Below are positions 1 to 64,000 of a stretch of 64,000 bases of DNA, piece by piece; position 1 is the first letter of the stretch, and every line of letters starts with the position of its first letter. Location of the stretch: the NCBI RefSeq assembly GCF_000422845.1, contig NZ_KE383931.1, positions 625,366 to 689,365 on the forward strand. The letters run 5' to 3'. The notes under the pieces were generated by a model. It was not told the DNA's origin. It did not search any database and saw only the letters and a list, made by a program, of their open reading frames with translations. A program made the position numbers and the translations under genes. The stretch is from Oceanobacter kriegii DSM 6294. GTDB taxonomy: Bacteria > Pseudomonadota > Gammaproteobacteria > Pseudomonadales > Oceanobacteraceae.

Positions 1-431
1 TTTTGCACTGCAACCGAACGCTCGTTATAGGCCGCGCGTTCGGCTTCGTGAGTGAGGTCAATCACCCCCACTTCCGCGCGCAGCACAACGTATTGATGCA
101 GCAAATCGGACGCCTGTTGGCGGTATTCATCCGGTAGCAGTTTTACCCGCAACATGGTGGTACCAATGGCGTTGGCTTCGTCGATTACCGCCATGCTGCG
201 AGCATCAAAACGCTGCATCGACATGCTGAAAGTAAAGCCCAGCAGCAGCGCCAGCAGGCCCAAAATACTGCCTTGAATGGAGCCCGTCATGGCTTTCACT
301 TCATCGTCGGTATTGGCCTGAACAAAGCGCCCGGCGCGGAAGCCCAATTCGTTAAACACCACGATGGCGACAAACAACACCACAGCAATGGTGACGCTGC
401 TAACACTGTAGAGCAGTTCGGTAGATGGCAT
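1..431 (-). CDS. DUF4239 (bestrophin-like) membrane protein, N-terminal part
   Basis: The gene starts inside the window and runs off its left edge; 143 residues are visible. The protein opens with a hydrophobic segment (about residues 8-26, rich in V/I/L/F). A second follows near residues 50-68 (SIQGSILGLLALLLGFTFS), then a soluble stretch with the pattern DEANAIGTT. That two-helix plus 'EANAIGTT' layout is typical of the DUF4239 family of inner-membrane proteins, whose function is not established. The start ATG (complement of 429-431) has only a weak ribosome site. No partner gene is visible on this side; the next gene downstream lies outside the window. Family assignment is by recognition of the pattern and is fairly confident; function is unknown. 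Confidence 0.72.
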   Translation of the reverse strand, partial: MPSTELLYSVSSVTIAVVLFVAIVVFNELGFRAGRFVQANTDDEVKAMTGSIQGSILGLLALLLGFTFSMSMQRFDARSMAVIDEANAIGTTMLRVKLLPDEYRQQASDLLHQYVVLRAEVGVIDLTHEAERAAYNERSVAVQ

Positions 432-599
432 GGATGAGTCCGATAAAAAGGATTGGAGAAGAGAGAAGAGAAAACAGATGCAAGCGGGGCACTTTATAAA
501 CCCGCTTTTACGGCAAGTGTGATCAATTTGCCAGCGTATTTTTCAGGTTGGGAGTCTCCAGGTTCACGGTTTTCAGATTAAGAGACCGCCGATTAAGAG

Positions 600-1064
600 T
601 CATCGGCCGAAAACCATAGGCTGAAAGCCAATGCCATCTTTCATTCCCGCTTCACCGTTTATCTGAAAGCCGAGCTTTTGGTATACGGGCACTGCAAACA
701 ACGACGAACGCAGTGAGTACTGGCTAACCAGTGGTTGACGCTCCAGCACGGAATTCCAAAGCAAGCGAGCAATACCTTGGCCATGAGCATACTCGGCAAC
801 GAACAAGTGATAGAGATGGGATCTTTGTTTAACCGAAATATAGCCAACAATCTTGCCCGCTTGTTCGTTCACCAGATTGAGATAATCCGGGTCGCTGATA
901 CGTACTTCGAACGCCGTAACGGTTATGGTTTCGGCAAACCACTCGGGCAGTGGTCTTTGTGAGCCCTCAGGGTCAACCGGCTCTTGAAGATAAAAATGCG
1001 CCAACGAGCCAACCAATTCTGAAAGGGCTTCGGCATCACTGGCGGCAGCAGTTCTAATCGTCAT
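600..1064 (-). CDS. GNAT family N-acetyltransferase
   Basis: A 154-residue protein of normal GNAT length that should transfer an acetyl group from acetyl-CoA to an unknown amine. The N-terminus (MTIRTAAASDAEAL) is the usual first strand and helix. Residues near 91-102 carry the acetyl-CoA pyrophosphate-binding motif A (VAEYAHGQGIARLL, matching Q/RxxGxG/A). The C-terminal part (VPVYQKLGFQ) matches the motif B region of the fold, with the usual 'Y-x-K-x-GF' signature. An AAGGA ribosome site sits seven bases before the ATG. The gene stands alone between unrelated genes on the same strand, so context gives no substrate. Confidence 0.86.
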   Translation of the reverse strand: MTIRTAAASDAEALSELVGSLAHFYLQEPVDPEGSQRPLPEWFAETITVTAFEVRISDPDYLNLVNEQAGKIVGYISVKQRSHLYHLFVAEYAHGQGIARLLWNSVLERQPLVSQYSLRSSLFAVPVYQKLGFQINGEAGMKDGIGFQPMVFGR

Positions 1065-1181
1065 ACATCATCCTTGAATGTCACCATTCAGCGCAGAAAA
1101 TAGAAACGCTTATGCGCTCTAACCGCACGGTGCCAGTGAGTACTTCCTGTACATAACAGTGGTCACCTATGAGGTGATAGC

Positions 1182-1586
1182 TCAGTAACTCAGCGAGTTA
1201 TCGTCACACCACTCTTTAATCGCTTCGCGGGTTTCCTGATCTACATATTGGTGCCAGCGTTCCAGTGCCCCGATGTTGTCCAGATGCGCATTGAACTTTG
1301 AATAAGCACCTTTTTTGGAAAAGAAGCCACTGATACGGTCGAACTCGTCCGGCAGTTCTGCTCGTACAAAGCGGAACACCAGGGACGTGCCCAAATCAAA
1401 GTCCTCCTTATGTGGCACTTCAAGGTAGCGGTCACTGCCCAGATCATCCGGCACTTCGGTATCTATGCCATCGCAAATGTAGTAGACCGCACCAGTATTG
1501 GTATCCACATAGCCTTTCGCTTCTCCAGAAGGATCAGCCGATACCAAATCAATCGCGTATTCCAGTTCTTCCAGATTTACTTTCAT
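1182..1586 (-). CDS. UPF0158 family protein
   Basis: A soluble acidic protein of 134 residues beginning MKVNLEELEYAIDLVS. It contains the family's strand pattern around YVDTNTGAVYYICDG and LEVPHKEDFDLG, and a C-terminal segment ALERWHQYVDQETREAIKEWCDDN. These are hallmarks of UPF0158 proteins, which have no settled function. An upstream in-frame ATG (1647-1649) exists. The start at 1586 is preferred because AGGGA lies just ahead of it and because family members start at this residue. The gene is divergent from the regulator/azlCD operon, so its promoter probably shares the 1587-1777 region with that operon's operators. Confidence 0.78.
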   Translation of the reverse strand: MKVNLEELEYAIDLVSADPSGEAKGYVDTNTGAVYYICDGIDTEVPDDLGSDRYLEVPHKEDFDLGTSLVFRFVRAELPDEFDRISGFFSKKGAYSKFNAHLDNIGALERWHQYVDQETREAIKEWCDDNSLSY

Positions 1587-1690
1587 GTTGTCCCTGTTTA
1601 TCCATGGGCGTCTTTCAAACCGAGCTCGATGATAAGCCGCCTGCGGCATACAGAAAAGCAGCGGTTGACTTCCTGCTCAACCCCGGATAA

Positions 1691-1725
1691 AACGTTCGAT
1701 ATATAGAACGTTCTTTTTATAGAAC
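1691..1725. promoter_or_regulatory. tandem GTTC/GAAC operator sites before the XRE-azlCD operon
   Basis: The bases at 1691-1697 (AACGTTC) and 1706-1712 (GAACGTT) form a perfect 7-bp inverted repeat around an 8-base A/T spacer. AGAACGTTCT at 1705-1714 is itself a perfect palindrome. GTTCT at 1710-1714 pairs with AGAAC at 1721-1725 across six bases. These overlapping arms lie 50-85 bp before the regulator gene. The inference is that the XRE-cupin regulator binds here and controls its own operon. No -35/-10 pair is obvious. Confidence 0.55.
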
Positions 1726-1777
1726 ACACTGCTGACCCAAAGCTAACCGAGCAAATCGCTTCCCGAAAGGCCATTCA

Positions 1778-2332
1778 ATGGAAAAACCCAACTTCGCCAC
1801 ACTTGGCCAAAACCTGCAATCACTGCGGTTGGCTCAAGGCTTATCGCTGTCGCAGCTGGCTGCTAATGCCGGTATCGCCAAGTCCAACTTGTCGCGCATC
1901 GAACAAGGGGAAGGCAACCCCACCATTGAAACCATCTGGCGGCTGGCGATGCAGCTGAATGTGCCGTTCAGCGATTTGATCGCAAGGGCCGACATGGCCT
2001 GGGGAGAAAACGGCGTTCAGGTGCGATTGATTGATCAGGGCACGGATAACCCGCGGGTGGATGTGTATTGGATGTATTGTGCACCTCACAGTGTGCGGGA
2101 GTCTGAACCCCACTTTGCCGGTACGGTGGAGTCCGTGACCATGGTCAGCGGCGAGGTGAATGCGGGCAACACCGGCGAATTACAAACCCTGCGCGCGGGC
2201 GACACCTACACTTTTGACGCCTCGCGGCCGCACAAATACCAGACCGACGAACTGTGGGCGACCATGATGGTGGTGGTCACCTACCCGAAAAACGAGCGGC
2301 AACCGGCCCCTCTAACGAGCGATAGCGAATGA
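1778..2332 (+). CDS. XRE-family HTH regulator with C-terminal cupin domain
   Basis: A 184-residue transcription factor. Residues about 8-62 are a Cro/C1-type helix-turn-helix (LRLAQGLSLSQLAANAGIAKSNLSRIEQGEGNPTIETIWRLA). Residues about 100-175 form a small beta-rich cupin (ESVTMVSGEVNAG, LRAGDTYTFDASRPHKYQT) that in such regulators senses a small ligand. AAAGG precedes the ATG by a suitable distance. The stop overlaps the azlC start (ATGA), so regulator and exporter are translationally coupled. In this family the regulator next to azlCD usually controls amino-acid export. That it represses through the GTTC/GAAC sites at 1691-1725 is inferred from position only. Confidence 0.88.
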   Translation: MEKPNFATLGQNLQSLRLAQGLSLSQLAANAGIAKSNLSRIEQGEGNPTIETIWRLAMQLNVPFSDLIARADMAWGENGVQVRLIDQGTDNPRVDVYWMYCAPHSVRESEPHFAGTVESVTMVSGEVNAGNTGELQTLRAGDTYTFDASRPHKYQTDELWATMMVVVTYPKNERQPAPLTSDSE

Positions 2333-3072
2333 ACATATCCGAAGCAACGCCGCCGGGTTCCGCCTGGAAGCAAGGGCTGAAAGACGCACTGCCCCTGTTG
2401 GGCGCATATATCCCCATCGCGATTTCGTTTGGTTTGATTTCCATTCAGTCCGGCTTTGGCGTACTGGAAACCATTTTAATCTCGGTATTTATTTACGCTG
2501 GCGCGTCGCAGTTTTTGTTTGTGGCAATGGTCGCCTCCGGTTCGCCTTTATGGTTGGTGGTGATCATGACCTTGCTGATCAACGCCCGCCATGTGCTGTA
2601 CGCACCGAATATCACAGCGTATCTGGGCACCGACAAACGCTGGATTCCGTTGATGCATTGTTTAACCGACCAGATTTTCGCGCTGTCGCTGACCATTTTG
2701 CCGAAGCTTGCGCCGCAAGATCGTATGGCCTGGTACACCAGTGCGGCGCTGCTGGCCTGGTTCAGCTGGATTGCCGGCACTGCGATTGGTGCTATCGCCG
2801 GCGACGAGTTGACCCAGCGCTGGCCGTTAATTAACGACGTGCTGCCGTTTGCCCTGCCCGCGCTGTTTTTGGTGCTGGTTGCCCCACGCTGTACCAACCT
2901 CGTATGGACTGCGGCTTTGGCCTGCGCCGCGGTGCTGGCATTGGTGGTGAAGTTGCTGGGCTATCCGAATGTGGCCATTCCGCTGGCCGCCATCGCTGGC
3001 GCCCTGGTGTTCCACGCGATGAAGCCTCGCCTGCCATCAGACGATGCTCAGCCGACGGAGGCAAAACCATGA
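2329..3072 (+). CDS. azlC: AzlC family branched-chain amino-acid exporter, large subunit
   Basis: A 247-residue polytopic inner-membrane protein with the AzlC/YgaZ pattern: GAYIPIAISFGLIS in the first helix, YAGASQFLFVAM in the next, then LLINARHVLYA, and a run of hydrophobic helices to about residue 235. Together with the small AzlD partner it forms an exporter, known for valine/branched-chain or azaleucine efflux in other bacteria. The start overlaps the regulator's stop by four bases and its stop overlaps azlD by four bases, making a tightly coupled three-gene operon. Substrate specificity cannot be read from the sequence. Confidence 0.92.
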   Translation: MNISEATPPGSAWKQGLKDALPLLGAYIPIAISFGLISIQSGFGVLETILISVFIYAGASQFLFVAMVASGSPLWLVVIMTLLINARHVLYAPNITAYLGTDKRWIPLMHCLTDQIFALSLTILPKLAPQDRMAWYTSAALLAWFSWIAGTAIGAIAGDELTQRWPLINDVLPFALPALFLVLVAPRCTNLVWTAALACAAVLALVVKLLGYPNVAIPLAAIAGALVFHAMKPRLPSDDAQPTEAKP

Positions 3073-3407
3073 GTACAGAGATTTGGCTAACGCTGGTGAG
3101 CATTGCCGTCGGCACTTACCTGATTCGTGTGGTGCCGTATGTGTGGATGCAGCGCAAACAGGCGCGCAGCCACAACGAAGGCATGATGGCCGATACGCCC
3201 GACTGGCTGACGGTGATGGGGCCTGCAATGATTGCCGCCATGTTTGGCACTTCGCTGGTGCCTGCACACCCGACGCCGTTGGCGTGGATCGCCAGTGCGG
3301 TGGGCATCATCGCCACCTTGTTGGTGTGGCGCAAAACCCGTTCCATGGGGGTGCCCACGTTTGTTGGCGTGTTGGTGTTTGGGCTGGTCGAAGTGGTATT
3401 TCGCTAG
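3069..3407 (+). CDS. azlD: AzlD family branched-chain amino-acid exporter, small subunit
   Basis: A 112-residue membrane protein, the normal size of AzlD/YgaH. It has an N-terminal helix (IWLTLVSIAVGTYLIRVVPYV), a central helix around VMGPAMIAAMFGTSLV, and two short C-terminal helices (AWIASAVGIIATLLVWR and VPTFVGVLVFGLVEVVF). The start is the ATG that overlaps the azlC stop (ATGA); a longer upstream reading in the same frame is only the shadow of azlC. It is the obligate partner of AzlC. Downstream lie REP-like palindromes rather than a clear intrinsic terminator. Confidence 0.9.
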   Translation: MSTEIWLTLVSIAVGTYLIRVVPYVWMQRKQARSHNEGMMADTPDWLTVMGPAMIAAMFGTSLVPAHPTPLAWIASAVGIIATLLVWRKTRSMGVPTFVGVLVFGLVEVVFR

Positions 3408-3457
3408 CCCCATCCGTTGGCCGAATTGAATTGCCCACCTTGCGCAATAGCCAACCA

Positions 3458-3481
3458 TCGCAGGCAAGCCTGCTCCTACAG
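3458..3481 (-). repeat. REP-like element, copy 1
   Basis: A 24-base element containing an imperfect palindrome (AGCAGGCTTGCCTGC core) with the head CTGTAGG. It is identical, in inverted orientation, to the copy at 49165-49188. Its form matches the extragenic palindromes with GTAGGAGC heads seen in pseudomonads. It sits just after azlD. Confidence 0.75.
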
Positions 3482-3492
3482 GGGTTATTACT

Positions 3493-3579
3493 GTAGGTCG
3501 GATAAGCTTGCGCCATCCGACAAGGGAGCGGTCAGAAACACGTCAGATGGCACCCGCTTCGCGTTTTTATCTGACCTAC
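3493..3579. repeat. paired REP-like palindromes (BIME-like)
   Basis: Two hairpins face each other. The first is GTAGGTCGGAT...ATCCGAC at 3493-3521. The second is GTCAGAT...ATCTGACCTAC at 3542-3579. The outer GTAGGTC and GACCTAC ends are inverted copies, so the whole block can fold as one long cruciform. This is the layout of bacterial interspersed mosaic elements. It has a different sequence from the neighbouring REP at 3458. Confidence 0.65.
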
Positions 3580-3596
3580 GGGGATAGCGAATATCA

Positions 3597-3815
3597 TTAT
3601 TCCCCGGCCAATACGATCTTGTATTGCTCGCCGAAGATTTCGATGACGTCGCCGTTGAGGATTTTCTTGCGCTTCTGGGTTTCCAGCTCGCCGTTCAACA
3701 GCACTTCGCCGTTTTCGATCATCAGCTTGGCTTCACCACCACTGGAGGCAATATTTTCGAATTTGAGGATTTTGAACAGTTCAACCGGCTCGCGGGTGAT
3801 GATGATGTCTTGCAT
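3597..3815 (-). CDS. RNA-binding S4-domain protein (YbcJ-like)
   Basis: A 72-residue protein consisting almost wholly of one S4 RNA-binding fold. It reads EPVELFKILKFENIASSGGEAKLMIENGEVLLNGE followed by RKKILNGDVIEIFGEQYKIV. The 'SGGEAK-x-x-I-x-x-G-x-V-x-VNG' signature is that of the YbcJ/YaaA-type single-domain S4 proteins thought to bind structured RNA. The start at 3815 (MQDIIITREP) was chosen over an upstream ATG at 3848 because family members begin here and GGA lies upstream. The 13-bp tandem repeat at 3852-3903 lies directly ahead of the gene. Confidence 0.82.
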   Translation of the reverse strand: MQDIIITREPVELFKILKFENIASSGGEAKLMIENGEVLLNGELETQKRKKILNGDVIEIFGEQYKIVLAGE

Positions 3816-3851
3816 GGGGTATCCATTAGAAAATTGGTGGCAGCGCAATGT

Positions 3852-3903
3852 CGTGACGAATACTCGTGACGAATACTCGTGGTGAATAGACGTGGCGAAT
3901 AGC
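3852..3903. repeat. 13-bp tandem repeat, four copies
   Basis: Units at 3852-3864 and 3865-3877 are identical (CGTGACGAATACT). Units at 3878-3890 and 3891-3903 are diverged (CGTGGTGAATAGA and CGTGGCGAATAGC). The array lies 37 bp upstream of the S4-domain gene start, in its likely leader or promoter. Confidence 0.85.
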
Positions 3904-4014
3904 AGAGGTTTGGCCCTCAGAAGAAGTCGGGCTGCCCTGAATAAGCGGGATGATAGCAGCTAAATGCGGGAACCCGCGCGGCTGTTTTGTGGTTAGCTGT
4001 TAAACGGCAGGCAT

Positions 4015-4045
4015 AAAAAACGGGAGCAAAGATAGCTCCCGTTTT
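4015..4045 (-). terminator. intrinsic terminator after argG
   Basis: CGGGAGC (4021-4027) pairs with GCTCCCG (4035-4041) across a 7-base loop. Six A on the left give a U-run for minus-strand transcripts leaving argG, and TTTT on the right makes it usable from the other strand too. Confidence 0.85.
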
Positions 4046-4126
4046 CATCTATCAGACAGATTCATTACCACGCAGAGCGTGGGAACGAGGCGTCAGACCT
4101 CTGACTTCAGACGTCTGACACTGTTA

Positions 4127-5344
4127 TCACAGCATGCCACGGCCTTTCTTGGCAGCGGTACGCAGACGCAGGGCGTTCAGCTTGATGAAGCCTTCTGCAT
4201 CTTTTTGGTCGTATGCGCCAGCATCGTCTTCGAAGGTCGCGATGGCCTCGTCGAACAGGCTGTCTTCTGACTGACGGCCAACAACGATCACGTTGCCTTT
4301 GTACAGTTTCAGACGTACGTCGCCGTTAACCACTTTCTGGGTTTCGTCGATGGCCGCTTGCAGCATCTGACGCTCTGGAGACCACCAGTAGCCGTTGTAG
4401 ATCAACTCGGCGTACTTAGGCATCAGGGAGTCTTTCAGGTGAGCCGCTTCGCGGTCCAGAGTGATGGACTCAATCGCACGGTGTGCTTTCAGCAGTACGG
4501 TACCCGCTGGGGTTTCGTAGCAGCCGCGAGCTTTCATACCCACGTAACGGTTTTCAACGATGTCGGTACGACCGATACCGTTGGCGCCCGCCAGCTTGTT
4601 CAGCTCTTCCATGATGGTGGCTGGAGACTTCTCAACACCGTCGATGGCGTACGCGTCACCGTTTTTGAAGCTCAAAGTGATGTAGGTTGCTTCGTCCGGA
4701 GCATTCTCTGGAGAAACAGACCACAGCCACATGTCTTCTTCTGGCTCTGCCCATGGATCTTCGATCAGGTCGCCTTCGTAGGAGATGTGCAGCAGGTTGG
4801 CATCCATGGAGTATGGAGACTTCTTGCCTTTCTTCTTCTCTACGTGGATGTTGTGCTCATCACAGTAGGCCATCAGTTTTTCGCGGGAGTTCAGATCCCA
4901 CTCACGCCATGGCGCGATCACTTTTACGCCTGGCTTCAGCGCGTAGGCACCCAGTTCGAAACGAACCTGGTCGTTACCTTTACCAGTCGCACCGTGAGCA
5001 ATGGCATCGGCACCGGTTTCGTTGGCGATTTCGATCAGACGCTTGGAGATCAGTGGACGCGCGATAGAGGTACCCAGCAGGTACTCACCTTCGTAGATGG
5101 TGTTGGCGCGGAACATCGGGAATACGAAATCACGAGCGAATTCTTCACGCAGGTCATCAATGTAGATTTCCTTGATGCCCAGGGCTTCAGCCTTGGCGCG
5201 TGCAGGTTCAACTTCTTCACCCTGACCCAGGTCGGCAGTGAAAGTTACCACTTCGCAGTTGTATTCGGTTTGCAGCCACTTGGCGATTACGGACGTGTCC
5301 AGACCGCCAGAATAGGCCAGCACCACTTTTTTGATGTCTGACAT
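4127..5344 (-). CDS. argG: argininosuccinate synthase
   Basis: A 405-residue cytoplasmic enzyme that joins citrulline and aspartate with ATP to give argininosuccinate in arginine biosynthesis. The N-terminus carries the PP-loop ATP-binding motif [11 protein letters not shown] (residues about 9-19). Further on are the family blocks [28 protein letters not shown] and NRYVGMKSRG-like [10 protein letters not shown]. Length equals that of the Pseudomonas enzyme. The true start is at 5344 ([14 protein letters not shown]) with GGAG upstream; the frame stays open further upstream but that part does not belong to the enzyme. A terminator follows at 4015-4045. A terminator-like hairpin sits in the leader (5417-5454), suggesting attenuation in addition to possible ArgR control. 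Confidence 0.97.
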
Positions 5345-5416
5345 GAAATTCTCCAGATGAATTCTGCCTGTGGAAGAAACCACCAACAGGCGCCGCACCA
5401 GACGGGAACGGCCTAA

Positions 5417-5454
5417 GAAAAAGGGCAGCATTCTAACGAGATGCTGCCCTTTTA
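5417..5454 (-). promoter_or_regulatory. terminator-like hairpin in the argG leader
   Basis: AAGGGCAGCAT (5421-5431) and ATGCTGCCCTT (5441-5451) form an 11-bp perfect stem with a 9-base loop. For argG transcripts it is followed by TTTTTCTT. It lies about 75 bases ahead of the argG start, and no other minus-strand gene lies upstream for it to terminate. An attenuator role is inferred. Confidence 0.55.
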
Positions 5455-5467
5455 TCCAGCCATGACT

Positions 5468-5513
5468 ATTAAATGAATTGATCATTTAGCCAGATTTTGA
5501 CGAATTAAATTCG
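5468..5513. promoter_or_regulatory. possible ARG-box region upstream of argG
   Basis: Two AT-rich imperfect palindromes lie about 120-170 bp before argG: AAATGAATTGATCATTTAG near 5471 and CGAATTAAATTCG near 5501. They resemble the ArgR consensus TGAATAATTATTCA only loosely, so this is a weak assignment. Confidence 0.3.
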
Positions 5514-5724
5514 GATTGCGGCATAAATGATCGAATTATATCCCACACAACACCTACCAAAGGTTGTGATTTGACCAGTTATTTTTAATGCAAATATCAA
5601 CCAAAAACATGCAGCACTTCCGGCCGAATTTATTTCAGTCGCTATAATCGTCGCCCTTCAAATTCTTCTTTGTGGCTTCGGCGGTTATTCGACGAAGCAT
5701 CTCAGGTACGCCAGGAGGGCGACA

Positions 5725-8700
5725 ATGCCAGGCTTCCCACAGCTACTTGTTACTGTTTCCTTATTGTTGGCCCTCAGCGGTTGTGGCGAGGAAGCGTCAG
5801 CACCGACAACGTCGAACAACGCTGAAGCGTCCAGTGCTCAGTCCGTCCAGGCGTCCACAACGGAATCCACCAACAGCGAACCGGCTACTCACAACGACAG
5901 CCCGGAAACCAATGGCGAAAGCAGCAGCCAGATAGCTCCACTGGATGACGCCGACCGCTACGCCAATATTGAGCTGACCATCGGTGCTATTCGGGAAGCC
6001 ACCTTCGATGGCGGTAGCACGGTGGAAATCCGCTTTTCAGCGCCGCTGGATCGCAGCCGCGACCTGACCGATTTCATCCGAGTGAACAATCAACGCGCCA
6101 GTGGCGGTATTGGCTGGCTGTTTTCCGAGGACGGCAAGTCACTATTTATGACCGGTGCAGTTCCGGAAACTACTTATAAAATTAATGTCAGCCCCGGCCT
6201 GATGGCAGCATCTGGCAAACAACTGGGCCAGTCGTATGCCGATACCGTGACGACCGCCGCCGCTCCACCGGTACTGTCGTTCGCCAGTGACGGCCATGTG
6301 CTGGTACCGGGCAGTGAACAGGGCTTGCCGGTCATTACTCGCAACATCAAAGAAGCCAACGTCACCTTTATGCGGGTTAACGACAATCAAATTGCTTCGG
6401 TACTCGACCTGCTTGGCAATGGCACCCGTTCCAGCAACTACTACCTGCAAACCGTCAGCAAACACGCCGAACTGGCGTACGAGGGCCGCTTTGAATTAAC
6501 CAGCGATGACAACCGCCGCCGTCAGGTCAATCTGCCAATCAACCACATCAAGGAATTGCAGCTGCCGGGCATGTACGTGGCCGTCATGGATCAGCCCGCC
6601 AACTTCGAATACGAGCACCCTACAACCTGGTTTACCGTTACCGATCTGGGCCTGCATTTGCGCCAATACGATCACGGGGCCGAGCTGTTTGTACAAAGCC
6701 TGGCAACGACCAAAGCCGTCGCCGGTGCCCGCATCGAACGCATGACAGGTAACGGCAGTCGTACAGACATTGGCAGCACCGACAAGGAAGGTCGCTTTCA
6801 CCTTCGCAGTCGCCTGAATTCACAAGACATTCTGATTGTTCGTACAGACGAATCCGTCAGCATCCTGCCACTGAACACCACCGCGCTGGACCTGTCGGCG
6901 TTTCATTACAGCCAGCGTCCATACCGGGTGCAGAACCTGTTTATCTATGCCCCAAGAGATCTGTACCGCGGCGGCGAAACCGCCCAATTTTCCGCACTGC
7001 TGCGTGGCGACGATGGTCAGCCGGTCAAAGCTGTGCCATTGCGCGCCGACATCATTCGCCCGGACGCCCAGAAGGCCACTGAAATCAGCCTGAAACCGCA
7101 GGCTGACGGCTATTACGAGTGGCAATACGCCATTGCCGATGGCGCCATGACCGGCACCTGGCGAGTCGAAGTCGACCTGCCCGACCGCTCAACCGCGACC
7201 TATCGCTTTAAAGTGGAAGACTTTATGCCTGAGCGCATGAAGTTAAGCTGGCGACCCGCTGGGCCAACCTCCGGTACAGCCGAAGCAAGCAACCGTCACA
7301 CCGGAGCAGACGACCTGAAAATTCCAGTGTTGGGGGAATATTTGTACGGCGCTCCGGCGGCCGGAAATCGCCTCGACGTCAGCGTTGCCGTACGGCCGGA
7401 ACCGCACCCGTTTGAAGGCTGGAAAGACTACTGGTTTGGTAACACCAACCAGCGCCAATGGAATAGCCACAGCCAACAAGAGCTGGCGATGGATGAACAA
7501 GGCAAGGCTACCGTCAGCGTCGAAAACCAGTGGCCACAAGCGACCATTCCCATGGCCGTCGAACTGACGGGTAGCCTGTTTGAATCCGGTGGCCGTCCGG
7601 TCATTCGCCGCACCAAAGAAGTCTGGCTGCCAGGCAATCAGCTGCTGGGCATCAAACCGGCTTTCACAGACCATGCCCCACAAGACGGTTTGGCCGATTT
7701 CGATATCGTCCTGACCGACGGAACCGAACAGCTGTTCGACCGCACCTCTGTCAACGTCAGCCTGATGAACGTCACGCCGCGATATCACTGGCGCTACAGC
7801 AGCTCCCGGGGCTGGTACGACGAACGCGAAGAGCAGTCGGTGAAAGAGCTGTCGATGACCGTCGACCTCAACAGCAAAGCGCCACTGCGACTGCAAGTGC
7901 CGGTGGGCTGGGGCGAATACCAGTTGCTGCTTACCGACCCGGACACCGGCCTGCAAGCCATGGTGCCCTTCAAGGCTGGCGACCGATCCTACTGGTGGCG
8001 CTCCGGGTCTGAATCCGATTCTGCCCAGCCACAACAAGTGACTCTGGCATGGGATAAAAAAGGCTACCGCAGCAACGACGTCGCGGTGCTGAACATCACG
8101 CCACCGGCCGCCATCGAGCAACTGCCACAAGCCAGTTACGACGCGCTGGTGATGGTTGAAGGCGACGACCTGAAATTCTTCAAACGGGTCAGCTTGCCGA
8201 AAACCGGTGGTACGGTCGACATTCCCATTGACCCACGCTGGACCCAGCACAACCTCTACGCCAGCGTGTTGTATCTGCAACCATCAGACAACCAGCAGCG
8301 CATCACCCCAACCCGGGCGGTGGGCCTGATTCACCTGCCACTGGATCGAACTGACCGCACTCTGGAAATCAATTTGAATGCCCCGGAAAAGTGGCTGCCA
8401 AACCGCACCGTGAATGTCGATCTGGCGGTCACAGACAGCAGTGGCAAAGCGGTGTCTTCCGCCTGGGTTACCCTCGCAGCCGTCGATGTGGGCGTGTTGT
8501 CGGTATCCGGCTTTGAAACCCCGCAGCCATTCGATTTCTTTTTTGCTCCGCGTCGTTATCAGGCCGACCAATACGACCTGTACCACCAGCTGATCGACTT
8601 CAATAACAGCAAACCCGCCACCCTCAAATTTGGTGGTGACGCCGCCATGGCGCGCGGTGGTGATATGGCCCGTTCACAGGTGCAAATTGTGTCGCTGTAC

Positions 8701-10806
8701 TCCGGCCGCGTAAACGTGGTTAACGGCAAAGCCTCGATTCCATTGGCGCTGCCCGACTTCAACGGCCGGGTACGACTGATGGCCGTCGCGTTCGACAGCC
8801 AGCGGGTTGGCCATGCCGATGCCGAAGTCACCATTGCAGCACCACTGGTTACCCAGATGTCGCTGCCACGTTTTGCGGGCATCAATGACCAATCCCATAT
8901 TGCCCTCGACCTGACCAACCTGAGCGGAAAGACCGCCACGCTGACGCTGCAAGCCAAGGCCTCTGGCCCAGTAGAGTTTGACGCCGTTAACCGCACCATC
9001 GAGCTGGCACAGCAACAGAAAACCACGGTTACTCTGCCGTTTACTGCGACGTTGCCAGCCAAGGGCTCACTAGGCCATATCGACTTCCACGTTACGGTCG
9101 ATGGCATCGACGACTACCCGGTGGATCGTCATTGGCAACTGGTCAGTCGGCCAACGCTGGCAGCAGTGACCCAGCGTTACCGCGACCGTTTGAGTGCTGG
9201 CGAGAGCCTGACCATGGATGCCGACGAATTTGCCCAATTGGCACCCGCCGGCCTCAAGGGCGAGCTGATTCTGGACAGCCGTGTGAACCTCAACCCGGCC
9301 CACCAGCTCGACGAACTGCTGCATTATCCGTATGGCTGTCTGGAGCAATCGGTATCCAGCAGCTGGCCCTGGTTGTTTGTGCCGCAACAGCAAATCGATG
9401 ACCTTAACCAGCGCCGCAATCGCCAGTTCAAGCGTGAACAGGCGCTGACAGACGGCCTTAACCGAATCTACAAACGCCAGCTGTCTAACGGTGGCTTTAC
9501 GCTGTGGTCGTTGTCGGATGACTACGAACAGCACTGGCTGACCGCCTACGCCGCCGACTTCCTCACCGATGCCCGCGAGCAAGGCTATCCCATCAACAAC
9601 TACGTGTTGGAACGTGCGATTCAGCGGATGCAGAAATACGTTCGTGGCCGTGCCGACAATCGTGAACGCTGGAGCGACGACCGCGACAGCTACCGCTTCG
9701 CTTACCGCAGCTACTCAGCCTATGTGTTAGCGCGCCATCGTCAGGTCACTCTGGCAGATATTCGCAAACTGGCGTCCGGTGCGCCGGATTCCGCAACGCC
9801 GTTGTCACTGGTGCAACTGGCCGAAGCCGCGCGTTTGATGGGGGATCAACGCAAAGCCGATGAGCTGCTGCAAACCGCCCAGCAACACCAACGCAGCCAA
9901 CGCTACCTTGGCGACTACGGTTCACCGCTGCGCGACAAGGCCGCCATCGTTAATCTGTTGGGGCAGGCGAAAACCGCGACCGCATGGCGGGACGACCTGC
10001 TGTTTGAACTGGAGGCCGACCTGCGCAATCGCCGTTGGTTAAGCACTCAGGAACGTATCCAACTGCTGCAAGCCTCCAACCAGCAGGATCAGAACGGGAC
10101 GCCATGGCAAGTCAGCATGACCATGCAACAACTGCCACAAGCCGTAATCGACTCTGGTGCCTACCAGCCGGATATTCTGAGTGGCAGCAGGCAGCAACGA
10201 ATGCCACTTAACAGCCAACAGCTGGGTTGGTTGCCAGCCGTCACCAATACCGGTGAAGAGTCAGTCAGTGCCGAGTTTATGGTGCAGGGCTACCTGCAAA
10301 ATAACGCTCCGGTGAATCAGGGCGGCGTTACCATCCAGCGTCGTTATTTCAAACCAGACGGCACACCACTGGCGTTCGACAATGACCAGCTGACGCTGAA
10401 AACCGGAGATCGGGTATTGGTAGAGCTGCAAGTAAGCAGCAAGAAATACCGCCCGGACCTGATGGCCGTGGACCTGCTCCCGGCAGGATTGGAGCTGGAA
10501 AATGAAAACCTGGCCAACGGTTCGGCCGGTGCAATAGACAAGGTAGTGATCGACAGCACGCCGATCAGTGAATGGAAAGCCGACAGCCCATTGCTGCACC
10601 GGGAATTCCGCGATGACCGCTTTGTTGCCGCACTGGCCACTGGCAGCCGCTACGACAACGGCCGGGACCGCGCCCGCCTGTACTACGTTGCCCGTGCCGT
10701 CACGCCGGGGCAGTACCGTATTCCGGGACCACTGCTGGAAGACATGTACGACCCGGAAGCCCGTGCCATCGGCATCAGCACCCAAACGATGGTGATTGAG
10801 CCTTGA
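5725..10806 (+). CDS. alpha-2-macroglobulin family lipoprotein (YfhM type)
   Basis: A 1693-residue periplasmic protease trap. The signal peptide ends in the lipobox LSGC, giving a lipidated Cys20, followed by a Ser/Thr/Asn-rich linker to about residue 75. Repeated macroglobulin-like beta domains follow. The thioester motif CLEQ is at residues 1205-1208 (YPYGCLEQSVSSSWPW). The alpha-helical thioester domain follows (for example ALTDGLNRIYKRQLSNGGFTLW), and receptor-binding-like domains close the protein. Bacterial members are thought to trap proteases that breach the outer membrane. AGGAGG lies eight bases before the ATG. The stop overlaps the TTG start of pbpC, the usual partner that repairs murein. 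A TATAAT hexamer at 5643-5648 is a candidate -10. Confidence 0.95.
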   Translation: MPGFPQLLVTVSLLLALSGCGEEASAPTTSNNAEASSAQSVQASTTESTNSEPATHNDSPETNGESSSQIAPLDDADRYANIELTIGAIREATFDGGSTVEIRFSAPLDRSRDLTDFIRVNNQRASGGIGWLFSEDGKSLFMTGAVPETTYKINVSPGLMAASGKQLGQSYADTVTTAAAPPVLSFASDGHVLVPGSEQGLPVITRNIKEANVTFMRVNDNQIASVLDLLGNGTRSSNYYLQTVSKHAELAYEGRFELTSDDNRRRQVNLPINHIKELQLPGMYVAVMDQPANFEYEHPTTWFTVTDLGLHLRQYDHGAELFVQSLATTKAVAGARIERMTGNGSRTDIGSTDKEGRFHLRSRLNSQDILIVRTDESVSILPLNTTALDLSAFHYSQRPYRVQNLFIYAPRDLYRGGETAQFSALLRGDDGQPVKAVPLRADIIRPDAQKATEISLKPQADGYYEWQYAIADGAMTGTWRVEVDLPDRSTATYRFKVEDFMPERMKLSWRPAGPTSGTAEASNRHTGADDLKIPVLGEYLYGAPAAGNRLDVSVAVRPEPHPFEGWKDYWFGNTNQRQWNSHSQQELAMDEQGKATVSVENQWPQATIPMAVELTGSLFESGGRPVIRRTKEVWLPGNQLLGIKPAFTDHAPQDGLADFDIVLTDGTEQLFDRTSVNVSLMNVTPRYHWRYSSSRGWYDEREEQSVKELSMTVDLNSKAPLRLQVPVGWGEYQLLLTDPDTGLQAMVPFKAGDRSYWWRSGSESDSAQPQQVTLAWDKKGYRSNDVAVLNITPPAAIEQLPQASYDALVMVEGDDLKFFKRVSLPKTGGTVDIPIDPRWTQHNLYASVLYLQPSDNQQRITPTRAVGLIHLPLDRTDRTLEINLNAPEKWLPNRTVNVDLAVTDSSGKAVSSAWVTLAAVDVGVLSVSGFETPQPFDFFFAPRRYQADQYDLYHQLIDFNNSKPATLKFGGDAAMARGGDMARSQVQIVSLYSGRVNVVNGKASIPLALPDFNGRVRLMAVAFDSQRVGHADAEVTIAAPLVTQMSLPRFAGINDQSHIALDLTNLSGKTATLTLQAKASGPVEFDAVNRTIELAQQQKTTVTLPFTATLPAKGSLGHIDFHVTVDGIDDYPVDRHWQLVSRPTLAAVTQRYRDRLSAGESLTMDADEFAQLAPAGLKGELILDSRVNLNPAHQLDELLHYPYGCLEQSVSSSWPWLFVPQQQIDDLNQRRNRQFKREQALTDGLNRIYKRQLSNGGFTLWSLSDDYEQHWLTAYAADFLTDAREQGYPINNYVLERAIQRMQKYVRGRADNRERWSDDRDSYRFAYRSYSAYVLARHRQVTLADIRKLASGAPDSATPLSLVQLAEAARLMGDQRKADELLQTAQQHQRSQRYLGDYGSPLRDKAAIVNLLGQAKTATAWRDDLLFELEADLRNRRWLSTQERIQLLQASNQQDQNGTPWQVSMTMQQLPQAVIDSGAYQPDILSGSRQQRMPLNSQQLGWLPAVTNTGEESVSAEFMVQGYLQNNAPVNQGGVTIQRRYFKPDGTPLAFDNDQLTLKTGDRVLVELQVSSKKYRPDLMAVDLLPAGLELENENLANGSAGAIDKVVIDSTPISEWKADSPLLHREFRDDRFVAALATGSRYDNGRDRARLYYVARAVTPGQYRIPGPLLEDMYDPEARAIGISTQTMVIEP

Positions 10807-13382
10807 GCCGGCTCAAGCGCCGTCGCTGGCGCAATCGGCTGGAGGCACTGAAACGTGCCATCCCGACCGCGATACACACGTTAGCCAATAGTCGTTTGAC
10901 TGCCATCGGCAGGCATCTGGGTCAACGCTCTGGCCGCAGAGTCGCCCATGTATGCCGCATTCTGTGGCGCAGACTGTGGGTAAAGACGGCGTGTATTGGC
11001 CTCATGGCGATCATGGTCAGCCTGTGGGTTCTCGACCGCTGTTATCCGGTCGGGCCACGGGTACAGGCCGTAATGGACAGTGCCAATCAAGCCAACTCAC
11101 AACGACAACCAAACAACCTGCAAGACCTTGCCCAGGACTTCGCACAAGTCGTGACCGACCGCTACGGCCGCATGCTGCGTGCTTTCCCCGATCAACAAGG
11201 CGTGTGGCGCTATCCCACCAGCCACGCCCAGGTAGACCAGCGTTATCAACAGGCCTTGCTGAGTTACGAAGACCAGTGGTTCTACTATCATCCGGGGGTT
11301 AATCCACTGGCGCTGATGCGCGCGGCCTGGCAAAACTGGCGCTGCGACTGTGTGGTTTCCGGTGGTTCCACCATCACCATGCAAGTGGCCCGAATTCTTT
11401 ATCCACACCCGCGCACACTGGCGGGCAAAGCCCGACAAATGGCCCGCGCCCTGCAGCTGGAATGGCATTTGAGCAAGTCACAGATTCTCGACTTGTATCT
11501 GAACTACGCGCCAATGGGCGGCGTGATTGAAGGGGTCGAAGCGGCGGCGCAAACCTACCTCGATAAATCCGCAGCTGAGCTGTCGTTGGCAGAATCCGCA
11601 TTACTGGCCGTATTGCCTCAGGCACCCTCACGCTTACGCCCCGACCGTCACCCGCAGCGGGCCAAGGCCGCCCGCGACAAGGTCATAAAACGGCTGTCAG
11701 GTAACGGCATAATTACCGCTCAGGAAGCCGAACTGGCCTTGATGGAGCCGGTGCTGGCACTCAAGCCCGGCGTCCCTCAGCACGCGCCATTGCTGGCCAG
11801 ACGTTTGGTGCAGCAACAGCCCCAGCAGGCGGTTATTCAAACCAGCCTCGACCTCGACGTGCAAATGGAAGTGGCCGACCTGCTGAAGCGCTATGTTCAG
11901 CCACTGCCAGACCATCATTCCGGAGCCGTGCTGGTGTTGGAAAACAGCACCAATCAGGTAGCGGCCTACGCTGGCACCGCCGATTTTGGCAATGCGGCAC
12001 GTTGGGGGCATGTGGATATGGTGACCGCCGTCCGCTCTCCCGGCTCAACCATGAAGCCGTTTATCTACGGCCTGGCACTGGACCGTGGCATCATTCACGG
12101 AGCCAGCCTGCTCAGCGATGTACCAAGGCTGAGAGAAGATTACCAACCCGGTAACTTTTCCAACGGCTTCTTTGGCCCAGTCACCCCGCGTCAGGCGCTG
12201 CATCAGTCATTGAATCTGCCAGCGGTGCAAGTGTTGGAACAACTGGGTAGCCAGGTGTTTCACACCGCCATTCGTAACGCAGGTGCCAATTACCGTATTC
12301 CCGGTGACGGCAAAGCCAACCTGTCGTTGGCACTGGGCGGTGGCGGTGTGCGTCTGGAAGATCTGGTGATGCTCTATCACGGCTTGATGAATCAGGGGCA
12401 AACCCAACCCATTCAATACCTGCTACCGTCTCAGCAGCGACTTAAACACCAACACCAAACACAAACATCAGCTCAGACTCCGGCCAGCCATTGGCTGCTG
12501 TCCCCTGAAGCCGCCTGGGTTACCGCCGAGCTGATACACAACCCGCTGCCCTCTCGAACCCGCAGCATCGACGTCGCCGTGAATCGCCCGTTCGGCTGGA
12601 AAACCGGCACCAGTTATGGCTTTCGTGACGCCTGGGCCATCGGTGTTTCTGAAAAGTACACCATTGGCGTCTGGCTTGGCCGACCGGATGGCACCCCATC
12701 ACCGGGGTACTTTGGCGGCGTAACGGCATTGCCACTGCTGGAACAGGTTTTCCGCATGGTCGACCGACAACCCGGCTGGCCTGCGGCACCCGCCGACGTT
12801 GAACAAGCCACCGTCTGCTGGCCACTAGGACGACGTCAAAGCGAGACCGACCAAGCCTCCTGCCATCAAACCCGACAAGGTTGGATTGTTCGTGGTCAGG
12901 TACCGCCTACCCTGCCCGACGCCCATCGCCCCTACACCCAGAACCCAATGATCGTGAGCCTGAACGCCGACGGCAAGCTGATTCAGCCGGGCTGTGGCGG
13001 CCCCCGCGCCAGCAGTGTCAAACTGGCGCTGTGGCCACTGATGCTGGAGCCCTGGGTAAACCGCAAACACCGCTACCAGAACCAGATTCCAGCGCTGGCC
13101 GACGACTGCAAATCCCAGGTCGCCATAGAACAGCCGCTGCAAATCATCGGCGCAGAACCCGACAGTCACCTGTTGGCGGTCAATGCTCAACGCTCGCCCG
13201 AAATGACCTTGGGCAGCCAAGGTGGATTAGGTGCTCGACACTGGTTTCTGAACGGCCAATTTGTCGCCAGCACGGGGGCCGAGCAAACCCTGAACATCCA
13301 ACTGCAACGACCGGGCAAACAACAGCTGATGCTGGTAGACGATCAGGGCAACAGTGACTGGGTCAGCTTCTGGTGGGATTGA
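10803..13382 (+). CDS. pbpC: penicillin-binding protein 1C
   Basis: An 859-residue bifunctional murein synthase. A basic N-terminus leads to one membrane helix (about residues 62-80, ACIGLMAIMVSLWVL). The glycosyltransferase domain then shows EDQWFYYHPGVNP, GGSTITMQVAR and the LSKSQILDLYLN block. The transpeptidase domain has the SxxK site in SPGSTMKP, SLN, and KTGTSYGFRDAW. The C-terminal about 90 residues match the BiPBP_C beta domain typical of PBP1C. An in-frame stop lies just upstream, so translation must begin at the TTG that overlaps the stop of the macroglobulin gene (TTGA) or later. This coupling matches the common yfhM-pbpC pair. Confidence 0.95.
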   Translation: MSRLKRRRWRNRLEALKRAIPTAIHTLANSRLTAIGRHLGQRSGRRVAHVCRILWRRLWVKTACIGLMAIMVSLWVLDRCYPVGPRVQAVMDSANQANSQRQPNNLQDLAQDFAQVVTDRYGRMLRAFPDQQGVWRYPTSHAQVDQRYQQALLSYEDQWFYYHPGVNPLALMRAAWQNWRCDCVVSGGSTITMQVARILYPHPRTLAGKARQMARALQLEWHLSKSQILDLYLNYAPMGGVIEGVEAAAQTYLDKSAAELSLAESALLAVLPQAPSRLRPDRHPQRAKAARDKVIKRLSGNGIITAQEAELALMEPVLALKPGVPQHAPLLARRLVQQQPQQAVIQTSLDLDVQMEVADLLKRYVQPLPDHHSGAVLVLENSTNQVAAYAGTADFGNAARWGHVDMVTAVRSPGSTMKPFIYGLALDRGIIHGASLLSDVPRLREDYQPGNFSNGFFGPVTPRQALHQSLNLPAVQVLEQLGSQVFHTAIRNAGANYRIPGDGKANLSLALGGGGVRLEDLVMLYHGLMNQGQTQPIQYLLPSQQRLKHQHQTQTSAQTPASHWLLSPEAAWVTAELIHNPLPSRTRSIDVAVNRPFGWKTGTSYGFRDAWAIGVSEKYTIGVWLGRPDGTPSPGYFGGVTALPLLEQVFRMVDRQPGWPAAPADVEQATVCWPLGRRQSETDQASCHQTRQGWIVRGQVPPTLPDAHRPYTQNPMIVSLNADGKLIQPGCGGPRASSVKLALWPLMLEPWVNRKHRYQNQIPALADDCKSQVAIEQPLQIIGAEPDSHLLAVNAQRSPEMTLGSQGGLGARHWFLNGQFVASTGAEQTLNIQLQRPGKQQLMLVDDQGNSDWVSFWWD

Positions 13383-13516
13383 AGCGGATATCTATTTCAT
13401 CCTGCATGGCTCTGCGCGAGTGACGCCGTGAACCAGCTTGTTCCACCGCAGAGGCTTGACCGCGCCAAACGGTTTTTTCTATGCTTCGACTGCGGTTGTT
13501 TTCAAACAGCCGTTTT

Positions 13517-13692
13517 ATTCTCAGGGCGGGGTGAAATTCCCCACCGGTGGTAGGTTGCCCATCAAGACAACACAGTCCTGATAGCAACAAGCCCACGAGC
13601 GCCTTTAATCGGCCGTCAACAGCCGGTTAAAGGGTCAAGCAGATCTGGTCAAATGCCAGAGCCGACGGTCATAGTCCGGATGAAAGAGGATA
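13517..13692 (+). ncRNA. FMN riboswitch (RFN element)
   Basis: The conserved RFN blocks appear in order: TCAGGGCGGGGTGAAATTCC, CCCACCGGTGG, GTCAAGCAGATCTGGTC, GCCAGAGCCGACGGTCATAG and TCCGGATGAAAGAGGAT. The element lies 135 bases upstream of ribB on the same strand. It binds FMN and lowers ribB expression when flavin is sufficient. Whether it acts on transcription or on translation cannot be decided by eye; no strong T-run follows. Confidence 0.96.
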
Positions 13693-13826
13693 AGCGACAC
13701 TCAAAAACCGTCTGCTCTGCCGTCTAACGGCTGGTAGTCGGCCGTCTGTTGTTTGCCGGACGCGGCTCCCTTGCGCCTGGCCCTCCCGTATCAGCCCTGA
13801 TTCATGATTTCTTCTGGAGTATTACC

Positions 13827-14567
13827 ATGAATCAGAACAGCTCAAATTCCGTTGTTGAAAATGCCTTGAACGGCACACTGGCCCCTACCAGCGAACACTC
13901 ACTGCTGAACGAATTCGGCACCCCTGTCCAACGTGTTGAACAGGCACTGGCTGCCCTCCGCAAAGGCGAAGGCGTACTGGTATTGGATGACGAAGACCGC
14001 GAAAACGAAGGCGACCTGATCTACTCGGTAGACCACCTGACCAACGCCCAGATGGCGCTGATGATTCGGGAATGCAGCGGCATTGTGTGCCTGTGCTTGC
14101 CACACGACACCGCCGAAAAACTGCAGCTGGCACCGATGGTGACCAACAACGAAAGCGCTAACCAAACAGCGTTTACGGTATCCATTGAAGCCAAGCGCGG
14201 CGTCACCACCGGAGTTTCTGCCGCCGACCGGGTCACCACCATCAAAACGGCGTGTGCGCCAGACGCTGTGGCCGACGACCTGGCCCGCCCGGGGCACGTT
14301 TTCCCGCTGCGCGCCCGCGCCGGTGGCGTACTGGAACGTCGTGGCCACACCGAAGGCACCATCGACCTGATGAAGCTGGCAGGTCTGAGCCCTGCCGGTG
14401 TGTTGTGCGAAGTCACCAACGAAGACGGTACCATGGCCAAAACGCCGGAAATCATCGCTTTTGGCAAGGCCCGCAATATGCCGGTGCTGACCATTGAAGA
14501 CATCGTGCTGTACCGCACCTTGCAGGAATCAACTGCCCAACAGGCAGAAGCAGAAACGATGGAGTAA
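13827..14567 (+). CDS. ribB: 3,4-dihydroxy-2-butanone-4-phosphate synthase
   Basis: A 246-residue enzyme converting ribulose 5-phosphate to the four-carbon precursor of riboflavin. After a 35-residue extension not seen in short RibB proteins come the core motifs. These are [15 protein letters not shown] (substrate and metal acids), [33 protein letters not shown], and [23 protein letters not shown] with its two catalytic histidines. There is no GTP cyclohydrolase II domain, so it is a stand-alone RibB. GGAG precedes the ATG at 13827. An FMN riboswitch controls it from upstream and a hairpin with a T-rich tail follows. Confidence 0.96.
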
Positions 14568-14573
14568 CCCATT

Positions 14574-14628
14574 GCAGAATACAGAATGGCCACTTGTGCC
14601 CATCCTGTATTCTGCGGGTTTAAGTTTT
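14574..14628 (+). terminator. probable terminator after ribB
   Basis: GCAGAATACAG (14574-14584) pairs with CTGTATTCTGC (14605-14615) as an 11-bp stem. Four further pairs (ATGG/CCAT) extend it inside after a one-base mismatch. The tail GGGTTTAAGTTTT is only moderately T-rich. Confidence 0.6.
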
Positions 14629-14661
14629 ACGGGGTGCGGATTTAAGAAACTTGAGCGGCCG

Positions 14662-15690
14662 TTAACGCAATGGCCCAGTGGAAATAAACAGCAAGTCATC
14701 CGGTATCGGCATGTCTTCGTCCATTTCCAGGCGAATGGTCACACGGCGGTTTTGCGCCCGACCGTTGGCACTGCCGTTACTGGCCACCGGATAACGGTCG
14801 CCATGAAAACGGGTGGTGATCATGGCCGGATCAACGTCTTCATCAAGCATGTACTGCTGTACATCTTCCACCCGACGTTTGGACATTTGCCGGTTGTCGT
14901 AGCGGCGGCCGACACTGTCCGAGTGGCCATCCAGATAAATGGCTTTCACTCTGGGATCGTGTTTGACGTAATAAATAATCTGATCCAGCACTTTCACATC
15001 CGCCGCGTCGATTTTGTCTTCACCACTTTTGAAGAACACCTTGCGGCGCGACACCTGATCAAAGTTCATTGGCAGCAGCTGGGCCACGCAATCCATAAAG
15101 ATCGGGTAAAAGTCCTGAAAGGTAACGCTCGATAGATACACCCGCACGTAACGGTTGTCGTCGTAGTACGTGTGATGGCTGATGGTCGGCCGCTTGCCTT
15201 CCAGCAAGCCGTGCATAAACACGTTACTGCGGCGGGAATCCAGCGCCAGCAGTGGGCCTTCGCGGCGAATGTCCGCCGACCCGAGATTCTCGGTGCGCTC
15301 CGACGGACGCCACGGTGGTGGTAACAGCGCCACCTGAGCCTTGCTGTAGTCCATGATGTTTTTGGTGCTGGTCAGATGAAAACTGATGTCTTCACCGGCT
15401 TTTTTGACAAAAATGCCCGCCCCGTAGCCCGGGATCGGCTGTTCAAATTTGCACTCGAACACAGAGCCATACACCATCCAGCTGGTGTTATCGATCTTGA
15501 GCCCATATTCCAAGGGCCGCGGCGTTTGTCCGGCACTGCTCCAGAATGCCGAACCACACAATCCAGCCATGCACAGAAGCCTCAACCAGCGCTTGGCAGG
15601 TCGAGTCTTCAGGGCCGTTTTAGATGCACGACGCGAGGCGCTGGCATCGGTACGGCCATTGGCAGAAGAATGGCGCGTTGGGCGAATCAT
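14662..15690 (-). CDS. motY: flagellar T-ring protein MotY (OmpA family)
   Basis: A protein of about 342 residues. After a basic N-terminus and a hydrophobic signal segment (WLRLLCMAGLCGSAFWSSA) it has the MotY N-terminal beta domain (NTSWMVYGSVFECKFEQPIPGYGAGIFV...). A C-terminal OmpA-type peptidoglycan-binding domain follows (FFKSGEDKIDAADVKVLDQI, YLDGHSDSVGRRYDNRQMSKRRVEDVQQYM, NRRVTI). MotY anchors stator units around the basal body of polar flagella. The start at 15690 is chosen because a sigma-28 promoter (15743-15769) places transcription initiation after the farthest upstream ATG (15792). The order motY-pyrC-rnt matches Pseudomonas. Confidence 0.9.
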   Translation of the reverse strand: MIRPTRHSSANGRTDASASRRASKTALKTRPAKRWLRLLCMAGLCGSAFWSSAGQTPRPLEYGLKIDNTSWMVYGSVFECKFEQPIPGYGAGIFVKKAGEDISFHLTSTKNIMDYSKAQVALLPPPWRPSERTENLGSADIRREGPLLALDSRRSNVFMHGLLEGKRPTISHHTYYDDNRYVRVYLSSVTFQDFYPIFMDCVAQLLPMNFDQVSRRKVFFKSGEDKIDAADVKVLDQIIYYVKHDPRVKAIYLDGHSDSVGRRYDNRQMSKRRVEDVQQYMLDEDVDPAMITTRFHGDRYPVASNGSANGRAQNRRVTIRLEMDEDMPIPDDLLFISTGPLR

Positions 15691-15742
15691 GGAATCATTG
15701 CAACCTGTGCCTGACGGCAAAAACATGGATGGCTTAACGAGG

Positions 15743-15769
15743 TTATCGGCCGACGTCCAATTGGCTTGA
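15743..15769 (-). promoter_or_regulatory. sigma-28 (FliA) promoter of motY
   Basis: On the minus strand, TCAA (complement of 15766-15769) is followed after exactly 15 bases by GCCGATAA (complement of 15743-15750). This matches the FliA consensus T(A/C)AA-N15-GCCGATAA. Predicted initiation is near 15735, ahead of the chosen motY start. Confidence 0.75.
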
Positions 15770-15957
15770 ATACTTTCGGCCAGACTTTTCATGGCCGACG
15801 CGTAAGTCCCACGACAAAGCCAAGCAGCAAAGCCGCTGTTGCGCTACAATGGCGGCCAATTTTTACCATTCAAATTCTGAATCGGTGTCTTTAGTGGCAC
15901 TCGGACCATTCCGGCTGCCCGCTAACAGGCACGATCACCACGACGAAGGAATTCCCA

Positions 15958-16995
15958 ATGACTGATCGCCTTACTATCACTCGCCCGGACGACTGGCACC
16001 TGCACGTGCGGGACGGTCAGGTACTGGAACATACGGTACCCGCCACCGCCCGAGTGATGCAGCGCGCGATCATCATGCCAAACCTGCAGCCACCGGTAAT
16101 GAACGCCGAGCAGGCGCTGGCCTACCGCGAGCGCATTCTGGCGCAGGCCGGCAACACCTCCTTTGACCCGCTGATGGTGCTGTATCTGACCGACAACACC
16201 ACCCCGGAAATGATTGCTGAAGCCGCCGCCACTGGCCGCGTTCAAGCGGTAAAACTGTACCCGGCGGGTGCTACCACCAACTCAGATTCCGGCGTGACCG
16301 ACCTTGGCAAACTGGACGAACTGGCCGCCGCCCTGTCTGAAAACAACATGAAGTTGCTGGTACACGGAGAAGTGACCCACAACCATGTGGATATTTTTGA
16401 CCGCGAAAAAGAGTTCCTGGACACCATTCTGGCACCGCTGGTTTCCCGTCATAACGACCTGAAACTGGTCGTCGAGCACATCACCACCAAAGATGCCGCC
16501 GACTTCGTCAACAGCCAGAATGCCAACGTCGCTGCTACCATCACTGTTCAGCATTTGGCCTACAACCGTAACCACATGCTGGTTGGCGGTATCAAGCCAC
16601 ACTTCTACTGCCTGCCAATCCTCAAACGCAACATCCATCAGGCGGCCTTGCAGGAAGCGGCGACCTCCGGCAACGGCAAATTCTTCCTCGGCACCGACAG
16701 CGCACCTCACGCCAAAGGTGCCAAAGAAAGCGCCTGTGGTTGCGCTGGCTGCTACACCGCGTACGCTGCCATTGAACTGTACGCCGAGATTTTCGAAGAC
16801 CTGGGCGCACTCGACAAACTGGAAGGTTTTGCCAGCCACTTCGGCCCGGACTTCTACGGCTTGCCACGCAACAGCGACACCATCACCCTGGTGAAGGAAG
16901 ACTGGCAGGTACCGGCGGAAATGGAATTTGGCAACGACGTGATTGTTCCTCTGCGTGCAGGCGATACCCTGCGCTGGAAACTGGCCAACGGCTGA
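15958..16995 (+). CDS. pyrC: dihydroorotase
   Basis: A 345-residue zinc amidohydrolase that cyclises carbamoyl-aspartate to dihydroorotate in pyrimidine synthesis. The metal-binding [10 protein letters not shown] lies at residues about 10-19. The lysine to be carboxylated sits in [10 protein letters not shown]. Further metal-site histidines occur in LLVHGEVTH and VVEHITT, and the catalytic aspartate in [10 protein letters not shown]. Length equals that of the class II PyrC of E. coli and Pseudomonas. GAAGGA-type ribosome site (GAAGGAATTCCCA) precedes the ATG. The downstream rnt gene begins 14 bases later, so the two are likely co-transcribed. Confidence 0.97.
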
Positions 16996-17009
16996 ATTAA
17001 GGATTGATG

Positions 17010-17696
17010 ATGACTGACGCAACGAACGGCGATAAGCAGGACAAGAGCCTGATGGCACAACGCTTCCGCGGCTTCCTGCCGGTGGTAGTGGATGTAGAAA
17101 CCGGCGGTTTCAACCCGGACACCGACGCGCTGCTGGAAATTGCCATGGTAACCCTGCGGATGGACGACGACGGCTATCTGCACCCGGATCAAACCCTGGA
17201 AGCCAATGTGCATCCTTTCGACGGCGCCAACCTCGAAAAGGAAGCGCTGGATTTCACTGGCATTGATCCGTTTGACCCGGAACGCGATGCCGAATTTGAA
17301 ATCGACGTGCTCAGCAGCATGTTCCAGACCGTGCGCCGCGAGATCAAACAATACGGTTGTAACCGCGCCGTATTGGTGGGCCACAACGCCCATTTCGACC
17401 ATGCGTTCCTGAAAGCGGCTGTGGACCGTTGCGACATCAAGCGCGACCCGTTCCACCCGTTTTCGTCGTTTGATACCGCCTCGATTGCAGCCATTTCTCT
17501 GGGCCAGACCGTGCTGGCAAAAAGCTGCATTACCGCCGGTATCGACTTCGATAATGATGCTGCCCACAGTGCCGCCTACGACACCTACAAAACCGCTGAG
17601 CTGTTCTGCTTTATTGTGAACCGCTACAAGGACCTGGGTGGTTGGCCACTGGCGCTGGACAACGCTGACAACCACAGCGACAGCACAGCCGAATAA
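17010..17696 (+). CDS. rnt: ribonuclease T
   Basis: A 228-residue DEDD-type 3'-to-5' exoribonuclease that trims the CCA end of tRNAs and matures 5S and 23S rRNA. The exonuclease motifs are Exo [13 protein letters not shown] (with D and E), Exo [12 protein letters not shown], and Exo [17 protein letters not shown] (with the catalytic H and D). AAGGA at 16999-17003 spaces best to the ATG at 17010; ATG at 17007 and TTG at 17004 are alternatives. It follows pyrC by 14 bases, as in Pseudomonas. A strong hairpin follows the stop. Confidence 0.96.
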
Positions 17697-17708
17697 GCCC
17701 TGCCTTTT

Positions 17709-17740
17709 GCGAGTGAGGGCTGCCCTCACTCGCCTTCCTC
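17709..17740 (+). terminator. hairpin terminator candidate after rnt
   Basis: GCGAGTGAGGG (17709-17719) pairs perfectly with CCCTCACTCGC (17723-17733) around a 3-base loop. The tail CTTCCTC is poor in T, so termination may be inefficient or Rho-assisted. Confidence 0.5.
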
Positions 17741-17785
17741 ACGCTATACTCCCGCCCCGATTTTCTGCTGCTACCGGAGCCCACT

Positions 17786-18151
17786 TTGGACTACGAATTC
17801 TGGTTTGAAGGCCACAAGCCTGTTGCCCGCCTGGACGATGAACAACTGCTGCTGGGCCGTTGGCTGACCGATGAAATTGGCGACGACCTGAAACATCTGC
17901 GGGCGCTGATCACCACCGTCGAACTGCTGCTCGATGGCGGCCTGCGTGATTACCGCTGGCAAGGCAAGGAAACCATCCTGCAACTGACCCAGCACGAAGC
18001 CGAAGTACTGGCTCACGAGGTCATGCACGATGAAGATATCAATCTGGAAGAAGAACAACTGAGCTTGCAGGAATCCGACCAGCAAGCCGGCTGTGGTTTG
18101 GACGATTTTCTGGATTTGTTGCTGGCCTGGAAGGACTTTATCGCCAGCTGA
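17786..18151 (+). CDS. yacL: UPF0231 family protein YacL
   Basis: A 121-residue acidic protein. The opening MDYEFWFEGHKPVARLDDEQLLLGRWLTDEI, the central DGGLRDYRWQGKETILQL and the closing GCGLDDFLDLLLAWKDFI line up with the YacL family of enterics (MDYEF..., ...CGVEDF...). Function is unknown. The start must be the TTG at 17786, supported by GGAG seven bases before it and by the family's MDYEF start. It is a single gene convergent with cheR. Confidence 0.83.
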   Translation: MDYEFWFEGHKPVARLDDEQLLLGRWLTDEIGDDLKHLRALITTVELLLDGGLRDYRWQGKETILQLTQHEAEVLAHEVMHDEDINLEEEQLSLQESDQQAGCGLDDFLDLLLAWKDFIAS

Positions 18152-18225
18152 ATTTGCCGCCAATTGCCGGCGGGACTGAAAATGCCGATTGAAAGTGCCG
18201 CCACGATTGACGGCACACCAGACCC

Positions 18226-19047
18226 TTATCGCGCCCGGTAAATAATCCCCGGGTGACACTGCACCATATCGAAGTACTCGCCCAGGTTATTCATACTTTC
18301 CGAAGCACCCAGCACCAGATACCCGCCCGGGTTCAGCAAGCCATGCATGCGCCGCAGAATGTCGTATTTCAGATCACCAGAGAAATAGATCAATACATTG
18401 CGGCAGAAAATCACGTCAAACTTGCCCAGCGCACTGAAGTTCTGTTGCAGGTTTTGCGAACGGAAATCCACCCGCGATTTGATCTTTTCGTCAATCTGCC
18501 AGCAATCTCCATCACGTGGATGAAAATAGGATTTCAGGTGCTTGTCGCTCATACCACGACGAATGGCCAACTGCTGATACACCCCCTGCTTGGCTGCCGC
18601 CAGCGAGCTGGGAGAAATATCCGTAGCCAGGATGCGCTCACCAGAGGCCAACTTACCCGGATACAACTTGCGAAATTCTTCAATCTCGATGCTGAGTGAA
18701 TAGGGCTCCTGACCGGTCGAACACGCCGCCGACCAGATTTTCAGCGGCCGACGCGCTTCTGCCAGCTCAGGCAGCAGTCGCTCCCGAAACACCCGGTAGG
18801 GATGCTCATCCCGAAACCACAGTGTCTCGTTGGTGGTCATGGCATCAATCACCTGCTCTTGCAGTGCCCGATCAAGCGACAGCTTGCGCAACAAGTCATT
18901 GATGGTTTTCAGGCCCTGGGAGTCCAGCAAACGGCGCAGGCGACTGGCAATCAGGTACTCCTTGCCCTCGCCCAGCATGATGCCACTACTGCTTTCAAGC
19001 ATCTCTCTGAACTGCCTGTACTCATCCGCTGTAATCTGCAGTGTCAT
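18226..19047 (-). CDS. cheR: chemotaxis protein methyltransferase CheR
   Basis: A 273-residue enzyme that methylates glutamates of chemoreceptors with S-adenosylmethionine. Residues 1-75 are the helical CheR N-terminal domain (YRQFREMLESSSGIMLGEGKEYLIASRLRR). The SAM-binding domain follows with TTNETLWFRD, IWSAACSTGQEPYSLSIEI, and FDVIFCRNVLIYF. Normal length. It lies 96 bp downstream of cheV in the same direction, and the cheR-cheV-flgA order is that of Pseudomonas, where CheR counters CheB in adaptation. Confidence 0.96.
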   Translation of the reverse strand: MTLQITADEYRQFREMLESSSGIMLGEGKEYLIASRLRRLLDSQGLKTINDLLRKLSLDRALQEQVIDAMTTNETLWFRDEHPYRVFRERLLPELAEARRPLKIWSAACSTGQEPYSLSIEIEEFRKLYPGKLASGERILATDISPSSLAAAKQGVYQQLAIRRGMSDKHLKSYFHPRDGDCWQIDEKIKSRVDFRSQNLQQNFSALGKFDVIFCRNVLIYFSGDLKYDILRRMHGLLNPGGYLVLGASESMNNLGEYFDMVQCHPGIIYRAR

Positions 19048-19143
19048 ACTCTGTTTCGAACCTCATTGCCGCTGACAATCCTCACCGTCCCTGGTGCCTG
19101 AATCGCCGTCCCTGGCCGTTTTTCTAACACACGGTAGTCCTTG

Positions 19144-20070
19144 TCATGCGCCCGCTTCCACGCGACCGGTTACCTGGGCTGCCAATACGTCCGGGTCGAA
19201 TTTGGCGATGAAGTCATCTGCCCCCACCTTCTCGACCATGGCTTTATTGAATACCCCACTGAGTGAGGAGTGCAACACCACGTAAAAACCGCTCATACGG
19301 GAGTCGGACCGAATGCGGGTGACCAGCGTGTAGCCGTCCATTTCCGGCATTTCGATATCCGAGATCATCATCATGTAGGTTTCCTGGGGCGACTGCCCCT
19401 CTTCCACCATGTCATAAAGATGTTCCCAGGCCTGGCGCCCATCATTCAAAGACACCACTTCGACGCCAATGTTCTCCAGACAGCGGGTAATCTGCTTACG
19501 CGCAATCTTGGAGTCGTCCACAATAAGCACGCGTTTTTGTCTGGCCCGTTCCTGCACGGACTCAGTCACAACGCCTGCACTGATTTCTTCGTTGATTGGC
19601 GATACCTCAGCGAGGATCTTCTCCACATCAATGATTTCCACCAGCGCCTTCTCAACGCGGGTTACCGCGGTGAGGTAATGCTCTTTACCCGTACCCTTCG
19701 GTGGTGGATGAATCTCTTCCCAGTTCATATTGACGATGCGCTCCACACCGCCAACCAGAAAGCCCTGCGTCTTACCGTTGTACTCGGTAATGATGACGAA
19801 GGCATTTTTCAAATCGGTCAAACCCGCGTTGCCCGTGGCCATGCTCATATCCATGATCGGAATGGTGCCCGAACGAATATGCGCGACCCCACGAACCACC
19901 GGGTTGCTGCCAGGTAATACGGTCAAGGGAGGACATTGCAGTACCTCCTTCACCTTGAACACGTTGATGCCGTAGACCTGCCGCCCGTTGACGCGGAACA
20001 ACAGCAACTCCAGTCGGTTCTCACCGACCAGTTGCGTTCGCTGGTTTACCGTATCTAACACACCGGCCAT
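19144..20070 (-). CDS. cheV: chemotaxis coupling protein CheV
   Basis: A 308-residue fusion. A CheW-like coupling domain occupies about residues 10-165 (LELLLFRVNGRQVYGINVFKVKEVL, GVAHIRSGTIPIMDMSMA). A CheY-like receiver occupies about 180-300 with VLIVDDSK, the phosphoacceptor in MMISDIEMPEMDG and the conserved K in FIAKF. It links receptors to CheA and can be phosphorylated to tune adaptation. The start at 20070 has GGGAG upstream; an earlier ATG (20130) lacks one. It is divergent from flgA and probably heads the cheV-cheR unit. Confidence 0.96.
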   Translation of the reverse strand: MAGVLDTVNQRTQLVGENRLELLLFRVNGRQVYGINVFKVKEVLQCPPLTVLPGSNPVVRGVAHIRSGTIPIMDMSMATGNAGLTDLKNAFVIITEYNGKTQGFLVGGVERIVNMNWEEIHPPPKGTGKEHYLTAVTRVEKALVEIIDVEKILAEVSPINEEISAGVVTESVQERARQKRVLIVDDSKIARKQITRCLENIGVEVVSLNDGRQAWEHLYDMVEEGQSPQETYMMMISDIEMPEMDGYTLVTRIRSDSRMSGFYVVLHSSLSGVFNKAMVEKVGADDFIAKFDPDVLAAQVTGRVEAGA

Positions 20071-20092
20071 AAAAAGCTCCCAAAAGGTAATT

Positions 20093-20108
20093 CGGCACAG
20101 CGCTTGCA
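20093..20108 (+). promoter_or_regulatory. sigma-54 promoter of flgA
   Basis: CGGCAC (20093-20098), five bases, then TTGCA (20104-20108) fits the -24/-12 consensus TGGCAC-N5-TTGCA with one mismatch. It lies about 95 bases before the flgA start. Flagellar hook/basal-body genes of polar flagellates are commonly sigma-54 dependent, which agrees. Confidence 0.6.
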
Positions 20109-20201
20109 AAACCCACTGTGGGACATTCACTCACGCTGGTTAATCGCCAGAATCATGACGTTTCAACTCAGTCATTAATCAGCATAGTAGAGAACTGGAA
20201 C

Positions 20202-20870
20202 ATGGGTAGGATATTTGTATTGTTTCTGTTGGCACTGCCTGTTTGGGCACACGCCGGCTGGCAACAGACGTTGCAGCAGACCTTGCTAAAGCAGTGGCAG
20301 GCTATTGGCGGCGATAGCGCACAGGCCAGCATCAGCCTGCCCTCCATCAGCGCTTCTTATCAGTTACCGACTTGTCAGGGAGAAGTAGAAACCTCACTGA
20401 CACGCCCCATCCAACCGGGTCGTAACGGCGTCGAACTGGTGTGCCGTTCGCCCTGGTGGCAACAATTTGTCGCTGTGCAGTTGCATGTAATGCAACCCGT
20501 CGCAATTCTGACGCGTACCGTCAACTCCGGCGAACCAATCGACGCCGCCAGCATTCATTTTGCCGAACAGGATCTGGGCGATTTAACCCAGGGCTATGTG
20601 CTTGATGCCAACCAGCTGGAGCACATGGAGTTCCGTCGCAATCTGCGCCAGGGCACGGTGCTGTCGCCCGATATGATGCGGCCTGCACAGGTGATCGAGC
20701 GCGGTCAGCACGTCCGGGTATTGGTGGTTCGTGGGCCAATCAGGATTGAATCCCGGGCCGAGGCGCTGGGCAGCGGCCGCATGGGAAAATCGCTTCGGGT
20801 ACGGAATTTGCGTTCAGGAAAGGTCGTGTCGGCAATCGTTGTTGGGCCGGGTGAAGTGGAAGTGCGTTAG
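20202..20870 (+). CDS. flgA: flagellar P-ring assembly chaperone FlgA
   Basis: A 222-residue exported protein. Residues 1-17 are a signal peptide (MGRIFVLFLLALPVWAHA, cleavage after AHA). The C-terminal SAF domain shows the usual TRTVNSGEPIDAASIHFAEQDLG, the NLRQGTVLSPDMMRPAQVIERGQHV block and the closing SGKVVSAIVVGPGEVEV. It helps assemble the periplasmic P ring (FlgI). The start at 20202 was chosen because it begins a signal peptide; an upstream in-frame ATG (20118) does not. A sigma-54-like promoter is at 20093-20108. Confidence 0.93.
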   Translation: MGRIFVLFLLALPVWAHAGWQQTLQQTLLKQWQAIGGDSAQASISLPSISASYQLPTCQGEVETSLTRPIQPGRNGVELVCRSPWWQQFVAVQLHVMQPVAILTRTVNSGEPIDAASIHFAEQDLGDLTQGYVLDANQLEHMEFRRNLRQGTVLSPDMMRPAQVIERGQHVRVLVVRGPIRIESRAEALGSGRMGKSLRVRNLRSGKVVSAIVVGPGEVEVR

Positions 20871-20944
20871 TTCACCTTCACATACCTGCCTGCACGCGTG
20901 ATAGCAGCAAATAAACGATCGGCAAAAATTTTTAAAATATTTTC

Positions 20945-20971
20945 TAAAGTCGGTGAAGGGCTGGCCGATAC
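20945..20971 (+). promoter_or_regulatory. sigma-28 (FliA) promoter of flgM
   Basis: TAAA (20945-20948), exactly 15 bases, then GCCGATAC (20964-20971) is an almost perfect FliA promoter. It lies about 40-70 bases before flgM and fits the known FliA control of its own anti-sigma factor. Confidence 0.85.
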
Positions 20972-21017
20972 ACTCATAGCAGGGGTACATTCAATGCAAT
21001 GGTTTGGAGACTTCAAC

Positions 21018-21332
21018 ATGAACATTAACAAGCTTACGGGCGGTGTGGACAACAGCACTCGTTCAACAGCGCGGAGCAACGATGCGACCGACGCAACCAG
21101 TGCCGACAGCGCCAAACAAGCGGGCAGCTCTGACAGTGGCTACAGCGATCAGGTAAAACTGAGCGCCAGCGGTAAAACCATCCAGCAAATTGAAGCTGAA
21201 ATCAGCTCAATGCCGGAAGTCAATGACGCCACCGTCGAACGCATTCGCAGCGCCATCGACAGCGGTGAGTACAAAATCGATTACGACAGGTTGGCAGGAA
21301 AAATGCTGGACTTTGAGGGAGGCCTCAACTGA
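21018..21332 (+). CDS. flgM: anti-sigma-28 factor FlgM
   Basis: A 104-residue, largely disordered protein starting MNINKLTGGVDNS. It has a polar Ser/Thr/Ala/Asp-rich first half and the conserved FliA-binding C-terminal helices (VKLSASGKTIQQIEAEIS, VNDATVERIRSAIDSGEYKIDYDRLAGKMLDFE). FlgM holds FliA inactive until it is exported through the finished hook. It is the first gene of a flgM-flgN-ycgR unit under the sigma-28 promoter at 20945-20971. flgN starts 14 bases after its stop. Confidence 0.94.
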   Translation: MNINKLTGGVDNSTRSTARSNDATDATSADSAKQAGSSDSGYSDQVKLSASGKTIQQIEAEISSMPEVNDATVERIRSAIDSGEYKIDYDRLAGKMLDFEGGLN

Positions 21333-21346
21333 TTCGGTAACTTGCC

Positions 21347-21847
21347 ATGTCCAAGACCCCAAACCTGCCATTGAACGACCAACAAACGGGACAACTGCGT
21401 GCATTGATTCTGGCCGAGCTGGCCCACGCCCGTTTGTTGCATCATCGTCTGACCGATGAACTCACCCTGCTGCGTCACCCCAACGCCGAAGCCTTGCAGG
21501 CCGCTGCGCGGCGTAAATCGGCCAGTCTTCAACACCTGAGCCAACTGGCCAACGAACGGCTGCAATGGCTCAACGAGCATCAACTGCCATTGGCCGAAGC
21601 CTTTCTTCAGCATCCCACCATTCAACACCACGCCGACATTCGCTCCCTGTGGCAACAACTTGCCGCCTGGTACGAGCGCAACCGGACCTTGTCGGCCCGG
21701 CTGTCGGATATTGTTTTGAAAAATCGCCGCCGGGTTCAACAACGGCTGGAAATTCTGCGTGGCAAAAAGCAACAGTCGACTATTCTCTATAATAAGCAGG
21801 GACAAAGTCAGCTGGGTGGAACCGGCGGCGGCTACATCTCCGCCTGA
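21347..21847 (+). CDS. flgN: flagellar export chaperone FlgN
   Basis: A 166-residue, strongly helical cytoplasmic protein with heptad-like Leu/Ala/Gln-rich segments (for example LILAELAHARLLHHRLTDELTLL and RRKSASLQHLSQLANERLQWL). It ends in a flexible Gly/Gln tail with GGYISA. In other bacteria FlgN escorts the hook-filament junction proteins FlgK and FlgL to the export gate. Assignment rests on the helical profile, the closing 'Y-x-A' tail and the position between flgM and ycgR, which is the conserved order. Confidence 0.88.
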   Translation: MSKTPNLPLNDQQTGQLRALILAELAHARLLHHRLTDELTLLRHPNAEALQAAARRKSASLQHLSQLANERLQWLNEHQLPLAEAFLQHPTIQHHADIRSLWQQLAAWYERNRTLSARLSDIVLKNRRRVQQRLEILRGKKQQSTILYNKQGQSQLGGTGGGYISA

Positions 21848-21870
21848 AGAACCACACGCAGGAGCATTTC

Positions 21871-22653
21871 ATGGGACACGCCTCGGCCTCTTTTGAGCCA
21901 GATACGCCAAACAGCCAGTTAACCAACACCGCCGACATCTACGGAGCATTGCGGGCGCTGGTGCTGATGGAAAAAGACGTCGAGATTATGATTGATGGCT
22001 CAAGTACCCAGTTTCGTACCCGATTTTCCGATGTCGACCTGAAATCCCGCAGCTTCTTTATGAGCGCCCTGATTCCCGCCGAAGGCAATCAGTTACTGCA
22101 TCAGGGCAAACGCTTTCGTGTGTTTTGCGAAAGCCGTGGTGTGCAAATCCGCTTCGAAGCCGATGGCCGCCTACGTTATATGAAAGATGCCGACCGCTAC
22201 CGGGGCGAATTCCCCAGCTCGTTGGAATATGTTCAGCGCCGCGGCGCGTACCGGGTGAATATTCCCACCGCCCATAAGGTGTTGGTTGAGATTCCGGAAG
22301 TTGATCACTCCGACCCGGAGCTGGTGGTACCCAAGCACCGCGGGCGCTTACTCGACCTGTCCGAATCCGGCTTTAAAGCGCTGTTCAGTGGCGACCTGAA
22401 GAATGAGCTGCAAGCGCTGAACCCGATTGCCGCTGCGACCATCCGCTTCAACGAGCAGCACCATATGGATTGTGGCCTGGAAGTGCGTCACCTGATAATA
22501 GATAACGATGGCAACACCCGCGCCGGGTTTGTCTTTTCACGGGTGTCGTCCAATGCCCAACGCTACATTCGTAAACTGATTGCCGACTTCCAGTGGGAAG
22601 AGCGTCATCAGGCCAACGCCGAACCAGAGGCCGGGAATGGATCAGCGGGTTAA
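21871..22653 (+). CDS. ycgR: flagellar brake protein YcgR (PilZ domain)
   Basis: A 260-residue cyclic-di-GMP effector. Residues about 15-110 form the YcgR N-terminal domain (ALRALVLMEKDVEIMIDGSSTQFRTRFSDVD...). The PilZ domain begins at about residue 119 with the c-di-GMP motif QRRGAYRVNIP (R-R-x3-R type). It continues with the D-L-S-E-S-G motif (GRLLDLSESGFKA, D/N-x-S-x-x-G). On binding c-di-GMP such proteins slow the flagellar motor. AGGAG lies before the ATG. Last gene of the flgM-flgN-ycgR unit, convergent with the copper operon. Confidence 0.93.
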   Translation: MGHASASFEPDTPNSQLTNTADIYGALRALVLMEKDVEIMIDGSSTQFRTRFSDVDLKSRSFFMSALIPAEGNQLLHQGKRFRVFCESRGVQIRFEADGRLRYMKDADRYRGEFPSSLEYVQRRGAYRVNIPTAHKVLVEIPEVDHSDPELVVPKHRGRLLDLSESGFKALFSGDLKNELQALNPIAAATIRFNEQHHMDCGLEVRHLIIDNDGNTRAGFVFSRVSSNAQRYIRKLIADFQWEERHQANAEPEAGNGSAG

Positions 22654-22660
22654 TAAACGC

Positions 22661-22975
22661 TTATTGCGGCTCTTCTGACGACGGATTGCCCGAACCGTCA
22701 GGCTTGTGATTCTGGTGATGCGTTTGTTCCGAATGCTGGGCGTGCGAGTGATGATCCCCGGATGCGCCTTTCGCTGCCGACTTCGACTCAGTGTGGTCAT
22801 GGTGATCAGACTCCAGGTCCTCAACGCTTTCAATGTTCATGTACCACTCGTCTTCCAGCCCCTTGTGGCTATCTCCATGAGCCCACGCAGTATGACTGCT
22901 CAGGCTTGCAACCGCGCCAAACAGAGTAACCAGCATAGCCACGGCAGGCCGGGTTAATGATTGCTGTGTTTTCAT
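22661..22975 (-). CDS. small His-rich exported protein of the copper operon
   Basis: A 104-residue protein with a signal peptide (TRPAVAMLVTLFGAVASLSSHTAWA, cleavage after AWA). The mature part is full of histidines: HGDSHKGLEDEW, DHHDHTES, DHHSHAQHSEQTHHQNHK. No known catalytic domain is seen; periplasmic metal binding or buffering, probably copper, is inferred from composition. The start at 22975 has GGGAG upstream; an earlier ATG (23008) is less likely. It lies 117 bp after copB on the same strand, so it is probably the third gene of the copper resistance unit. Confidence 0.68.
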   Translation of the reverse strand: MKTQQSLTRPAVAMLVTLFGAVASLSSHTAWAHGDSHKGLEDEWYMNIESVEDLESDHHDHTESKSAAKGASGDHHSHAQHSEQTHHQNHKPDGSGNPSSEEPQ

Positions 22976-23092
22976 TAGAACTCCCCATGATGAGATAAAC
23001 AGCGGCATACCAACATGGTAGCAGCCCGCTTACAGCAGGTCTGTGCTGCAAACGGGCCGTACCAACGCGGTGTTTTACTGCCAAAGACGGAT

Positions 23093-24112
23093 TTAAAACC
23101 ACACTCTTACACCGGCTTGCCAAGCCGTCTCGGCTGAAGATTCCTGCAAGTCGGCCGAATCGCCGTACCAGTGGCTGCGCTTCACACCCACATAGGGCGC
23201 AAACTGACGGCTGATTTCATACCGTAAACGTGGTGCCACAGAGGTAGATACCAGCCCACTGGCAAACTCGCCTTCGGAATCATCCTTACCCGCCAGATTG
23301 GCATCGGCTTCAACGGCGATAATCCAGCGCTGGGTCAGCAGGATCTCGTATTCAGCGCTCAACTCCAGCATGGTTACGCCCTGTTCGCCAACAAACAGCA
23401 TGGCTTCGGATTCAATCCAGTAAGGCGCCAGCCCCTGAAAGCCCACCCCGACCCAGTTGCGGGAATCGTCTTCGCCCCGCTCATGCTTAACGCCCAACTG
23501 GGTATTCCAGAACGCGGTGATAGCATGACGCCAATAACCGCCCAGCTCGGCTTCGGCCTCGCCATTCAATCGGTCGATATCAAAGCTCAGTGCCAGACGA
23601 TCCCAGGTCGTACCAATCCAGTATTCACCTTCAACAACCTTACTGGTGTCAGCACCACTGCGACTGATACCCAACTGTTCCAGCGACAGCGACGAAAACC
23701 AGTGCTCATCAGCCAGTACCAGCTGGCGAGGACCTTCCATCGCATACGGACCCGATGTCAGGGTGTAACCACCTGAATACGCATGTGGGTCGCGGGCGTT
23801 AGCCGGTGCGGAGCCGCCTTGCACACCGGACATATCATGGTTCATCTCACCATGGTTCATGCTGTCATGACCCATTCCCTCGTGGCCCATTGCAGAATGA
23901 TTCATCTGCGAATGATTCATACCGGAGTGATCCATTCCAGAGTGATCCATAGCCGGAGCAGCCATCTGCATATCACCATGGTCCATGCCTTTGTGGTTCA
24001 TCTGAGAGTGATCCATGGACACAGCGTCATCCGCCAGCACGTGCCCGGCCGTCGCGCTCATGACCGAAAGCACTGCCACAATCAACGGCGTCTTTTTCAT
24101 CGCCGGTTTCAT
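23093..24112 (-). CDS. copB: copper resistance outer-membrane protein CopB
   Basis: A 339-residue exported protein. After the signal peptide (MKKTPLIVAVLSVMSATAGHVLA) comes a Met/His-rich copper-binding stretch of about 75 residues with repeats such as MDHSGMDHSGMNHSQMNHS and MGHEGMGHDSMNHGEMNHD. A beta-barrel of about 220 residues follows, ending in VWF, a terminal aromatic typical of outer-membrane barrels. In Pseudomonas CopB binds copper at the outer membrane. The start at 24112 overlaps the copA stop (ATGA) with GGGAGG upstream; ATG at 24100 is an alternative. Confidence 0.93.
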   Translation of the reverse strand: MKPAMKKTPLIVAVLSVMSATAGHVLADDAVSMDHSQMNHKGMDHGDMQMAAPAMDHSGMDHSGMNHSQMNHSAMGHEGMGHDSMNHGEMNHDMSGVQGGSAPANARDPHAYSGGYTLTSGPYAMEGPRQLVLADEHWFSSLSLEQLGISRSGADTSKVVEGEYWIGTTWDRLALSFDIDRLNGEAEAELGGYWRHAITAFWNTQLGVKHERGEDDSRNWVGVGFQGLAPYWIESEAMLFVGEQGVTMLELSAEYEILLTQRWIIAVEADANLAGKDDSEGEFASGLVSTSVAPRLRYEISRQFAPYVGVKRSHWYGDSADLQESSAETAWQAGVRVWF

Positions 24113-25890
24113 GATACGACTACCTCCCGGAACATACCGGCGTCCATGTGGAATAACAGGTGGCAATGCCAGGCCCAACGACCAAGAGCATCAGCGGTTA
24201 CCTGAAAACTGATGCGCTGGGCAGGCTGTACCGGAATGGTGTGCAACCGGGCCAGAAACTCGCCACGGTCATTTTCCAGTTCGCTCCACATGCCGTGCAT
24301 GTGCATTGGGTGAGTCATCATGGTGTCGTTGTGCAAAATCACTCGCAGACGCTCGCCATAACGGAAATGCACCGGAGTGGAATCACCAAATTCCAGACCA
24401 TCAAACGACCAGCTGTAGCGTTCCATATTGCCGGTCAGGTGCAGCTCGATTTCCCGTTCCGGCAGGCGATGATCCATTGGACCACCCGGAGTGTGCAGAT
24501 CCGCCAAAGTCAGTACCCGGCGGCCGTTATTGCGCAAACCAATGCCCGGATCATCCAGATTGGTACGCGGGGTATCGACCCGCATATCGACGCTTGAGCC
24601 ATATTCTGAACGGGCGTGGTTGACGGTATGAGTAGGCTGTTTGATGCCCTGATGATGCATGTCTCCGTGGTTGTTAGCACCGTGATTCATAGCACCGTGA
24701 TTCATTCCCGTATGATGATCAGCACCATGCGCCATACCGGAATGCATGCCGCCCATATCCCCCATCATATCGGTCATCGTCAGATATTCAGGCTTGTCCA
24801 TCGCAGGGACAGGCGCAGCCATACCCAATGCCGGAGCCAGCGTGCCGCGCGCATAGCCACTGCGCCCCATGTTCTGGGCAAAGATGGTGTATGGCTGGTC
24901 CGCCGGCTGCACAATCACATCGTAGGTTTGGCCCGGGCCAAAACGGAATTCATCCACCGTAACCGGCTCAACCCGCTGACCATCGGCTTCCACCACGGTC
25001 AGTTTCAGACCCGGAATACGCACGTCATAAAAGGTGTTTGACGAACCATTAATACAGCGCAAACGCACCCTCTCACCCGGCTTGAACACGCCAGTCCAGT
25101 TGCTGGCCGGTGTGACGCCGTTCAGCAAATAGGTAAAGGCCGCCGATGAGGTATCCGCCAGATCCGTCGGGCTCATGCGCATCTCATTCCACATCTGACG
25201 CTTGTTCATTGCCCCTTGCAGGCCGTACTGACGCACATCAGCCCAAAACTCCGGCGCCGTTGGCTGGCTGTAATTCATGAAATCCGCACGAGCCTTCAGC
25301 TTGCCAAACACCGCCATCGGGTCATCATCGGTCCAGTCAGACAGCAGCAGTGGGATGTCACGGTCGTAACTGATCGGGTCGGCAGCTTTTGGCTTGACGA
25401 TAATGGCACCGTACATGCCAGTGATTTCCTGAAAACCGGAATGGGAGTGATACCAGTAGGTGCCGCTTTGCTCGACCTTGAAGCGGTAAGTGAAGGTTTC
25501 ACCGGGAGCAATACCCTTGAAGCTGATGCCCGGCACACCGTCCATCTGATACGGCAAAATAATGCCATGCCAATGAATCGACGTTGGCACGCTGAGTTTG
25601 TTGGTGACACGAATGGTGACCGTCTCGCCTTCCTGCCAAACCAGCGTCGGCGCCGGAAGCGAACCGTTGATCACAGTCGCTGTGCGACGAGTGCCAGTGA
25701 AGTTAACCTGCGTCTCTGACACTTCGAGGTTAAACACCTTGCCGCTCAGAACCTGACTACCGTTAGACAAGTGTGAAGGTGTATCTGCCTTGGCACCATA
25801 ACTCGCCGTGGTCGCTGCCAGCGCAGCACCACCAACCAGCCCCTGCACAAATCGACGACGAGACAATCCGGGCATCTGCCAACTGCTCAT
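24109..25890 (-). CDS. copA: copper resistance multicopper oxidase CopA
   Basis: A 593-residue periplasmic oxidase. The Tat signal is visible (LSRRRFVQGLVGGAALAATTASYGAKA). Cupredoxin domain 1 has HWHG and the YWYHSHSGFQ site; the C-terminal domain has HPMHMHG and WAWHCHLLFHMDAGM, the type 1/2/3 copper ligands. A Met/His-rich insertion (MTDMMGDMGGMHSGMAHGADHHTGMNHGAMNHG) binds extra copper. Such enzymes oxidise Cu(I) and sequester copper. The start at 25890 has AGGAGA upstream and places the twin-arginine motif near residue 11. Divergent from copRS around the CopR box; copB overlaps its stop. Confidence 0.96.
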   Translation of the reverse strand: MSSWQMPGLSRRRFVQGLVGGAALAATTASYGAKADTPSHLSNGSQVLSGKVFNLEVSETQVNFTGTRRTATVINGSLPAPTLVWQEGETVTIRVTNKLSVPTSIHWHGIILPYQMDGVPGISFKGIAPGETFTYRFKVEQSGTYWYHSHSGFQEITGMYGAIIVKPKAADPISYDRDIPLLLSDWTDDDPMAVFGKLKARADFMNYSQPTAPEFWADVRQYGLQGAMNKRQMWNEMRMSPTDLADTSSAAFTYLLNGVTPASNWTGVFKPGERVRLRCINGSSNTFYDVRIPGLKLTVVEADGQRVEPVTVDEFRFGPGQTYDVIVQPADQPYTIFAQNMGRSGYARGTLAPALGMAAPVPAMDKPEYLTMTDMMGDMGGMHSGMAHGADHHTGMNHGAMNHGANNHGDMHHQGIKQPTHTVNHARSEYGSSVDMRVDTPRTNLDDPGIGLRNNGRRVLTLADLHTPGGPMDHRLPEREIELHLTGNMERYSWSFDGLEFGDSTPVHFRYGERLRVILHNDTMMTHPMHMHGMWSELENDRGEFLARLHTIPVQPAQRISFQVTADALGRWAWHCHLLFHMDAGMFREVVVS

Positions 25891-25981
25891 TCCGTTCTCC
25901 TTTGAAGCCATGCGTCCAACGACGACGCCTGATGAATGCCTCATTGTCGAAAAACACAGCTGACCTGCCGATGACCTCAAG

Positions 25982-25997
25982 ATGACAAAATCGTCAT
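25982..25997. promoter_or_regulatory. CopR/CusR-type box
   Basis: ATGACAAAATCGTCAT is close to the TGACAANNTTGTCA box of copper response regulators. It lies 92 bp before copA and 65 bp before copR. A further TGACGTCA palindrome follows at 26000-26007, and CGTCATGT occurs twice, 11 bases apart. Control of both units by CopR from here is inferred. Confidence 0.7.
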
Positions 25998-26061
25998 GTT
26001 GACGTCATGTCGCAGACCCTCTCCGGTCGGCTACAATCGCAATCTCATCATGGAGACCGTT

Positions 26062-26739
26062 ATGCGGCTATTGATCGTAGAAGACGAAACCAAAACTGGC
26101 GATTACCTGCACCAGGGCCTCAGCGAAGCCGGATTCAATGTGGTGTTGGCGCGTAACGGCCTCGACGGCCATCATCTGGCCATGACTGAAACGTTCGATC
26201 TGATTCTGCTGGATGTGATGTTGCCGGACGTCGACGGCTGGAAAATCTGTCAGTCACTGCGTGAGGCGGGTAACCAGACCGCGATTCTGTTTCTGACCGC
26301 ACGGGACCAGGTAGAAGACCGCGTCAAAGGACTGGAACTGGGTGCCGATGATTACCTGGTCAAGCCGTTTGCGTTTGCAGAATTGCTGGCGCGAGTACGT
26401 AGCCTGCTGCGACGTGGCAACCGTCCGGTACAGGAATCATTGGCGGTGGCCGACCTGCAAATCGACATCATCAAACGGCAAGCCATTCGCGCTGGCCAGA
26501 AAATTTCCCTCACCAACCGCGAGTTTACCTTGCTGGAACTGCTTGCCAGTCGTAAAGGCGAAGTACTGCCACGGTCATTGATCGCATCACAGGTGTGGGA
26601 CATGAACTTCGACAGCGACACCAACGTCATCGACGTTGCCATCCGACGTCTGCGCCGCAAGATCGACGACCCGTTTAAACCCAAACTGATCCATACCGTG
26701 CGCGGCATGGGCTACCGGCTGGACGACGATGACAACTGA
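26062..26739 (+). CDS. copR: copper-responsive response regulator CopR
   Basis: A 225-residue OmpR/PhoB-type regulator. The receiver (1-115) has the acidic pair in VEDE, the phosphoacceptor in [14 protein letters not shown] (about residue 51) and the conserved K in [15 protein letters not shown]. The winged-helix DNA-binding domain (about 125-222) has [32 protein letters not shown] and [11 protein letters not shown]. It belongs to the heavy-metal subgroup and should switch on copAB upon copper. GGAG lies before the ATG at 26062. Its 3' end overlaps the sensor gene by 11 bases. Confidence 0.94.
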
Positions 26740-28195
26740 ACCTTTGTGCAGCCGCTCCCGTAAACGACCGCTGTCCTTGCAACGGCGCGTTACCCTGTAT
26801 GCGGCACTGGCCATTGGTATTGGCCTGATCAGCCTGGTCATGCTGGTGCAGCAATCCATTCGAGACCACTTCGTAGAACAGGACGCCATGCAGCTGGCGC
26901 TGGTCGCCGAACTGCTTGGCAGCCAAAGCCAACACGGCCGAACTGAACTGCTGGAACAGCTTGATCAAGTGCAGGCCCAGCACGGCATCAAGGTGCAGCT
27001 AAGAGACAATGGCACCCTGCTGCACAGCAGCCCCAACTTTGTCCTGCCCGATTGGGTTTTGCAGCATCCGGGCAGCGAGCACATCAACGCCAACACCCTG
27101 ATTCAATGGCAGCATGACCAACAGCATTATCGCGGCGCCGTACTCACGCTCAGCACCGGACAAGCTCCAAACGCCCATCACTACCAGCTGGTACTGGCCG
27201 CCGACCTGGCCTTCCATCGCCACTTTATGGATGGGTTCAACCACCAGTTGTGGCTGATTGCCGCCGCCATGGGCGGGCTGACACTGCTCGCGGTATGGCT
27301 GGGCATCCGTCAGGGCCACGCGCCGCTGCGCAAGGTGGGCGACTACATTCGCCAGATTCAGCCCGGCCAATTGCAACAGCGACTGTCGGCAGAGCATTGC
27401 CCCAGCGAACTGGTGCCGTTAATTGAGTCGTTCAATACCATGATGACGCAACTGGAAGACGGCTTCGAACGGCTGTCCAACTTCTCCGCCGACATCGCCC
27501 ACGAACTGCGCACGCCACTCACCAACCTCATTACCCAAACCCAAGTGATGCTGGCGCAACCCAGAGACCTGAACAGTTATCAGGAGCTGCTTTATTCAAG
27601 CCTGGAAGAACAGGAGCGGCTGGCCCGCATGGTGTCTGACATGCTGTGGTTGGCCAAAGCCGATAACCACCAGCAAGCCCTGCAAACCAGCCGGATAAAC
27701 CTGCAAGAAGAAGTCGAAGACCTGTTTGAATTCTTTGAACTGCTGGCCGACGAACGTGCAATCGAGCTGCATTTGAAGGGTGAAGCCCGCAACGTACAAG
27801 GCGACCGCAATATGCTGCGCCGAGCCATCAGCAACCTGATCTCCAACGCCATCCGCCACACCGCCGAGCAAAGCCGAATTACCGTCACACTGGCCAATAC
27901 CCCAACCGGCGTAACACTGACCGTCAGTAACCCCGGCAGCGCCATCCCCAGCCAGCACCTTGAACACCTGTTCGAACGATTCTATCGCGCCGATCCATCA
28001 CGCCACCGCAGCACAGGCAACGAAAGCACCGGCCTGGGACTGGCCATCTGCAAATCCATCGTGCAACTGCATCACGGCAGCGTCGCGGCCCAAAGTGCTG
28101 ACCGCGATAACCACTTCAGCATCACACTGCCTGCCACAGACACAATCCCGGAGGCCGCCCCGGAAGCGTCACACCAAAACCGTACAGGATCATAA
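26729..28195 (+). CDS. copS: copper sensor histidine kinase CopS/CusS
   Basis: A 488-residue inner-membrane kinase of the heavy-metal sensor type. There are two membrane helices (about residues 22-42, and 171-193 [20 protein letters not shown]) around a periplasmic sensor of about 130 residues with several His. HAMP follows ([22 protein letters not shown]), then the H-box [20 protein letters not shown]. The ATPase domain shows [10 protein letters not shown] (N-box), VSNPGSAIP (G1 region, with N in place of the usual D) and [11 protein letters not shown] (G2). It overlaps copR and should phosphorylate it in response to periplasmic copper. Confidence 0.94.
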
Positions 28196-28267
28196 AAACA
28201 CCAACAAAGCTTCTTGCCCGTTGGCCAAGCGCGCTGGAATTCAGTACCATACGCGCCCTCTCTTCCG

Positions 28268-28343
28268 CTCCCTATAGCTCAACAGGATAGAGCATCCGCC
28301 TCCTAAGCGGACGATCGGGGTTCGAGTCCCTGTGGGGAGGCCA
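28268..28343 (+). tRNA. tRNA-Arg (anticodon CCT)
   Basis: The full cloverleaf can be drawn. The acceptor CTCCCTA pairs with TGGGGAG, with one G-U pair. The D arm is GCTC...GAGC, the anticodon stem TCCGC/GCGGA holds the loop CTCCTAA with anticodon CCT, and the T arm is GGGGTTCGAGTCCC. The discriminator is G and the CCA is encoded. The gene is followed by AT-richer accessory DNA (28.5-31.0 kb); tRNA genes are frequent integration sites, though no integrase or second att copy is visible. The stretch 28344-28504 holds no gene, only a GGTGTCAA direct repeat. Confidence 0.96.
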
Positions 28344-28504
28344 TTACTATTCCTGCTGAATCAAGGCTCTAGCGACAGTTAGTCGCACAATCATGCAAGT
28401 GTCAGAACGGTGCCAAAACCTCAAATGGTGTCAAATTGGTGTCAACGCTTGGTTGGCCGATACATTTACGAAGGGATGATAGATAGGCTTATAAGCAGTA
28501 ACAA

Positions 28505-29068
28505 TTAAATCAGCTCTTTGTACTCACTGAGCATTCCAGCACTTTTAGGTAGGCGGCTTCTCAATCCAGTGAGAAATTCGTCTGGCGTGAGAGCAGGCTT
28601 CCTCAAACGCTGACGCATTTCCTTTATTGCCCCACAACAGGCTCCAGGAGCCATATCAATCTGATAAGCAATAAAGTCGTCAGGATGAATAGCATCTATT
28701 CCGTAACGTTTTAAATACTCAGCAGGGAAATCTTTCAAGTTGCTGGTAATGATGGCATTTGCACCACAATGAATAGCAGCAGCCAGGACATGACGATCAT
28801 CTGCGTCAGGGAGCTGCAATCCTTCAATCAAATCATCAAACCCCGTCACCAGCGCATCATCAACAGCCTTGTCCATCAGCGCGCGAATTCGCTTCAGGCC
28901 ATCCATTGATATGCCCTGATTCTGATGAACGTTACGCATCCATTCATCGTGAATCCTGTCACTCCAGTAGGCTTTGAATATTCGTCGTTTGGCCAGACTT
29001 AGCAGAACATCTCTCTGTGCCGGTGGGTAGATGACGCAAGCATCCAGGACCACGGAAAAAAGAGCCAT
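28505..29068 (-). CDS. PIN-domain protein, probable toxin
   Basis: A 187-residue protein with the acidic residues of a PIN nuclease. The first Asp is in VVLDACVIYPPAQRDVLLSLA, further acids are in IHDEWMRN and LPDADDRHVLAAAIHCGANAIITSNLKDFP. About 50 C-terminal residues follow the PIN fold. Its start overlaps the stop of the preceding DNA-binding protein by one base (TGATG), so the two are coupled like a VapBC-type toxin-antitoxin pair. Expected activity is RNA cleavage; the target is unknown. The gene is on the accessory segment next to tRNA-Arg. Confidence 0.82.
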   Translation of the reverse strand: MALFSVVLDACVIYPPAQRDVLLSLAKRRIFKAYWSDRIHDEWMRNVHQNQGISMDGLKRIRALMDKAVDDALVTGFDDLIEGLQLPDADDRHVLAAAIHCGANAIITSNLKDFPAEYLKRYGIDAIHPDDFIAYQIDMAPGACCGAIKEMRQRLRKPALTPDEFLTGLRSRLPKSAGMLSEYKELI

Positions 29069-29529
29069 CAGAAGTACGGCCCTAATTCCTGAGATAGCTC
29101 TGCCAACTCATCCAGCGCTTTTCCCCGAGCTTCGTCCACTTGCTTGCGGTAATCCATCACATCGGTCAACTTGACCCGGCGATGACTTCCAACCTTGCGG
29201 AATGGAATCGCCCCCTGCTCAAGCAGTTTTACCAAGTGGGGACGACTGATACTCAGCAGCTCAGCCGCTTGCTGGGTACTGACTTCTTGATGAATTGGCA
29301 CCAGGCTAATCGCATTACCCTGAGAAACCTGTGTCAGAACATTAAGCATCAGGTTCATAATGTCGCCCGGCAGCACCAGCTCGTTGCTGCTGCCAGAGCT
29401 ACCTTGAATGGTCATCCGAACCCGATCATCATCGGAATAATTGGACAACGCCTGCGCCAGCACCCGACTGGAGTCCTTAGCCTGCTCACTGTCTTCAGCA
29501 GTCGGCAGGAATACCACTTCTGCGCCCAT
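29068..29529 (-). CDS. excisionase-type HTH protein, probable antitoxin
   Basis: A 153-residue protein. Its second half has a MerR/excisionase-like helix-turn-helix (STQQAAELLSISRPHLVKLLEQGAIPFRKVGSHRRVKLTDVMDYRKQVDE), the HTH_17 pattern. The first half is polar with some helical content and no recognised domain. It overlaps the PIN gene by one base and precedes it, the normal antitoxin-first order. It probably binds its own promoter and neutralises the PIN protein. A phage-type excisionase role is less likely, since no integrase is near. Confidence 0.78.
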   Translation of the reverse strand: MGAEVVFLPTAEDSEQAKDSSRVLAQALSNYSDDDRVRMTIQGSSGSSNELVLPGDIMNLMLNVLTQVSQGNAISLVPIHQEVSTQQAAELLSISRPHLVKLLEQGAIPFRKVGSHRRVKLTDVMDYRKQVDEARGKALDELAELSQELGPYF

Positions 29530-29655
29530 TGGATTAACCCCTGTTTTTCTGATTTTACAGCACGTTACTCACGTCGTCAGATCAGATTAAACGAAATAAA
29601 CGAAACAGCAAGTAATCTACTCGAATGTGAACTACTGAGGCAGTAATCAATATCG

Positions 29656-31032
29656 TCAAATTTCAGCAGGCAAAGCGTCCAACACCTGCTCGACTTGGGA
29701 AGGCTCTCTTCGTTGTTCTCGTATGCTATTGGACTCACGAAAATCCCGGGCTTCTGCAGTCACAACGAACTCGGCATCGGGAGAAACTCTTAACACCTCT
29801 TCTCGTATTTCGTTCAGGGTTACGCTAAAGAACTCTTTCCGGTTGTTAACGAGGTTCAACCTTTTATGATCGAATGAACGATGCAGTAGGCTCTCGAGAG
29901 CTGGAGCATCATCACTGTAAATCATCGCATGCACATCAAATACAAAGGGGACACTGGCATCACCTAACTCTTTGACCCGATCCAATGGCTCTAGCCTTCG
30001 TGTCATACCGATTTTGTAAACATTTTCCCCAAAAGAGCCGATGTTAGAAATGACGTATACATGTCCGGACTTCGTCTGTTGAGCCATCGATAATGCTCTT
30101 TCACTTTGTGCGTGAGCCGCTCGTAATTCTTCATCCAAGAGAGCAATTTGTTCATTCAGCTGAGCTAATTTCTCTCCAGCAGCCCTATTCGCCTGCTCTT
30201 TGGCCTTTGCCAATAGCTTCGCAAAGCGTTCTTCTTCTTTGAGTGCTTTTTCTCTTTCCTGATCGAGCTTCGCCTCTTCACGCATTTGACGTCTAATCTC
30301 AGCCTGCTCCTCTTTAACAGCCTGCTTTTTCTCTGCAAATTCATGAGCAAGTCGGAGCTCGTTGAGTTTGAGGTCCAAGTATTGCTGAGTGATAACAACG
30401 CTATTGGTGTCATTCAGCTTATTGATTGATTCAAAGGCCTTTTTGATACGTTCTTCCATACGCAGTATGTTGTTCCAACTAACGGATGAAATCGATGAAT
30501 CACATTCGTTGTTAAATGCCCTGGCTGCAATTTTGACTGCCTTTCTGGCAAGTGCTCTACCTTTCGTTCGGCTACCTTCTACAGTCCATTCCGCAGTGCA
30601 GTAGATGCCTTGACCATTGGAAAGCAGCTCTTTTTGAATTTCTCGTACTCGCCGCCTCTCTTCCTTATATTCATCTGGAGTATCAAAATCGAAATGGGGC
30701 TCGTAGAACCCAAGCTCAGCTGATTCAATTCGTTCGTCATAAATTGCCACTTCGCGAATCAATTTTTGCAGCAACGACCTCTTTTCTTTGTAGCTTTGGC
30801 GAACCCCCTCTATATCTTTCAGTAGTCGATCCTTAGTGACTCGACAGGCTTCTACTTCAGCCTCAATATCAGTGACAGATTCAAAACGTTTTTCTACCTC
30901 ATCCAAGGCATATGACTTATCACTTAAGGTCTTTCTGAGCTTTGTCAGAGCCGTCAAAGCTAAAATTAATCCCACCAAAGTGATGCCCAATAACACTGCA
31001 CCGTATACCTGCTGCTGTTCTGTCAGCTCCAT
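29656..31032 (-). CDS. DUF4041 coiled-coil protein with GIY-YIG (T5orf172/MUG113) domain
   Basis: A 458-residue protein. One membrane helix lies at about residues 8-26 (VYGAVLLGITLVGLILALTAL). A DUF4041 region holds FYEPHFDFDTPDEYKEERRRVREIQKE and later CTAEWTVEGSRTKGRALARKAVKIAARAFNNECD. A long charged coiled coil covers about 205-320 (AEKKQAVKEEQAEIRRQMREEAK). A GIY-YIG-like nuclease domain follows (HVYVISNIGSFGENVYKIGMTRR, with E in ALESLLHRSF). The combination occurs in phage-related and accessory loci; its function is unproven. AGGAGAGG precedes the ATG. Base composition is visibly AT-richer than the neighbours. Confidence 0.85.
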   Translation of the reverse strand: MELTEQQQVYGAVLLGITLVGLILALTALTKLRKTLSDKSYALDEVEKRFESVTDIEAEVEACRVTKDRLLKDIEGVRQSYKEKRSLLQKLIREVAIYDERIESAELGFYEPHFDFDTPDEYKEERRRVREIQKELLSNGQGIYCTAEWTVEGSRTKGRALARKAVKIAARAFNNECDSSISSVSWNNILRMEERIKKAFESINKLNDTNSVVITQQYLDLKLNELRLAHEFAEKKQAVKEEQAEIRRQMREEAKLDQEREKALKEEERFAKLLAKAKEQANRAAGEKLAQLNEQIALLDEELRAAHAQSERALSMAQQTKSGHVYVISNIGSFGENVYKIGMTRRLEPLDRVKELGDASVPFVFDVHAMIYSDDAPALESLLHRSFDHKRLNLVNNRKEFFSVTLNEIREEVLRVSPDAEFVVTAEARDFRESNSIREQRREPSQVEQVLDALPAEI

Positions 31033-31662
31033 GACTGCCTCTCCTTTTCACGAAAAATCAATTCAGCTTGCAACTGGATACCACATCATCGGAGAAAGTA
31101 GCTGTACACCTTCCGCTACTACAACCCACTCCATCAGCAAGCAAACTACACATAAACTAACATGGCCGGGCTAAACACCCATTACATCGCTGCTGTTCTG
31201 ACGCTCCACTCAGCTCCGGCCATAAGTTTTTGTCTCGCGTTATTAATTTCCCGGCTTTTCAGGGCCTGAATACCCTCTACTTTTCAAGCAGTTCACCATG
31301 GCTATTTTTCAGTTAGGGAAACAGGCAATCATTTTCAGCGGTGCGCTGGCACGTATGGTTGCGTTTGTGTGGCGCATTTCAGGCCAGGTTTGTCAGTATC
31401 GTCAATAAGTCACAGGGGTTTGTCAGGCCAGTTCAGTGGCAGCAGGTGGCGGTCTTTACGTTTCAAAATTGATAACGATTCGTTTTGGGTTGGCAGGCTG
31501 TTTTCTGTCGGCGGGCTTTTCTAGCATCGAAAAGGTGATAAGCCTGCCGGATGCAGTGGTCGATACGCCGTTCTGCTCCAGCGGCGATCCTGGTTAGCCG
31601 TCGGTCTTCGACGCTGACTACGCATTTTAATAACAACAAAGACAACTTCGCTGGAGCCTGCA
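31033..31662. other. gene-poor region between the accessory segment and the tannase-like gene
   Basis: There is no convincing gene in 630 bp. It holds an imperfect hairpin around 31508-31557 and a partial Fur-like stretch (GATAACGATTCG near 31471). A 36-codon frame at 31298-31408 lacks a ribosome site. It probably contains the right boundary of the accessory segment and the promoter of the downstream lipoprotein gene. Confidence 0.5.
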
Positions 31663-33429
31663 ATGACTCAGTCCAATGCCAACCTGTTGGGGGCCTTGTC
31701 CTCCATCCATTCCTCAAACCCGTTTGCGTTTGCCAAGCCTCTGGCGGTCGCGGTGCTGTCTGCTTCCCTGTTGATGGGGTGTGGTAGTGATGACGACAAC
31801 GACAATACCAGTTCGGTGGTTGCCGATGCGGAAGACACTGCCCTGGCGTTTGATGCCACCGATTACACCACGGTGAATGTCACGGTCGATGGTGAGTCGG
31901 TTGCTGTTCGCCAGTACCGCATTGTGTATGTGGCCAACCCGCTAGCTGCCGGTTCATCTTCTACCCGCTTTGGCCAGCCACTGGAAATTACCGACCCCTA
32001 TACCTTTCAGACCATGATTGTGTCGGTGCCGGAAAGTGCGCTGGAAGATCAGCAAACGGCGCTGTATTTCATGGTTAACAATGGCGGCTGGTTCAACAGT
32101 CCGGTTGCAACCGATGTCTCGGATGGCGCGGAGTTTGTCAGCGATTCAGATACCGACAACGTTGGCGCCGCATTGAAAGCCGGATACGTGCTGGTGGATG
32201 TGGGCACCCGCAGTCGCGGTGCCCGTGGGGTGAATGGCGATTGGATTGGTAAAGCACCGGCTCCTGTTGTCGACGCCAAGGCCGCCATTCGTTATTTGCG
32301 TTTGAACGACGCTGCGATGCCGGGCTCGGCAGAACGCATTGTGGTTACCGGCACCAGTGGCGGTGGCGGTTTGACCTCTGCGGTTGCAGCCAGCGGTAAC
32401 AGCGCCGACTACCTGCCGTTCCTCAGTGCCATTGGCGCAGCCGGTGTCACCGGCGCTGACGACACACTGGCCAGCACCATTAACGACGATGTGTTCGCCG
32501 CCGTGGCTTACTGCCCGATTAACAACCTTGGTAATGCCGACGCCGGTTACGAGTGGCAGTACAACGCCATTCGCAGCGATGACAACACCGGCGCATTAAA
32601 CGGTGTCGCCTACTCCGAAGGCCCACAGCCTGCGGCTTCCAGTGCCATTGCCGCCATGTTCCCGGATTATCTGGCCGGTCTGGGGCTGACCAACGCCGAC
32701 GGTACAGCGCTGACCGCAGACACCATCAACGACGAAACCGTTGCCTTCCTGAAAGAGGAAATTGAGCGCCAGATTGCAGCGGGTACGGCAGTGCCAGCCT
32801 TTGGCGAAAACTTTGAGGTTACCCAACGCGGTACCACCTACAGCATTCCCAACGACTGGCTGACGCTGAACGGATCAGGCACCACGGCCACCGTCGCAGA
32901 GATCGACTTTGAGAAGTTCCTGACCTTCGTCACCACGCCAATCAGCCTGAAAACCGTGGTGGCGTTCGACGCAGGGGCCGTCACCGGCAATCCGAGCATC
33001 AGTGGCGAAACCAATCTGTTCGGCAGCGACAGTTACGAGTATTCCAACTTTATTGAGTGGAGCTGGAACAACAACGAAGTTCAGGCCGATGGCTCTGGCC
33101 CGGACGACACGGGCATGGAGTGGGATGAGTACATCGCCAGTGAGTATGGCAGTGAACTCGCAACCCAGTTGAAGCTGATTAACCCATTGGAATATCTGGG
33201 CACCGATGCTGACACCGCGCCTTACTGGTACGTGCGCCACGGCATGATCGACCGCGATACCGCGTTTGCGATGCAAACCCTGCTGTATCAGGCCATTCGT
33301 AATGATGATTCGGTGCAGGATGTGAACTTCGCCTTCCCGTATCTGGTACCGCATTCCGGTAACTACGATGTGCAAGAAGCCTTCAGCTGGATCGCTGATA
33401 CCCTGGCCGCGGCCAACAGCGCGGAGTAA
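31663..33429 (+). CDS. alpha/beta-hydrolase lipoprotein, subtype B tannase-like
   Basis: A 588-residue exported protein. A long signal peptide ends in the lipobox LLMGC followed by an acidic linker GSDDDNDNTSS. The nucleophile elbow is GTSGGGG with Ser232, the form seen in subtype B tannases and related esterases. Upstream is YFMVNNGGWFNS (oxyanion region) and GYVLVDVGTRSRGA. Downstream is PYWYVRHGMIDRDTAF with the likely catalytic Asp and LVPHSGNYDVQEAFSWI with the likely His. It probably hydrolyses an ester of an aromatic or gallate-like acid at the outer membrane or periplasm; the real substrate is unknown. GGAG lies before the ATG. It stands alone. Confidence 0.78.
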   Translation: MTQSNANLLGALSSIHSSNPFAFAKPLAVAVLSASLLMGCGSDDDNDNTSSVVADAEDTALAFDATDYTTVNVTVDGESVAVRQYRIVYVANPLAAGSSSTRFGQPLEITDPYTFQTMIVSVPESALEDQQTALYFMVNNGGWFNSPVATDVSDGAEFVSDSDTDNVGAALKAGYVLVDVGTRSRGARGVNGDWIGKAPAPVVDAKAAIRYLRLNDAAMPGSAERIVVTGTSGGGGLTSAVAASGNSADYLPFLSAIGAAGVTGADDTLASTINDDVFAAVAYCPINNLGNADAGYEWQYNAIRSDDNTGALNGVAYSEGPQPAASSAIAAMFPDYLAGLGLTNADGTALTADTINDETVAFLKEEIERQIAAGTAVPAFGENFEVTQRGTTYSIPNDWLTLNGSGTTATVAEIDFEKFLTFVTTPISLKTVVAFDAGAVTGNPSISGETNLFGSDSYEYSNFIEWSWNNNEVQADGSGPDDTGMEWDEYIASEYGSELATQLKLINPLEYLGTDADTAPYWYVRHGMIDRDTAFAMQTLLYQAIRNDDSVQDVNFAFPYLVPHSGNYDVQEAFSWIADTLAAANSAE

Positions 33430-33489
33430 TCTGTTTACCAGCGACACCCAGAGACCCTAACCAGGCAAGTTCTGAACGGTCAGCGCCGC

Positions 33490-36400
33490 TTATTGGCCCT
33501 GACCGTTTTGGCGACCACGAAATGGAATCACCGACGGGTAGTATTTGTTCTCAAAGTCTTGTGGGAACAGGGGCTTGTCGTAGTAGTAGCCCTGCACCGT
33601 GTCACAGCCTTTGCGGCGCAGGATTTCAGACTGTTTCAGGGTTTCTACCCCTTCGGCCGTCACGGTCAAATCGAGGCTTTTGCCCAACGCAATCACCGCC
33701 ATCACAATTTGCTCGCTGCCGCTGTCTTCCGCCAGTTCGGTAATGAACGACTTGTCGATCTTGAGTTTGTCCACCGGCAAGCGACGCAAATACGCCAGCG
33801 ACGAATACCCGGTGCCAAAGTCATCAATAGCCAACGTGATGCCACGGCTGCGCAGTTCCTGCAGTTCTTCCAGAGCCGAGTTGGCCCGTTGCATGATGAA
33901 GTCTTCGGTAATTTCCAGCTCAATGTCGGCGCCGTCACAGCCCGTGTCTCGCAGAATATCAATCACTTCAGAAGCAAACTGACCTTTTTCCAGGCGGGTG
34001 CCAGAGAGATTAATGGCCACGCGCCCAAAGCGGATATCGCGGTCGCGCCAGCTCTTGGCTTGTTCGCACGCCGTGCGTAGCACCCAATGCTCCAGCGAGG
34101 CCAGCAAGCCGGTTTTTTCAGCCACCGGCAAGAAGTCCCCCGGAGGCACCACACCCAGCTCCGGGTGACGCCAGCGCACCAGCGCTTCAACCCCACACAG
34201 TTTGCCGGTACTCAGGTCGATTTGCGGCTGATAGCTGAGGAACAACTCGCGGTTCTGAATGGCTCGATGCAGTTCATAATCGAGTTTCAGCAATTTGGCG
34301 GAGTGCTGGCTAACATCGTCACTGCTGAAGCAATGGGTGTTTTTGCCAGCGTCCTTGGCCTGATACATGGCACCGTCGGCTTTCCGCAGCAGGGTTTCGT
34401 AATCTTCTCCATCGTCCGGATAAATGCAGATCCCGGCACTGGCGGTCACCCGTACGGTTTCGGCTTTGATATTGAAAGGCACGTCGAGCTTGTCGAGCAG
34501 TTTGTCGGTCAGGCGAATCACGTCGTCAACATCGTGAATATCCTGCAACAGCACCACAAATTCATCACCCCCCAAACGGGCCACCAGGTCTTCACGACGC
34601 AGCTCGGTACGAATCAGCTCAGCCACCTTGATCAACAGCTGATCTCCCGCATGGTGACCGAGGCCGTCGTTAACGTATTTGAAGTTGTCGAGGTCGATAA
34701 ACAGCATGGCAAAGCGCATACGACGCCGCTCCGCCCGGGCAATTGCTTGCTCAACCGACTCAGCAAACAGCACCCGGTTAGGCAAGCCCGTCAGCGTATC
34801 GTGATGGGCCAGCTGCTCCAGCTTGCGTTGGTTGGCCTTGATGTCGGAGATATCGATAAACGAGTACAGACAATGACAGGACGCCATCGGCGAGTGCATG
34901 CCAACGCTGTCGTCCTCCACATGGCTAACCGACAACCGAATTGGAAACAGCTCGCCGTTCTTGCGTTTGGCAAAGTGCTCACCGGTCCAGCGTTTATCCC
35001 CCTTCTCGACCTTGAAGTGGTCGCGCTGCTCTTCCGAGCCGCCCAGGAAGATGCTGGCTCCCTGACCGATGATGTCGTTGCGGTCAAAGCCGGTAAGGTC
35101 CAGAAACGCCTGGTTCACATGCTCGATACAGTACTCGGTGTCGGTAATGACCATGGCTTCGCCAGAGTCCTGAAAAGCACGGGCAAAGTTACGCAGTTCT
35201 TTTTCGCTGTGCAGGCGCTGACTGATGTCCATCACGGTTGCCGATACTTCCAGCTCACCGTCCATGTCCACCGGGCTCAGGCTGATTTCGAGTGGGATCT
35301 TGTGGCCCTGCTTGTGCCTGCCGTATACATGGCGGTCGTTAACGATCGACAGTCGCGACGGCTGCTGCAAGTAATCGTGCCGCATTCGCTGATGCGCCTT
35401 GCGCCCATGCTCGGGAATCAACACTTCCACTTGTTGACCCACCAGCTCACCTTCGTGATACCCGAACATGCTGTTCAGCGCCGGGTTAGCCAGGACGATT
35501 ACGCCGTGATTATCAACAATCAGAATGCCGTTGATGCTGCTTTCCACCAGGTTTTGCGCCCGTGCGCGTACCTTCAGAAGGTCGCTGGTCATTTGTCGCA
35601 AACGCTCGGAAATTTCCAGTCGGGCACTGGTTTGACGATGATGATGACGGGAGTGCAGCAGCGCCATTGCCAGTAAACACAACAGCAATGTCACCGGCGT
35701 ACTGACCATCAAAATGGAACGGCAGATTTGCCATTGCATGGCCGTCAGGGTCTCGGCCGATACAAACCGCACCAGTTTTACCCGAGGTGCGTTGGCGGCA
35801 TTCGCCAGCGCCACGGTCGACCAGGTCCACAGGTTGTCGCGCTCCAGTAAGCCATCGTTTTGCATCCAGATGGTTTCCCAAGCCTCCGGGTAGCTCTGCC
35901 CCAGCCGCTGCGGCTGGTCGAACATAAAGCCCCATTCCTGCTCGCTGCTAAAACCGCGTAAGTAATCACCGCTGGTATTCAGCACCAGGCCTGTAGAGAC
36001 GGTTTCCGGGGTGTCCGGATTGATTTGCAGAGGGTCGATTTGCTGGTTAATGACCACAATGCCACGGCCCACACCATTGTTGTCGAACACCCGTATGGCA
36101 AGCCGCACCATCGGGCGGAAAGGCTGTTCTACACGGCCGTTTTCCATGTTCAGGTCGATGTCCGAGAAATACACCTGGCCACGCAGTAACTGGATGGTTT
36201 CCGAGAAGTAGTAACGCGATGATTTATCTTGTAGCTCGCCATCGGGCAGAGACAATACCTCGCGACCAAAGCGCTGCAAGCGGACTTGCTCTCGGCCGCT
36301 TTCGTCGAGCCAGCGTACCTGATGGAATTGCGGATGACGAGTGATGATCTCGCGCAGCATCGGCGTGACCAGAGGCTCGGGATGAGACTCGGCCAGAGCG

Positions 36401-36633
36401 GCCGAAAATCTGGCTTCCCCCGACAGCGACTCCAGAATGTTGACCGCCCCTTGCAGGTAACCTTCAAACCGCGCCGACATGCTCAGCACCTGAGCGTGCT
36501 CGCGGGATACCAGTTCCTGAGCTTCCTGATGCAGCTGCAAGCGACCGATGGTCCAGCTACTGAGTGCACCCACAGCGATCAAGCTAACAACCGCGACGAC
36601 CATCTGCTTGCGCAATGTCATAAACGTCCTCAT
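33490..36633 (-). CDS. membrane PAS-PAS-GGDEF-EAL cyclic-di-GMP protein
   Basis: A 1047-residue signalling protein. It has a membrane helix at about residues 10-30, a periplasmic Cache-like sensor of about 260 residues, and a second helix around 310-332. Two PAS domains follow (NLVESSINGILIVDNHGVIVLANPALNSMFG; DSGEAMVITDTEYCIEHVNQAFLDLTG). The GGDEF domain has the intact motif at 688-692 (RLGGDEFVVLL). The EAL domain has EAL at 816-818, DDFGTGYSSLAYL and KIDKSFI. Both active sites look complete, so it may both make and degrade c-di-GMP. ATG at 36621 is an alternative start. It lies next to no obvious target; YcgR in this window is one possible reader. Confidence 0.94.
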   Translation of the reverse strand: MRTFMTLRKQMVVAVVSLIAVGALSSWTIGRLQLHQEAQELVSREHAQVLSMSARFEGYLQGAVNILESLSGEARFSAALAESHPEPLVTPMLREIITRHPQFHQVRWLDESGREQVRLQRFGREVLSLPDGELQDKSSRYYFSETIQLLRGQVYFSDIDLNMENGRVEQPFRPMVRLAIRVFDNNGVGRGIVVINQQIDPLQINPDTPETVSTGLVLNTSGDYLRGFSSEQEWGFMFDQPQRLGQSYPEAWETIWMQNDGLLERDNLWTWSTVALANAANAPRVKLVRFVSAETLTAMQWQICRSILMVSTPVTLLLCLLAMALLHSRHHHRQTSARLEISERLRQMTSDLLKVRARAQNLVESSINGILIVDNHGVIVLANPALNSMFGYHEGELVGQQVEVLIPEHGRKAHQRMRHDYLQQPSRLSIVNDRHVYGRHKQGHKIPLEISLSPVDMDGELEVSATVMDISQRLHSEKELRNFARAFQDSGEAMVITDTEYCIEHVNQAFLDLTGFDRNDIIGQGASIFLGGSEEQRDHFKVEKGDKRWTGEHFAKRKNGELFPIRLSVSHVEDDSVGMHSPMASCHCLYSFIDISDIKANQRKLEQLAHHDTLTGLPNRVLFAESVEQAIARAERRRMRFAMLFIDLDNFKYVNDGLGHHAGDQLLIKVAELIRTELRREDLVARLGGDEFVVLLQDIHDVDDVIRLTDKLLDKLDVPFNIKAETVRVTASAGICIYPDDGEDYETLLRKADGAMYQAKDAGKNTHCFSSDDVSQHSAKLLKLDYELHRAIQNRELFLSYQPQIDLSTGKLCGVEALVRWRHPELGVVPPGDFLPVAEKTGLLASLEHWVLRTACEQAKSWRDRDIRFGRVAINLSGTRLEKGQFASEVIDILRDTGCDGADIELEITEDFIMQRANSALEELQELRSRGITLAIDDFGTGYSSLAYLRRLPVDKLKIDKSFITELAEDSGSEQIVMAVIALGKSLDLTVTAEGVETLKQSEILRRKGCDTVQGYYYDKPLFPQDFENKYYPSVIPFRGRQNGQGQ

Positions 36634-36836
36634 CGTCCCTGTCCTTCGGCAAGATGCCGGGAGTCTTGTGGGGCTCGCCTGGCACGCTCACAACAGCTTG
36701 AAACTGTCAGAGCAATCAAAAGAGCCCCGAAGGGTCATCCTTGCAGTAAAGAACAGGGAGAGAGGAAGTCCAAGTGCCAGTCACAACTGGCAGGCAGCAA
36801 CTGGCTGATTGGCCTTATCTGGTTAGCCTTGTCTGT

Positions 36837-38327
36837 TTAGCCTTTAGCAGGACTCATCTGATGCACCAGCTGACCCAGGGTGCGCAAGGCTTCTTCCAGC
36901 TTGTCGTTCCAGGGCACCGCGATGTTAAGACGCAGGTAGTGGTCAAAACGATCGCTGTTTGAGAACAGACTGCCTGGAACCACGGTAATGGAACGCTCAC
37001 GAGCCAGGTGATAGAGCTTGGTCGAGTCGATACCGTCAGGTAGCTGAATCCACAGGCAGTAACCGCCGTTGGGGCATGAGATCAGGGTTTCTTCCGGGAA
37101 GAAGCGGCGAATCTCCAATTTGAAACGGGCGAAGTTCTCAGTGATAACCTGCCGCAGCTTACGCAAATGACGGTCGTAGTGGCCGTGCTGCAAATACGAC
37201 TGCACCGCATATTGCGACAAGGTACTGGCCGAGAAGGTGGTGAAAGTCTGTTCTTTCACCACTTGTTTGAAGTGCCGCCCCGGCAAACACCAGCCCAACC
37301 GCAAACCGGCCGACAGGGTTTTCGAGAACGAGCTGCAATACATCACCCGTCCATCGGTGTCCCAGGCTTTCAGCGCCGAAAAAGCACCGTCTGCAGCGCG
37401 GGCGCTGTTTGGCCCTTTATCGCCAATAAACGCCAACTCACCGTAAATATCGTCTTCCAGCAAATCGATGTCGTAACGACGGGCCAGCGACACCAATTGC
37501 TTCTGCCGTGCCACCGGAATAATCGAACCGTGTGGGTTGGAAAACCGCGCCGTCAACAGCACGACCTTGATCGGCCACTGGCTCAGCGCCAGCTCCAACG
37601 CTTCCACGCTCATGCCGGTTTGCGGGTCGGTCGGAATTTCCAACACTTTCAGGCCCAGCAATTCCGCCAGCTGCAAAAAGCCGTAATAACACGGTGACTC
37701 GACCGCCAGCAGGTCGCCCGGCTTGGTGGCGGCGCGCAAACACAAGGTCAGCGCTTCAACGCAACCGTGCGTTACCACGATTTCGCTGGCGCCACAGTGC
37801 ACGCCAGCATCGCGCATGCGCACTGCCAGCTGCTGCCGCAAAGCCGGATAGCCCGGCGAAAACTGATACTGCAACACTTCGTCAATGTGGTAACGCGCCG
37901 CTTTCTGAATGTGCTGCTGCAACTGCCGTTGAGGCATCAGCGAATCTTCAGGAATCGTTGCCCCAAGGTTCACCATGCTGGGCGTTTTCAACTCGTCCAA
38001 CAGCTCGGTAATCAGCTCGACCTTGGTGACTTTGGTAGGGGTTTTCTCCGGCTCAGACACTGGTAGCCGCGGTTCACCTTCCGGGTCGTTGGCGGCAAAT
38101 GCCGACCGTACGTAATAACCGGATTGCGGCCGAGCCTGTAACCAGCCCTGATCTTCCAGCCAGGCGTACGCCTGCGACACCGTGGAAATGCTGACGCCTT
38201 TCTGGGCACTCATTTTACGGACACTGGGAATCTTGTGGCCGACCGGAAACACGCCAGACTGAATGTCAGCGGCAAGGCTATCGGCCAGTTGAAGGTAAAG
38301 CGGTTTTTCCAGTGTACGTTCCAGCAT
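36837..38327 (-). CDS. MocR-family regulator (GntR HTH fused to aminotransferase-like domain)
   Basis: A 496-residue protein. Residues 1-75 are a GntR winged helix (LEKPLYLQLADSLAADIQSGVFPVGHKIPSVRKMSAQKGVSISTVSQAYAWLEDQGWL). Residues about 110-490 are a fold-type I aminotransferase domain. The PLP site is in YCSSFSKTLSAGLRLGWCLPGR (Lys), with LLEDDIYGEL as the conserved Asp-x-x-Tyr region. MocR proteins bind PLP and an amino compound and regulate a neighbouring gene. The divergent membrane-protein gene at 38617 and the inverted repeat at 38468-38528 make that gene the likely target. Confidence 0.92.
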   Translation of the reverse strand: MLERTLEKPLYLQLADSLAADIQSGVFPVGHKIPSVRKMSAQKGVSISTVSQAYAWLEDQGWLQARPQSGYYVRSAFAANDPEGEPRLPVSEPEKTPTKVTKVELITELLDELKTPSMVNLGATIPEDSLMPQRQLQQHIQKAARYHIDEVLQYQFSPGYPALRQQLAVRMRDAGVHCGASEIVVTHGCVEALTLCLRAATKPGDLLAVESPCYYGFLQLAELLGLKVLEIPTDPQTGMSVEALELALSQWPIKVVLLTARFSNPHGSIIPVARQKQLVSLARRYDIDLLEDDIYGELAFIGDKGPNSARAADGAFSALKAWDTDGRVMYCSSFSKTLSAGLRLGWCLPGRHFKQVVKEQTFTTFSASTLSQYAVQSYLQHGHYDRHLRKLRQVITENFARFKLEIRRFFPEETLISCPNGGYCLWIQLPDGIDSTKLYHLARERSITVVPGSLFSNSDRFDHYLRLNIAVPWNDKLEEALRTLGQLVHQMSPAKG

Positions 38328-38467
38328 GAGGGTGTCCTGAATAACAAAAGAGTCAGCGTCGGGCTCTGTATTGAGGGGGTATTCCGCAATAAAAGAACCG
38401 CGCCGTAACGGCTGTCCTGAGTGGTTGAAAAGTATGTCAACAGCATACGCCTGGGGCTTGAAGCATG

Positions 38468-38528
38468 ACCAGTACAGTTTGTTGCTTTTTGGCCAGTTCA
38501 GTTAACTGTTACGTCATTCTGTACTGGT
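38468..38528. promoter_or_regulatory. inverted-repeat operator between the MocR gene and the membrane-protein gene
   Basis: ACCAGTACAG (38468-38477) and CTGTACTGGT (38519-38528) are perfect inverted copies with centres 51 bp apart. A perfect 10-bp palindrome CAGTTAACTG lies at 38499-38508 between them. Widely spaced half-sites in a divergent promoter are usual for MocR dimers. Regulator binding is inferred. Confidence 0.55.
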
Positions 38529-38616
38529 ATTTCCCCTTGATTCTGCCGCTAACCGCAACAGTTGCGCTATTGGATACTGTGATCGTCCCATGATCATTCG
38601 CTCACAGGAGGGCGCC

Positions 38617-39255
38617 ATGACACATTCGCTTACCGCTCAATTACCCGTTTCTGACCGCAATATCGAGAGTAAAGCGGCCATTGCTACCAACAAGCGCACG
38701 CTGACACTGGGTATTCTGATTACCGGCGCAATCGCCGCTGCGATGGTGATGGTGGCGTCTGGTTGGTTGGCGCTGGAGCAGTTTTCCAGCCATACCCTGG
38801 CGTTTGGTTCCAGTGCCATGACCGGTGTGCTGGCCATGCTGTGGTTGTCGGTACGCGGCTGGGATTTTCCGTCGTCGGCCAACTGGCCGTGGATCGGCAT
38901 CACCAGCGTGCTGGCCACCCTGCTGCTGCCGTTTGCCACTCTGAATGCAGTGACAGAACTGTCGCTGGGCTGGGCCTTGCTGTCACTGGTGGTTGCTCTG
39001 ACGGTTTATCAGCTGGGTAGCCAACTGCTGTTGTTCCGCCGTACCGATGCCATGGTGGCATGGCAGTTTGTGGTATCCCTGCCGCTGTGTGCGCTGCTGT
39101 TTGGTCACTCGCTGGGAGTGGATGCCGCCGCCATTGACGGTGTACACAGTGCCTCAGGTATTGATGCCGTCGCGATGGCCCTGACGGGCATTGCCCACGC
39201 CGTTATCTGGCAGTGTGTATGGGCTCGTAGCCGTCGTCGTACCGCACGCGTCTAG
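38617..39255 (+). CDS. small polytopic membrane protein of unknown family
   Basis: A 212-residue protein. A polar N-terminus of about 35 residues is followed by about six hydrophobic segments: TLGILITGAIAAAMVMVASGW, FGSSAMTGVLAMLWLSV, WIGITSVLATLLLPFATL, WALLSLVVALTVYQLG, WQFVVSLPLCALLFGHSL and VAMALTGIAHAVIWQCV. I recognise no family. AGGAGG precedes the ATG at 38617; an earlier ATG (38590) is less likely. It is divergent from a MocR regulator, which suggests it transports or senses something amino-compound-like. Its TAG stop shares the palindrome CTAG with the stop of the convergent gene. Confidence 0.6.
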   Translation: MTHSLTAQLPVSDRNIESKAAIATNKRTLTLGILITGAIAAAMVMVASGWLALEQFSSHTLAFGSSAMTGVLAMLWLSVRGWDFPSSANWPWIGITSVLATLLLPFATLNAVTELSLGWALLSLVVALTVYQLGSQLLLFRRTDAMVAWQFVVSLPLCALLFGHSLGVDAAAIDGVHSASGIDAVAMALTGIAHAVIWQCVWARSRRRTARV

Positions 39256-39752
39256 ACTGACCAGTCTGGCGGGTATTCTGAAAAGAAGGCCGCCAGACTG
39301 AATTCTGCTTTCACCTGCTCAGCAAAATCGACCCGCCGAATACGGCGGCTGTCGATTCCCTGATAGCCCATCTCGGCCAGACAGGCCATGCAAATACCCG
39401 ACGTTTTGCCATCCGCCAGTTCCGGCTCCTGGGTCGAAATGCTCGCCAGTACGTCGACGTTCTTATGCCGCCACTGATCCACCTCGTGACAGCTGGAAAC
39501 ATGCCACTGAGGGTATTCAACCCCCGTTTGTCGAACCCATACGCGCCGATTCTTGTGCGCCAGTGTGCGGTCTTTCAGCAGTAACAAACGACTGGCCGGA
39601 ATCACCAGCCCCTGCTCTGCCAGGGCTTTCAGTTCCTGATGACTCAGATGCCGCTCGGGGTCATGCAGCTCGAACGAGCCAGTGTCTGCGGCACCCATGG
39701 CTTGTCGCAGTTGTAGCCATTCCGACTGCTCGGAAAAGTCCACCAGCTTCAC
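39252..39752 (-). CDS. third protein of a ZorAB-like operon, putative zinc-binding
   Basis: A 166-residue soluble protein of no family I recognise. The notable part is a His/Cys set: WHVSSCHEVDQW (H-x3-C, with a second His) and, about 35 residues on, GICMACLAEMGYQGID (C-x2-C). This could form one zinc site. It ends in FSLAAFFSEYPPDWSV. Translation starts at a GTG one base after the stop of the OmpA-like gene, with AAGG at good distance, so it is coupled to that gene. Its position as third gene after ZorA/ZorB-like proteins suggests it is the effector or adaptor of the complex; this is inference. Confidence 0.62.
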   Translation of the reverse strand: MKLVDFSEQSEWLQLRQAMGAADTGSFELHDPERHLSHQELKALAEQGLVIPASRLLLLKDRTLAHKNRRVWVRQTGVEYPQWHVSSCHEVDQWRHKNVDVLASISTQEPELADGKTSGICMACLAEMGYQGIDSRRIRRVDFAEQVKAEFSLAAFFSEYPPDWSV

Positions 39753-39753
39753 G

Positions 39754-40473
39754 CTACAGCACCTTGTCCAGAATGGTGGCGATGCGGCCTTCGGCATCGG
39801 TGCGCACCCGAAATTCTACCCGCCGTGAGCCTTCTGCCACTTCGTCGCCCTGTTGGTCGCGGACCGGCTTGGCCGACGACAGACCGTTGGCCGTCAGATG
39901 GGTTTTCAGCCAGTTTTTGTCTTGCTCTACTGACGACAATTCCAGCACGTAAGCCAGTGTCGAACGGGTGCGCTCCTGCGACAGTTCCATGTTGCGAATG
40001 TAGGCTTCGTCTTCGTTTTTGGCACCGAACCAGCCCGATGAGGTATGGCCTTCAATACGCACTTCCAGAATGTCTTCGCGGTAGGATTCACCGGTAATGA
40101 TGCGAATATAGCGCGGGAAAAAGTCCGCCAGTATCTGCTGGAATTCCGGCTTCAGGTCGGCATCGCCCTTGTCGAACAGCACATCGGTGTTGTTGAAACG
40201 AAAGGCCAGATCTTCGTCCAGCTCCGCGCCCCAGCGGGTCATGTCGTCGGCAAACTCGGCTTTCAGGTCCTTGTACAGCTGGGTGCGCAGTTGATCGTAC
40301 AGAATGGCGACGTCGCGCACCTTGTTACGCTCGGTTTCGACGTTGACCATAAACACCATCGACACCAACATGAAGACCATCATCAGCCCGGCCATCAGGT
40401 CGGCTACCGACAACCAGTGGGCTTCACCTTCCGGCACTGGCTGGCCATCCAGCAGGCTGCTTTGATCACTCAT
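39754..40473 (-). CDS. ZorB/MotB-like OmpA-family channel subunit
   Basis: A 239-residue inner-membrane protein. A cytoplasmic N-terminus leads to a single membrane helix (WLSVADLMAGLMMVFMLVSMVFMV). Asp25 lies at its start, in the position of the proton-binding Asp of MotB. The periplasmic OmpA domain shows VRIEGHTSSGWFG, RNMELSQERTRSTLAYVLE and SRRVEFRVRTDAEGR, which bind peptidoglycan. Its start overlaps the stop of the MotA-like gene by eight bases. The DLMAGLMM pattern resembles ZorB of Zorya anti-phage systems more than flagellar MotB, but it could serve another proton-driven machine. Confidence 0.82.
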   Translation of the reverse strand: MSDQSSLLDGQPVPEGEAHWLSVADLMAGLMMVFMLVSMVFMVNVETERNKVRDVAILYDQLRTQLYKDLKAEFADDMTRWGAELDEDLAFRFNNTDVLFDKGDADLKPEFQQILADFFPRYIRIITGESYREDILEVRIEGHTSSGWFGAKNEDEAYIRNMELSQERTRSTLAYVLELSSVEQDKNWLKTHLTANGLSSAKPVRDQQGDEVAEGSRRVEFRVRTDAEGRIATILDKVL

Positions 40474-41758
40474 GCACGCGCTCCGCGGTTTGCACCAGAC
40501 GTTGCAGTTTGTCGGTCAGCGGGCTGTAGTCAGAAACAAATTTCTCGGACAAGGCGCTGAGCTGAACACCCAACGATTTCAGCGACTTGTTCAGCTCCGC
40601 TTCGAGGGATTCGTCCAGCACCACAAACTGGCGCTCGACGCGCTCGCCCAGTTTTTGCAGCTGGTAGAGGCTCTGTTGTTGCTGGTTTTGCAGATTTTCC
40701 TGAGTGCTGGCCAGTTGCTGCTGCCACTGGTTTTGCAGCTTGGTCTGGGATTCGCTCAGCTCGTTGCTGAGCCAGCTTTGCTGTTTTTCAACCGCATCGG
40801 CCATGCCCTGGGTCAACCCCAACACTCGCTGCTCCAATTGCGGCAAGCCATCAGCGGCACTGGCAATCAAACCGGCCAGGCTGCCCAGTTGCTTTTGCAA
40901 ACTGTCGCGCTGGGTTTCCATCGCCGTCAGCAGTTCTTCCAACGAGGCCGAAATACCGTTAAAGGCATCCGCATGGCGTACCATGAATTCAAACGACTCA
41001 ACCGCCGACTTCATCGACTCGGTGCTGCGCTGCTGCTCGTCGATCAGCTCGGTAATCTGCGCCTTGTACTGTTTTTGCCAATCCAGCATGGAAATCACAG
41101 ACTCGTTCAAGCGCTTGAAGTTATCACCGTACTGTTCGTTGATTTTGGTGTTGAACTCGGTCATCACCCGCTCAATGGCCTCAACCAGCGCCTTGGCATT
41201 GGCTTCTGCCATGCGCTCCTGATAGTGCTCCAGTGAGTGATTGATCTGCTCCAGCTCCTGCATCAAAGCCTTGTGCTGGCGGTCCCCCTGACTGCTGGCG
41301 GCCGTCTGGAAGGCACTGATGGCCGCAGCGGCGTTGTTATCGCGGGCCAGTTGATTCATTTCTGTCAGCGACAGCTTCATCTTGTCGAGGGATTCCAGCA
41401 GGTCACTGATGGTCGCCCCCTGCTGTTTTCCGGTCGGTGCGGTCAACTGACCGAACGCGCCGCGCACCTTGATACTGAGCGCTCCCAGCAAGCCGACAAT
41501 GGACGACCAGAACGCGGTTTTCAGGCCTTCCATCAGCGTGGGTACGCTGGCCTGAATGTCCGTGGTATCAAATTCGGACAAACCTAACGCAACCCCCAGA
41601 AAGGTACCAAAGATACCCAGCGAGGTAAGAATATTGGGGGCAACATCCAGGGTTTTGCCACTGAACCGCCAGAAGTGAAAACCTACGGTCAACAGGCCAA
41701 TGGCGGCCATCAACAGCAGGGTCCAGCCAGACAGGGATTCCATCATGGGACAACTCAT
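40466..41758 (-). CDS. ZorA/MotA/TolQ-like channel subunit with long cytoplasmic coiled coil
   Basis: A 430-residue protein. It has hydrophobic segments at about residues 10-28 (WTLLLMAAIGLLTVGFHFW), 43-60 (LTSLGIFGTFLGVALGL) and 80-97 (TAFWSSIVGLLGALSIKV). The last two match the MotA/TolQ/ExbB core (GIFGTFLGVALGL; TAFWSSIVGLLGA). About 320 residues of helical Gln/Leu/Glu-rich coiled coil follow. ZorA has this plan, with a long cytoplasmic tail that signals to effectors, but is usually longer. ATG at 41746 is an alternative start. First gene of a three-gene operon; divergent from the YbjQ operon. Confidence 0.82.
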   Translation of the reverse strand: MSCPMMESLSGWTLLLMAAIGLLTVGFHFWRFSGKTLDVAPNILTSLGIFGTFLGVALGLSEFDTTDIQASVPTLMEGLKTAFWSSIVGLLGALSIKVRGAFGQLTAPTGKQQGATISDLLESLDKMKLSLTEMNQLARDNNAAAAISAFQTAASSQGDRQHKALMQELEQINHSLEHYQERMAEANAKALVEAIERVMTEFNTKINEQYGDNFKRLNESVISMLDWQKQYKAQITELIDEQQRSTESMKSAVESFEFMVRHADAFNGISASLEELLTAMETQRDSLQKQLGSLAGLIASAADGLPQLEQRVLGLTQGMADAVEKQQSWLSNELSESQTKLQNQWQQQLASTQENLQNQQQQSLYQLQKLGERVERQFVVLDESLEAELNKSLKSLGVQLSALSEKFVSDYSPLTDKLQRLVQTAERVHE

Positions 41759-41864
41759 GCATTCGGTGATTTTGTATGAGTCTAGTCCATGCTGACTTTT
41801 TTGCGCCGGGCAATAGCGCTAGTATTCTTATCAATAAAATCAGGCATGCAAAAAAGGAAACATC

Positions 41865-42185
41865 ATGCTCATCAGCAATATGGAAGTCGTCCCAGGCAAA
41901 CGCATTACCCAGCATCTGGGTCTGGTACAAGGCAGTACAGTGCGCGCCAAACACGCCGGTAAAGACATCATGGCCGGTTTGAAAAACATCTTTGGCGGCG
42001 AACTCAGCAGCTACACCGAGCTACTCACCGAGTCCCGCGATGAAGCGTTGGAGCGCATGCAGGAGCAAGCCCGTTCATTGGGTGCCAACGCGGTTGTTAA
42101 CGTCCGCTTTTCTACCTCCTCCATTGCCGCCGGTGCTTCCGAGCTGTTTGTGTATGGCAGCGCGGTGATCATCGAGGACCGCTAA
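41865..42185 (+). CDS. YbjQ (UPF0145) family protein
   Basis: A 106-residue protein that is one YbjQ domain: EVVPGKRITQHLGLVQGSTVRAKHAGKDI, then YTELLTESRDEALERMQEQARSLGANAVVNVRFSTSSI and FVYGSAVII. YbjQ proteins form pentamers with a possible metal or ligand pore; their role is unknown. The next gene starts one base after its stop and encodes a second, membrane-tethered copy of the domain. First gene of a four-gene unit, with the promoter in the divergent 41759-41864 gap. Confidence 0.9.
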   Translation: MLISNMEVVPGKRITQHLGLVQGSTVRAKHAGKDIMAGLKNIFGGELSSYTELLTESRDEALERMQEQARSLGANAVVNVRFSTSSIAAGASELFVYGSAVIIEDR

Positions 42186-42186
42186 C

Positions 42187-42669
42187 ATGGGCGAGCTACT
42201 GTTTCAGATCGGCCTGTTTCTGGGGATGCTGTCGCTCGGCTACCTGTTTGGCCGCCGTAATGAACGCAAACACTACCGCAGTATTCAGGCTCGGGAAGAC
42301 GAGCTGCGCTCCTTGCTGGTGCTAAGCACCAAAATTCCGCCACGCTCAATGCTGTCCCACTCCAGTGAGATGGTCAGTGGTTCGGTGGTGATATCGGTGG
42401 ATTATTTCAAAACCGTTGTGGCCGGTTTGCGCAGTTTGGTTGGCGGCCGCGTCGGCGCTTATGAAAGCCTGCTGGACCGTGGTCGCCGTGAAGCCATTCT
42501 GCGCATGCAGCAGGAAGCCAAAACGCTGGGAGCCGATGCAGTCCTAAACCTGAAGCTGGAAACCAGCCGCATTGGCGATAACGCCGGCAAAGGATTGGGG
42601 TCAATCGAGGTGTTGGCTTATGGCACCGCCATGATTCCGACCCGGGCTTCTGCGCCGGACAACCGCTGA
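42187..42669 (+). CDS. membrane-anchored YbjQ family protein
   Basis: A 160-residue protein. An N-terminal membrane helix (LLFQIGLFLGMLSLGYLFG) and a basic stop-transfer segment (RRNERKHYR) precede a diverged YbjQ domain. That domain shows VISVDYFKTVVAGLRSLVGGRVGAYESLLDRGRREAILRMQQEAKTLGADAVLNLKLETSRI and VLAYGTAMI. Paralogy with the upstream gene is clear from 'ESLL-x-R-x-R-E-A-x-x-R-M-Q-x-x-A-x-x-L-G-A-x-A-V-x-N'. A mixed assembly of the two is possible. The start follows the previous stop by one base, and its own stop abuts the next ATG (TGAATG). Confidence 0.85.
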   Translation: MGELLFQIGLFLGMLSLGYLFGRRNERKHYRSIQAREDELRSLLVLSTKIPPRSMLSHSSEMVSGSVVISVDYFKTVVAGLRSLVGGRVGAYESLLDRGRREAILRMQQEAKTLGADAVLNLKLETSRIGDNAGKGLGSIEVLAYGTAMIPTRASAPDNR

Positions 42670-43569
42670 ATGTCGCAGCCATCCCTGCCCGGCGGTAATC
42701 CCAAGCCGCCGGAACACATCAACAACGCCCACAATGCACCAGTAAAAGACCTGCTGTTACTGGCCACCGGGGTCTTGCTTGCCCTGTTGCTTGCGACACT
42801 GGTGCTTGCCTACAGCGCGCGCTGGATTGCCCCTTTCATTCCCTACCAATGGGAGCGGGATCTGTTTAACGATGCCCATGTGCCATTTGAGCAAAGCAGC
42901 GCAGAAGATACCGCCAATACAGAAAATGACGCACAGGCAGACGCCAAGCAACAAGCCCTGCAACAGCTGATGGAGCGTCTGACCGCCCACCAGCCAGACC
43001 GGCTGCCGGTGACCGTTCATTACCTCAGCGACATGGACATTCCCAACGCCTTTGCCACCCTGGGCGGCCATGTATTCGTCAGTGCGGGATTATTAAGAAC
43101 CGTCGACAGCGAAAATGGCCTGGCGATGGTGATGGCCCACGAATACAGCCATGTTCAGCAACGCCATCCGCTCAAGCTGGCGCTGGAACAGCTGACCGTC
43201 AGCATGATGATCAGTCTGGTAACGGGCGACACAGCCGGGCTGGCCCAGCTCACCAGCAGCGTGACACTGTTGTCCTTCAGCCGCGATATGGAACGTGACG
43301 CCGACCGCGATGCTCTGCTCATGCTGCAACAGCATTATGGCCACACCCAGGGCGCCGAAGAGTTTTTTGAAAAAATGCTCGACCAACACGGTGAATCCCG
43401 TTGGCAAACGGTGTTTCAGACTCACCCGATGACGTCCGAGCGACTGGCGGTCATCGCCAAACAAAAACAGGTAACCAGCAGTAAGGCTCAACTGACTGCA
43501 TTACCCTCAGAATTACAAATCAAAAGCCATTTTCTGAATACCGGGAAAGCTAACAAGGAAACGGAATGA
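42670..43569 (+). CDS. M48 family membrane-anchored zinc metalloprotease
   Basis: A 299-residue protein. One membrane helix lies at about residues 28-50 (LLLLATGVLLALLLATLVLAYSA). The protease domain has HEYSH at residues 157-161 (zinc ligands and catalytic Glu), NAFATLGGHVFVSAGLL ahead of it, and the third ligand region in SFSRDMERDADRDAL (D/E-rich helix). It resembles the soluble M48C/Oma1-like peptidases rather than HtpX, having only one helix. It is coupled to two YbjQ proteins upstream and a lipoprotein downstream (ATGA overlap), so it probably acts with them in envelope quality control; this is inference. Confidence 0.88.
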   Translation: MSQPSLPGGNPKPPEHINNAHNAPVKDLLLLATGVLLALLLATLVLAYSARWIAPFIPYQWERDLFNDAHVPFEQSSAEDTANTENDAQADAKQQALQQLMERLTAHQPDRLPVTVHYLSDMDIPNAFATLGGHVFVSAGLLRTVDSENGLAMVMAHEYSHVQQRHPLKLALEQLTVSMMISLVTGDTAGLAQLTSSVTLLSFSRDMERDADRDALLMLQQHYGHTQGAEEFFEKMLDQHGESRWQTVFQTHPMTSERLAVIAKQKQVTSSKAQLTALPSELQIKSHFLNTGKANKETE

Positions 43570-44057
43570 ACTTCTGCAAGATCGCCCTGATTACCACCGC
43601 TATTTCCACACTGATATTGGGAGGCTGTGCCAGCAAGTACGTCACTCCTGATGAGAATACGCCACAGGCAACACTGGTTGTGAACAACTACGAAAAGACC
43701 AACTCCATTCTGAAGATGAGAGTTAATCAGGTCTTTATCGGTGTTATTGGCGAAGATAAATGCTCAGAGACTGCAATTGTTAAAGGTATTCAGTCTGAAG
43801 AAGCTCAGGTTCCCGTGATGATTACTGCGGATAATGCCGTAACCGTCGGGATAAGACATACATGGGGAAGCACCTTTTGTTTCGCCGCCATGGGATTTGA
43901 GCCTAAGGCTGGCCATACCTATCAATTACATGACCACGTGATGCAAGACGGATGCGCTGTCATGGTGACAGAGGGCCAAGGCGATGATGAAAAGCCAGTA
44001 GCTGGCTTTGCAGTTTCGAATTCGGTGATAAAGGAATTCACATTCTGCATCGACTAA
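43566..44057 (+). CDS. putative lipoprotein of unknown family
   Basis: A 163-residue protein. The signal peptide ends in the lipobox LGGC (ALITTAISTLILGGCAS), giving a lipidated Cys at about residue 21. The mature part is beta-rich with five further cysteines (for example EDKCSETAI, TFCFAAMGF, QDGCAVMV, FTFCID), which could form disulfides. The 'RVNQVFIGVIG' and 'AGHTYQLH' segments recall small lipoproteins with a single beta-sandwich, but I cannot name a family. It overlaps the M48 gene by four bases, is last in the unit, and is somewhat AT-richer than the genes before it. A terminator follows. Confidence 0.72.
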   Translation: MNFCKIALITTAISTLILGGCASKYVTPDENTPQATLVVNNYEKTNSILKMRVNQVFIGVIGEDKCSETAIVKGIQSEEAQVPVMITADNAVTVGIRHTWGSTFCFAAMGFEPKAGHTYQLHDHVMQDGCAVMVTEGQGDDEKPVAGFAVSNSVIKEFTFCID

Positions 44058-44073
44058 GAGAAATAACGCCCAC

Positions 44074-44099
44074 AAAAAAGGCCTCATCAGAGGCCTTTT
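44074..44099. terminator. bidirectional intrinsic terminator
   Basis: GGCCTC (44080-44085) pairs with GAGGCC (44090-44095) around ATCA. A-run on the left and T-run on the right let it serve both the YbjQ-M48-lipoprotein unit and the convergent trxB. Confidence 0.88.
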
Positions 44100-44118
44100 C
44101 CATTCAGCAACCGACTAA

Positions 44119-45605
<1,487 letters not shown>

Positions 45606-47099
45606 ATGTGGGAGTTTTGTTCTCGTTGTTCACCCCGCACATTGAACTTCATCAACCAGGCAGGCTGGCTAACCAGCATTGCCATCCTGATGTTTTCCGG
45701 CGGCTCTATGGTCGCCATGGCCACCAGCCTGACGTTGTTTGCCATCATGACGCTGCTGCGGTTTGGCCAAAAACAGTTTTTGCAGCAGCAACGGGGACAA
45801 CTGCACGGTGTACTGAATCAGGTGAATCAGGGCGATCTGAGCCCAAGGCTGGCGCTGAAAAACGCCGATGCAAACATGCGTGAGATGTCCGGCAACCTGA
45901 ACTCGTTTCTGGATCAGGTTGAAAGCTACATCCGCGAAGCCGAATCTTCCTTTCGGGCCGCCAGTGAAGAAAAGTTCTTCCGGGCACCAGACTGCACCGG
46001 CCTGAAGGGGCAACTGAACGATTCCCTGAACAACATCGCCGTGGCCTTCAAAGCCATCGAAGAAGCCAACTTCCTCAGCAACAACAAAGAACTCGACCGC
46101 GACATTGGCCACACCAAAACCGAAGGGTTACTGACCAACCTGGCCCGCAATCAGGAAGACCTGGGGAAAGTAGCCAATGAAATGACCGCTGTTGAAAAAC
46201 AATCCGCCACCGGGGTACAGCTATCGACCGATGCGCTGAACCGCATTCGTGGGGTGGTGGGCGACCTGCAACAACAGTCGGAAAAAGCCAACTCCATTCA
46301 CGGCAATGCCGCCGAACTGCGTGACCACACCGAAGAAATCGCCAAGGTGCTGCGTCAGATCGACACCATTGCCGAACAAACCAACCTGCTGGCGTTGAAC
46401 GCCGCCATCGAAGCCGCTCGCGCTGGAGAAGCCGGCCGCGGCTTTGCAGTGGTGGCCGATGAGGTGCGCGCACTGGCCGCCAACACCCAATCTGCAACTG
46501 CCAACATCAGCGGCCTGATGACTCATTTTCAGACATCCTCCAACGCCATGGCAGACGCCGCCAGCGATATGGTGGAGTCGACCCGCTCGGTGACCGGCTC
46601 AACCTTGCAGTTTGAAACCTCGTTTGGCGAACTGGCCAGCATCGCCCAGCGCACCTACCAGAAGATCAGCTACTCCGAGATTGTGAGCTTTGCCTCACTG
46701 ATCAAGGTAGACCACATGATCTATGTGCAAAACGGCTACCGGGCCATTGAAGCTGGCCCCGGCAGCGATGCCTGGCGCGCGGTCGACTGCGACCACCACA
46801 GTTGTCGCTTCGGCCAATGGTATGAAACCGGCATTGGCCACCAGTATTTCAGCCACTTACCCTCCTACAAAGGCATTGAGCCACTGCATAAATCCTTGCA
46901 CGAAGAAATGGCAAAGATCCTCCTCGCCGTCAGACAGCCCGACTGGCAAAACAGCCTTGAAAGCCACGACAACGTGCGGATGGGATTCGAGCGCATTGAA
47001 GACGTCAGCAACCGTTTGATTGGCATGATTGATCAGCTAACCGATGAAAAGCTGCGCTTTGAAAGCTCGGAAAGCAAAAGCGAAGTCGAGCTGTTTTAA
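45606..47099 (+). CDS. methyl-accepting chemotaxis protein with C-terminal zinc-binding (CZB) domain
   Basis: A 497-residue receptor with one or two N-terminal membrane helices ([33 protein letters not shown]) and no room for a periplasmic sensor. The signalling hairpin is intact ([47 protein letters not shown]). The C-terminus is a CZB domain: the first His in [14 protein letters not shown], the Cys in [21 protein letters not shown], then [13 protein letters not shown] domains bind zinc and in known cases respond to oxidants such as HOCl. It therefore senses cytoplasmic chemistry. AAGGAG lies before the ATG. An 18-bp repeat array lies just upstream. Confidence 0.92.
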
Positions 47100-47692
47100 G
47101 CCCTCACCGTTAACGCGATTACGCCCTCTCGTTTACCCGCGTTCACGCCCTTAAGGGTGAGCGACGGGCACCATGGCACAAGGCTCTGGAGCTGTAACCC
47201 GCGCCTGGCACCTCCTCTGGATTAACCAAACACTCCACAAAAAATTACTTCTGACACTTCACATCAGCAGCAATTAGAGCCATATTGAATTCAACACCCA
47301 CGGAGGGAGGGAGACGTTGCCAGTCTACCCGTTTGAAGTTCATGCAGTGGTTCGCTGCTGCCCATTGCCTGCTTGCAGGCCACTCTCAGAGGCGCTGAAC
47401 GTGCAACGCTTCCGGGGACTTGCCGACTCATTTCATGGCCGCCAGACAAGATCTTCAGACACCCTTCACGTCTCCGCTTTACCCGCTCCTTCAACGCCAC
47501 CCTTGAATCACCCGTCGATTCAATTGCTAACCCAACTACTAACTCAATTCGCCGGGCTTCTGCCCAAACAATCACCCAAGCAACCGCCCACACAAGTACC
47601 AAACCAACCGTTATGCCCTGCAACCGGCCTTGCGCCGGTACATCATTCATTCCGTTTTTGTTCCGATCACCTGACATCAGGAGAGCGTCTTT
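47100..47692. other. long gene-poor interval before the phoH-type gene
   Basis: About 590 bp without a supported gene. Open frames here have no family features. A CCTGCTTGCAGG hairpin lies near 47368. The 3' part, from about 47480, is markedly C- and A-rich and G-poor on the plus strand, like an unstructured leader. AGGAG sits before the next ATG. Confidence 0.5.
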
Positions 47693-49072
47693 ATGGCCGC
47701 ACGCAAAACCGCCGCAAAAATGTATGTGCTGGACACCAACGTGCTGATTCACGACCCAGCCTCGATTCACAAATTCGAGGAACATCAGGTCGTTATCCCA
47801 ATGACCGTTCTGGAAGAGCTCGACAAACTGAAGATCGGCAAGGCAGGCATTGCCACTGACTGCCGCGAGGCCATTCGCCAGATCGACCAGATTATTGGCG
47901 ATGCCAGCCCGACCGAAGTGTCCAAAGGGGTGCCGATTCAACGCCCTGACGGCAGCACCCAAGGGACCTTTTCCATCCTGCTGGACGGCTTTGACAGCCG
48001 TAATCGCACCCTGCCGCTGGACCTGAATGACAACAAGATCATCAACAGTCTGGTCGCGCTGCAAGAGAAAAACCCGCGCCGGGACATCGTGCTGATTACC
48101 AAAGACATCAACATGCGCCTGAAAGCCCGAGGCTGCGGCGTCGGCGCGCAGGACTACCAGAACGACCAGTTGCTGACCGATGTGTCGCTGCTGGAAACCG
48201 GCTATCACACCTACCCCGGCTCGTTTTGGGACAGCCAAAGCAAGGTAGAAACCTTCCACGACACCTCCGGCACCTTCCACCGTATTCCCCGTGCCGACCT
48301 ACCGGAAGAGCTGTACATCAACCGGTTTATCGTCGATGAAGCAGGCTTTATTGGCAAAATCGTCGACCTTGGGCAGGAAATTGCCGTATTACAGGATCTG
48401 CCTGCCGAACAAATGATGTCGCAGTGCGCATGGGGCCTGAAACCCCGCGACCTGCCACAAGCGATGGCGCTGCACCTGTTGCTGGACCCCAATGTGTCAC
48501 TGGTGACACTGAGTGGCCAGGCGGGCTCAGGTAAAACCATTCTGGCGCTGGCCGCGGCCATTGAAATGACCGTCGCCACCCAACAATTCCGCCGCATTAT
48601 CGCCACCCGCAGTACCCGCGGACTGGACGAAGACATCGGCTACCTGCCGGGCACCGAAGCAGAAAAAATGGAGCCCTGGCTGGGCGCGATTACCGACAAC
48701 CTGGAAGCGCTGCACAGCGATGATGAACACCAGAACTCCAGTGTCGACTACATCCTTCAGAAGGTGCCGTTGCAGTTCAAATCCCTGAACTACATTCGCG
48801 GCCGCAGCTTTCAGCACAGTCTGATTCTGATTGATGAATGCCAGAACCTGACCCCCCACCAGATGAAGACCATCATCACCCGGGCTGGCGCGGGCTCCAA
48901 AGTGGTGTGCCTGGGCAACCTGGCGCAGATCGACACCCCGTACCTCAACCCGATCAGCTCCGGATTGACCTACCTGATTGAACGCTTCAAGGAGTTTAAT
49001 CTGGGCGGCACCATTCATTTGGAAGGCTCGCCACGCTCGCCGCTGGCGGAATACGCGGAAACGCATTTGTAA
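47693..49072 (+). CDS. PIN-PhoH ATPase
   Basis: A 459-residue two-domain protein. Residues about 9-150 are a PIN domain (MYVLDTNVLIHDPASIHKFEEHQVVIP, CREAIRQIDQI, DNKIINSLVAL, DIVLITKDINMRLKARGCGV). Residues about 250-455 are the PhoH ATPase with Walker A GQAGSGKT at 275-282, Walker B LILIDECQNLTPHQMKTI, and VCLGNLAQIDTPYL. Members of this PIN-PhoH group are predicted RNA-cleaving helicase-like enzymes. AGGAGAG lies before the ATG. It stands alone behind a long leader. Confidence 0.93.
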   Translation: MAARKTAAKMYVLDTNVLIHDPASIHKFEEHQVVIPMTVLEELDKLKIGKAGIATDCREAIRQIDQIIGDASPTEVSKGVPIQRPDGSTQGTFSILLDGFDSRNRTLPLDLNDNKIINSLVALQEKNPRRDIVLITKDINMRLKARGCGVGAQDYQNDQLLTDVSLLETGYHTYPGSFWDSQSKVETFHDTSGTFHRIPRADLPEELYINRFIVDEAGFIGKIVDLGQEIAVLQDLPAEQMMSQCAWGLKPRDLPQAMALHLLLDPNVSLVTLSGQAGSGKTILALAAAIEMTVATQQFRRIIATRSTRGLDEDIGYLPGTEAEKMEPWLGAITDNLEALHSDDEHQNSSVDYILQKVPLQFKSLNYIRGRSFQHSLILIDECQNLTPHQMKTIITRAGAGSKVVCLGNLAQIDTPYLNPISSGLTYLIERFKEFNLGGTIHLEGSPRSPLAEYAETHL

Positions 49073-49100
49073 ATTGCCCTGAATTACCCTGAAAAACAGC

Positions 49101-49120
49101 GGTGGGGACATGTCCCCACC
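49101..49120. repeat. 20-bp perfect palindrome after the PIN-PhoH gene
   Basis: GGTGGGGACATGTCCCCACC is self-complementary over all 20 bases. It lacks a T-run on either side, so it is more a recognition site or extragenic palindrome than a classical terminator. It lies 45 bp from a REP copy. Confidence 0.75.
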
Positions 49121-49164
49121 CTACCCGCTACACACAGGCTACCTTTACCTCGCATACCTCACAC

Positions 49165-49188
49165 CTGTAGGAGCAGGCTTGCCTGCGA
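49165..49188 (+). repeat. REP-like element, copy 2
   Basis: This is the same 24 bases as the copy at 3458-3481 but in the opposite orientation: head CTGTAGGAGC, then the AGGCTTGCCT palindrome core, then GCGA. It lies between the PIN-PhoH gene and a small exported protein gene. Confidence 0.78.
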
Positions 49189-49374
49189 ATTGGGCCCCAA
49201 GCAATACAGCACCACCCCGCTGCTACCAACAAATTCATCCGCACGACCGTGACTTTCCTGACTGCTGTCTATACTGATCCAGACAAGTGGACTTTTTCTC
49301 GCCCAATGGGCCTCTGTACGCCCTTGACGAGTGCCAGTCCCTATCTCTCTTAACGGATGTTTATGGACGATATT

Positions 49375-49836
49375 ATGGCAATCATTTCCCGTAACCCGGT
49401 CTGTCGCTGGTTGGTAACCGTACTGTTAAGCCTGGCCTCATTTCAGCTACTGGCTGCTGACGCCAAGGGTGAGGACTCCGAATACAAGATTTACGAGCTG
49501 GAGTTTGAAACCGATTCCAACTGGACCAGCGTTGAAATCCGCGACGATGCGGTGTTCGTCAACGCGCCGGTTGGCGCCAGCATGAACCTCACCTCCAAAG
49601 ACGGTTTGCGCTCGTTTACGCTGTCGCCGCAAAAGCTGCATTTGCGTTCGCGCAGCCGTGGTCTGGTGAATATGAACCTGTTTGTACGCTCGAAGAATAA
49701 CGTCCTGGGGCTCACCCTGTGCAAAGGTTCTCGCAGCAGCTACGCCAAAATAAGCTCCGACCAAAGCACCCAGAAAAACGACATGAAAGAACAGGACCAC
49801 TGCGAAACCGCTGCGCTGGTGCTGAATCTGTTCTGA
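49375..49836 (+). CDS. hypothetical exported protein
   Basis: A protein of about 153 residues with a signal peptide (MAIISRNPVCRWLVTVLLSLASFQLLAADA, cleavage after LAA). The small mature domain, about 120 residues, looks beta-rich: YKIYELEFETDSNWTSVEIRDDAVFV, MNLTSKDGLRSFTLS and NMNLFVRSKNNVLGLTLC. I recognise no family. The start at 49375 gives a normal signal peptide; ATGs at 49357 and 49363 are in frame but would add acidic residues at the front. The LOG gene follows after 42 bases on the same strand and may share the transcript. Confidence 0.62.
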   Translation: MAIISRNPVCRWLVTVLLSLASFQLLAADAKGEDSEYKIYELEFETDSNWTSVEIRDDAVFVNAPVGASMNLTSKDGLRSFTLSPQKLHLRSRSRGLVNMNLFVRSKNNVLGLTLCKGSRSSYAKISSDQSTQKNDMKEQDHCETAALVLNLF

Positions 49837-49878
49837 TCCGTTATGCTGCGCGCTCAACAGCCAGCACCGGACTTCCCA

Positions 49879-50424
49879 ATGATTAAACGCGTCGCGATTT
49901 ACTGTGGTTCTCGCATGGGCAACGACCCGCAATTTGCCGAGGCCGCCGCCGCACTCAGCGGCTACCTGGCAAAGCAAGGCGTCGGTATCGTCTACGGCGG
50001 CAGCTCCGCCGGACTGATGGGGATTGTGGCAGATGCGGCACTCGCGGAAGGTGGCGACGTCATTGGCGTGATGCCAGATAACCTGTGGATTCAGGAACGC
50101 GCCCACAAGGGACTGACCCAACTTGAATTCGTCAGCGGCATGCACCAGCGCAAGGCCCGAATGGTTGAACTGGCGGATGCTTTTATCGCTTTACCAGGCG
50201 GTATTGGCACACTGGATGAAATGGTTGAAGTGCTGTGCTGGTCCAACATCGGCGACCACAACAAGCCTTGCGTCTGTTTTGACGTGAACAATTTCTGGCA
50301 GCCGTTCTTCACTCTGATGGAACACATCCAGCAACAGGACTTTGCCCATCATCAGGTGCCGCTGTTAAAAGCCACGCAACCGGCCGAGTTATTGACCCTG
50401 TTGAACGAGCACGCAGCCGCCTGA
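49879..50424 (+). CDS. LOG family protein (TIGR00730), nucleotide 5'-monophosphate nucleosidase
   Basis: A 181-residue Rossmann-fold protein beginning IKRVAIYCGSRMGNDP. It has the two LOG signatures: GIVYGGSSAGLMGIVADAAL, and the PGGxGTxxE motif in LPGGIGTLDEMVEVLCW, with RKARMVELADAFIALPGG between them. LOG proteins release the base from N6-modified AMP (cytokinin activation in plants); in bacteria they are phosphoribohydrolases of broad role. The start at 49879 matches the family; an ATG at 49843 is further upstream. It is convergent with the antiporter gene. Confidence 0.92.
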   Translation: MIKRVAIYCGSRMGNDPQFAEAAAALSGYLAKQGVGIVYGGSSAGLMGIVADAALAEGGDVIGVMPDNLWIQERAHKGLTQLEFVSGMHQRKARMVELADAFIALPGGIGTLDEMVEVLCWSNIGDHNKPCVCFDVNNFWQPFFTLMEHIQQQDFAHHQVPLLKATQPAELLTLLNEHAAA

Positions 50425-50480
50425 AGATTCAGGCGACGGCAGCACTTGAGCAATATGCAGCGGGGACAGAGCAGACGGGC

Positions 50481-52049
50481 TTAGAAAGTCCCCAACAGAT
50501 GGCGACTCTGGGCCGCAAAGCCCGCGCCGACTTCGGCGTAGTAGTTAAACACCACATCCACCCCCATCGCCAGCAGCTCATCCCGTTCGTCGTCGTAGCG
50601 CGCCACCGCAGCAATGCGACCGGTATAGCCCGATAGCCGCAGCATTTCGAGGGTGCTCTTCATTTCCAGATGGGATGGCAGCGCCATCATAATCAGGTCA
50701 ATATGGCCGTCAGAGCAGCCCATGCTCTCCCAGAACTCCATATCGTCGGCGTCACCGGCCACCACATTAATACCTTGCTTGCGCAACCGGATCACCCGCT
50801 CGGCATCCGACTCCACACCACAAATGCGTGAGCCGTATTCATCTTCCAAAGCCTGATAAGCGCCCTTGCCCACACGCCCCATGCCCAGAATCAGCACACT
50901 GGCATTGTCAGGACGCTCGTAAATGGCGTGCGCACCAGCCCGCTCGAAACGGTTGATCGACGTTTTGCGCAAGGCATACACATGGTGAGCACGACGATAT
51001 ATAAACGAACTGAGGACGAACGACAGCGACATGGCGACAGCAATGATCACCAGCCAATCCTGACTCATCCAGCCTTTTTCGGTGCTCAGACTGGCAACAA
51101 TCAAGCCGAACTCACTGAAGTTGGTTAACGCCAGGGCACTCAGATACGACGCCCGCCCGGAAACCCGAAACATCACCAACAGCCCGAAGAACAAGCCAAA
51201 CTTCAGCAGTAAGGTCAAAGTCAGGGCAACAACCGGCAGTACCATGTCCCAGCTTGGTAGCGCGGTAAAACCAATCGACAGGAAGAAGCCAATCAGGAAC
51301 AGATCCTTGAAGCCCATCAGCGACTTGTAGATTTCAGACGACTTGGGGTGAGAGGCCAACAGCATGCCGATAATCAAGGCACCCAGGTCCCCTTTCATGT
51401 TCACCAGATAGAACAGCTCACTGCCGCCCAGCGCCAGGAAGAAGCCCAGCAGCGGCAGCAACTCATCGTGCCCTACCCGGCTGACCATACGGTGCAGCAG
51501 CGGTTTCAACAGCCACAACGCCAGCAGCCCAAACGCCAGAACCGAAGGCACCTTGCCGGTGGAAGCCACCAGGAAAATGACTGCCACGATGTCCTGAATT
51601 ACCAGAATACCGACCGCCAGCTTACCGTGACGGGCTTTCAGCTCGGAGGCCTCCTCCAGCATTTTGATGACGCACACCGTGGACGAAAAGCTCAGGGCAA
51701 AGCCGACCAGAATCGCAGTGGTCAGTGGCAGCTGCAGATAACTGCTGATACCCAGCCAGCCCAGCAGCACCACAAAACCGGCGATTAACAACGTCCAGAT
51801 CCCGGTATGTACCACGCTGGTGGCCCATACTTCGGTTTTCAGCAGCGCTTTGACATTCAGCTTCAAACCGATGGTAAACAGCATCAGGGTAATGCCCAGA
51901 TCGGCCAGCTTTTGCAAACTGGAGTCTGGCTGCATACCCGCCGCATGAAGACCAAACCCCGCCAGCAAATAGCCCACCAGAGGTGGCATCCCCAGCTGCT
52001 TGACCACAAAGCCGCACACAAATGCCACCAGAATCCAGACAAAATCCAT
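50481..52049 (-). CDS. CPA2-family monovalent cation/proton antiporter with TrkA-N domain
   Basis: A 522-residue membrane transporter. About twelve helices cover residues 3-375, with family landmarks LGMPPLVGYLLAGFGL, LADLGITLMLFTIGLKL, ALSFSSTVCVIKMLEE, and GILVIQDIVAVIFLV containing the key acidic residue of the ion site. The C-terminal domain is a TrkA-N/RCK Rossmann fold (VLILGMGRVGKGAYQALEDEYG, VVAGDADDMEFWESMG). This is the KefB/KefC/YbaL plan, for K+ or Na+ exchange gated by nucleotide or NAD(H). It lacks the glutathione-site evidence needed to call it KefB or KefC. Confidence 0.92.
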   Translation of the reverse strand: MDFVWILVAFVCGFVVKQLGMPPLVGYLLAGFGLHAAGMQPDSSLQKLADLGITLMLFTIGLKLNVKALLKTEVWATSVVHTGIWTLLIAGFVVLLGWLGISSYLQLPLTTAILVGFALSFSSTVCVIKMLEEASELKARHGKLAVGILVIQDIVAVIFLVASTGKVPSVLAFGLLALWLLKPLLHRMVSRVGHDELLPLLGFFLALGGSELFYLVNMKGDLGALIIGMLLASHPKSSEIYKSLMGFKDLFLIGFFLSIGFTALPSWDMVLPVVALTLTLLLKFGLFFGLLVMFRVSGRASYLSALALTNFSEFGLIVASLSTEKGWMSQDWLVIIAVAMSLSFVLSSFIYRRAHHVYALRKTSINRFERAGAHAIYERPDNASVLILGMGRVGKGAYQALEDEYGSRICGVESDAERVIRLRKQGINVVAGDADDMEFWESMGCSDGHIDLIMMALPSHLEMKSTLEMLRLSGYTGRIAAVARYDDERDELLAMGVDVVFNYYAEVGAGFAAQSRHLLGTF

Positions 52050-52205
52050 TCGGTTTTCCTTATTTAGACAGCCACAACGAGCAGAACCACAACCCTTCCA
52101 GCATCAAACACACTCGCCTGACCATCATTGACTGGCCGCAAAAGAGGTGCTGGTGAGCGTCATTTTGGGTAAAGTTTGCGCGCTCATATTACAGGTTGGA
52201 TTCCC

Positions 52206-52985
52206 TTGCTAGAAATTCTTTATAAAGACGAGTACCTCGTCGCCATCAACAAGCCCAGTGGCCTGCTGGTGCATCGCAGCGAAATCGATCGCCATGAAAC
52301 ACGCTTTGTATTGCAACTGCTAAGAAACCAGCTGGGACAACGGGTTTACCCGGTGCACCGTCTCGACAAGCCCACCTCTGGCGTACTGGTGTTTGCACTG
52401 TCGAGTGAAATGGCCAGCCTGATTGTCGACCAGTGGCGCGAACGGGAAGTCGAGAAACGCTATCTGGCGATTACCCGTGGCTACATGCCGGAGCACATCC
52501 ATCTGGACTACGCCATGAAGCCTCCTGTCGACAAATACGCCAAGCACGAAGTCGACAAGCCAGCCCAGGAAGCCATCACCGACTTTTACCTGAAAGCCAC
52601 GGTGGAAATTCCGGTCGAAATCGACAAGTACCCTCAGTCCCGCTATTCGCTGGTTGAGGCTGTGCCCAAAACCGGCCGCAAGCATCAAATCCGTCGTCAC
52701 CTGAAGCACCTGTCTCATCCCATCATTGGTGATGCACGCTACGGCAAGGGTCGCCACAGTCGCTACTTCCGTGATCACTTCGATGCTGGCCGTTTGTTGC
52801 TACACGCCTGGCAGTTACAGATGCAACATCCTGTTACTAACGAAACGCTCACCTTTGTGGCCCCTCTCGACCCTATCTGGAACCGCCTGATCGTTCGTTT
52901 TGGCTGGCAACAACAGCTGCCTGAGGCGTTGCATCAGGAAGACAACCAACATCCCTCAGAAGACTGCTCTGTGACGGGGCAATAA
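52206..52985 (+). CDS. truC: tRNA pseudouridine-65 synthase TruC
   Basis: A 259-residue RluA-family enzyme that converts U65 of some tRNAs to pseudouridine. It shows LEILYKDEYLVAINKPSGLLVHRS, the catalytic Asp in VHRLDKPTSGVLVFAL, EKRYLAITRGY, and the RluA closing blocks TGRKHQIRRHLKHLSHPIIGDARYGKG and LLLHAWQLQ. TruC of E. coli starts MLEILYQD; here the equivalent start is a TTG at 52206 with GGA upstream, so the reading frame's extra upstream residues are not used. An AT-rich region with DnaA boxes follows. Confidence 0.93.
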   Translation: MLEILYKDEYLVAINKPSGLLVHRSEIDRHETRFVLQLLRNQLGQRVYPVHRLDKPTSGVLVFALSSEMASLIVDQWREREVEKRYLAITRGYMPEHIHLDYAMKPPVDKYAKHEVDKPAQEAITDFYLKATVEIPVEIDKYPQSRYSLVEAVPKTGRKHQIRRHLKHLSHPIIGDARYGKGRHSRYFRDHFDAGRLLLHAWQLQMQHPVTNETLTFVAPLDPIWNRLIVRFGWQQQLPEALHQEDNQHPSEDCSVTGQ

Positions 52986-53021
52986 GCCCGATTTCGAGGC
53001 AAATCCACCAGTCAAGCGGCT

Positions 53022-53761
53022 GGTGGATAACTTTTCACCAATTCACGTCAACTTCCCTGCCGAAGGCAATTTTTTTCGATTTAACCGCATTTTTGCCCGC
53101 AAATTCCGATTTTTACCCTTGACTCAGGGTTACCCACAGATTCTGTGGATAAATTTGGGCATAAATTATTCAAAAGTGCCGCAAAGCCGCATTATTACTG
53201 GCTTTCTGACGGATTGGTCGGTTTTGCACCAGATTGATTTTTCCTTATTTTTCAATAACTTATAAAATATTCAAGTATTTTAGAGCAGTCTATTGACAAA
53301 TCTCTAGCGAGCAAATTTTCACTTTACAGCGATGTGAATAACGCCTGGCTGATATTATTTTTTCATCTTTCACGCAAAAGATTGCAGTCAAGACTTGCAG
53401 GAAAAAATTTTTCCAATTTCCGCCATCGGGATCAACAAAGCGGTGCAAATGCTCTGTGGATAATTCGGGGGACAAGAATCTGCGCCAGCCAGAAGTTTAT
53501 TGCACACTTGTTAAACAATCCTGAACGCGTCAGATTCTTATCAAAAACAGTTTAAAAAACAGCCACTTGACGAATTATTAACCAAAGGTGCAAATGCCAC
53601 TTTGTTACAAATGAGAAATCGATCAAAAGTTGGACTGTGAATAATTGACTCGCCCTGACTCATACCATGGTATGTAAGGACGAATTTTCGGGCTGCACCG
53701 ATCTGAAACAGCGCTGAATTTTGCCCACAGCCTTCAGTTAATCCACAGATTCTGTGGATAA
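53022..53761. other. AT-rich non-coding region with a cluster of DnaA boxes
   Basis: Five sites of form TGTG(G/A)ATAA (complement TTAT(C/T)CACA) lie at 53144-53152, 53333-53341, 53455-53463, 53636-53644 and 53753-53761, all in one orientation; three are perfect TTATCCACA. One-mismatch boxes occur at 53022-53030, 53130-53138 and 53739-53747. Two pairs form near-identical palindromes (53130-53152 and 53739-53761) around CAGATTCTG. A perfect palindrome CATACCATGGTATG lies at 53661-53674, and several GATC sites are present. There is no supported gene between truC and the dsbC terminator (52986-53892). This is origin-like or DnaA-titration-like architecture; see findings. Confidence 0.8.
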
Positions 53762-53892
53762 TTGTGTGCATATAGCCTTTAAAAACGCTTCAGACCCAAG
53801 CGATCTCTATCCCTCCCTTTGTTTGTCTATTTTTTAACCAATTCGTCATTTTCGGCGGTTTCCAAAATGGCTTTGGAGGGTTTCTTACAGAC

Positions 53893-53918
53893 AACAAAAA
53901 ACCCGCCGTGGCGGGTTT
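53893..53918 (-). terminator. intrinsic terminator after dsbC
   Basis: AACCCGCC and GGCGGGTT form an 8-bp stem with a two-base loop (53900-53917). The A-run on its left gives the U-run for minus-strand transcripts leaving dsbC. Confidence 0.85.
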
Positions 53919-53981
53919 CTCTGACAGGGTTCAATACACCCGTGTTATCACAGCGACAACAAGGGCACATCGCGGGTTCTG

Positions 53982-54830
53982 TTACAAAACACCGAGCGCC
54001 TTGGCCATCTCTTTGGCCGGCATATAACCCGGGTACAACTGACCGTCTTCGGTGAAGATGGCGGGTGTGCCATTGACGCCCAGCTGCTGGCCCAGTTGAT
54101 ACTGTTGCGCTACCGGCGTGGCACAACCGTTACCCGCCTGCATGTTGCTGACCAGCGTCTGTTGCAGCTTTTCAACCTTGCCCTGCAGCGCGCTGTTACC
54201 AGCGCGCAACTGGCGACCCAGGCTGTTCAACTGCTGTTGGTCGGTTTTCATTTCGGTCATAGCCGCTGCACGGTCGTCCTGACACCAAACGTAGTTGATC
54301 TTCTGGTAAGACTGGGTCGGTTGGCCGGTCTGACGATCAACAATGCCGGAACGAGGATACGCCAGGTAGCGCACCGTAATACCCAGATCATTCAGCTCAT
54401 CGACTTCCTGATGCAGCTTCTGACAGTAACCACAGTCAATATCGGTGAATACGTTGATCAATGCCTTCTGATCACCCTTGGCTTCAAACACCACGGTCTG
54501 ATCATTTGCCACGGCAGCCAGGGCTTTGGCGCGCTTAGGATTCAATCGAGCCTCAGTCACGTTCACAGCGCTGCCACCGTCGATACGAATCACTTCGTCA
54601 CGATAGATCAGGTGGCTGGCGTCTGGCGTCATGTAGAGGAAGGGGCCGCTTTCCATGGTGACTTCCAGAATCTGGCCATTGGCGATCAGATTGGCTTCAG
54701 CCACCTTGATGTGTTCACCGTAGATGGTTTGCAAACGGGCTTCCGCCACGTCGCTGATATCTTCTGCAGAAGCCCCCAGGGGCAGCATAGCCAAGCCGGA
54801 TACCAGGCTGGCTAACATCAATTTTTTCAT
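53982..54830 (-). CDS. dsbC: thiol:disulfide isomerase DsbC
   Basis: A 282-residue periplasmic protein with a signal peptide (MKKLMLASLVSGLAMLPLGASA). It has an N-terminal dimerisation domain (EARLQTIYGEHIKVAEANLIANGQILEVTMESG) and a thioredoxin-like domain with the active site CGYC at residues 133-136 (FTDIDCGYCQKLHQEVDEL). The cis-Pro loop is in GVNGTPAIF. It reshuffles wrong disulfides. It is longer than the usual 235-245 residues: a charged helical insertion of about 40 residues (MTEMKTDQQQLNSLGRQLRAGNSALQGKVEKLQQ) sits in the helical part before NGCATPVAQQYQLGQQLG. AGGTAAG precedes the ATG. Confidence 0.93.
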   Translation of the reverse strand: MKKLMLASLVSGLAMLPLGASAEDISDVAEARLQTIYGEHIKVAEANLIANGQILEVTMESGPFLYMTPDASHLIYRDEVIRIDGGSAVNVTEARLNPKRAKALAAVANDQTVVFEAKGDQKALINVFTDIDCGYCQKLHQEVDELNDLGITVRYLAYPRSGIVDRQTGQPTQSYQKINYVWCQDDRAAAMTEMKTDQQQLNSLGRQLRAGNSALQGKVEKLQQTLVSNMQAGNGCATPVAQQYQLGQQLGVNGTPAIFTEDGQLYPGYMPAKEMAKALGVL

Positions 54831-54939
54831 TGTGACACTTACCTTGTCGTCGCTCGTCGGCCTTTGAACGCCAATCCTTGATCGGGTTCCCGGCCTTGAA
54901 TTCAAAGTAACAGAGTAACACCAATTTCTTACAGGCATA

Positions 54940-54965
54940 AAAAAACGGGCCAAAAGGCCCGTTTT
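54940..54965 (-). terminator. intrinsic terminator after rplS
   Basis: CGGGCC (54946-54951) and GGCCCG (54956-54961) pair around AAAA. A-run on the left and TTTT on the right make it usable in both directions; it ends the rpsP-rimM-trmD-rplS transcript. Confidence 0.9.
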
Positions 54966-54991
54966 CTCGATATAAGGTTCGTGAGAACCAA

Positions 54992-55345
54992 TTATACCTT
55001 TTCTTTAATACGTGCAGACTTACCGCTACGCTCACGCAGGTAGTACAGTTTGGCCTGACGAACGTCACCACGACGCTTAACAGCAATGCTGTCAACCAGT
55101 GGGCTGTGAGTCTGGAAGGTACGCTCAACGCCAACACCGTGGGAGATCTTGCGAACGGTGAAAGCAGAGTTCAGGCCGCGGTTACGCTTGCCGATTACAA
55201 CGCCTTCGAACGCCTGCAGACGCTCACGGTTACCTTCTTTAACCTTAACCTGTACAACAACAGTGTCGCCAGGGCCGAAAGCAGGTACTTCAGCTTTCAG
55301 CTGAGCAGTTTCGATCTGCTGAATGATTGGATTCTTGTTGCTCAT
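54992..55345 (-). CDS. rplS: 50S ribosomal protein L19
   Basis: A 117-residue ribosomal protein near the 30S-50S interface. The sequence is canonical: [64 protein letters not shown] and [24 protein letters not shown]. It is last in the rpsP operon, starting 11 bases after the trmD stop, and is followed by a terminator. Confidence 0.98.
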
Positions 55346-55356
55346 TGCATTGCTCC

Positions 55357-56136
55357 TTAACAGTCTGCCGGGCCGGTGTCTGATGTGTGGCCGTGCTCGC
55401 GCAGATACTCTGTCAATAATCTATGTTGTTCGTTACTCAGTTCCAGCGTTTCCAGCAAATCCGGACGTCGCTCCCAGGTTCGGCCCAAGGACTGTTTCAA
55501 CCGCCACTGGCGGATCTTTTCGTGGTTGCCGCTCAGCAACACCTCGGGAACAGCTTCGCCTTCGTACACTTCCGGGCGGGTGTAATGTGGGCAGTCCAGC
55601 AAGCCTTCCATAAAGGAATCCTGCTGGGCCGATAAATCGTGCCCCAATACACCTGGTACCAGACGAATCACGGAATCCATCAGCGTCATGGCAGCCAGTT
55701 CGCCACCGCTGAGTACAAAATCGCCCAAAGACCACTCTTCGTCGATTTCGCGCTCAATCAAACGCTCATCAATGCCTTCGTACCGTCCTGAAACCAGAAT
55801 CAGCTTGTCTTCTTGCGCCAGTTCAAGCGCGCCTTGCTGATCCAGCTTGCGACCTTGAGGTGACAAATAAATCACCTTGGCCGGTTTGCCGGGATGCTGG
55901 TCGGCTGCTTCACGAGCAGCCCGGATGGCGTCTTGCAGCGGCTGAATTTTCATCAGCATGCCAGGACCACCACCGTAAGGACGATCATCTACGGTCTGGT
56001 AGTTGTCGTATGCGTAATCACGCGGGTTCCAGCGATTGACCGAAACCAGGCCCTGCTTCACCGCCCTGCCACTGACACCGTAATCGGTGAGTGACTGGAA
56101 CATCTCCGGAAACAGGGAGACCACTCCAAACCACAT
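55357..56136 (-). CDS. trmD: tRNA (guanine-N1)-methyltransferase
   Basis: A 259-residue SPOUT methyltransferase that makes m1G37 next to the anticodon and so prevents frameshifting. Landmarks are [39 protein letters not shown], the SAM knot in [20 protein letters not shown] and [17 protein letters not shown], then [31 protein letters not shown]. Normal length. It sits between rimM and rplS in the conserved order. Confidence 0.98.
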
Positions 56137-56169
56137 CGTCTTGTGCCTCTATCCGACCGTGTACGTCGG

Positions 56170-56697
56170 TTAGTAATCTGCTTCCCATTCCACCTGGATC
56201 TGACCTGCATCCAGGTCCACATCCAGAACGATGGCATCCACAAAAGGAATCAGGCGTTTTTGCTTGTCGATGCTGCCTTCGCAGCTCTTCACAGCAACTA
56301 CCTGGTTACCACCGCCAGAGTCGAACAGTTCTTTCACCTCGCCCAGCAGCTGACCATGGGTATTAACTACCTTCAGGCCTTCCAGCTGGAACCAATAATG
56401 TTCATCTTCTTCGGGCTCGGGCAATTCGCTGGTGTAAACAGCAATTTCGGTCTGGGACAAAGCCAGCGCCGCATCGCGGTCGTTTACGCCTTTGATTTTT
56501 GCCACCAACCCCTTGCTTTGGGTATGGCCAGTTTCCAACTCGAACTTGCGCCACTCGCCGTTAACGTTCAACAGCCAGGTTGGGTAGTCCAGAATGTTGG
56601 TCATTGGATCGGTAAAGGAATACACCTTGACCCACCCCTTGATGCCAAACGCGGTGGTGGCTTTGCCAAGAATGGTGACTTCCTGGGTGGTCTCCAT
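56170..56697 (-). CDS. rimM: 16S rRNA processing protein RimM
   Basis: A 175-residue 30S assembly factor that works on the head of the subunit with S19. The N-terminal RimM barrel starts VTILGKATTAFGIKGWVKVYSFTDP. The C-terminal PRC-barrel shows YWFQLEGLKVVNTHGQLLGEVKELFDSGGGNQVVAVK, then RLIPFVDAIVLDVDLDAGQIQVEW. The start at 56697 has GAGG upstream; an ATG 18 bases earlier is in frame. It lies 21 bases after rpsP. Confidence 0.96.
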   Translation of the reverse strand: METTQEVTILGKATTAFGIKGWVKVYSFTDPMTNILDYPTWLLNVNGEWRKFELETGHTQSKGLVAKIKGVNDRDAALALSQTEIAVYTSELPEPEEDEHYWFQLEGLKVVNTHGQLLGEVKELFDSGGGNQVVAVKSCEGSIDKQKRLIPFVDAIVLDVDLDAGQIQVEWEADY

Positions 56698-56718
56698 CGC
56701 TCCCTCGACTAACACGCC

Positions 56719-56976
56719 TTAGGCTTCAGCAGAAGCTTTTTGAGCTTGCTTGATCAGCTTCTTAACGCGATCAGTTGGCTGGGCGCCTTTACCCATCCAG
56801 TATTCAACGCGTTCCAGATCCAGACGCAGCTCTTCTTCCGCACCACGGGCGATAGGGTTGAAGAAACCAACACGCTCAATAAAACGACCGTCGCGTGGGC
56901 AACGAGAATCTGCAATGTTGATGCTGTAAAAAGGACGCTTTTTGGAGCCACCACGGGCCAAACGAATAACTACCAT
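56719..56976 (-). CDS. rpsP: 30S ribosomal protein S16
   Basis: An 85-residue ribosomal protein, first gene of the rpsP-rimM-trmD-rplS operon. The canonical start is [40 protein letters not shown], then [25 protein letters not shown]. In many gammaproteobacteria ffh lies directly upstream; here the upstream gene is a divergent DUF4174 protein, so the operon must have its promoter in 56977-57335. Confidence 0.98.
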
Positions 56977-57335
56977 AAAAAAGATCTACTCCGATCGATT
57001 TATCAAGCGGGAAAACCAGATACCGCAGGAGGAAGTTCCTGCAATCCGGGAGTCCCGGTGGCGGGTTTTAAAATCGCCCACCGTTCAACATCTTTTCGGT
57101 ACAAGCAGTGGCTGCAAAAGCTCGAAAACGAGCCTGAAAACCACCGAATGGACAGAAAAGGCCTATTCAAAGGGTCGCGAATTATGGACTGTCTTGAACG
57201 ATATGTAAACGGCAAATCCAAAACAGACAACAGCCGCAGCTGTCGCCCCTTTTATAAGTACATAGTAAGCCCCATTTATACAGCTGCTATCAGAGGCTAT
57301 GCTCAAGCCTCTGACTCTGTATGAAGGAACCCAAC
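56977..57335. other. divergent promoter region of rpsP and the DUF4174 gene
   Basis: About 360 bp without a supported gene. On the rpsP side it contains potential leader hairpins: GCAGGA...TCCTGC near 57027-57044, and CGGTGG...CCACCG near 57056-57084. These would lie in the 5' leader of the ribosomal-protein transcript. No clear -35/-10 pair was picked. Confidence 0.5.
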
Positions 57336-57839
57336 ATGCGCGCCATCACGATTCCGGCCGTTCTCACCACCCTGTTTGCCAGCCTGATGTTCACCGCCCA
57401 CTCCGGCGCTGAAGAAATCACCAGCCTGAAACCGTTTCAGGGCAAACACCGCATCATCATTGCCGATCAGGATGACAGCAAACGCTGGGTAAAAACCTTC
57501 AAGCAGGAAGACCTGCAACTGACCTTGCGCAACGTGGTCTGGCTGGTGATCGACAGCGACCGCCAACAGTTGATTGACTCCAACTCCCATCACACCCTCT
57601 CCGATGAGCTGGTGATGAAGCTTTCGTTCAGCCCGTATCTGGCACCGCCGAAAACCCGAGTGGTTTTGATTGGTAAAGATGGCGATATCAAGGAAACCTA
57701 CGACGAGCTGGATATCGACGCCATCTACGACGACATTGATGAAATGCCGATGCGCCAGCGGGAAATGTATAAAGAGAGCCAGCGGGAAATGTATAAAGAG
57801 AACCAGCAGGAAATGCGTCAGGAAAAGCTGAAACAATAA
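57336..57839 (+). CDS. DUF4174 domain exported protein with C-terminal repeats
   Basis: A 167-residue protein with a signal peptide (MRAITIPAVLTTLFASLMFTAHSGA). A DUF4174 domain follows, thioredoxin-like in its strand order (LKPFQGKHRIIIADQDD, NVVWLVIDSD, PKTRVVLIGKDGDIKETYDELDIDAIYDDIDEMPMRQREMY) but without a CxxC motif. Its function is unknown. The C-terminus repeats an 8-residue unit (QREMYKES, QREMYKEN, QQEMRQEK) encoded by three 24-bp units at 57756-57827, the first two nearly identical. AAGGA at the right distance decides the start at 57336 over an ATG at 57321. Confidence 0.78.
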   Translation: MRAITIPAVLTTLFASLMFTAHSGAEEITSLKPFQGKHRIIIADQDDSKRWVKTFKQEDLQLTLRNVVWLVIDSDRQQLIDSNSHHTLSDELVMKLSFSPYLAPPKTRVVLIGKDGDIKETYDELDIDAIYDDIDEMPMRQREMYKESQREMYKENQQEMRQEKLKQ

Positions 57840-57852
57840 GCCTCTTTTCAGC

Positions 57853-57880
57853 AAGGCCTGCCAGACAGGCCTTGTTCTGA
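57853..57880 (+). terminator. probable terminator after the DUF4174 gene
   Basis: AAGGCCTG (57853-57860) pairs with CAGGCCTT (57866-57873) around five bases. The tail GTTCTG is weak in T. Confidence 0.55.
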
Positions 57881-58148
57881 CAACCCGTCAGGTTCTCACA
57901 GAGTAACGTTGAGCCATCTGACAAGACATACTTCTACTAAAACCGCCCTCAAACAGGGCAAAAATCCTTCCAAAGCACCATTTACACCGCACCAGTCAGA
58001 GCCATTTGTCTCATCAACACGCCTTTTCTATCCCTGCGCCGACACCTTACTAAACAGTACTAAACCTAAACCAAACCAGACTGGAGCTGGGCTCAGTAGA
58101 AAGCAGCAGACCACTCTTGCTCTGAACTGCAACACTTCCTGCCACCGC
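57881..58148. other. upstream region of the nitrite reductase unit
   Basis: A gene-free, A/C-rich stretch. It holds two direct GCACCA half-sites near 57976 and 57990, resembling halves of NtrC sites (GCACCA-N5-TGGTGC) but not arranged as a palindrome. It would be the place for an enhancer of the sigma-54 promoter at 58149. Confidence 0.35.
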
Positions 58149-58164
58149 TGGCACATCTCTTGCT
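58149..58164 (+). promoter_or_regulatory. sigma-54 promoter of the nitrite reductase unit
   Basis: TGGCAC (58149-58154), five bases, TTGCT (58160-58164) is a full match to the -24/-12 consensus TGGCAC-N5-TTGCW. Expected initiation is near 58176, about 63 bases before the nirA start. It fits nitrogen control through NtrC. Confidence 0.82.
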
Positions 58165-58238
58165 GGTTTTGGTGGATAGAACCAAGAATCTTTATCAACG
58201 GCGATATTCGGCTCCAGCAATGGGGCTGAGGGTTTTTT

Positions 58239-60038
58239 ATGCCTGAAATTCTCATAGCCAACAAAAGTAGCGATATAAATATGATTCCAATTATTAACAC
58301 ATCAGCCACCGAGCAGCAGGGTTTTACCGCCGAACAAAAAGCCTGGTTGGCCGATATGTTGATAAAAACCAACCTGCACATGGCCCTGGGCTCTTCATCA
58401 CAGGCCAAGGAATCCAATATTCCGGAAACCTTCTGGGGAACGCCGGTGGAGGATTTGTGCAAGGAAGAAAAAAGAAAATACGAAAAGCATGTATTGGATA
58501 TCTGGGACGATATTGTAAAAAGTAACGATACCAACCAAATACTGGAAGGACTGGATCAATTCGCTTCCCGCCATTTTGGTTTATTTAATGTCGCACCAGC
58601 CAGTATTGGTTATATGGTGCGTATGCGTATTCCTGCTTGCGTACTGCGTGGCGACCAAATGATGGTACTGGGCGATGTTGCAGAAAACATCGCCGGAGGC
58701 TATGCCCACGTTACCACTCGCGGCAGCTTTCAGTTTCGAGAGATTGAACCCAACCGCATCCTCGAAATGCTCGGTCTGTTCTACGACTCCGGCTTGTCCT
58801 GTAAAGGCACCGGGGCCGACAGCGCACGTAACATCACCTGCATCCCTACCGCCGGTTTCGATCCGGAAGAATTAATCGACCTGCGCCCCTACGCACACAA
58901 GCTCAGTCATCTGATATTGAATACCCGCGACTATCAGGGGATTCCTCGAAAATTCAATTTCTCATTTGATAACGCTGGCACCACCTCCTGCGTTTCAGAT
59001 ACCAACGATGTCGGCTTTCTTGCAGTCAACGTCAAAGAGAATAATCGGAATGTAGAACCCGGTATTTATTGCCGCCTAATTCTCGGAGGTATTACCGGAC
59101 ACCATGATTTTGCCCGTGATACCGGATTTATTTGCAAACCGGAAGATACCACCGAAATAGCAGACGCCATATTACGGGTATTCGTTCAGCATGGAGATCG
59201 TACCAATCGTAAAAAGGCCCGCTTTAAATACGTTCTGGATGCTCATGGATTTGATTGGGTATGCGAACGTATTCAGGAAGTATTGGACGGCTATGGCAAA
59301 GGCACCCGCTTGATTCCGCTGTCGACCGAATTTGACGCACCACGCCCCAGCATTAATCGCCATGGCCATATTGGTGTACATCCTCAAGCTCAACCGGGCT
59401 ACAAGTACATTGGCGTTGCTCTCCGACTCGGCAAAATGTCGCCAGAGCAAATGCGTGGCATCGGTCGCATCGCCATGAAATACGGCAACAACGACGTGCG
59501 CCTGACGGTGTGGCAAAACCTGCTGGTCCCACACATCAGGGACGAGGATGTTGATACTGTCATCCGCGAAATCGAGTCGCTTGGAATGACCACCAGCGCC
59601 ACCGCATTTGAAGCCGGTGCTGTTGCCTGTACTGGCCGCTGGGCCTGCAAGCTTGCCAACGCCTATACAAAGGAAGACGGTAACGCCATTGTCGATCATC
59701 TGAATGGCAAATTTGAGCTCGACCAACCCATCAACATCCACCTGACCGGCTGCCCTAACTCCTGTGCCCAGCACTACATTGGCGATCTGGGCATGATTGG
59801 TACCGCCGCCGACGATGGCAGCGAAGGCTACAACATTGTGGTTGGCGGTGGCGTCGATGACGATCAACACCTCGCCCGCCCACTTTGTGGCCCCATCGCC
59901 TCCCGCGATATTTGCAAAACCTCAGAAACCATCGTCGGTAACTACCTGAAATCCAGGCAAGGCAACGAAAGCTTTATCACCTTCGTCAACCGACTCGGCG
60001 ACGCCGAACTGAAAGACGTTCTGCTTGAGCCCCTTTGA
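58239..60038 (+). CDS. nirA: assimilatory nitrite reductase, NirA-type siroheme/[4Fe-4S] protein
   Basis: A 599-residue enzyme reducing nitrite to ammonia. It has the two-fold repeat of nitrite/sulfite reductases: a first half with GYMVRMRIPACVLRGDQM and YAHVTTRGSFQFREIEPN, a second half with GYKYIGVALRLGKMSPEQMRGIGRIAMKYGNNDVRLTVWQNLLV. The cluster ligands are Cys464, Cys470, Cys505 and Cys509 (ACTGRWACK; TGCPNSCAQ). The CPNSC form with a following Q favours nitrite over sulfite (CPNGC in CysI). GAGGG precedes the ATG. The adjacent CysJ-like flavoprotein is its likely electron donor in place of ferredoxin. A sigma-54 promoter suggests nitrogen control. A sulfite role is the alternative. Confidence 0.88.
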   Translation: MPEILIANKSSDINMIPIINTSATEQQGFTAEQKAWLADMLIKTNLHMALGSSSQAKESNIPETFWGTPVEDLCKEEKRKYEKHVLDIWDDIVKSNDTNQILEGLDQFASRHFGLFNVAPASIGYMVRMRIPACVLRGDQMMVLGDVAENIAGGYAHVTTRGSFQFREIEPNRILEMLGLFYDSGLSCKGTGADSARNITCIPTAGFDPEELIDLRPYAHKLSHLILNTRDYQGIPRKFNFSFDNAGTTSCVSDTNDVGFLAVNVKENNRNVEPGIYCRLILGGITGHHDFARDTGFICKPEDTTEIADAILRVFVQHGDRTNRKKARFKYVLDAHGFDWVCERIQEVLDGYGKGTRLIPLSTEFDAPRPSINRHGHIGVHPQAQPGYKYIGVALRLGKMSPEQMRGIGRIAMKYGNNDVRLTVWQNLLVPHIRDEDVDTVIREIESLGMTTSATAFEAGAVACTGRWACKLANAYTKEDGNAIVDHLNGKFELDQPINIHLTGCPNSCAQHYIGDLGMIGTAADDGSEGYNIVVGGGVDDDQHLARPLCGPIASRDICKTSETIVGNYLKSRQGNESFITFVNRLGDAELKDVLLEPL

Positions 60039-60119
60039 ATATCCCCGACAGCCCAGCGAAGCACCGATTTATTCAAAGACTGACAAACCCGAATAGCCAT
60101 TATCACGACGGACAAGCAC

Positions 60120-61877
60120 ATGACTGACACCCTGATTTCCGAGCTGTCTTCGATCATTAATACCACCGCCCAGAATGCTCAAAATACCGTAGTCGAGCTG
60201 CCTGAAAACGCCCCCTTCGACCCGCAGCAACGCCAGTGGCTAAACGGCTTACTGACCGGTTTGAGCACCATCGCCGCTGCCGCCGCAGGAGGCGAAAAAG
60301 AGGTCGCTGCAACGCCGCTGAAGGTGTATTACGGCTCCCAGTCCGGCAACTGCGAAGTGCTGTCGAAAGACCTGAAAAAATTCGCAGCGACTCAAGGCTT
60401 TGCGGCCGAGCTGATTGAGCTCGACAGCATCACACCGGCCGACCTCGCCGCCCAACAACACGCCGTTGTTATTTGCTCTACCTTTGGTGAAGGCGAGCCA
60501 CCCGACAACGCTCGTAATTTCTACACCGCCCTGATGGCGGATGATGCCGCCCCTATGCCGGCAACCCTGAACTTCAGCGTATGTGGCCTGGGCGACTCCA
60601 GCTACACCCACTTCAACAAGGTCGGTTCAGATATCTACCGGCGGCTGGTCGAACTGGGAGCGACCCCGTGCCACGACCTGGTGCTGTGCGACGTTGCCTT
60701 TGAAGACGACTATGCCAGCTGGAAGGAAGGGGTCTTTCAATCGGAAGCCTTCAGCAATGCGGCTGGCGCTGCAGCGGCACCCGCTGCGAACGACAGCGAT
60801 AACGAGCCCAAATACACCAAGAACAACCCGTTTATTGCCAACCTGATCCACACTGAAAATCTCAGCGGTTCAGGCTCTGCCAAGCGGGTAAACCACATCG
60901 AAATCTCTCTTGCCGGTGGCAGCGAAGACGTTGAGTACCACGTTGGTGATGCACTCGGCGTGTGGCCACTGAACTGCGCGGAAGAAGTCAGCGAATTGCT
61001 GTCGGTAGCGGGTTTCAGTGGCAAGGAAGTGGTCAGCCTGAAAAGCGGCCAGGCCAGCTTGCGCGTGCTACTGCAAAGCAAGCTGGATATTCACACCGTC
61101 AACGCCAAATGCCTGGAAACCTGGGGCCTCGACAGCGCTCCCGAGGGCTTTCAGGTATGCGATGTGATCAATGAACTGAAACCAAACATCGACGCGCAAA
61201 CCTTTGTTGACGGCTTGCGCGCTCTGCAACCCCGCCTTTACTCCATTGCCTCCAGCCCGAAAAAGCACCCGGGAGAAGTACACCTGACGGTTGGCGAAGT
61301 GCACTACGACCTCAACGGCAAAGCCCGCAAAGGCGTGGCATCCACCTGGCTGGGCGACCGCTTGCAGGCCGGTAGCAACATCGGCGTTTACATCCAGTCA
61401 TCCGAACACTTCCACATTACCGCCAACGACGAAGCGCCCGTCATCATGATTGGCCCCGGCACCGGCATTGCGCCGTTCCGGGCATTTCTGGAAGAGCGCG
61501 AAATGCGCGATGCCAAAGGCAACAACTGGTTGTTCTTCGGCGACCAGCATCAGGCGGAAGATTTTCTCTACGAAGAGGAAATCAAAGCCTGGCAAGACAG
61601 CGGTGTACTCACCAACACCAGCCTGGCGTGGTCACGAGACGGCGACCAGAAAGTCTACGTCCAAACCCTGATCAAAGAGCAAGGTGAGGAATTTTTCCAA
61701 TGGCTGGAAAGCGGTGCCTACATCTACATTTGCGGCGATGCCTCACGTATGGCCGCCGATGTAGATAAAAGCATTCGGGAAGTGATTATGGAGCACGGTG
61801 CGACAGATGCCGCCGGTGCTGACGCTTACATGGACAAGATGATCAGCGAACACCGTTATCAGCGGGATGTGTACTAA
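60120..61877 (+). CDS. CysJ-like flavoprotein reductase (flavodoxin/FAD/NADPH)
   Basis: A 585-residue diflavin reductase. After a 60-residue N-terminal part it has a flavodoxin domain (YYGSQSGNCEVLSKDLKKFA, CSTFGEGEPPDNARNFY, VCGLGDSSYTHFNKVG). An FAD domain follows (RLYSIASSPKKHPGEVHLTVGEVHY, KGVASTWLGDRL). The NADPH domain has MIGPGTGIAPFRAFLEERE, WLFFGDQHQAEDFLYEEE, YICGDASRMAADVDKSI, and a terminal aromatic Tyr in RDVY. This is the CysJ plan. Coupled 81 bases after nirA, it most likely passes electrons from NADPH to the nitrite reductase. A terminator follows. Confidence 0.9.
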   Translation: MTDTLISELSSIINTTAQNAQNTVVELPENAPFDPQQRQWLNGLLTGLSTIAAAAAGGEKEVAATPLKVYYGSQSGNCEVLSKDLKKFAATQGFAAELIELDSITPADLAAQQHAVVICSTFGEGEPPDNARNFYTALMADDAAPMPATLNFSVCGLGDSSYTHFNKVGSDIYRRLVELGATPCHDLVLCDVAFEDDYASWKEGVFQSEAFSNAAGAAAAPAANDSDNEPKYTKNNPFIANLIHTENLSGSGSAKRVNHIEISLAGGSEDVEYHVGDALGVWPLNCAEEVSELLSVAGFSGKEVVSLKSGQASLRVLLQSKLDIHTVNAKCLETWGLDSAPEGFQVCDVINELKPNIDAQTFVDGLRALQPRLYSIASSPKKHPGEVHLTVGEVHYDLNGKARKGVASTWLGDRLQAGSNIGVYIQSSEHFHITANDEAPVIMIGPGTGIAPFRAFLEEREMRDAKGNNWLFFGDQHQAEDFLYEEEIKAWQDSGVLTNTSLAWSRDGDQKVYVQTLIKEQGEEFFQWLESGAYIYICGDASRMAADVDKSIREVIMEHGATDAAGADAYMDKMISEHRYQRDVY

Positions 61878-61892
61878 GAAAATTAAAAAAAA

Positions 61893-61924
61893 CGGCGGCT
61901 CGGGAAACCCGAGCCGCCGTTTTT
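61893..61924. terminator. strong bidirectional intrinsic terminator
   Basis: CGGCGGCTCGGG (61893-61904) and CCCGAGCCGCCG (61908-61919) form a perfect 12-bp stem with an AAA loop. T-run to the right and A-run to the left end both the nitrite reductase unit and the convergent purL. Confidence 0.95.
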
Positions 61925-61946
61925 AATGGCCAGTAAAAAGAGCTGC

Positions 61947-64000
61947 TTAGTTCTCTTCACACCATACGCGGGCGTTGCGGAACATACGCATCCAGGCGCC
62001 GTCTTCGTCCCACTCGCCCGGAACATAAGAGTTCTGGATGGCACGGAATACACGCTCAGGGTGCGGCATCATGATGGTCACACGACCGTCATTGGCAGTC
62101 AGACCAGTGATACCCTGCGGCGAACCGTTAGGGTTCAATGGGTACTGCTCAGTCTCCTTGCCGTAGTTGTCGACGTAGCGCAGTGCAATCTGGCCAGCAG
62201 ACAGCTCAGCGATGTCATCTTCAGAACCGAATTCCGCACGACCTTCACCGTGAGCCACGGCGATTGGCATACGAGAACCGGCCATGCCAGCGAAGAACAC
62301 GGAATCGGACTCCTGAACTTCGACCATGGCAACACGGGCTTCAAACTGTTCGCTCATGTTGCGAACAAAGTGTGGCCAGTGCTCGGCACCCGGAATCAGC
62401 TCGTGCAGGTTGGACAGCATCTGACAGCCGTTACAGATACCCAGAGCGAAGGTGTCTTCACGCTCGAAGAAAGCCTTGAACTGACCGCGCGCCTGTTCGT
62501 TGAACAGGATCGACTTGGCCCAACCTTCACCGGCGCCCAGTACGTCACCGTAAGAGAAACCGCCACAAGCGATCAGACCGCGGAAGCCTTCCAGAGTCAC
62601 AGCGCCAGACAGAATGTCGCTCATGTGAACGTCAACGGTGTGGAAACCGGCACGGTCGAAGGCCGCTGCCATTTCGATCTGACCGTTTACGCCCTGCTCA
62701 CGCAGGATAGCCACTTTAGGCGCGTCTTCGGAAGAAGAAGCAGGCAGATCAGCGCAGATGTCTTCGTTGATATCGAAGGTCAGCTCAGCGTGGATACCCG
62801 GATCTTCGGCATCCAGCAGCGCATCAAACTCCTGCTGGGCGCACTCGGCGTTGTCACGCAGGGCTTGCATGCGGAAGCTGGTTTCAGTCCAGGCACGCTG
62901 CCAGTTAACGCGGGATTCGCTCAGGAACTCTTCGTCCTGGAAGCTGAAAGTAATCTGGTCGTCTTCGTTTGGCGCACCAATCACGGCGGTGCAATCGCCC
63001 AGACCAGCGGCTTCAAACTGAGCCAATACTTCTTCCAGATCGTCACGACGAATCTGCATCACCGCACCCAGTTCTTCAGAGAACAGTGCAGCCGCCAGCT
63101 CTTCCTGAGAGTCGGCCAACAGGTCCATGGAAATATCCAGACCTGCATGACCAGCAAAGGCCATTTCCACCAGCGTGGCGAACAGACCACCGTCGGCACG
63201 GTCGTGGTAAGCCAGCAGTTTGCCGTCAGCGTTCAGGCCCTGAACCACAGCAAAGAAAGCTTTCAGGTCTTCGGCATCGTCCAGATCCGCAGGCACGTCG
63301 CCCACTTGCTGGTACACCTGTGCCAGACAGGAGGCACCCAGACGGTTCTGGCCACGCCCCAGGTCAACCAGGATCAGCTCAGAAGCTTCATCTTTCTTCA
63401 GTTCTGGCGTCAGTACCTTACGAGCGTCAGTCACTGGGGCAAAGCCAGTGATGACCAGTGACATTGGCGCAGTAACGGCCTTGTCTTCACCACCGTCGTT
63501 CCAGCGAGTCTTCATGGACATAGAGTCTTTGCCCACCGGAATGGTCACTTGCAGCTCAGGACACAGTTCCATACCCACAGCTTTCACAGTGGCGTACAGT
63601 TTTTCGTCTTCGCCTTCGTGGCCAGCCGCACACATCCAGTTGGCAGACATTTTGATGTCAGCCAGCTTCTCGATAGGAGCAGCCGCCAGGTTAGTGATGG
63701 CTTCGGCCACCGCCAGACGACCGGAAGCTGGAGAATCCAGCAGGGCCACTGGAGTACGCTCACCCATCGCCATGGCTTCACCAGCGAAGGTGTCGTAGGA
63801 AGACGTGGTGACTGCCACGTCGGCCACTGGCACCTGCCAAGGACCCACAAACTGGTCACGGGCCACGGTACCGGTAATGGAGCGGTCACCAATGGTGATC
63901 AGGAACGACTTGCTGGCCACAGTAGGCAGCTTCAGTACGCGATCAGCGGCTTCGGCAAGATCAATACCGGCAGACTCAAACGCTACAGCGTTGGTCTTAC
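61947..64000 (-). CDS. purL: phosphoribosylformylglycinamidine synthase, C-terminal part
   Basis: The gene continues beyond the right edge; 684 C-terminal residues are visible and the frame is open to base 64000. The enzyme makes FGAM from FGAR, glutamine and ATP in purine synthesis. Visible parts are the AIRS-like domains ([43 protein letters not shown]-like [35 protein letters not shown]) and the C-terminal glutamine amidotransferase domain. The latter has [40 protein letters not shown], the nucleophile in GICNGCQM and the His/Glu near [10 protein letters not shown] and [13 protein letters not shown] at 63920 is an internal codon, not the start. Confidence 0.97.

Follow-up and report, generated by a model that had tools for sequence, protein, structure and literature searches.

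The DnaA-reactivating sequences (DARS) of E. coli release ADP from DnaA and thereby recharge the protein that starts replication; this recharging of DnaA is known from E. coli. A DARS core is made up of three DnaA boxes, and the opposing head-to-head pair of boxes I and II is described in parts of two publications as its characteristic feature and as essential for ADP release (PMC8682772, PMC10380432). According to a passage of the latter, a review, DARS-like sequences occur in many proteobacterial species, and the DARS2 comparison given in a section of PMC8682772 reaches Vibrio and Shewanella at the farthest. Here, we compare with these sites a cluster of DnaA boxes from the window, which is the whole stretch of 64,000 nucleotides of Oceanobacter kriegii DSM 6294 that was analysed (C1:625366-689365 of its genome, G000).

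An exact-motif scan located five minus-strand copies of TTATNCACA in the cluster, with starts 53144, 53333, 53455, 53636 and 53753, three of which read TTATCCACA; a single further copy in the window is found at 11399. The preliminary description of this DNA had reported just such an array of five boxes in one orientation with three perfect ones, together with three one-mismatch boxes, which are present at 53022, 53130 and 53739, and a repeated palindromic segment, CCACAGATTCTGTGGATAA, whose two copies (53134 and 53743) each turn out to be part of a box triple. The intergenic region between truC and dsbC comprises 996 bp with 42% GC and contains five perfect TTWTNCACA boxes, compared with a mean of 0.23 in dinucleotide shuffles, none of which (0/3000) reached five. 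If up to one mismatch is allowed, 14 boxes are present versus a shuffle mean of 3.78 (reached in 0/1000), and oriented box triples with 14/12 spacing occur twice in the region and in none of 3000 shuffles. This comparison confirms that the DnaA-box cluster is real and exceeds the shuffled background. The features of the locus are compiled in Table 1.

Table 1. Features of the truC-dsbC locus in window coordinates; offsets with a plus sign are counted from box I of the respective core.
Feature	Position	Strand	Remarks
truC-like pseudouridine synthase, left neighbour	52176..52985	+	points toward the array; start codon uncertain; Pfam PF00849, E 1.4e-34; adjoins the locus in 7/7 genus genomes
DARS module c1	53128..53233	+	model R1 match, 81.4 bits; own sequence part of the model
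c1 DnaA box I TTACCCACA	53130..53138	+	
c1 DnaA box II TTATCCACA	53144..53152	-	head-to-head with box I
c1 DnaA box III TTATGCCCA	53156..53164	-	12 bp after box II; one mismatch to TTWTNCACA
c1 distal element ATTGGTCGGTTTTGCACCA	53213..53231	+	fixed phase +83..+101; Fis 15-mer at +86 has 3 mismatches
c1 IHF-like site TTTCAATAACTTA	53250..53262	+	at +120; one mismatch to WATCAANNNNTTR
DnaA box TTATTCACA	53333..53341	-	+203 from c1
Middle half-module: box II TTATCCACA and degenerate box III 12 bp on	53455..53475	-	box I absent; ~300 bp from either full core
DnaA box TTATTCACA	53636..53644	-	perfect box at the matching place only in G000 and G005 among 7 genus genomes
DARS module c2	53737..53842	+	model R1 match, 73.1 bits; own sequence part of the model
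c2 DnaA box I TAATCCACA	53739..53747	+	
c2 DnaA box II TTATCCACA	53753..53761	-	
c2 DnaA box III ATATGCACA	53765..53773	-	one mismatch
c2 Fis-like site GTCTATTTTTTAACC	53825..53839		at +86; zero mismatches to GNNYANNNNNTRNNC; IHF-like site absent at +118..+122
dsbC-like disulfide isomerase, right neighbour	53982..54830	-	convergent with truC; Pfam PF13098, E 4e-23; present in 7/7 genus loci

We scanned the stretches of DARS1, DARS2 and datA from E. coli for box triples alongside the window; the primer for the deletion of boxes I-III given in part of PMC4585315 reads within the DARS2 stretch that we used. Both triples of the window (53130/53144/53156 and 53739/53753/53765) consist of box I on the plus strand and boxes II and III on the minus strand, with starts 14 and 12 bp apart, and the cores of E. 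coli DARS1 and DARS2 each show the identical order of strands and the identical spacing. The locus thus contains twice a head-to-head I-II pair with box III parallel to box II at the spacing of DARS1 and DARS2. The two cores, c1 and c2, lie on the same strand 609 bp apart, with a half-core between them at 311 and 298 bp, respectively. In the entire G000 genome the exact I-II pattern occurs two times, both in this locus, and the reversed control gave 0. A DARS-type architecture is well supported by these observations, and the locus very probably represents a tandem DARS array that would regenerate ATP-DnaA, its architecture being read from the sequence and its activity assumed by analogy with E. 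coli.

We asked how far this arrangement is conserved among relatives, as the preliminary description had suggested for the truC-dsbC interval. A DNA match to the region was present in all seven genomes of the genus, and a tolerant scan found two cores between truC and dsbC in each of them. The G001 and G002 loci are identical over 3270 bp, so that these genomes amount to six independent sequences, and G001 was excluded from the model described below. A perfect TTWTNCACA box at +201..+203 from c1 is shared by 7/7 genomes and a second one at +312..+336, in the middle half-module, by 6/7 (missing in G003). The IHF-like site of c1 at +120 is preserved with at most one mismatch in 6/7 genomes, G006 having two mismatches at +119, while c2 has an IHF-like site in 0/7. 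At +86 of c2 the Fis consensus is found with zero mismatches in 3/7 and with one mismatch in 3/7 genomes; in G006, inspection by eye shows a match for the 15-mer shifted one base earlier. The Fis position of c1 carries 2-3 mismatches in 7/7 genomes. In sites of the DARS2 type, activity depends on IHF and Fis sites; as judged from the letters, consensus-like IHF and Fis sites of the window's locus are split between c1 and c2, in an order unlike that of E. coli DARS2. This split and the deviating order weigh against the DARS reading. The G000 genome encodes Fis (65% identity over 74 aa) and a DiaA homologue (56% identity), and a search of this genome for SeqA gave no PF03925 match.

In the family of the window's organism, the exact I-II pattern was detected in 20 of 44 genomes (reversed control 0), and these cores are followed by a gap-free module composed of box III, a patch of AAAA and, from +83 on, ATTGnnnnTTTTTnnACCA. 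We built from 27 sequences of 19 genomes, none of them E. coli, a sequence-only model of 105 bp (R1), which matches 44/44 family genomes at E 1e-4 or better, 25 of which had given the model no sequence; its E-values are rough, as the tool itself states. Same-strand module pairs less than 700 bp apart occur in at least 31 of the 44 genomes, with spacings of 481-633 bp in the seven genus genomes and of 242-334 bp in the other 24, among which 300-306 bp recurs. Three modules in a row are present in G027 and G009 (300 and 304 bp; 331 and 340 bp), and the middle half-module of the window fits the rhythm of such triple arrays (311 and 298 bp). Among 20 fetched places of the family, truC was found at 10, eight of which also have dsbC, the truC-linked places belonging to genera coded g3 (truC only), g6, g7 and g8; the other 10 have different neighbours. 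Separately, a further single DARS module with 37.9 bits lies beside a pfkB-type kinase gene in G000 (C10:163546-163647, L251) and likewise beside a pfkB-type gene in G002 (L252); it is perhaps a DARS1-like partner site.

Beyond the family, a match to R1 at E 0.01 or better was obtained in 240 of 274 Gammaproteobacteria and none in the remaining 34, and most of the class matches listed span nearly the full length of the model; among the same listed matches no pair less than 700 bp apart was found outside G000. Across the phylum, 132/299 have a match at E 1e-4. Of the listed matches beyond the class, many extend over the box triple alone (e.g. in the family coded f192), hinting at core-only DARS-like sites. 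Since R1 reaches to about +104, its matches favour the distal element, and not the IHF position at +120, which lies beyond the model. At this position (+119..+122), 28 of the 29 class modules with the highest scores have an IHF-like site; of the same 29 loci, 19 have a strict Fis match at +85..+87 and 18 have both, against a per-offset background of 0.13 for IHF-like and 0.10 for Fis sites. We further selected cores by the I-II pattern only from named genomes outside the family (8/119 named stretches were excluded as members of the window's family), which yielded 112 cores, 109 of them with room to the contig end. In 66 of the 109, the best fit of the downstream part is at the expected phase, and in 80 this phase ranks third or better among 61 shifts; the best fit of 43 lies elsewhere. 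IHF-like sites in these 109 cores peak at +121 (39), +120 (14) and +119 (11), the mean being 0.35 per offset. As about 40 of the 109 cores stem from close relatives (one cluster of 43), these raw counts overstate independence; collapsed to 39 clusters, the IHF-like site is found in 16, compared to 0-3 in 22 control windows, and 23 clusters are without it. The Fis signal at +86 is weaker in this set (11/109), in which further Fis peaks stand at -34 and +142. The 34 class genomes without a match, the 43 cores with a best fit elsewhere and the 23 clusters lacking the IHF-like site count against the DARS reading.

Strict Fis matches pile up at -34 (35/111) and +142 (31/109) from box I in L124 and other Marinobacter loci and are possibly lineage-specific Fis sites. 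In Rheinheimera (L136, L143 and relatives) an IHF-consensus-like GATCAATAGGTTT at +83 replaces the Fis-like element. The exact 23-bp pattern also occurs in a record of the actinobacterium Flexivirga caeni (L154), where the downstream module is missing, by chance or by contamination.

A cluster of DnaA boxes may also lower ATP-DnaA, either as a datA-like site promoting hydrolysis of DnaA-bound ATP (DDAH) or by plain titration of DnaA. Like datA, the locus combines DnaA boxes with an IHF-like site in non-coding DNA; the DnaA box at 53333 and the IHF-like site at 53250 are oriented to each other as a datA box is to its IHF site, at about 79 versus 65 bp, and any cluster of 5-14 boxes titrates DnaA too. 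The same scan, however, revealed no head-to-head 14/12 triple in the datA stretch, and R1, built without E. coli letters, scored at most 11.3 bits there, compared with 16.5 bits for DARS2 and 25.2 bits for DARS1. Moreover, datA requires its boxes 2 and 3 as well as the distance between these and the IHF site, and it is close to oriC in E. coli strains, as stated in parts of PMC4585315, whereas the array lies mid-arm, 25.3% (G002), 26.6% (G020) and 27.8% (G037) of the chromosome away from dnaA. The likeness to datA seen in the preliminary description was therefore a close one, but DARS fits better, and we regard a datA-like or purely titrating function as improbable. Its broader suggestion that a DnaA-regulating site was a live alternative to an origin is borne out, DARS itself not having been named.

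Even less probable is a DnaA-regulated promoter or small RNA locus. DnaA regulates promoters via double boxes 2-3 bp apart, according to part of PMC11317965, and this is the arrangement of boxes II and III. Nevertheless, truC and dsbC converge on the region and hence neither has its promoter there. We compared the four small ORFs of the region with the other genus loci: those at 53334 (plus) and 53541 (minus) lack matches better than E 1 and E 0.02, respectively, that at 53023 (plus) can be aligned across the conserved module but contains in-frame stops in two species, and that at 53290 (minus) has an alignment in a single species, which also contains stops. An Rfam scan of the region returned zero families at gathering score. 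A hidden gene or RNA was rejected because neither approach gave anything convincing, and the earlier claim of a DnaA-box cluster, with predicted DnaA binding, in gene-free DNA is supported by genus conservation, shuffles and ORF comparison. Weak sub-threshold Rfam matches (istR, P9, RsmY) at 53859-54008 lie over a hairpin after dsbC, most likely the dsbC terminator.

The cluster is not a replication origin. Many boxes, AT-rich non-coding DNA and an IHF-like site speak for the origin-like reading of the preliminary description, but GC skew in the window is negative in 31 of 32 two-kb bins, including those on both sides of the cluster (only 2001-4000 is positive), and does not switch at this site. 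Since G000 is split into 36 contigs, we sampled the skew genome-wide, as had been proposed, in G002, a genome of the same genus in one contig, where the locus at 1.106 Mb is separated by 1.1 Mb from dnaA at base 1039. All 12 samples between 0 and 1.99 Mb gave a positive skew and all 8 from 2.2 Mb onward a negative one, i.e. the skew switches at dnaA and is uniform around the cluster, which lacks the skew switch of an oriC and is, as a DARS should be, non-coding and away from oriC. The absence of dnaA from the neighbourhood was correctly noted at the outset: in G000 it is located on another contig (C2), adjoining rpmH-like sequence and with its own nearby boxes. The cores are in addition head-to-head, whereas oriC boxes are described as head-to-tail in part of PMC10380432, and a main or dormant secondary origin consequently has next to no likelihood.

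Apart from the locus, TTATNCACA is distributed very unevenly over contigs C1-C9 of G000, with 42 copies on C2 (658 kb, carrying dnaA), 19 on C6 (235 kb), 10 on C7 (226 kb), 9 on C1 (719 kb; five of them the cluster) and 2 on C3 (531 kb). Samples of C6 and C7 align to G002 0.35-0.82 Mb from dnaA and one C3 sample near 2.46 Mb. The sequence contexts of 20 inspected sites in G000 were unrelated, and the gradient in G002 itself is weaker than in G000. This distribution looks like that of DnaA titration boxes near the origin and is more pronounced than the pattern described for E. coli in PMC12371093.

For the tandem DARS array, a course of events can be proposed by analogy with E. coli. ADP-DnaA would bind each core, where the head-to-head box pair would bring two AAA+ domains into contact and thus loosen ADP; apo-DnaA would depart from the core and then bind ATP. 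Bending by IHF and Fis might switch this reactivation on at the right time, and the array would thus favour the following initiation round at oriC, far from the locus. Speculatively, the two cores together may provide a higher local capacity, or an IHF-bound and a Fis-bound core may act jointly.

A more far-reaching and rather doubtful proposal is that the DARS of most Gammaproteobacteria might follow a single ground plan, with boxes I, II and III at 0, +14 and +26, a Fis-type site at +86 and IHF at +120, that in the window's family two or three such modules, spaced by about 300 bp, would work as a tandem array whose neighbouring cores cooperate via looped DNA (here c1 with IHF and c2 with Fis), and that E. 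coli DARS2, with a second DnaA-bound half-core 316 bp away, would be a decayed array. E. coli DARS2 does contain, at a distance of 316 bp from its core, a second core-like element (L062 positions 1636 and 1952) in which box II is intact and box I has two mismatches. Table 1 of PMC11317965, in the part concerning DARS2, contains three DnaA ChIP-seq regions, and the double box of the strongest (2969501, coverage 213 versus 78 at the core) is this second element, its letters matching the L062 sequence. The right half of DARS2 was dispensable in assays reported in part of PMC4245941, which argues against an essential role of the second element in E. coli.

The tandem layout and the order of Fis followed by IHF look new; in the openly licensed literature we found no account of tandem DARS. 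With its fixed-phase IHF position, the searchable 105-bp module could be used for DARS annotation across the class and would allow DARS tests in organisms without SeqA, such as that of the window, while the tandem arrays offer a natural spacing series for testing the cooperation of cores.

When compared to the characterized E. coli sites, the locus shares with DARS1, which lies upstream of uvrB, the core spacing and an AATTGG at the offset of the distal element, and DARS1 is the best outside match of R1 (over positions 3-92); unlike the array, DARS1 has a single core and no IHF-like site in the scanned stretch. With DARS2 it has in common the core boxes, an extended regulatory region with IHF and Fis sites, which here are consensus-like, and the mid-arm position, DARS2 being located about 20.6% of the chromosome from oriC. 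The order of sites is reversed, however, as the DARS2 core is followed by IHF-like sites at +93/+109 and Fis at +145 and those of the window by a Fis-like site at +86 (c2) and an IHF-like site at +120 (c1). Furthermore, DARS2 consists of one full core and a degraded element instead of two full cores and is flanked by rppH/mutH, upstream of mutH. Because truC and dsbC flank the window's locus, we did not file it as DARS2; a DARS by its core, and not DARS2 by its neighbours and site order, it is best called a tandem variant.
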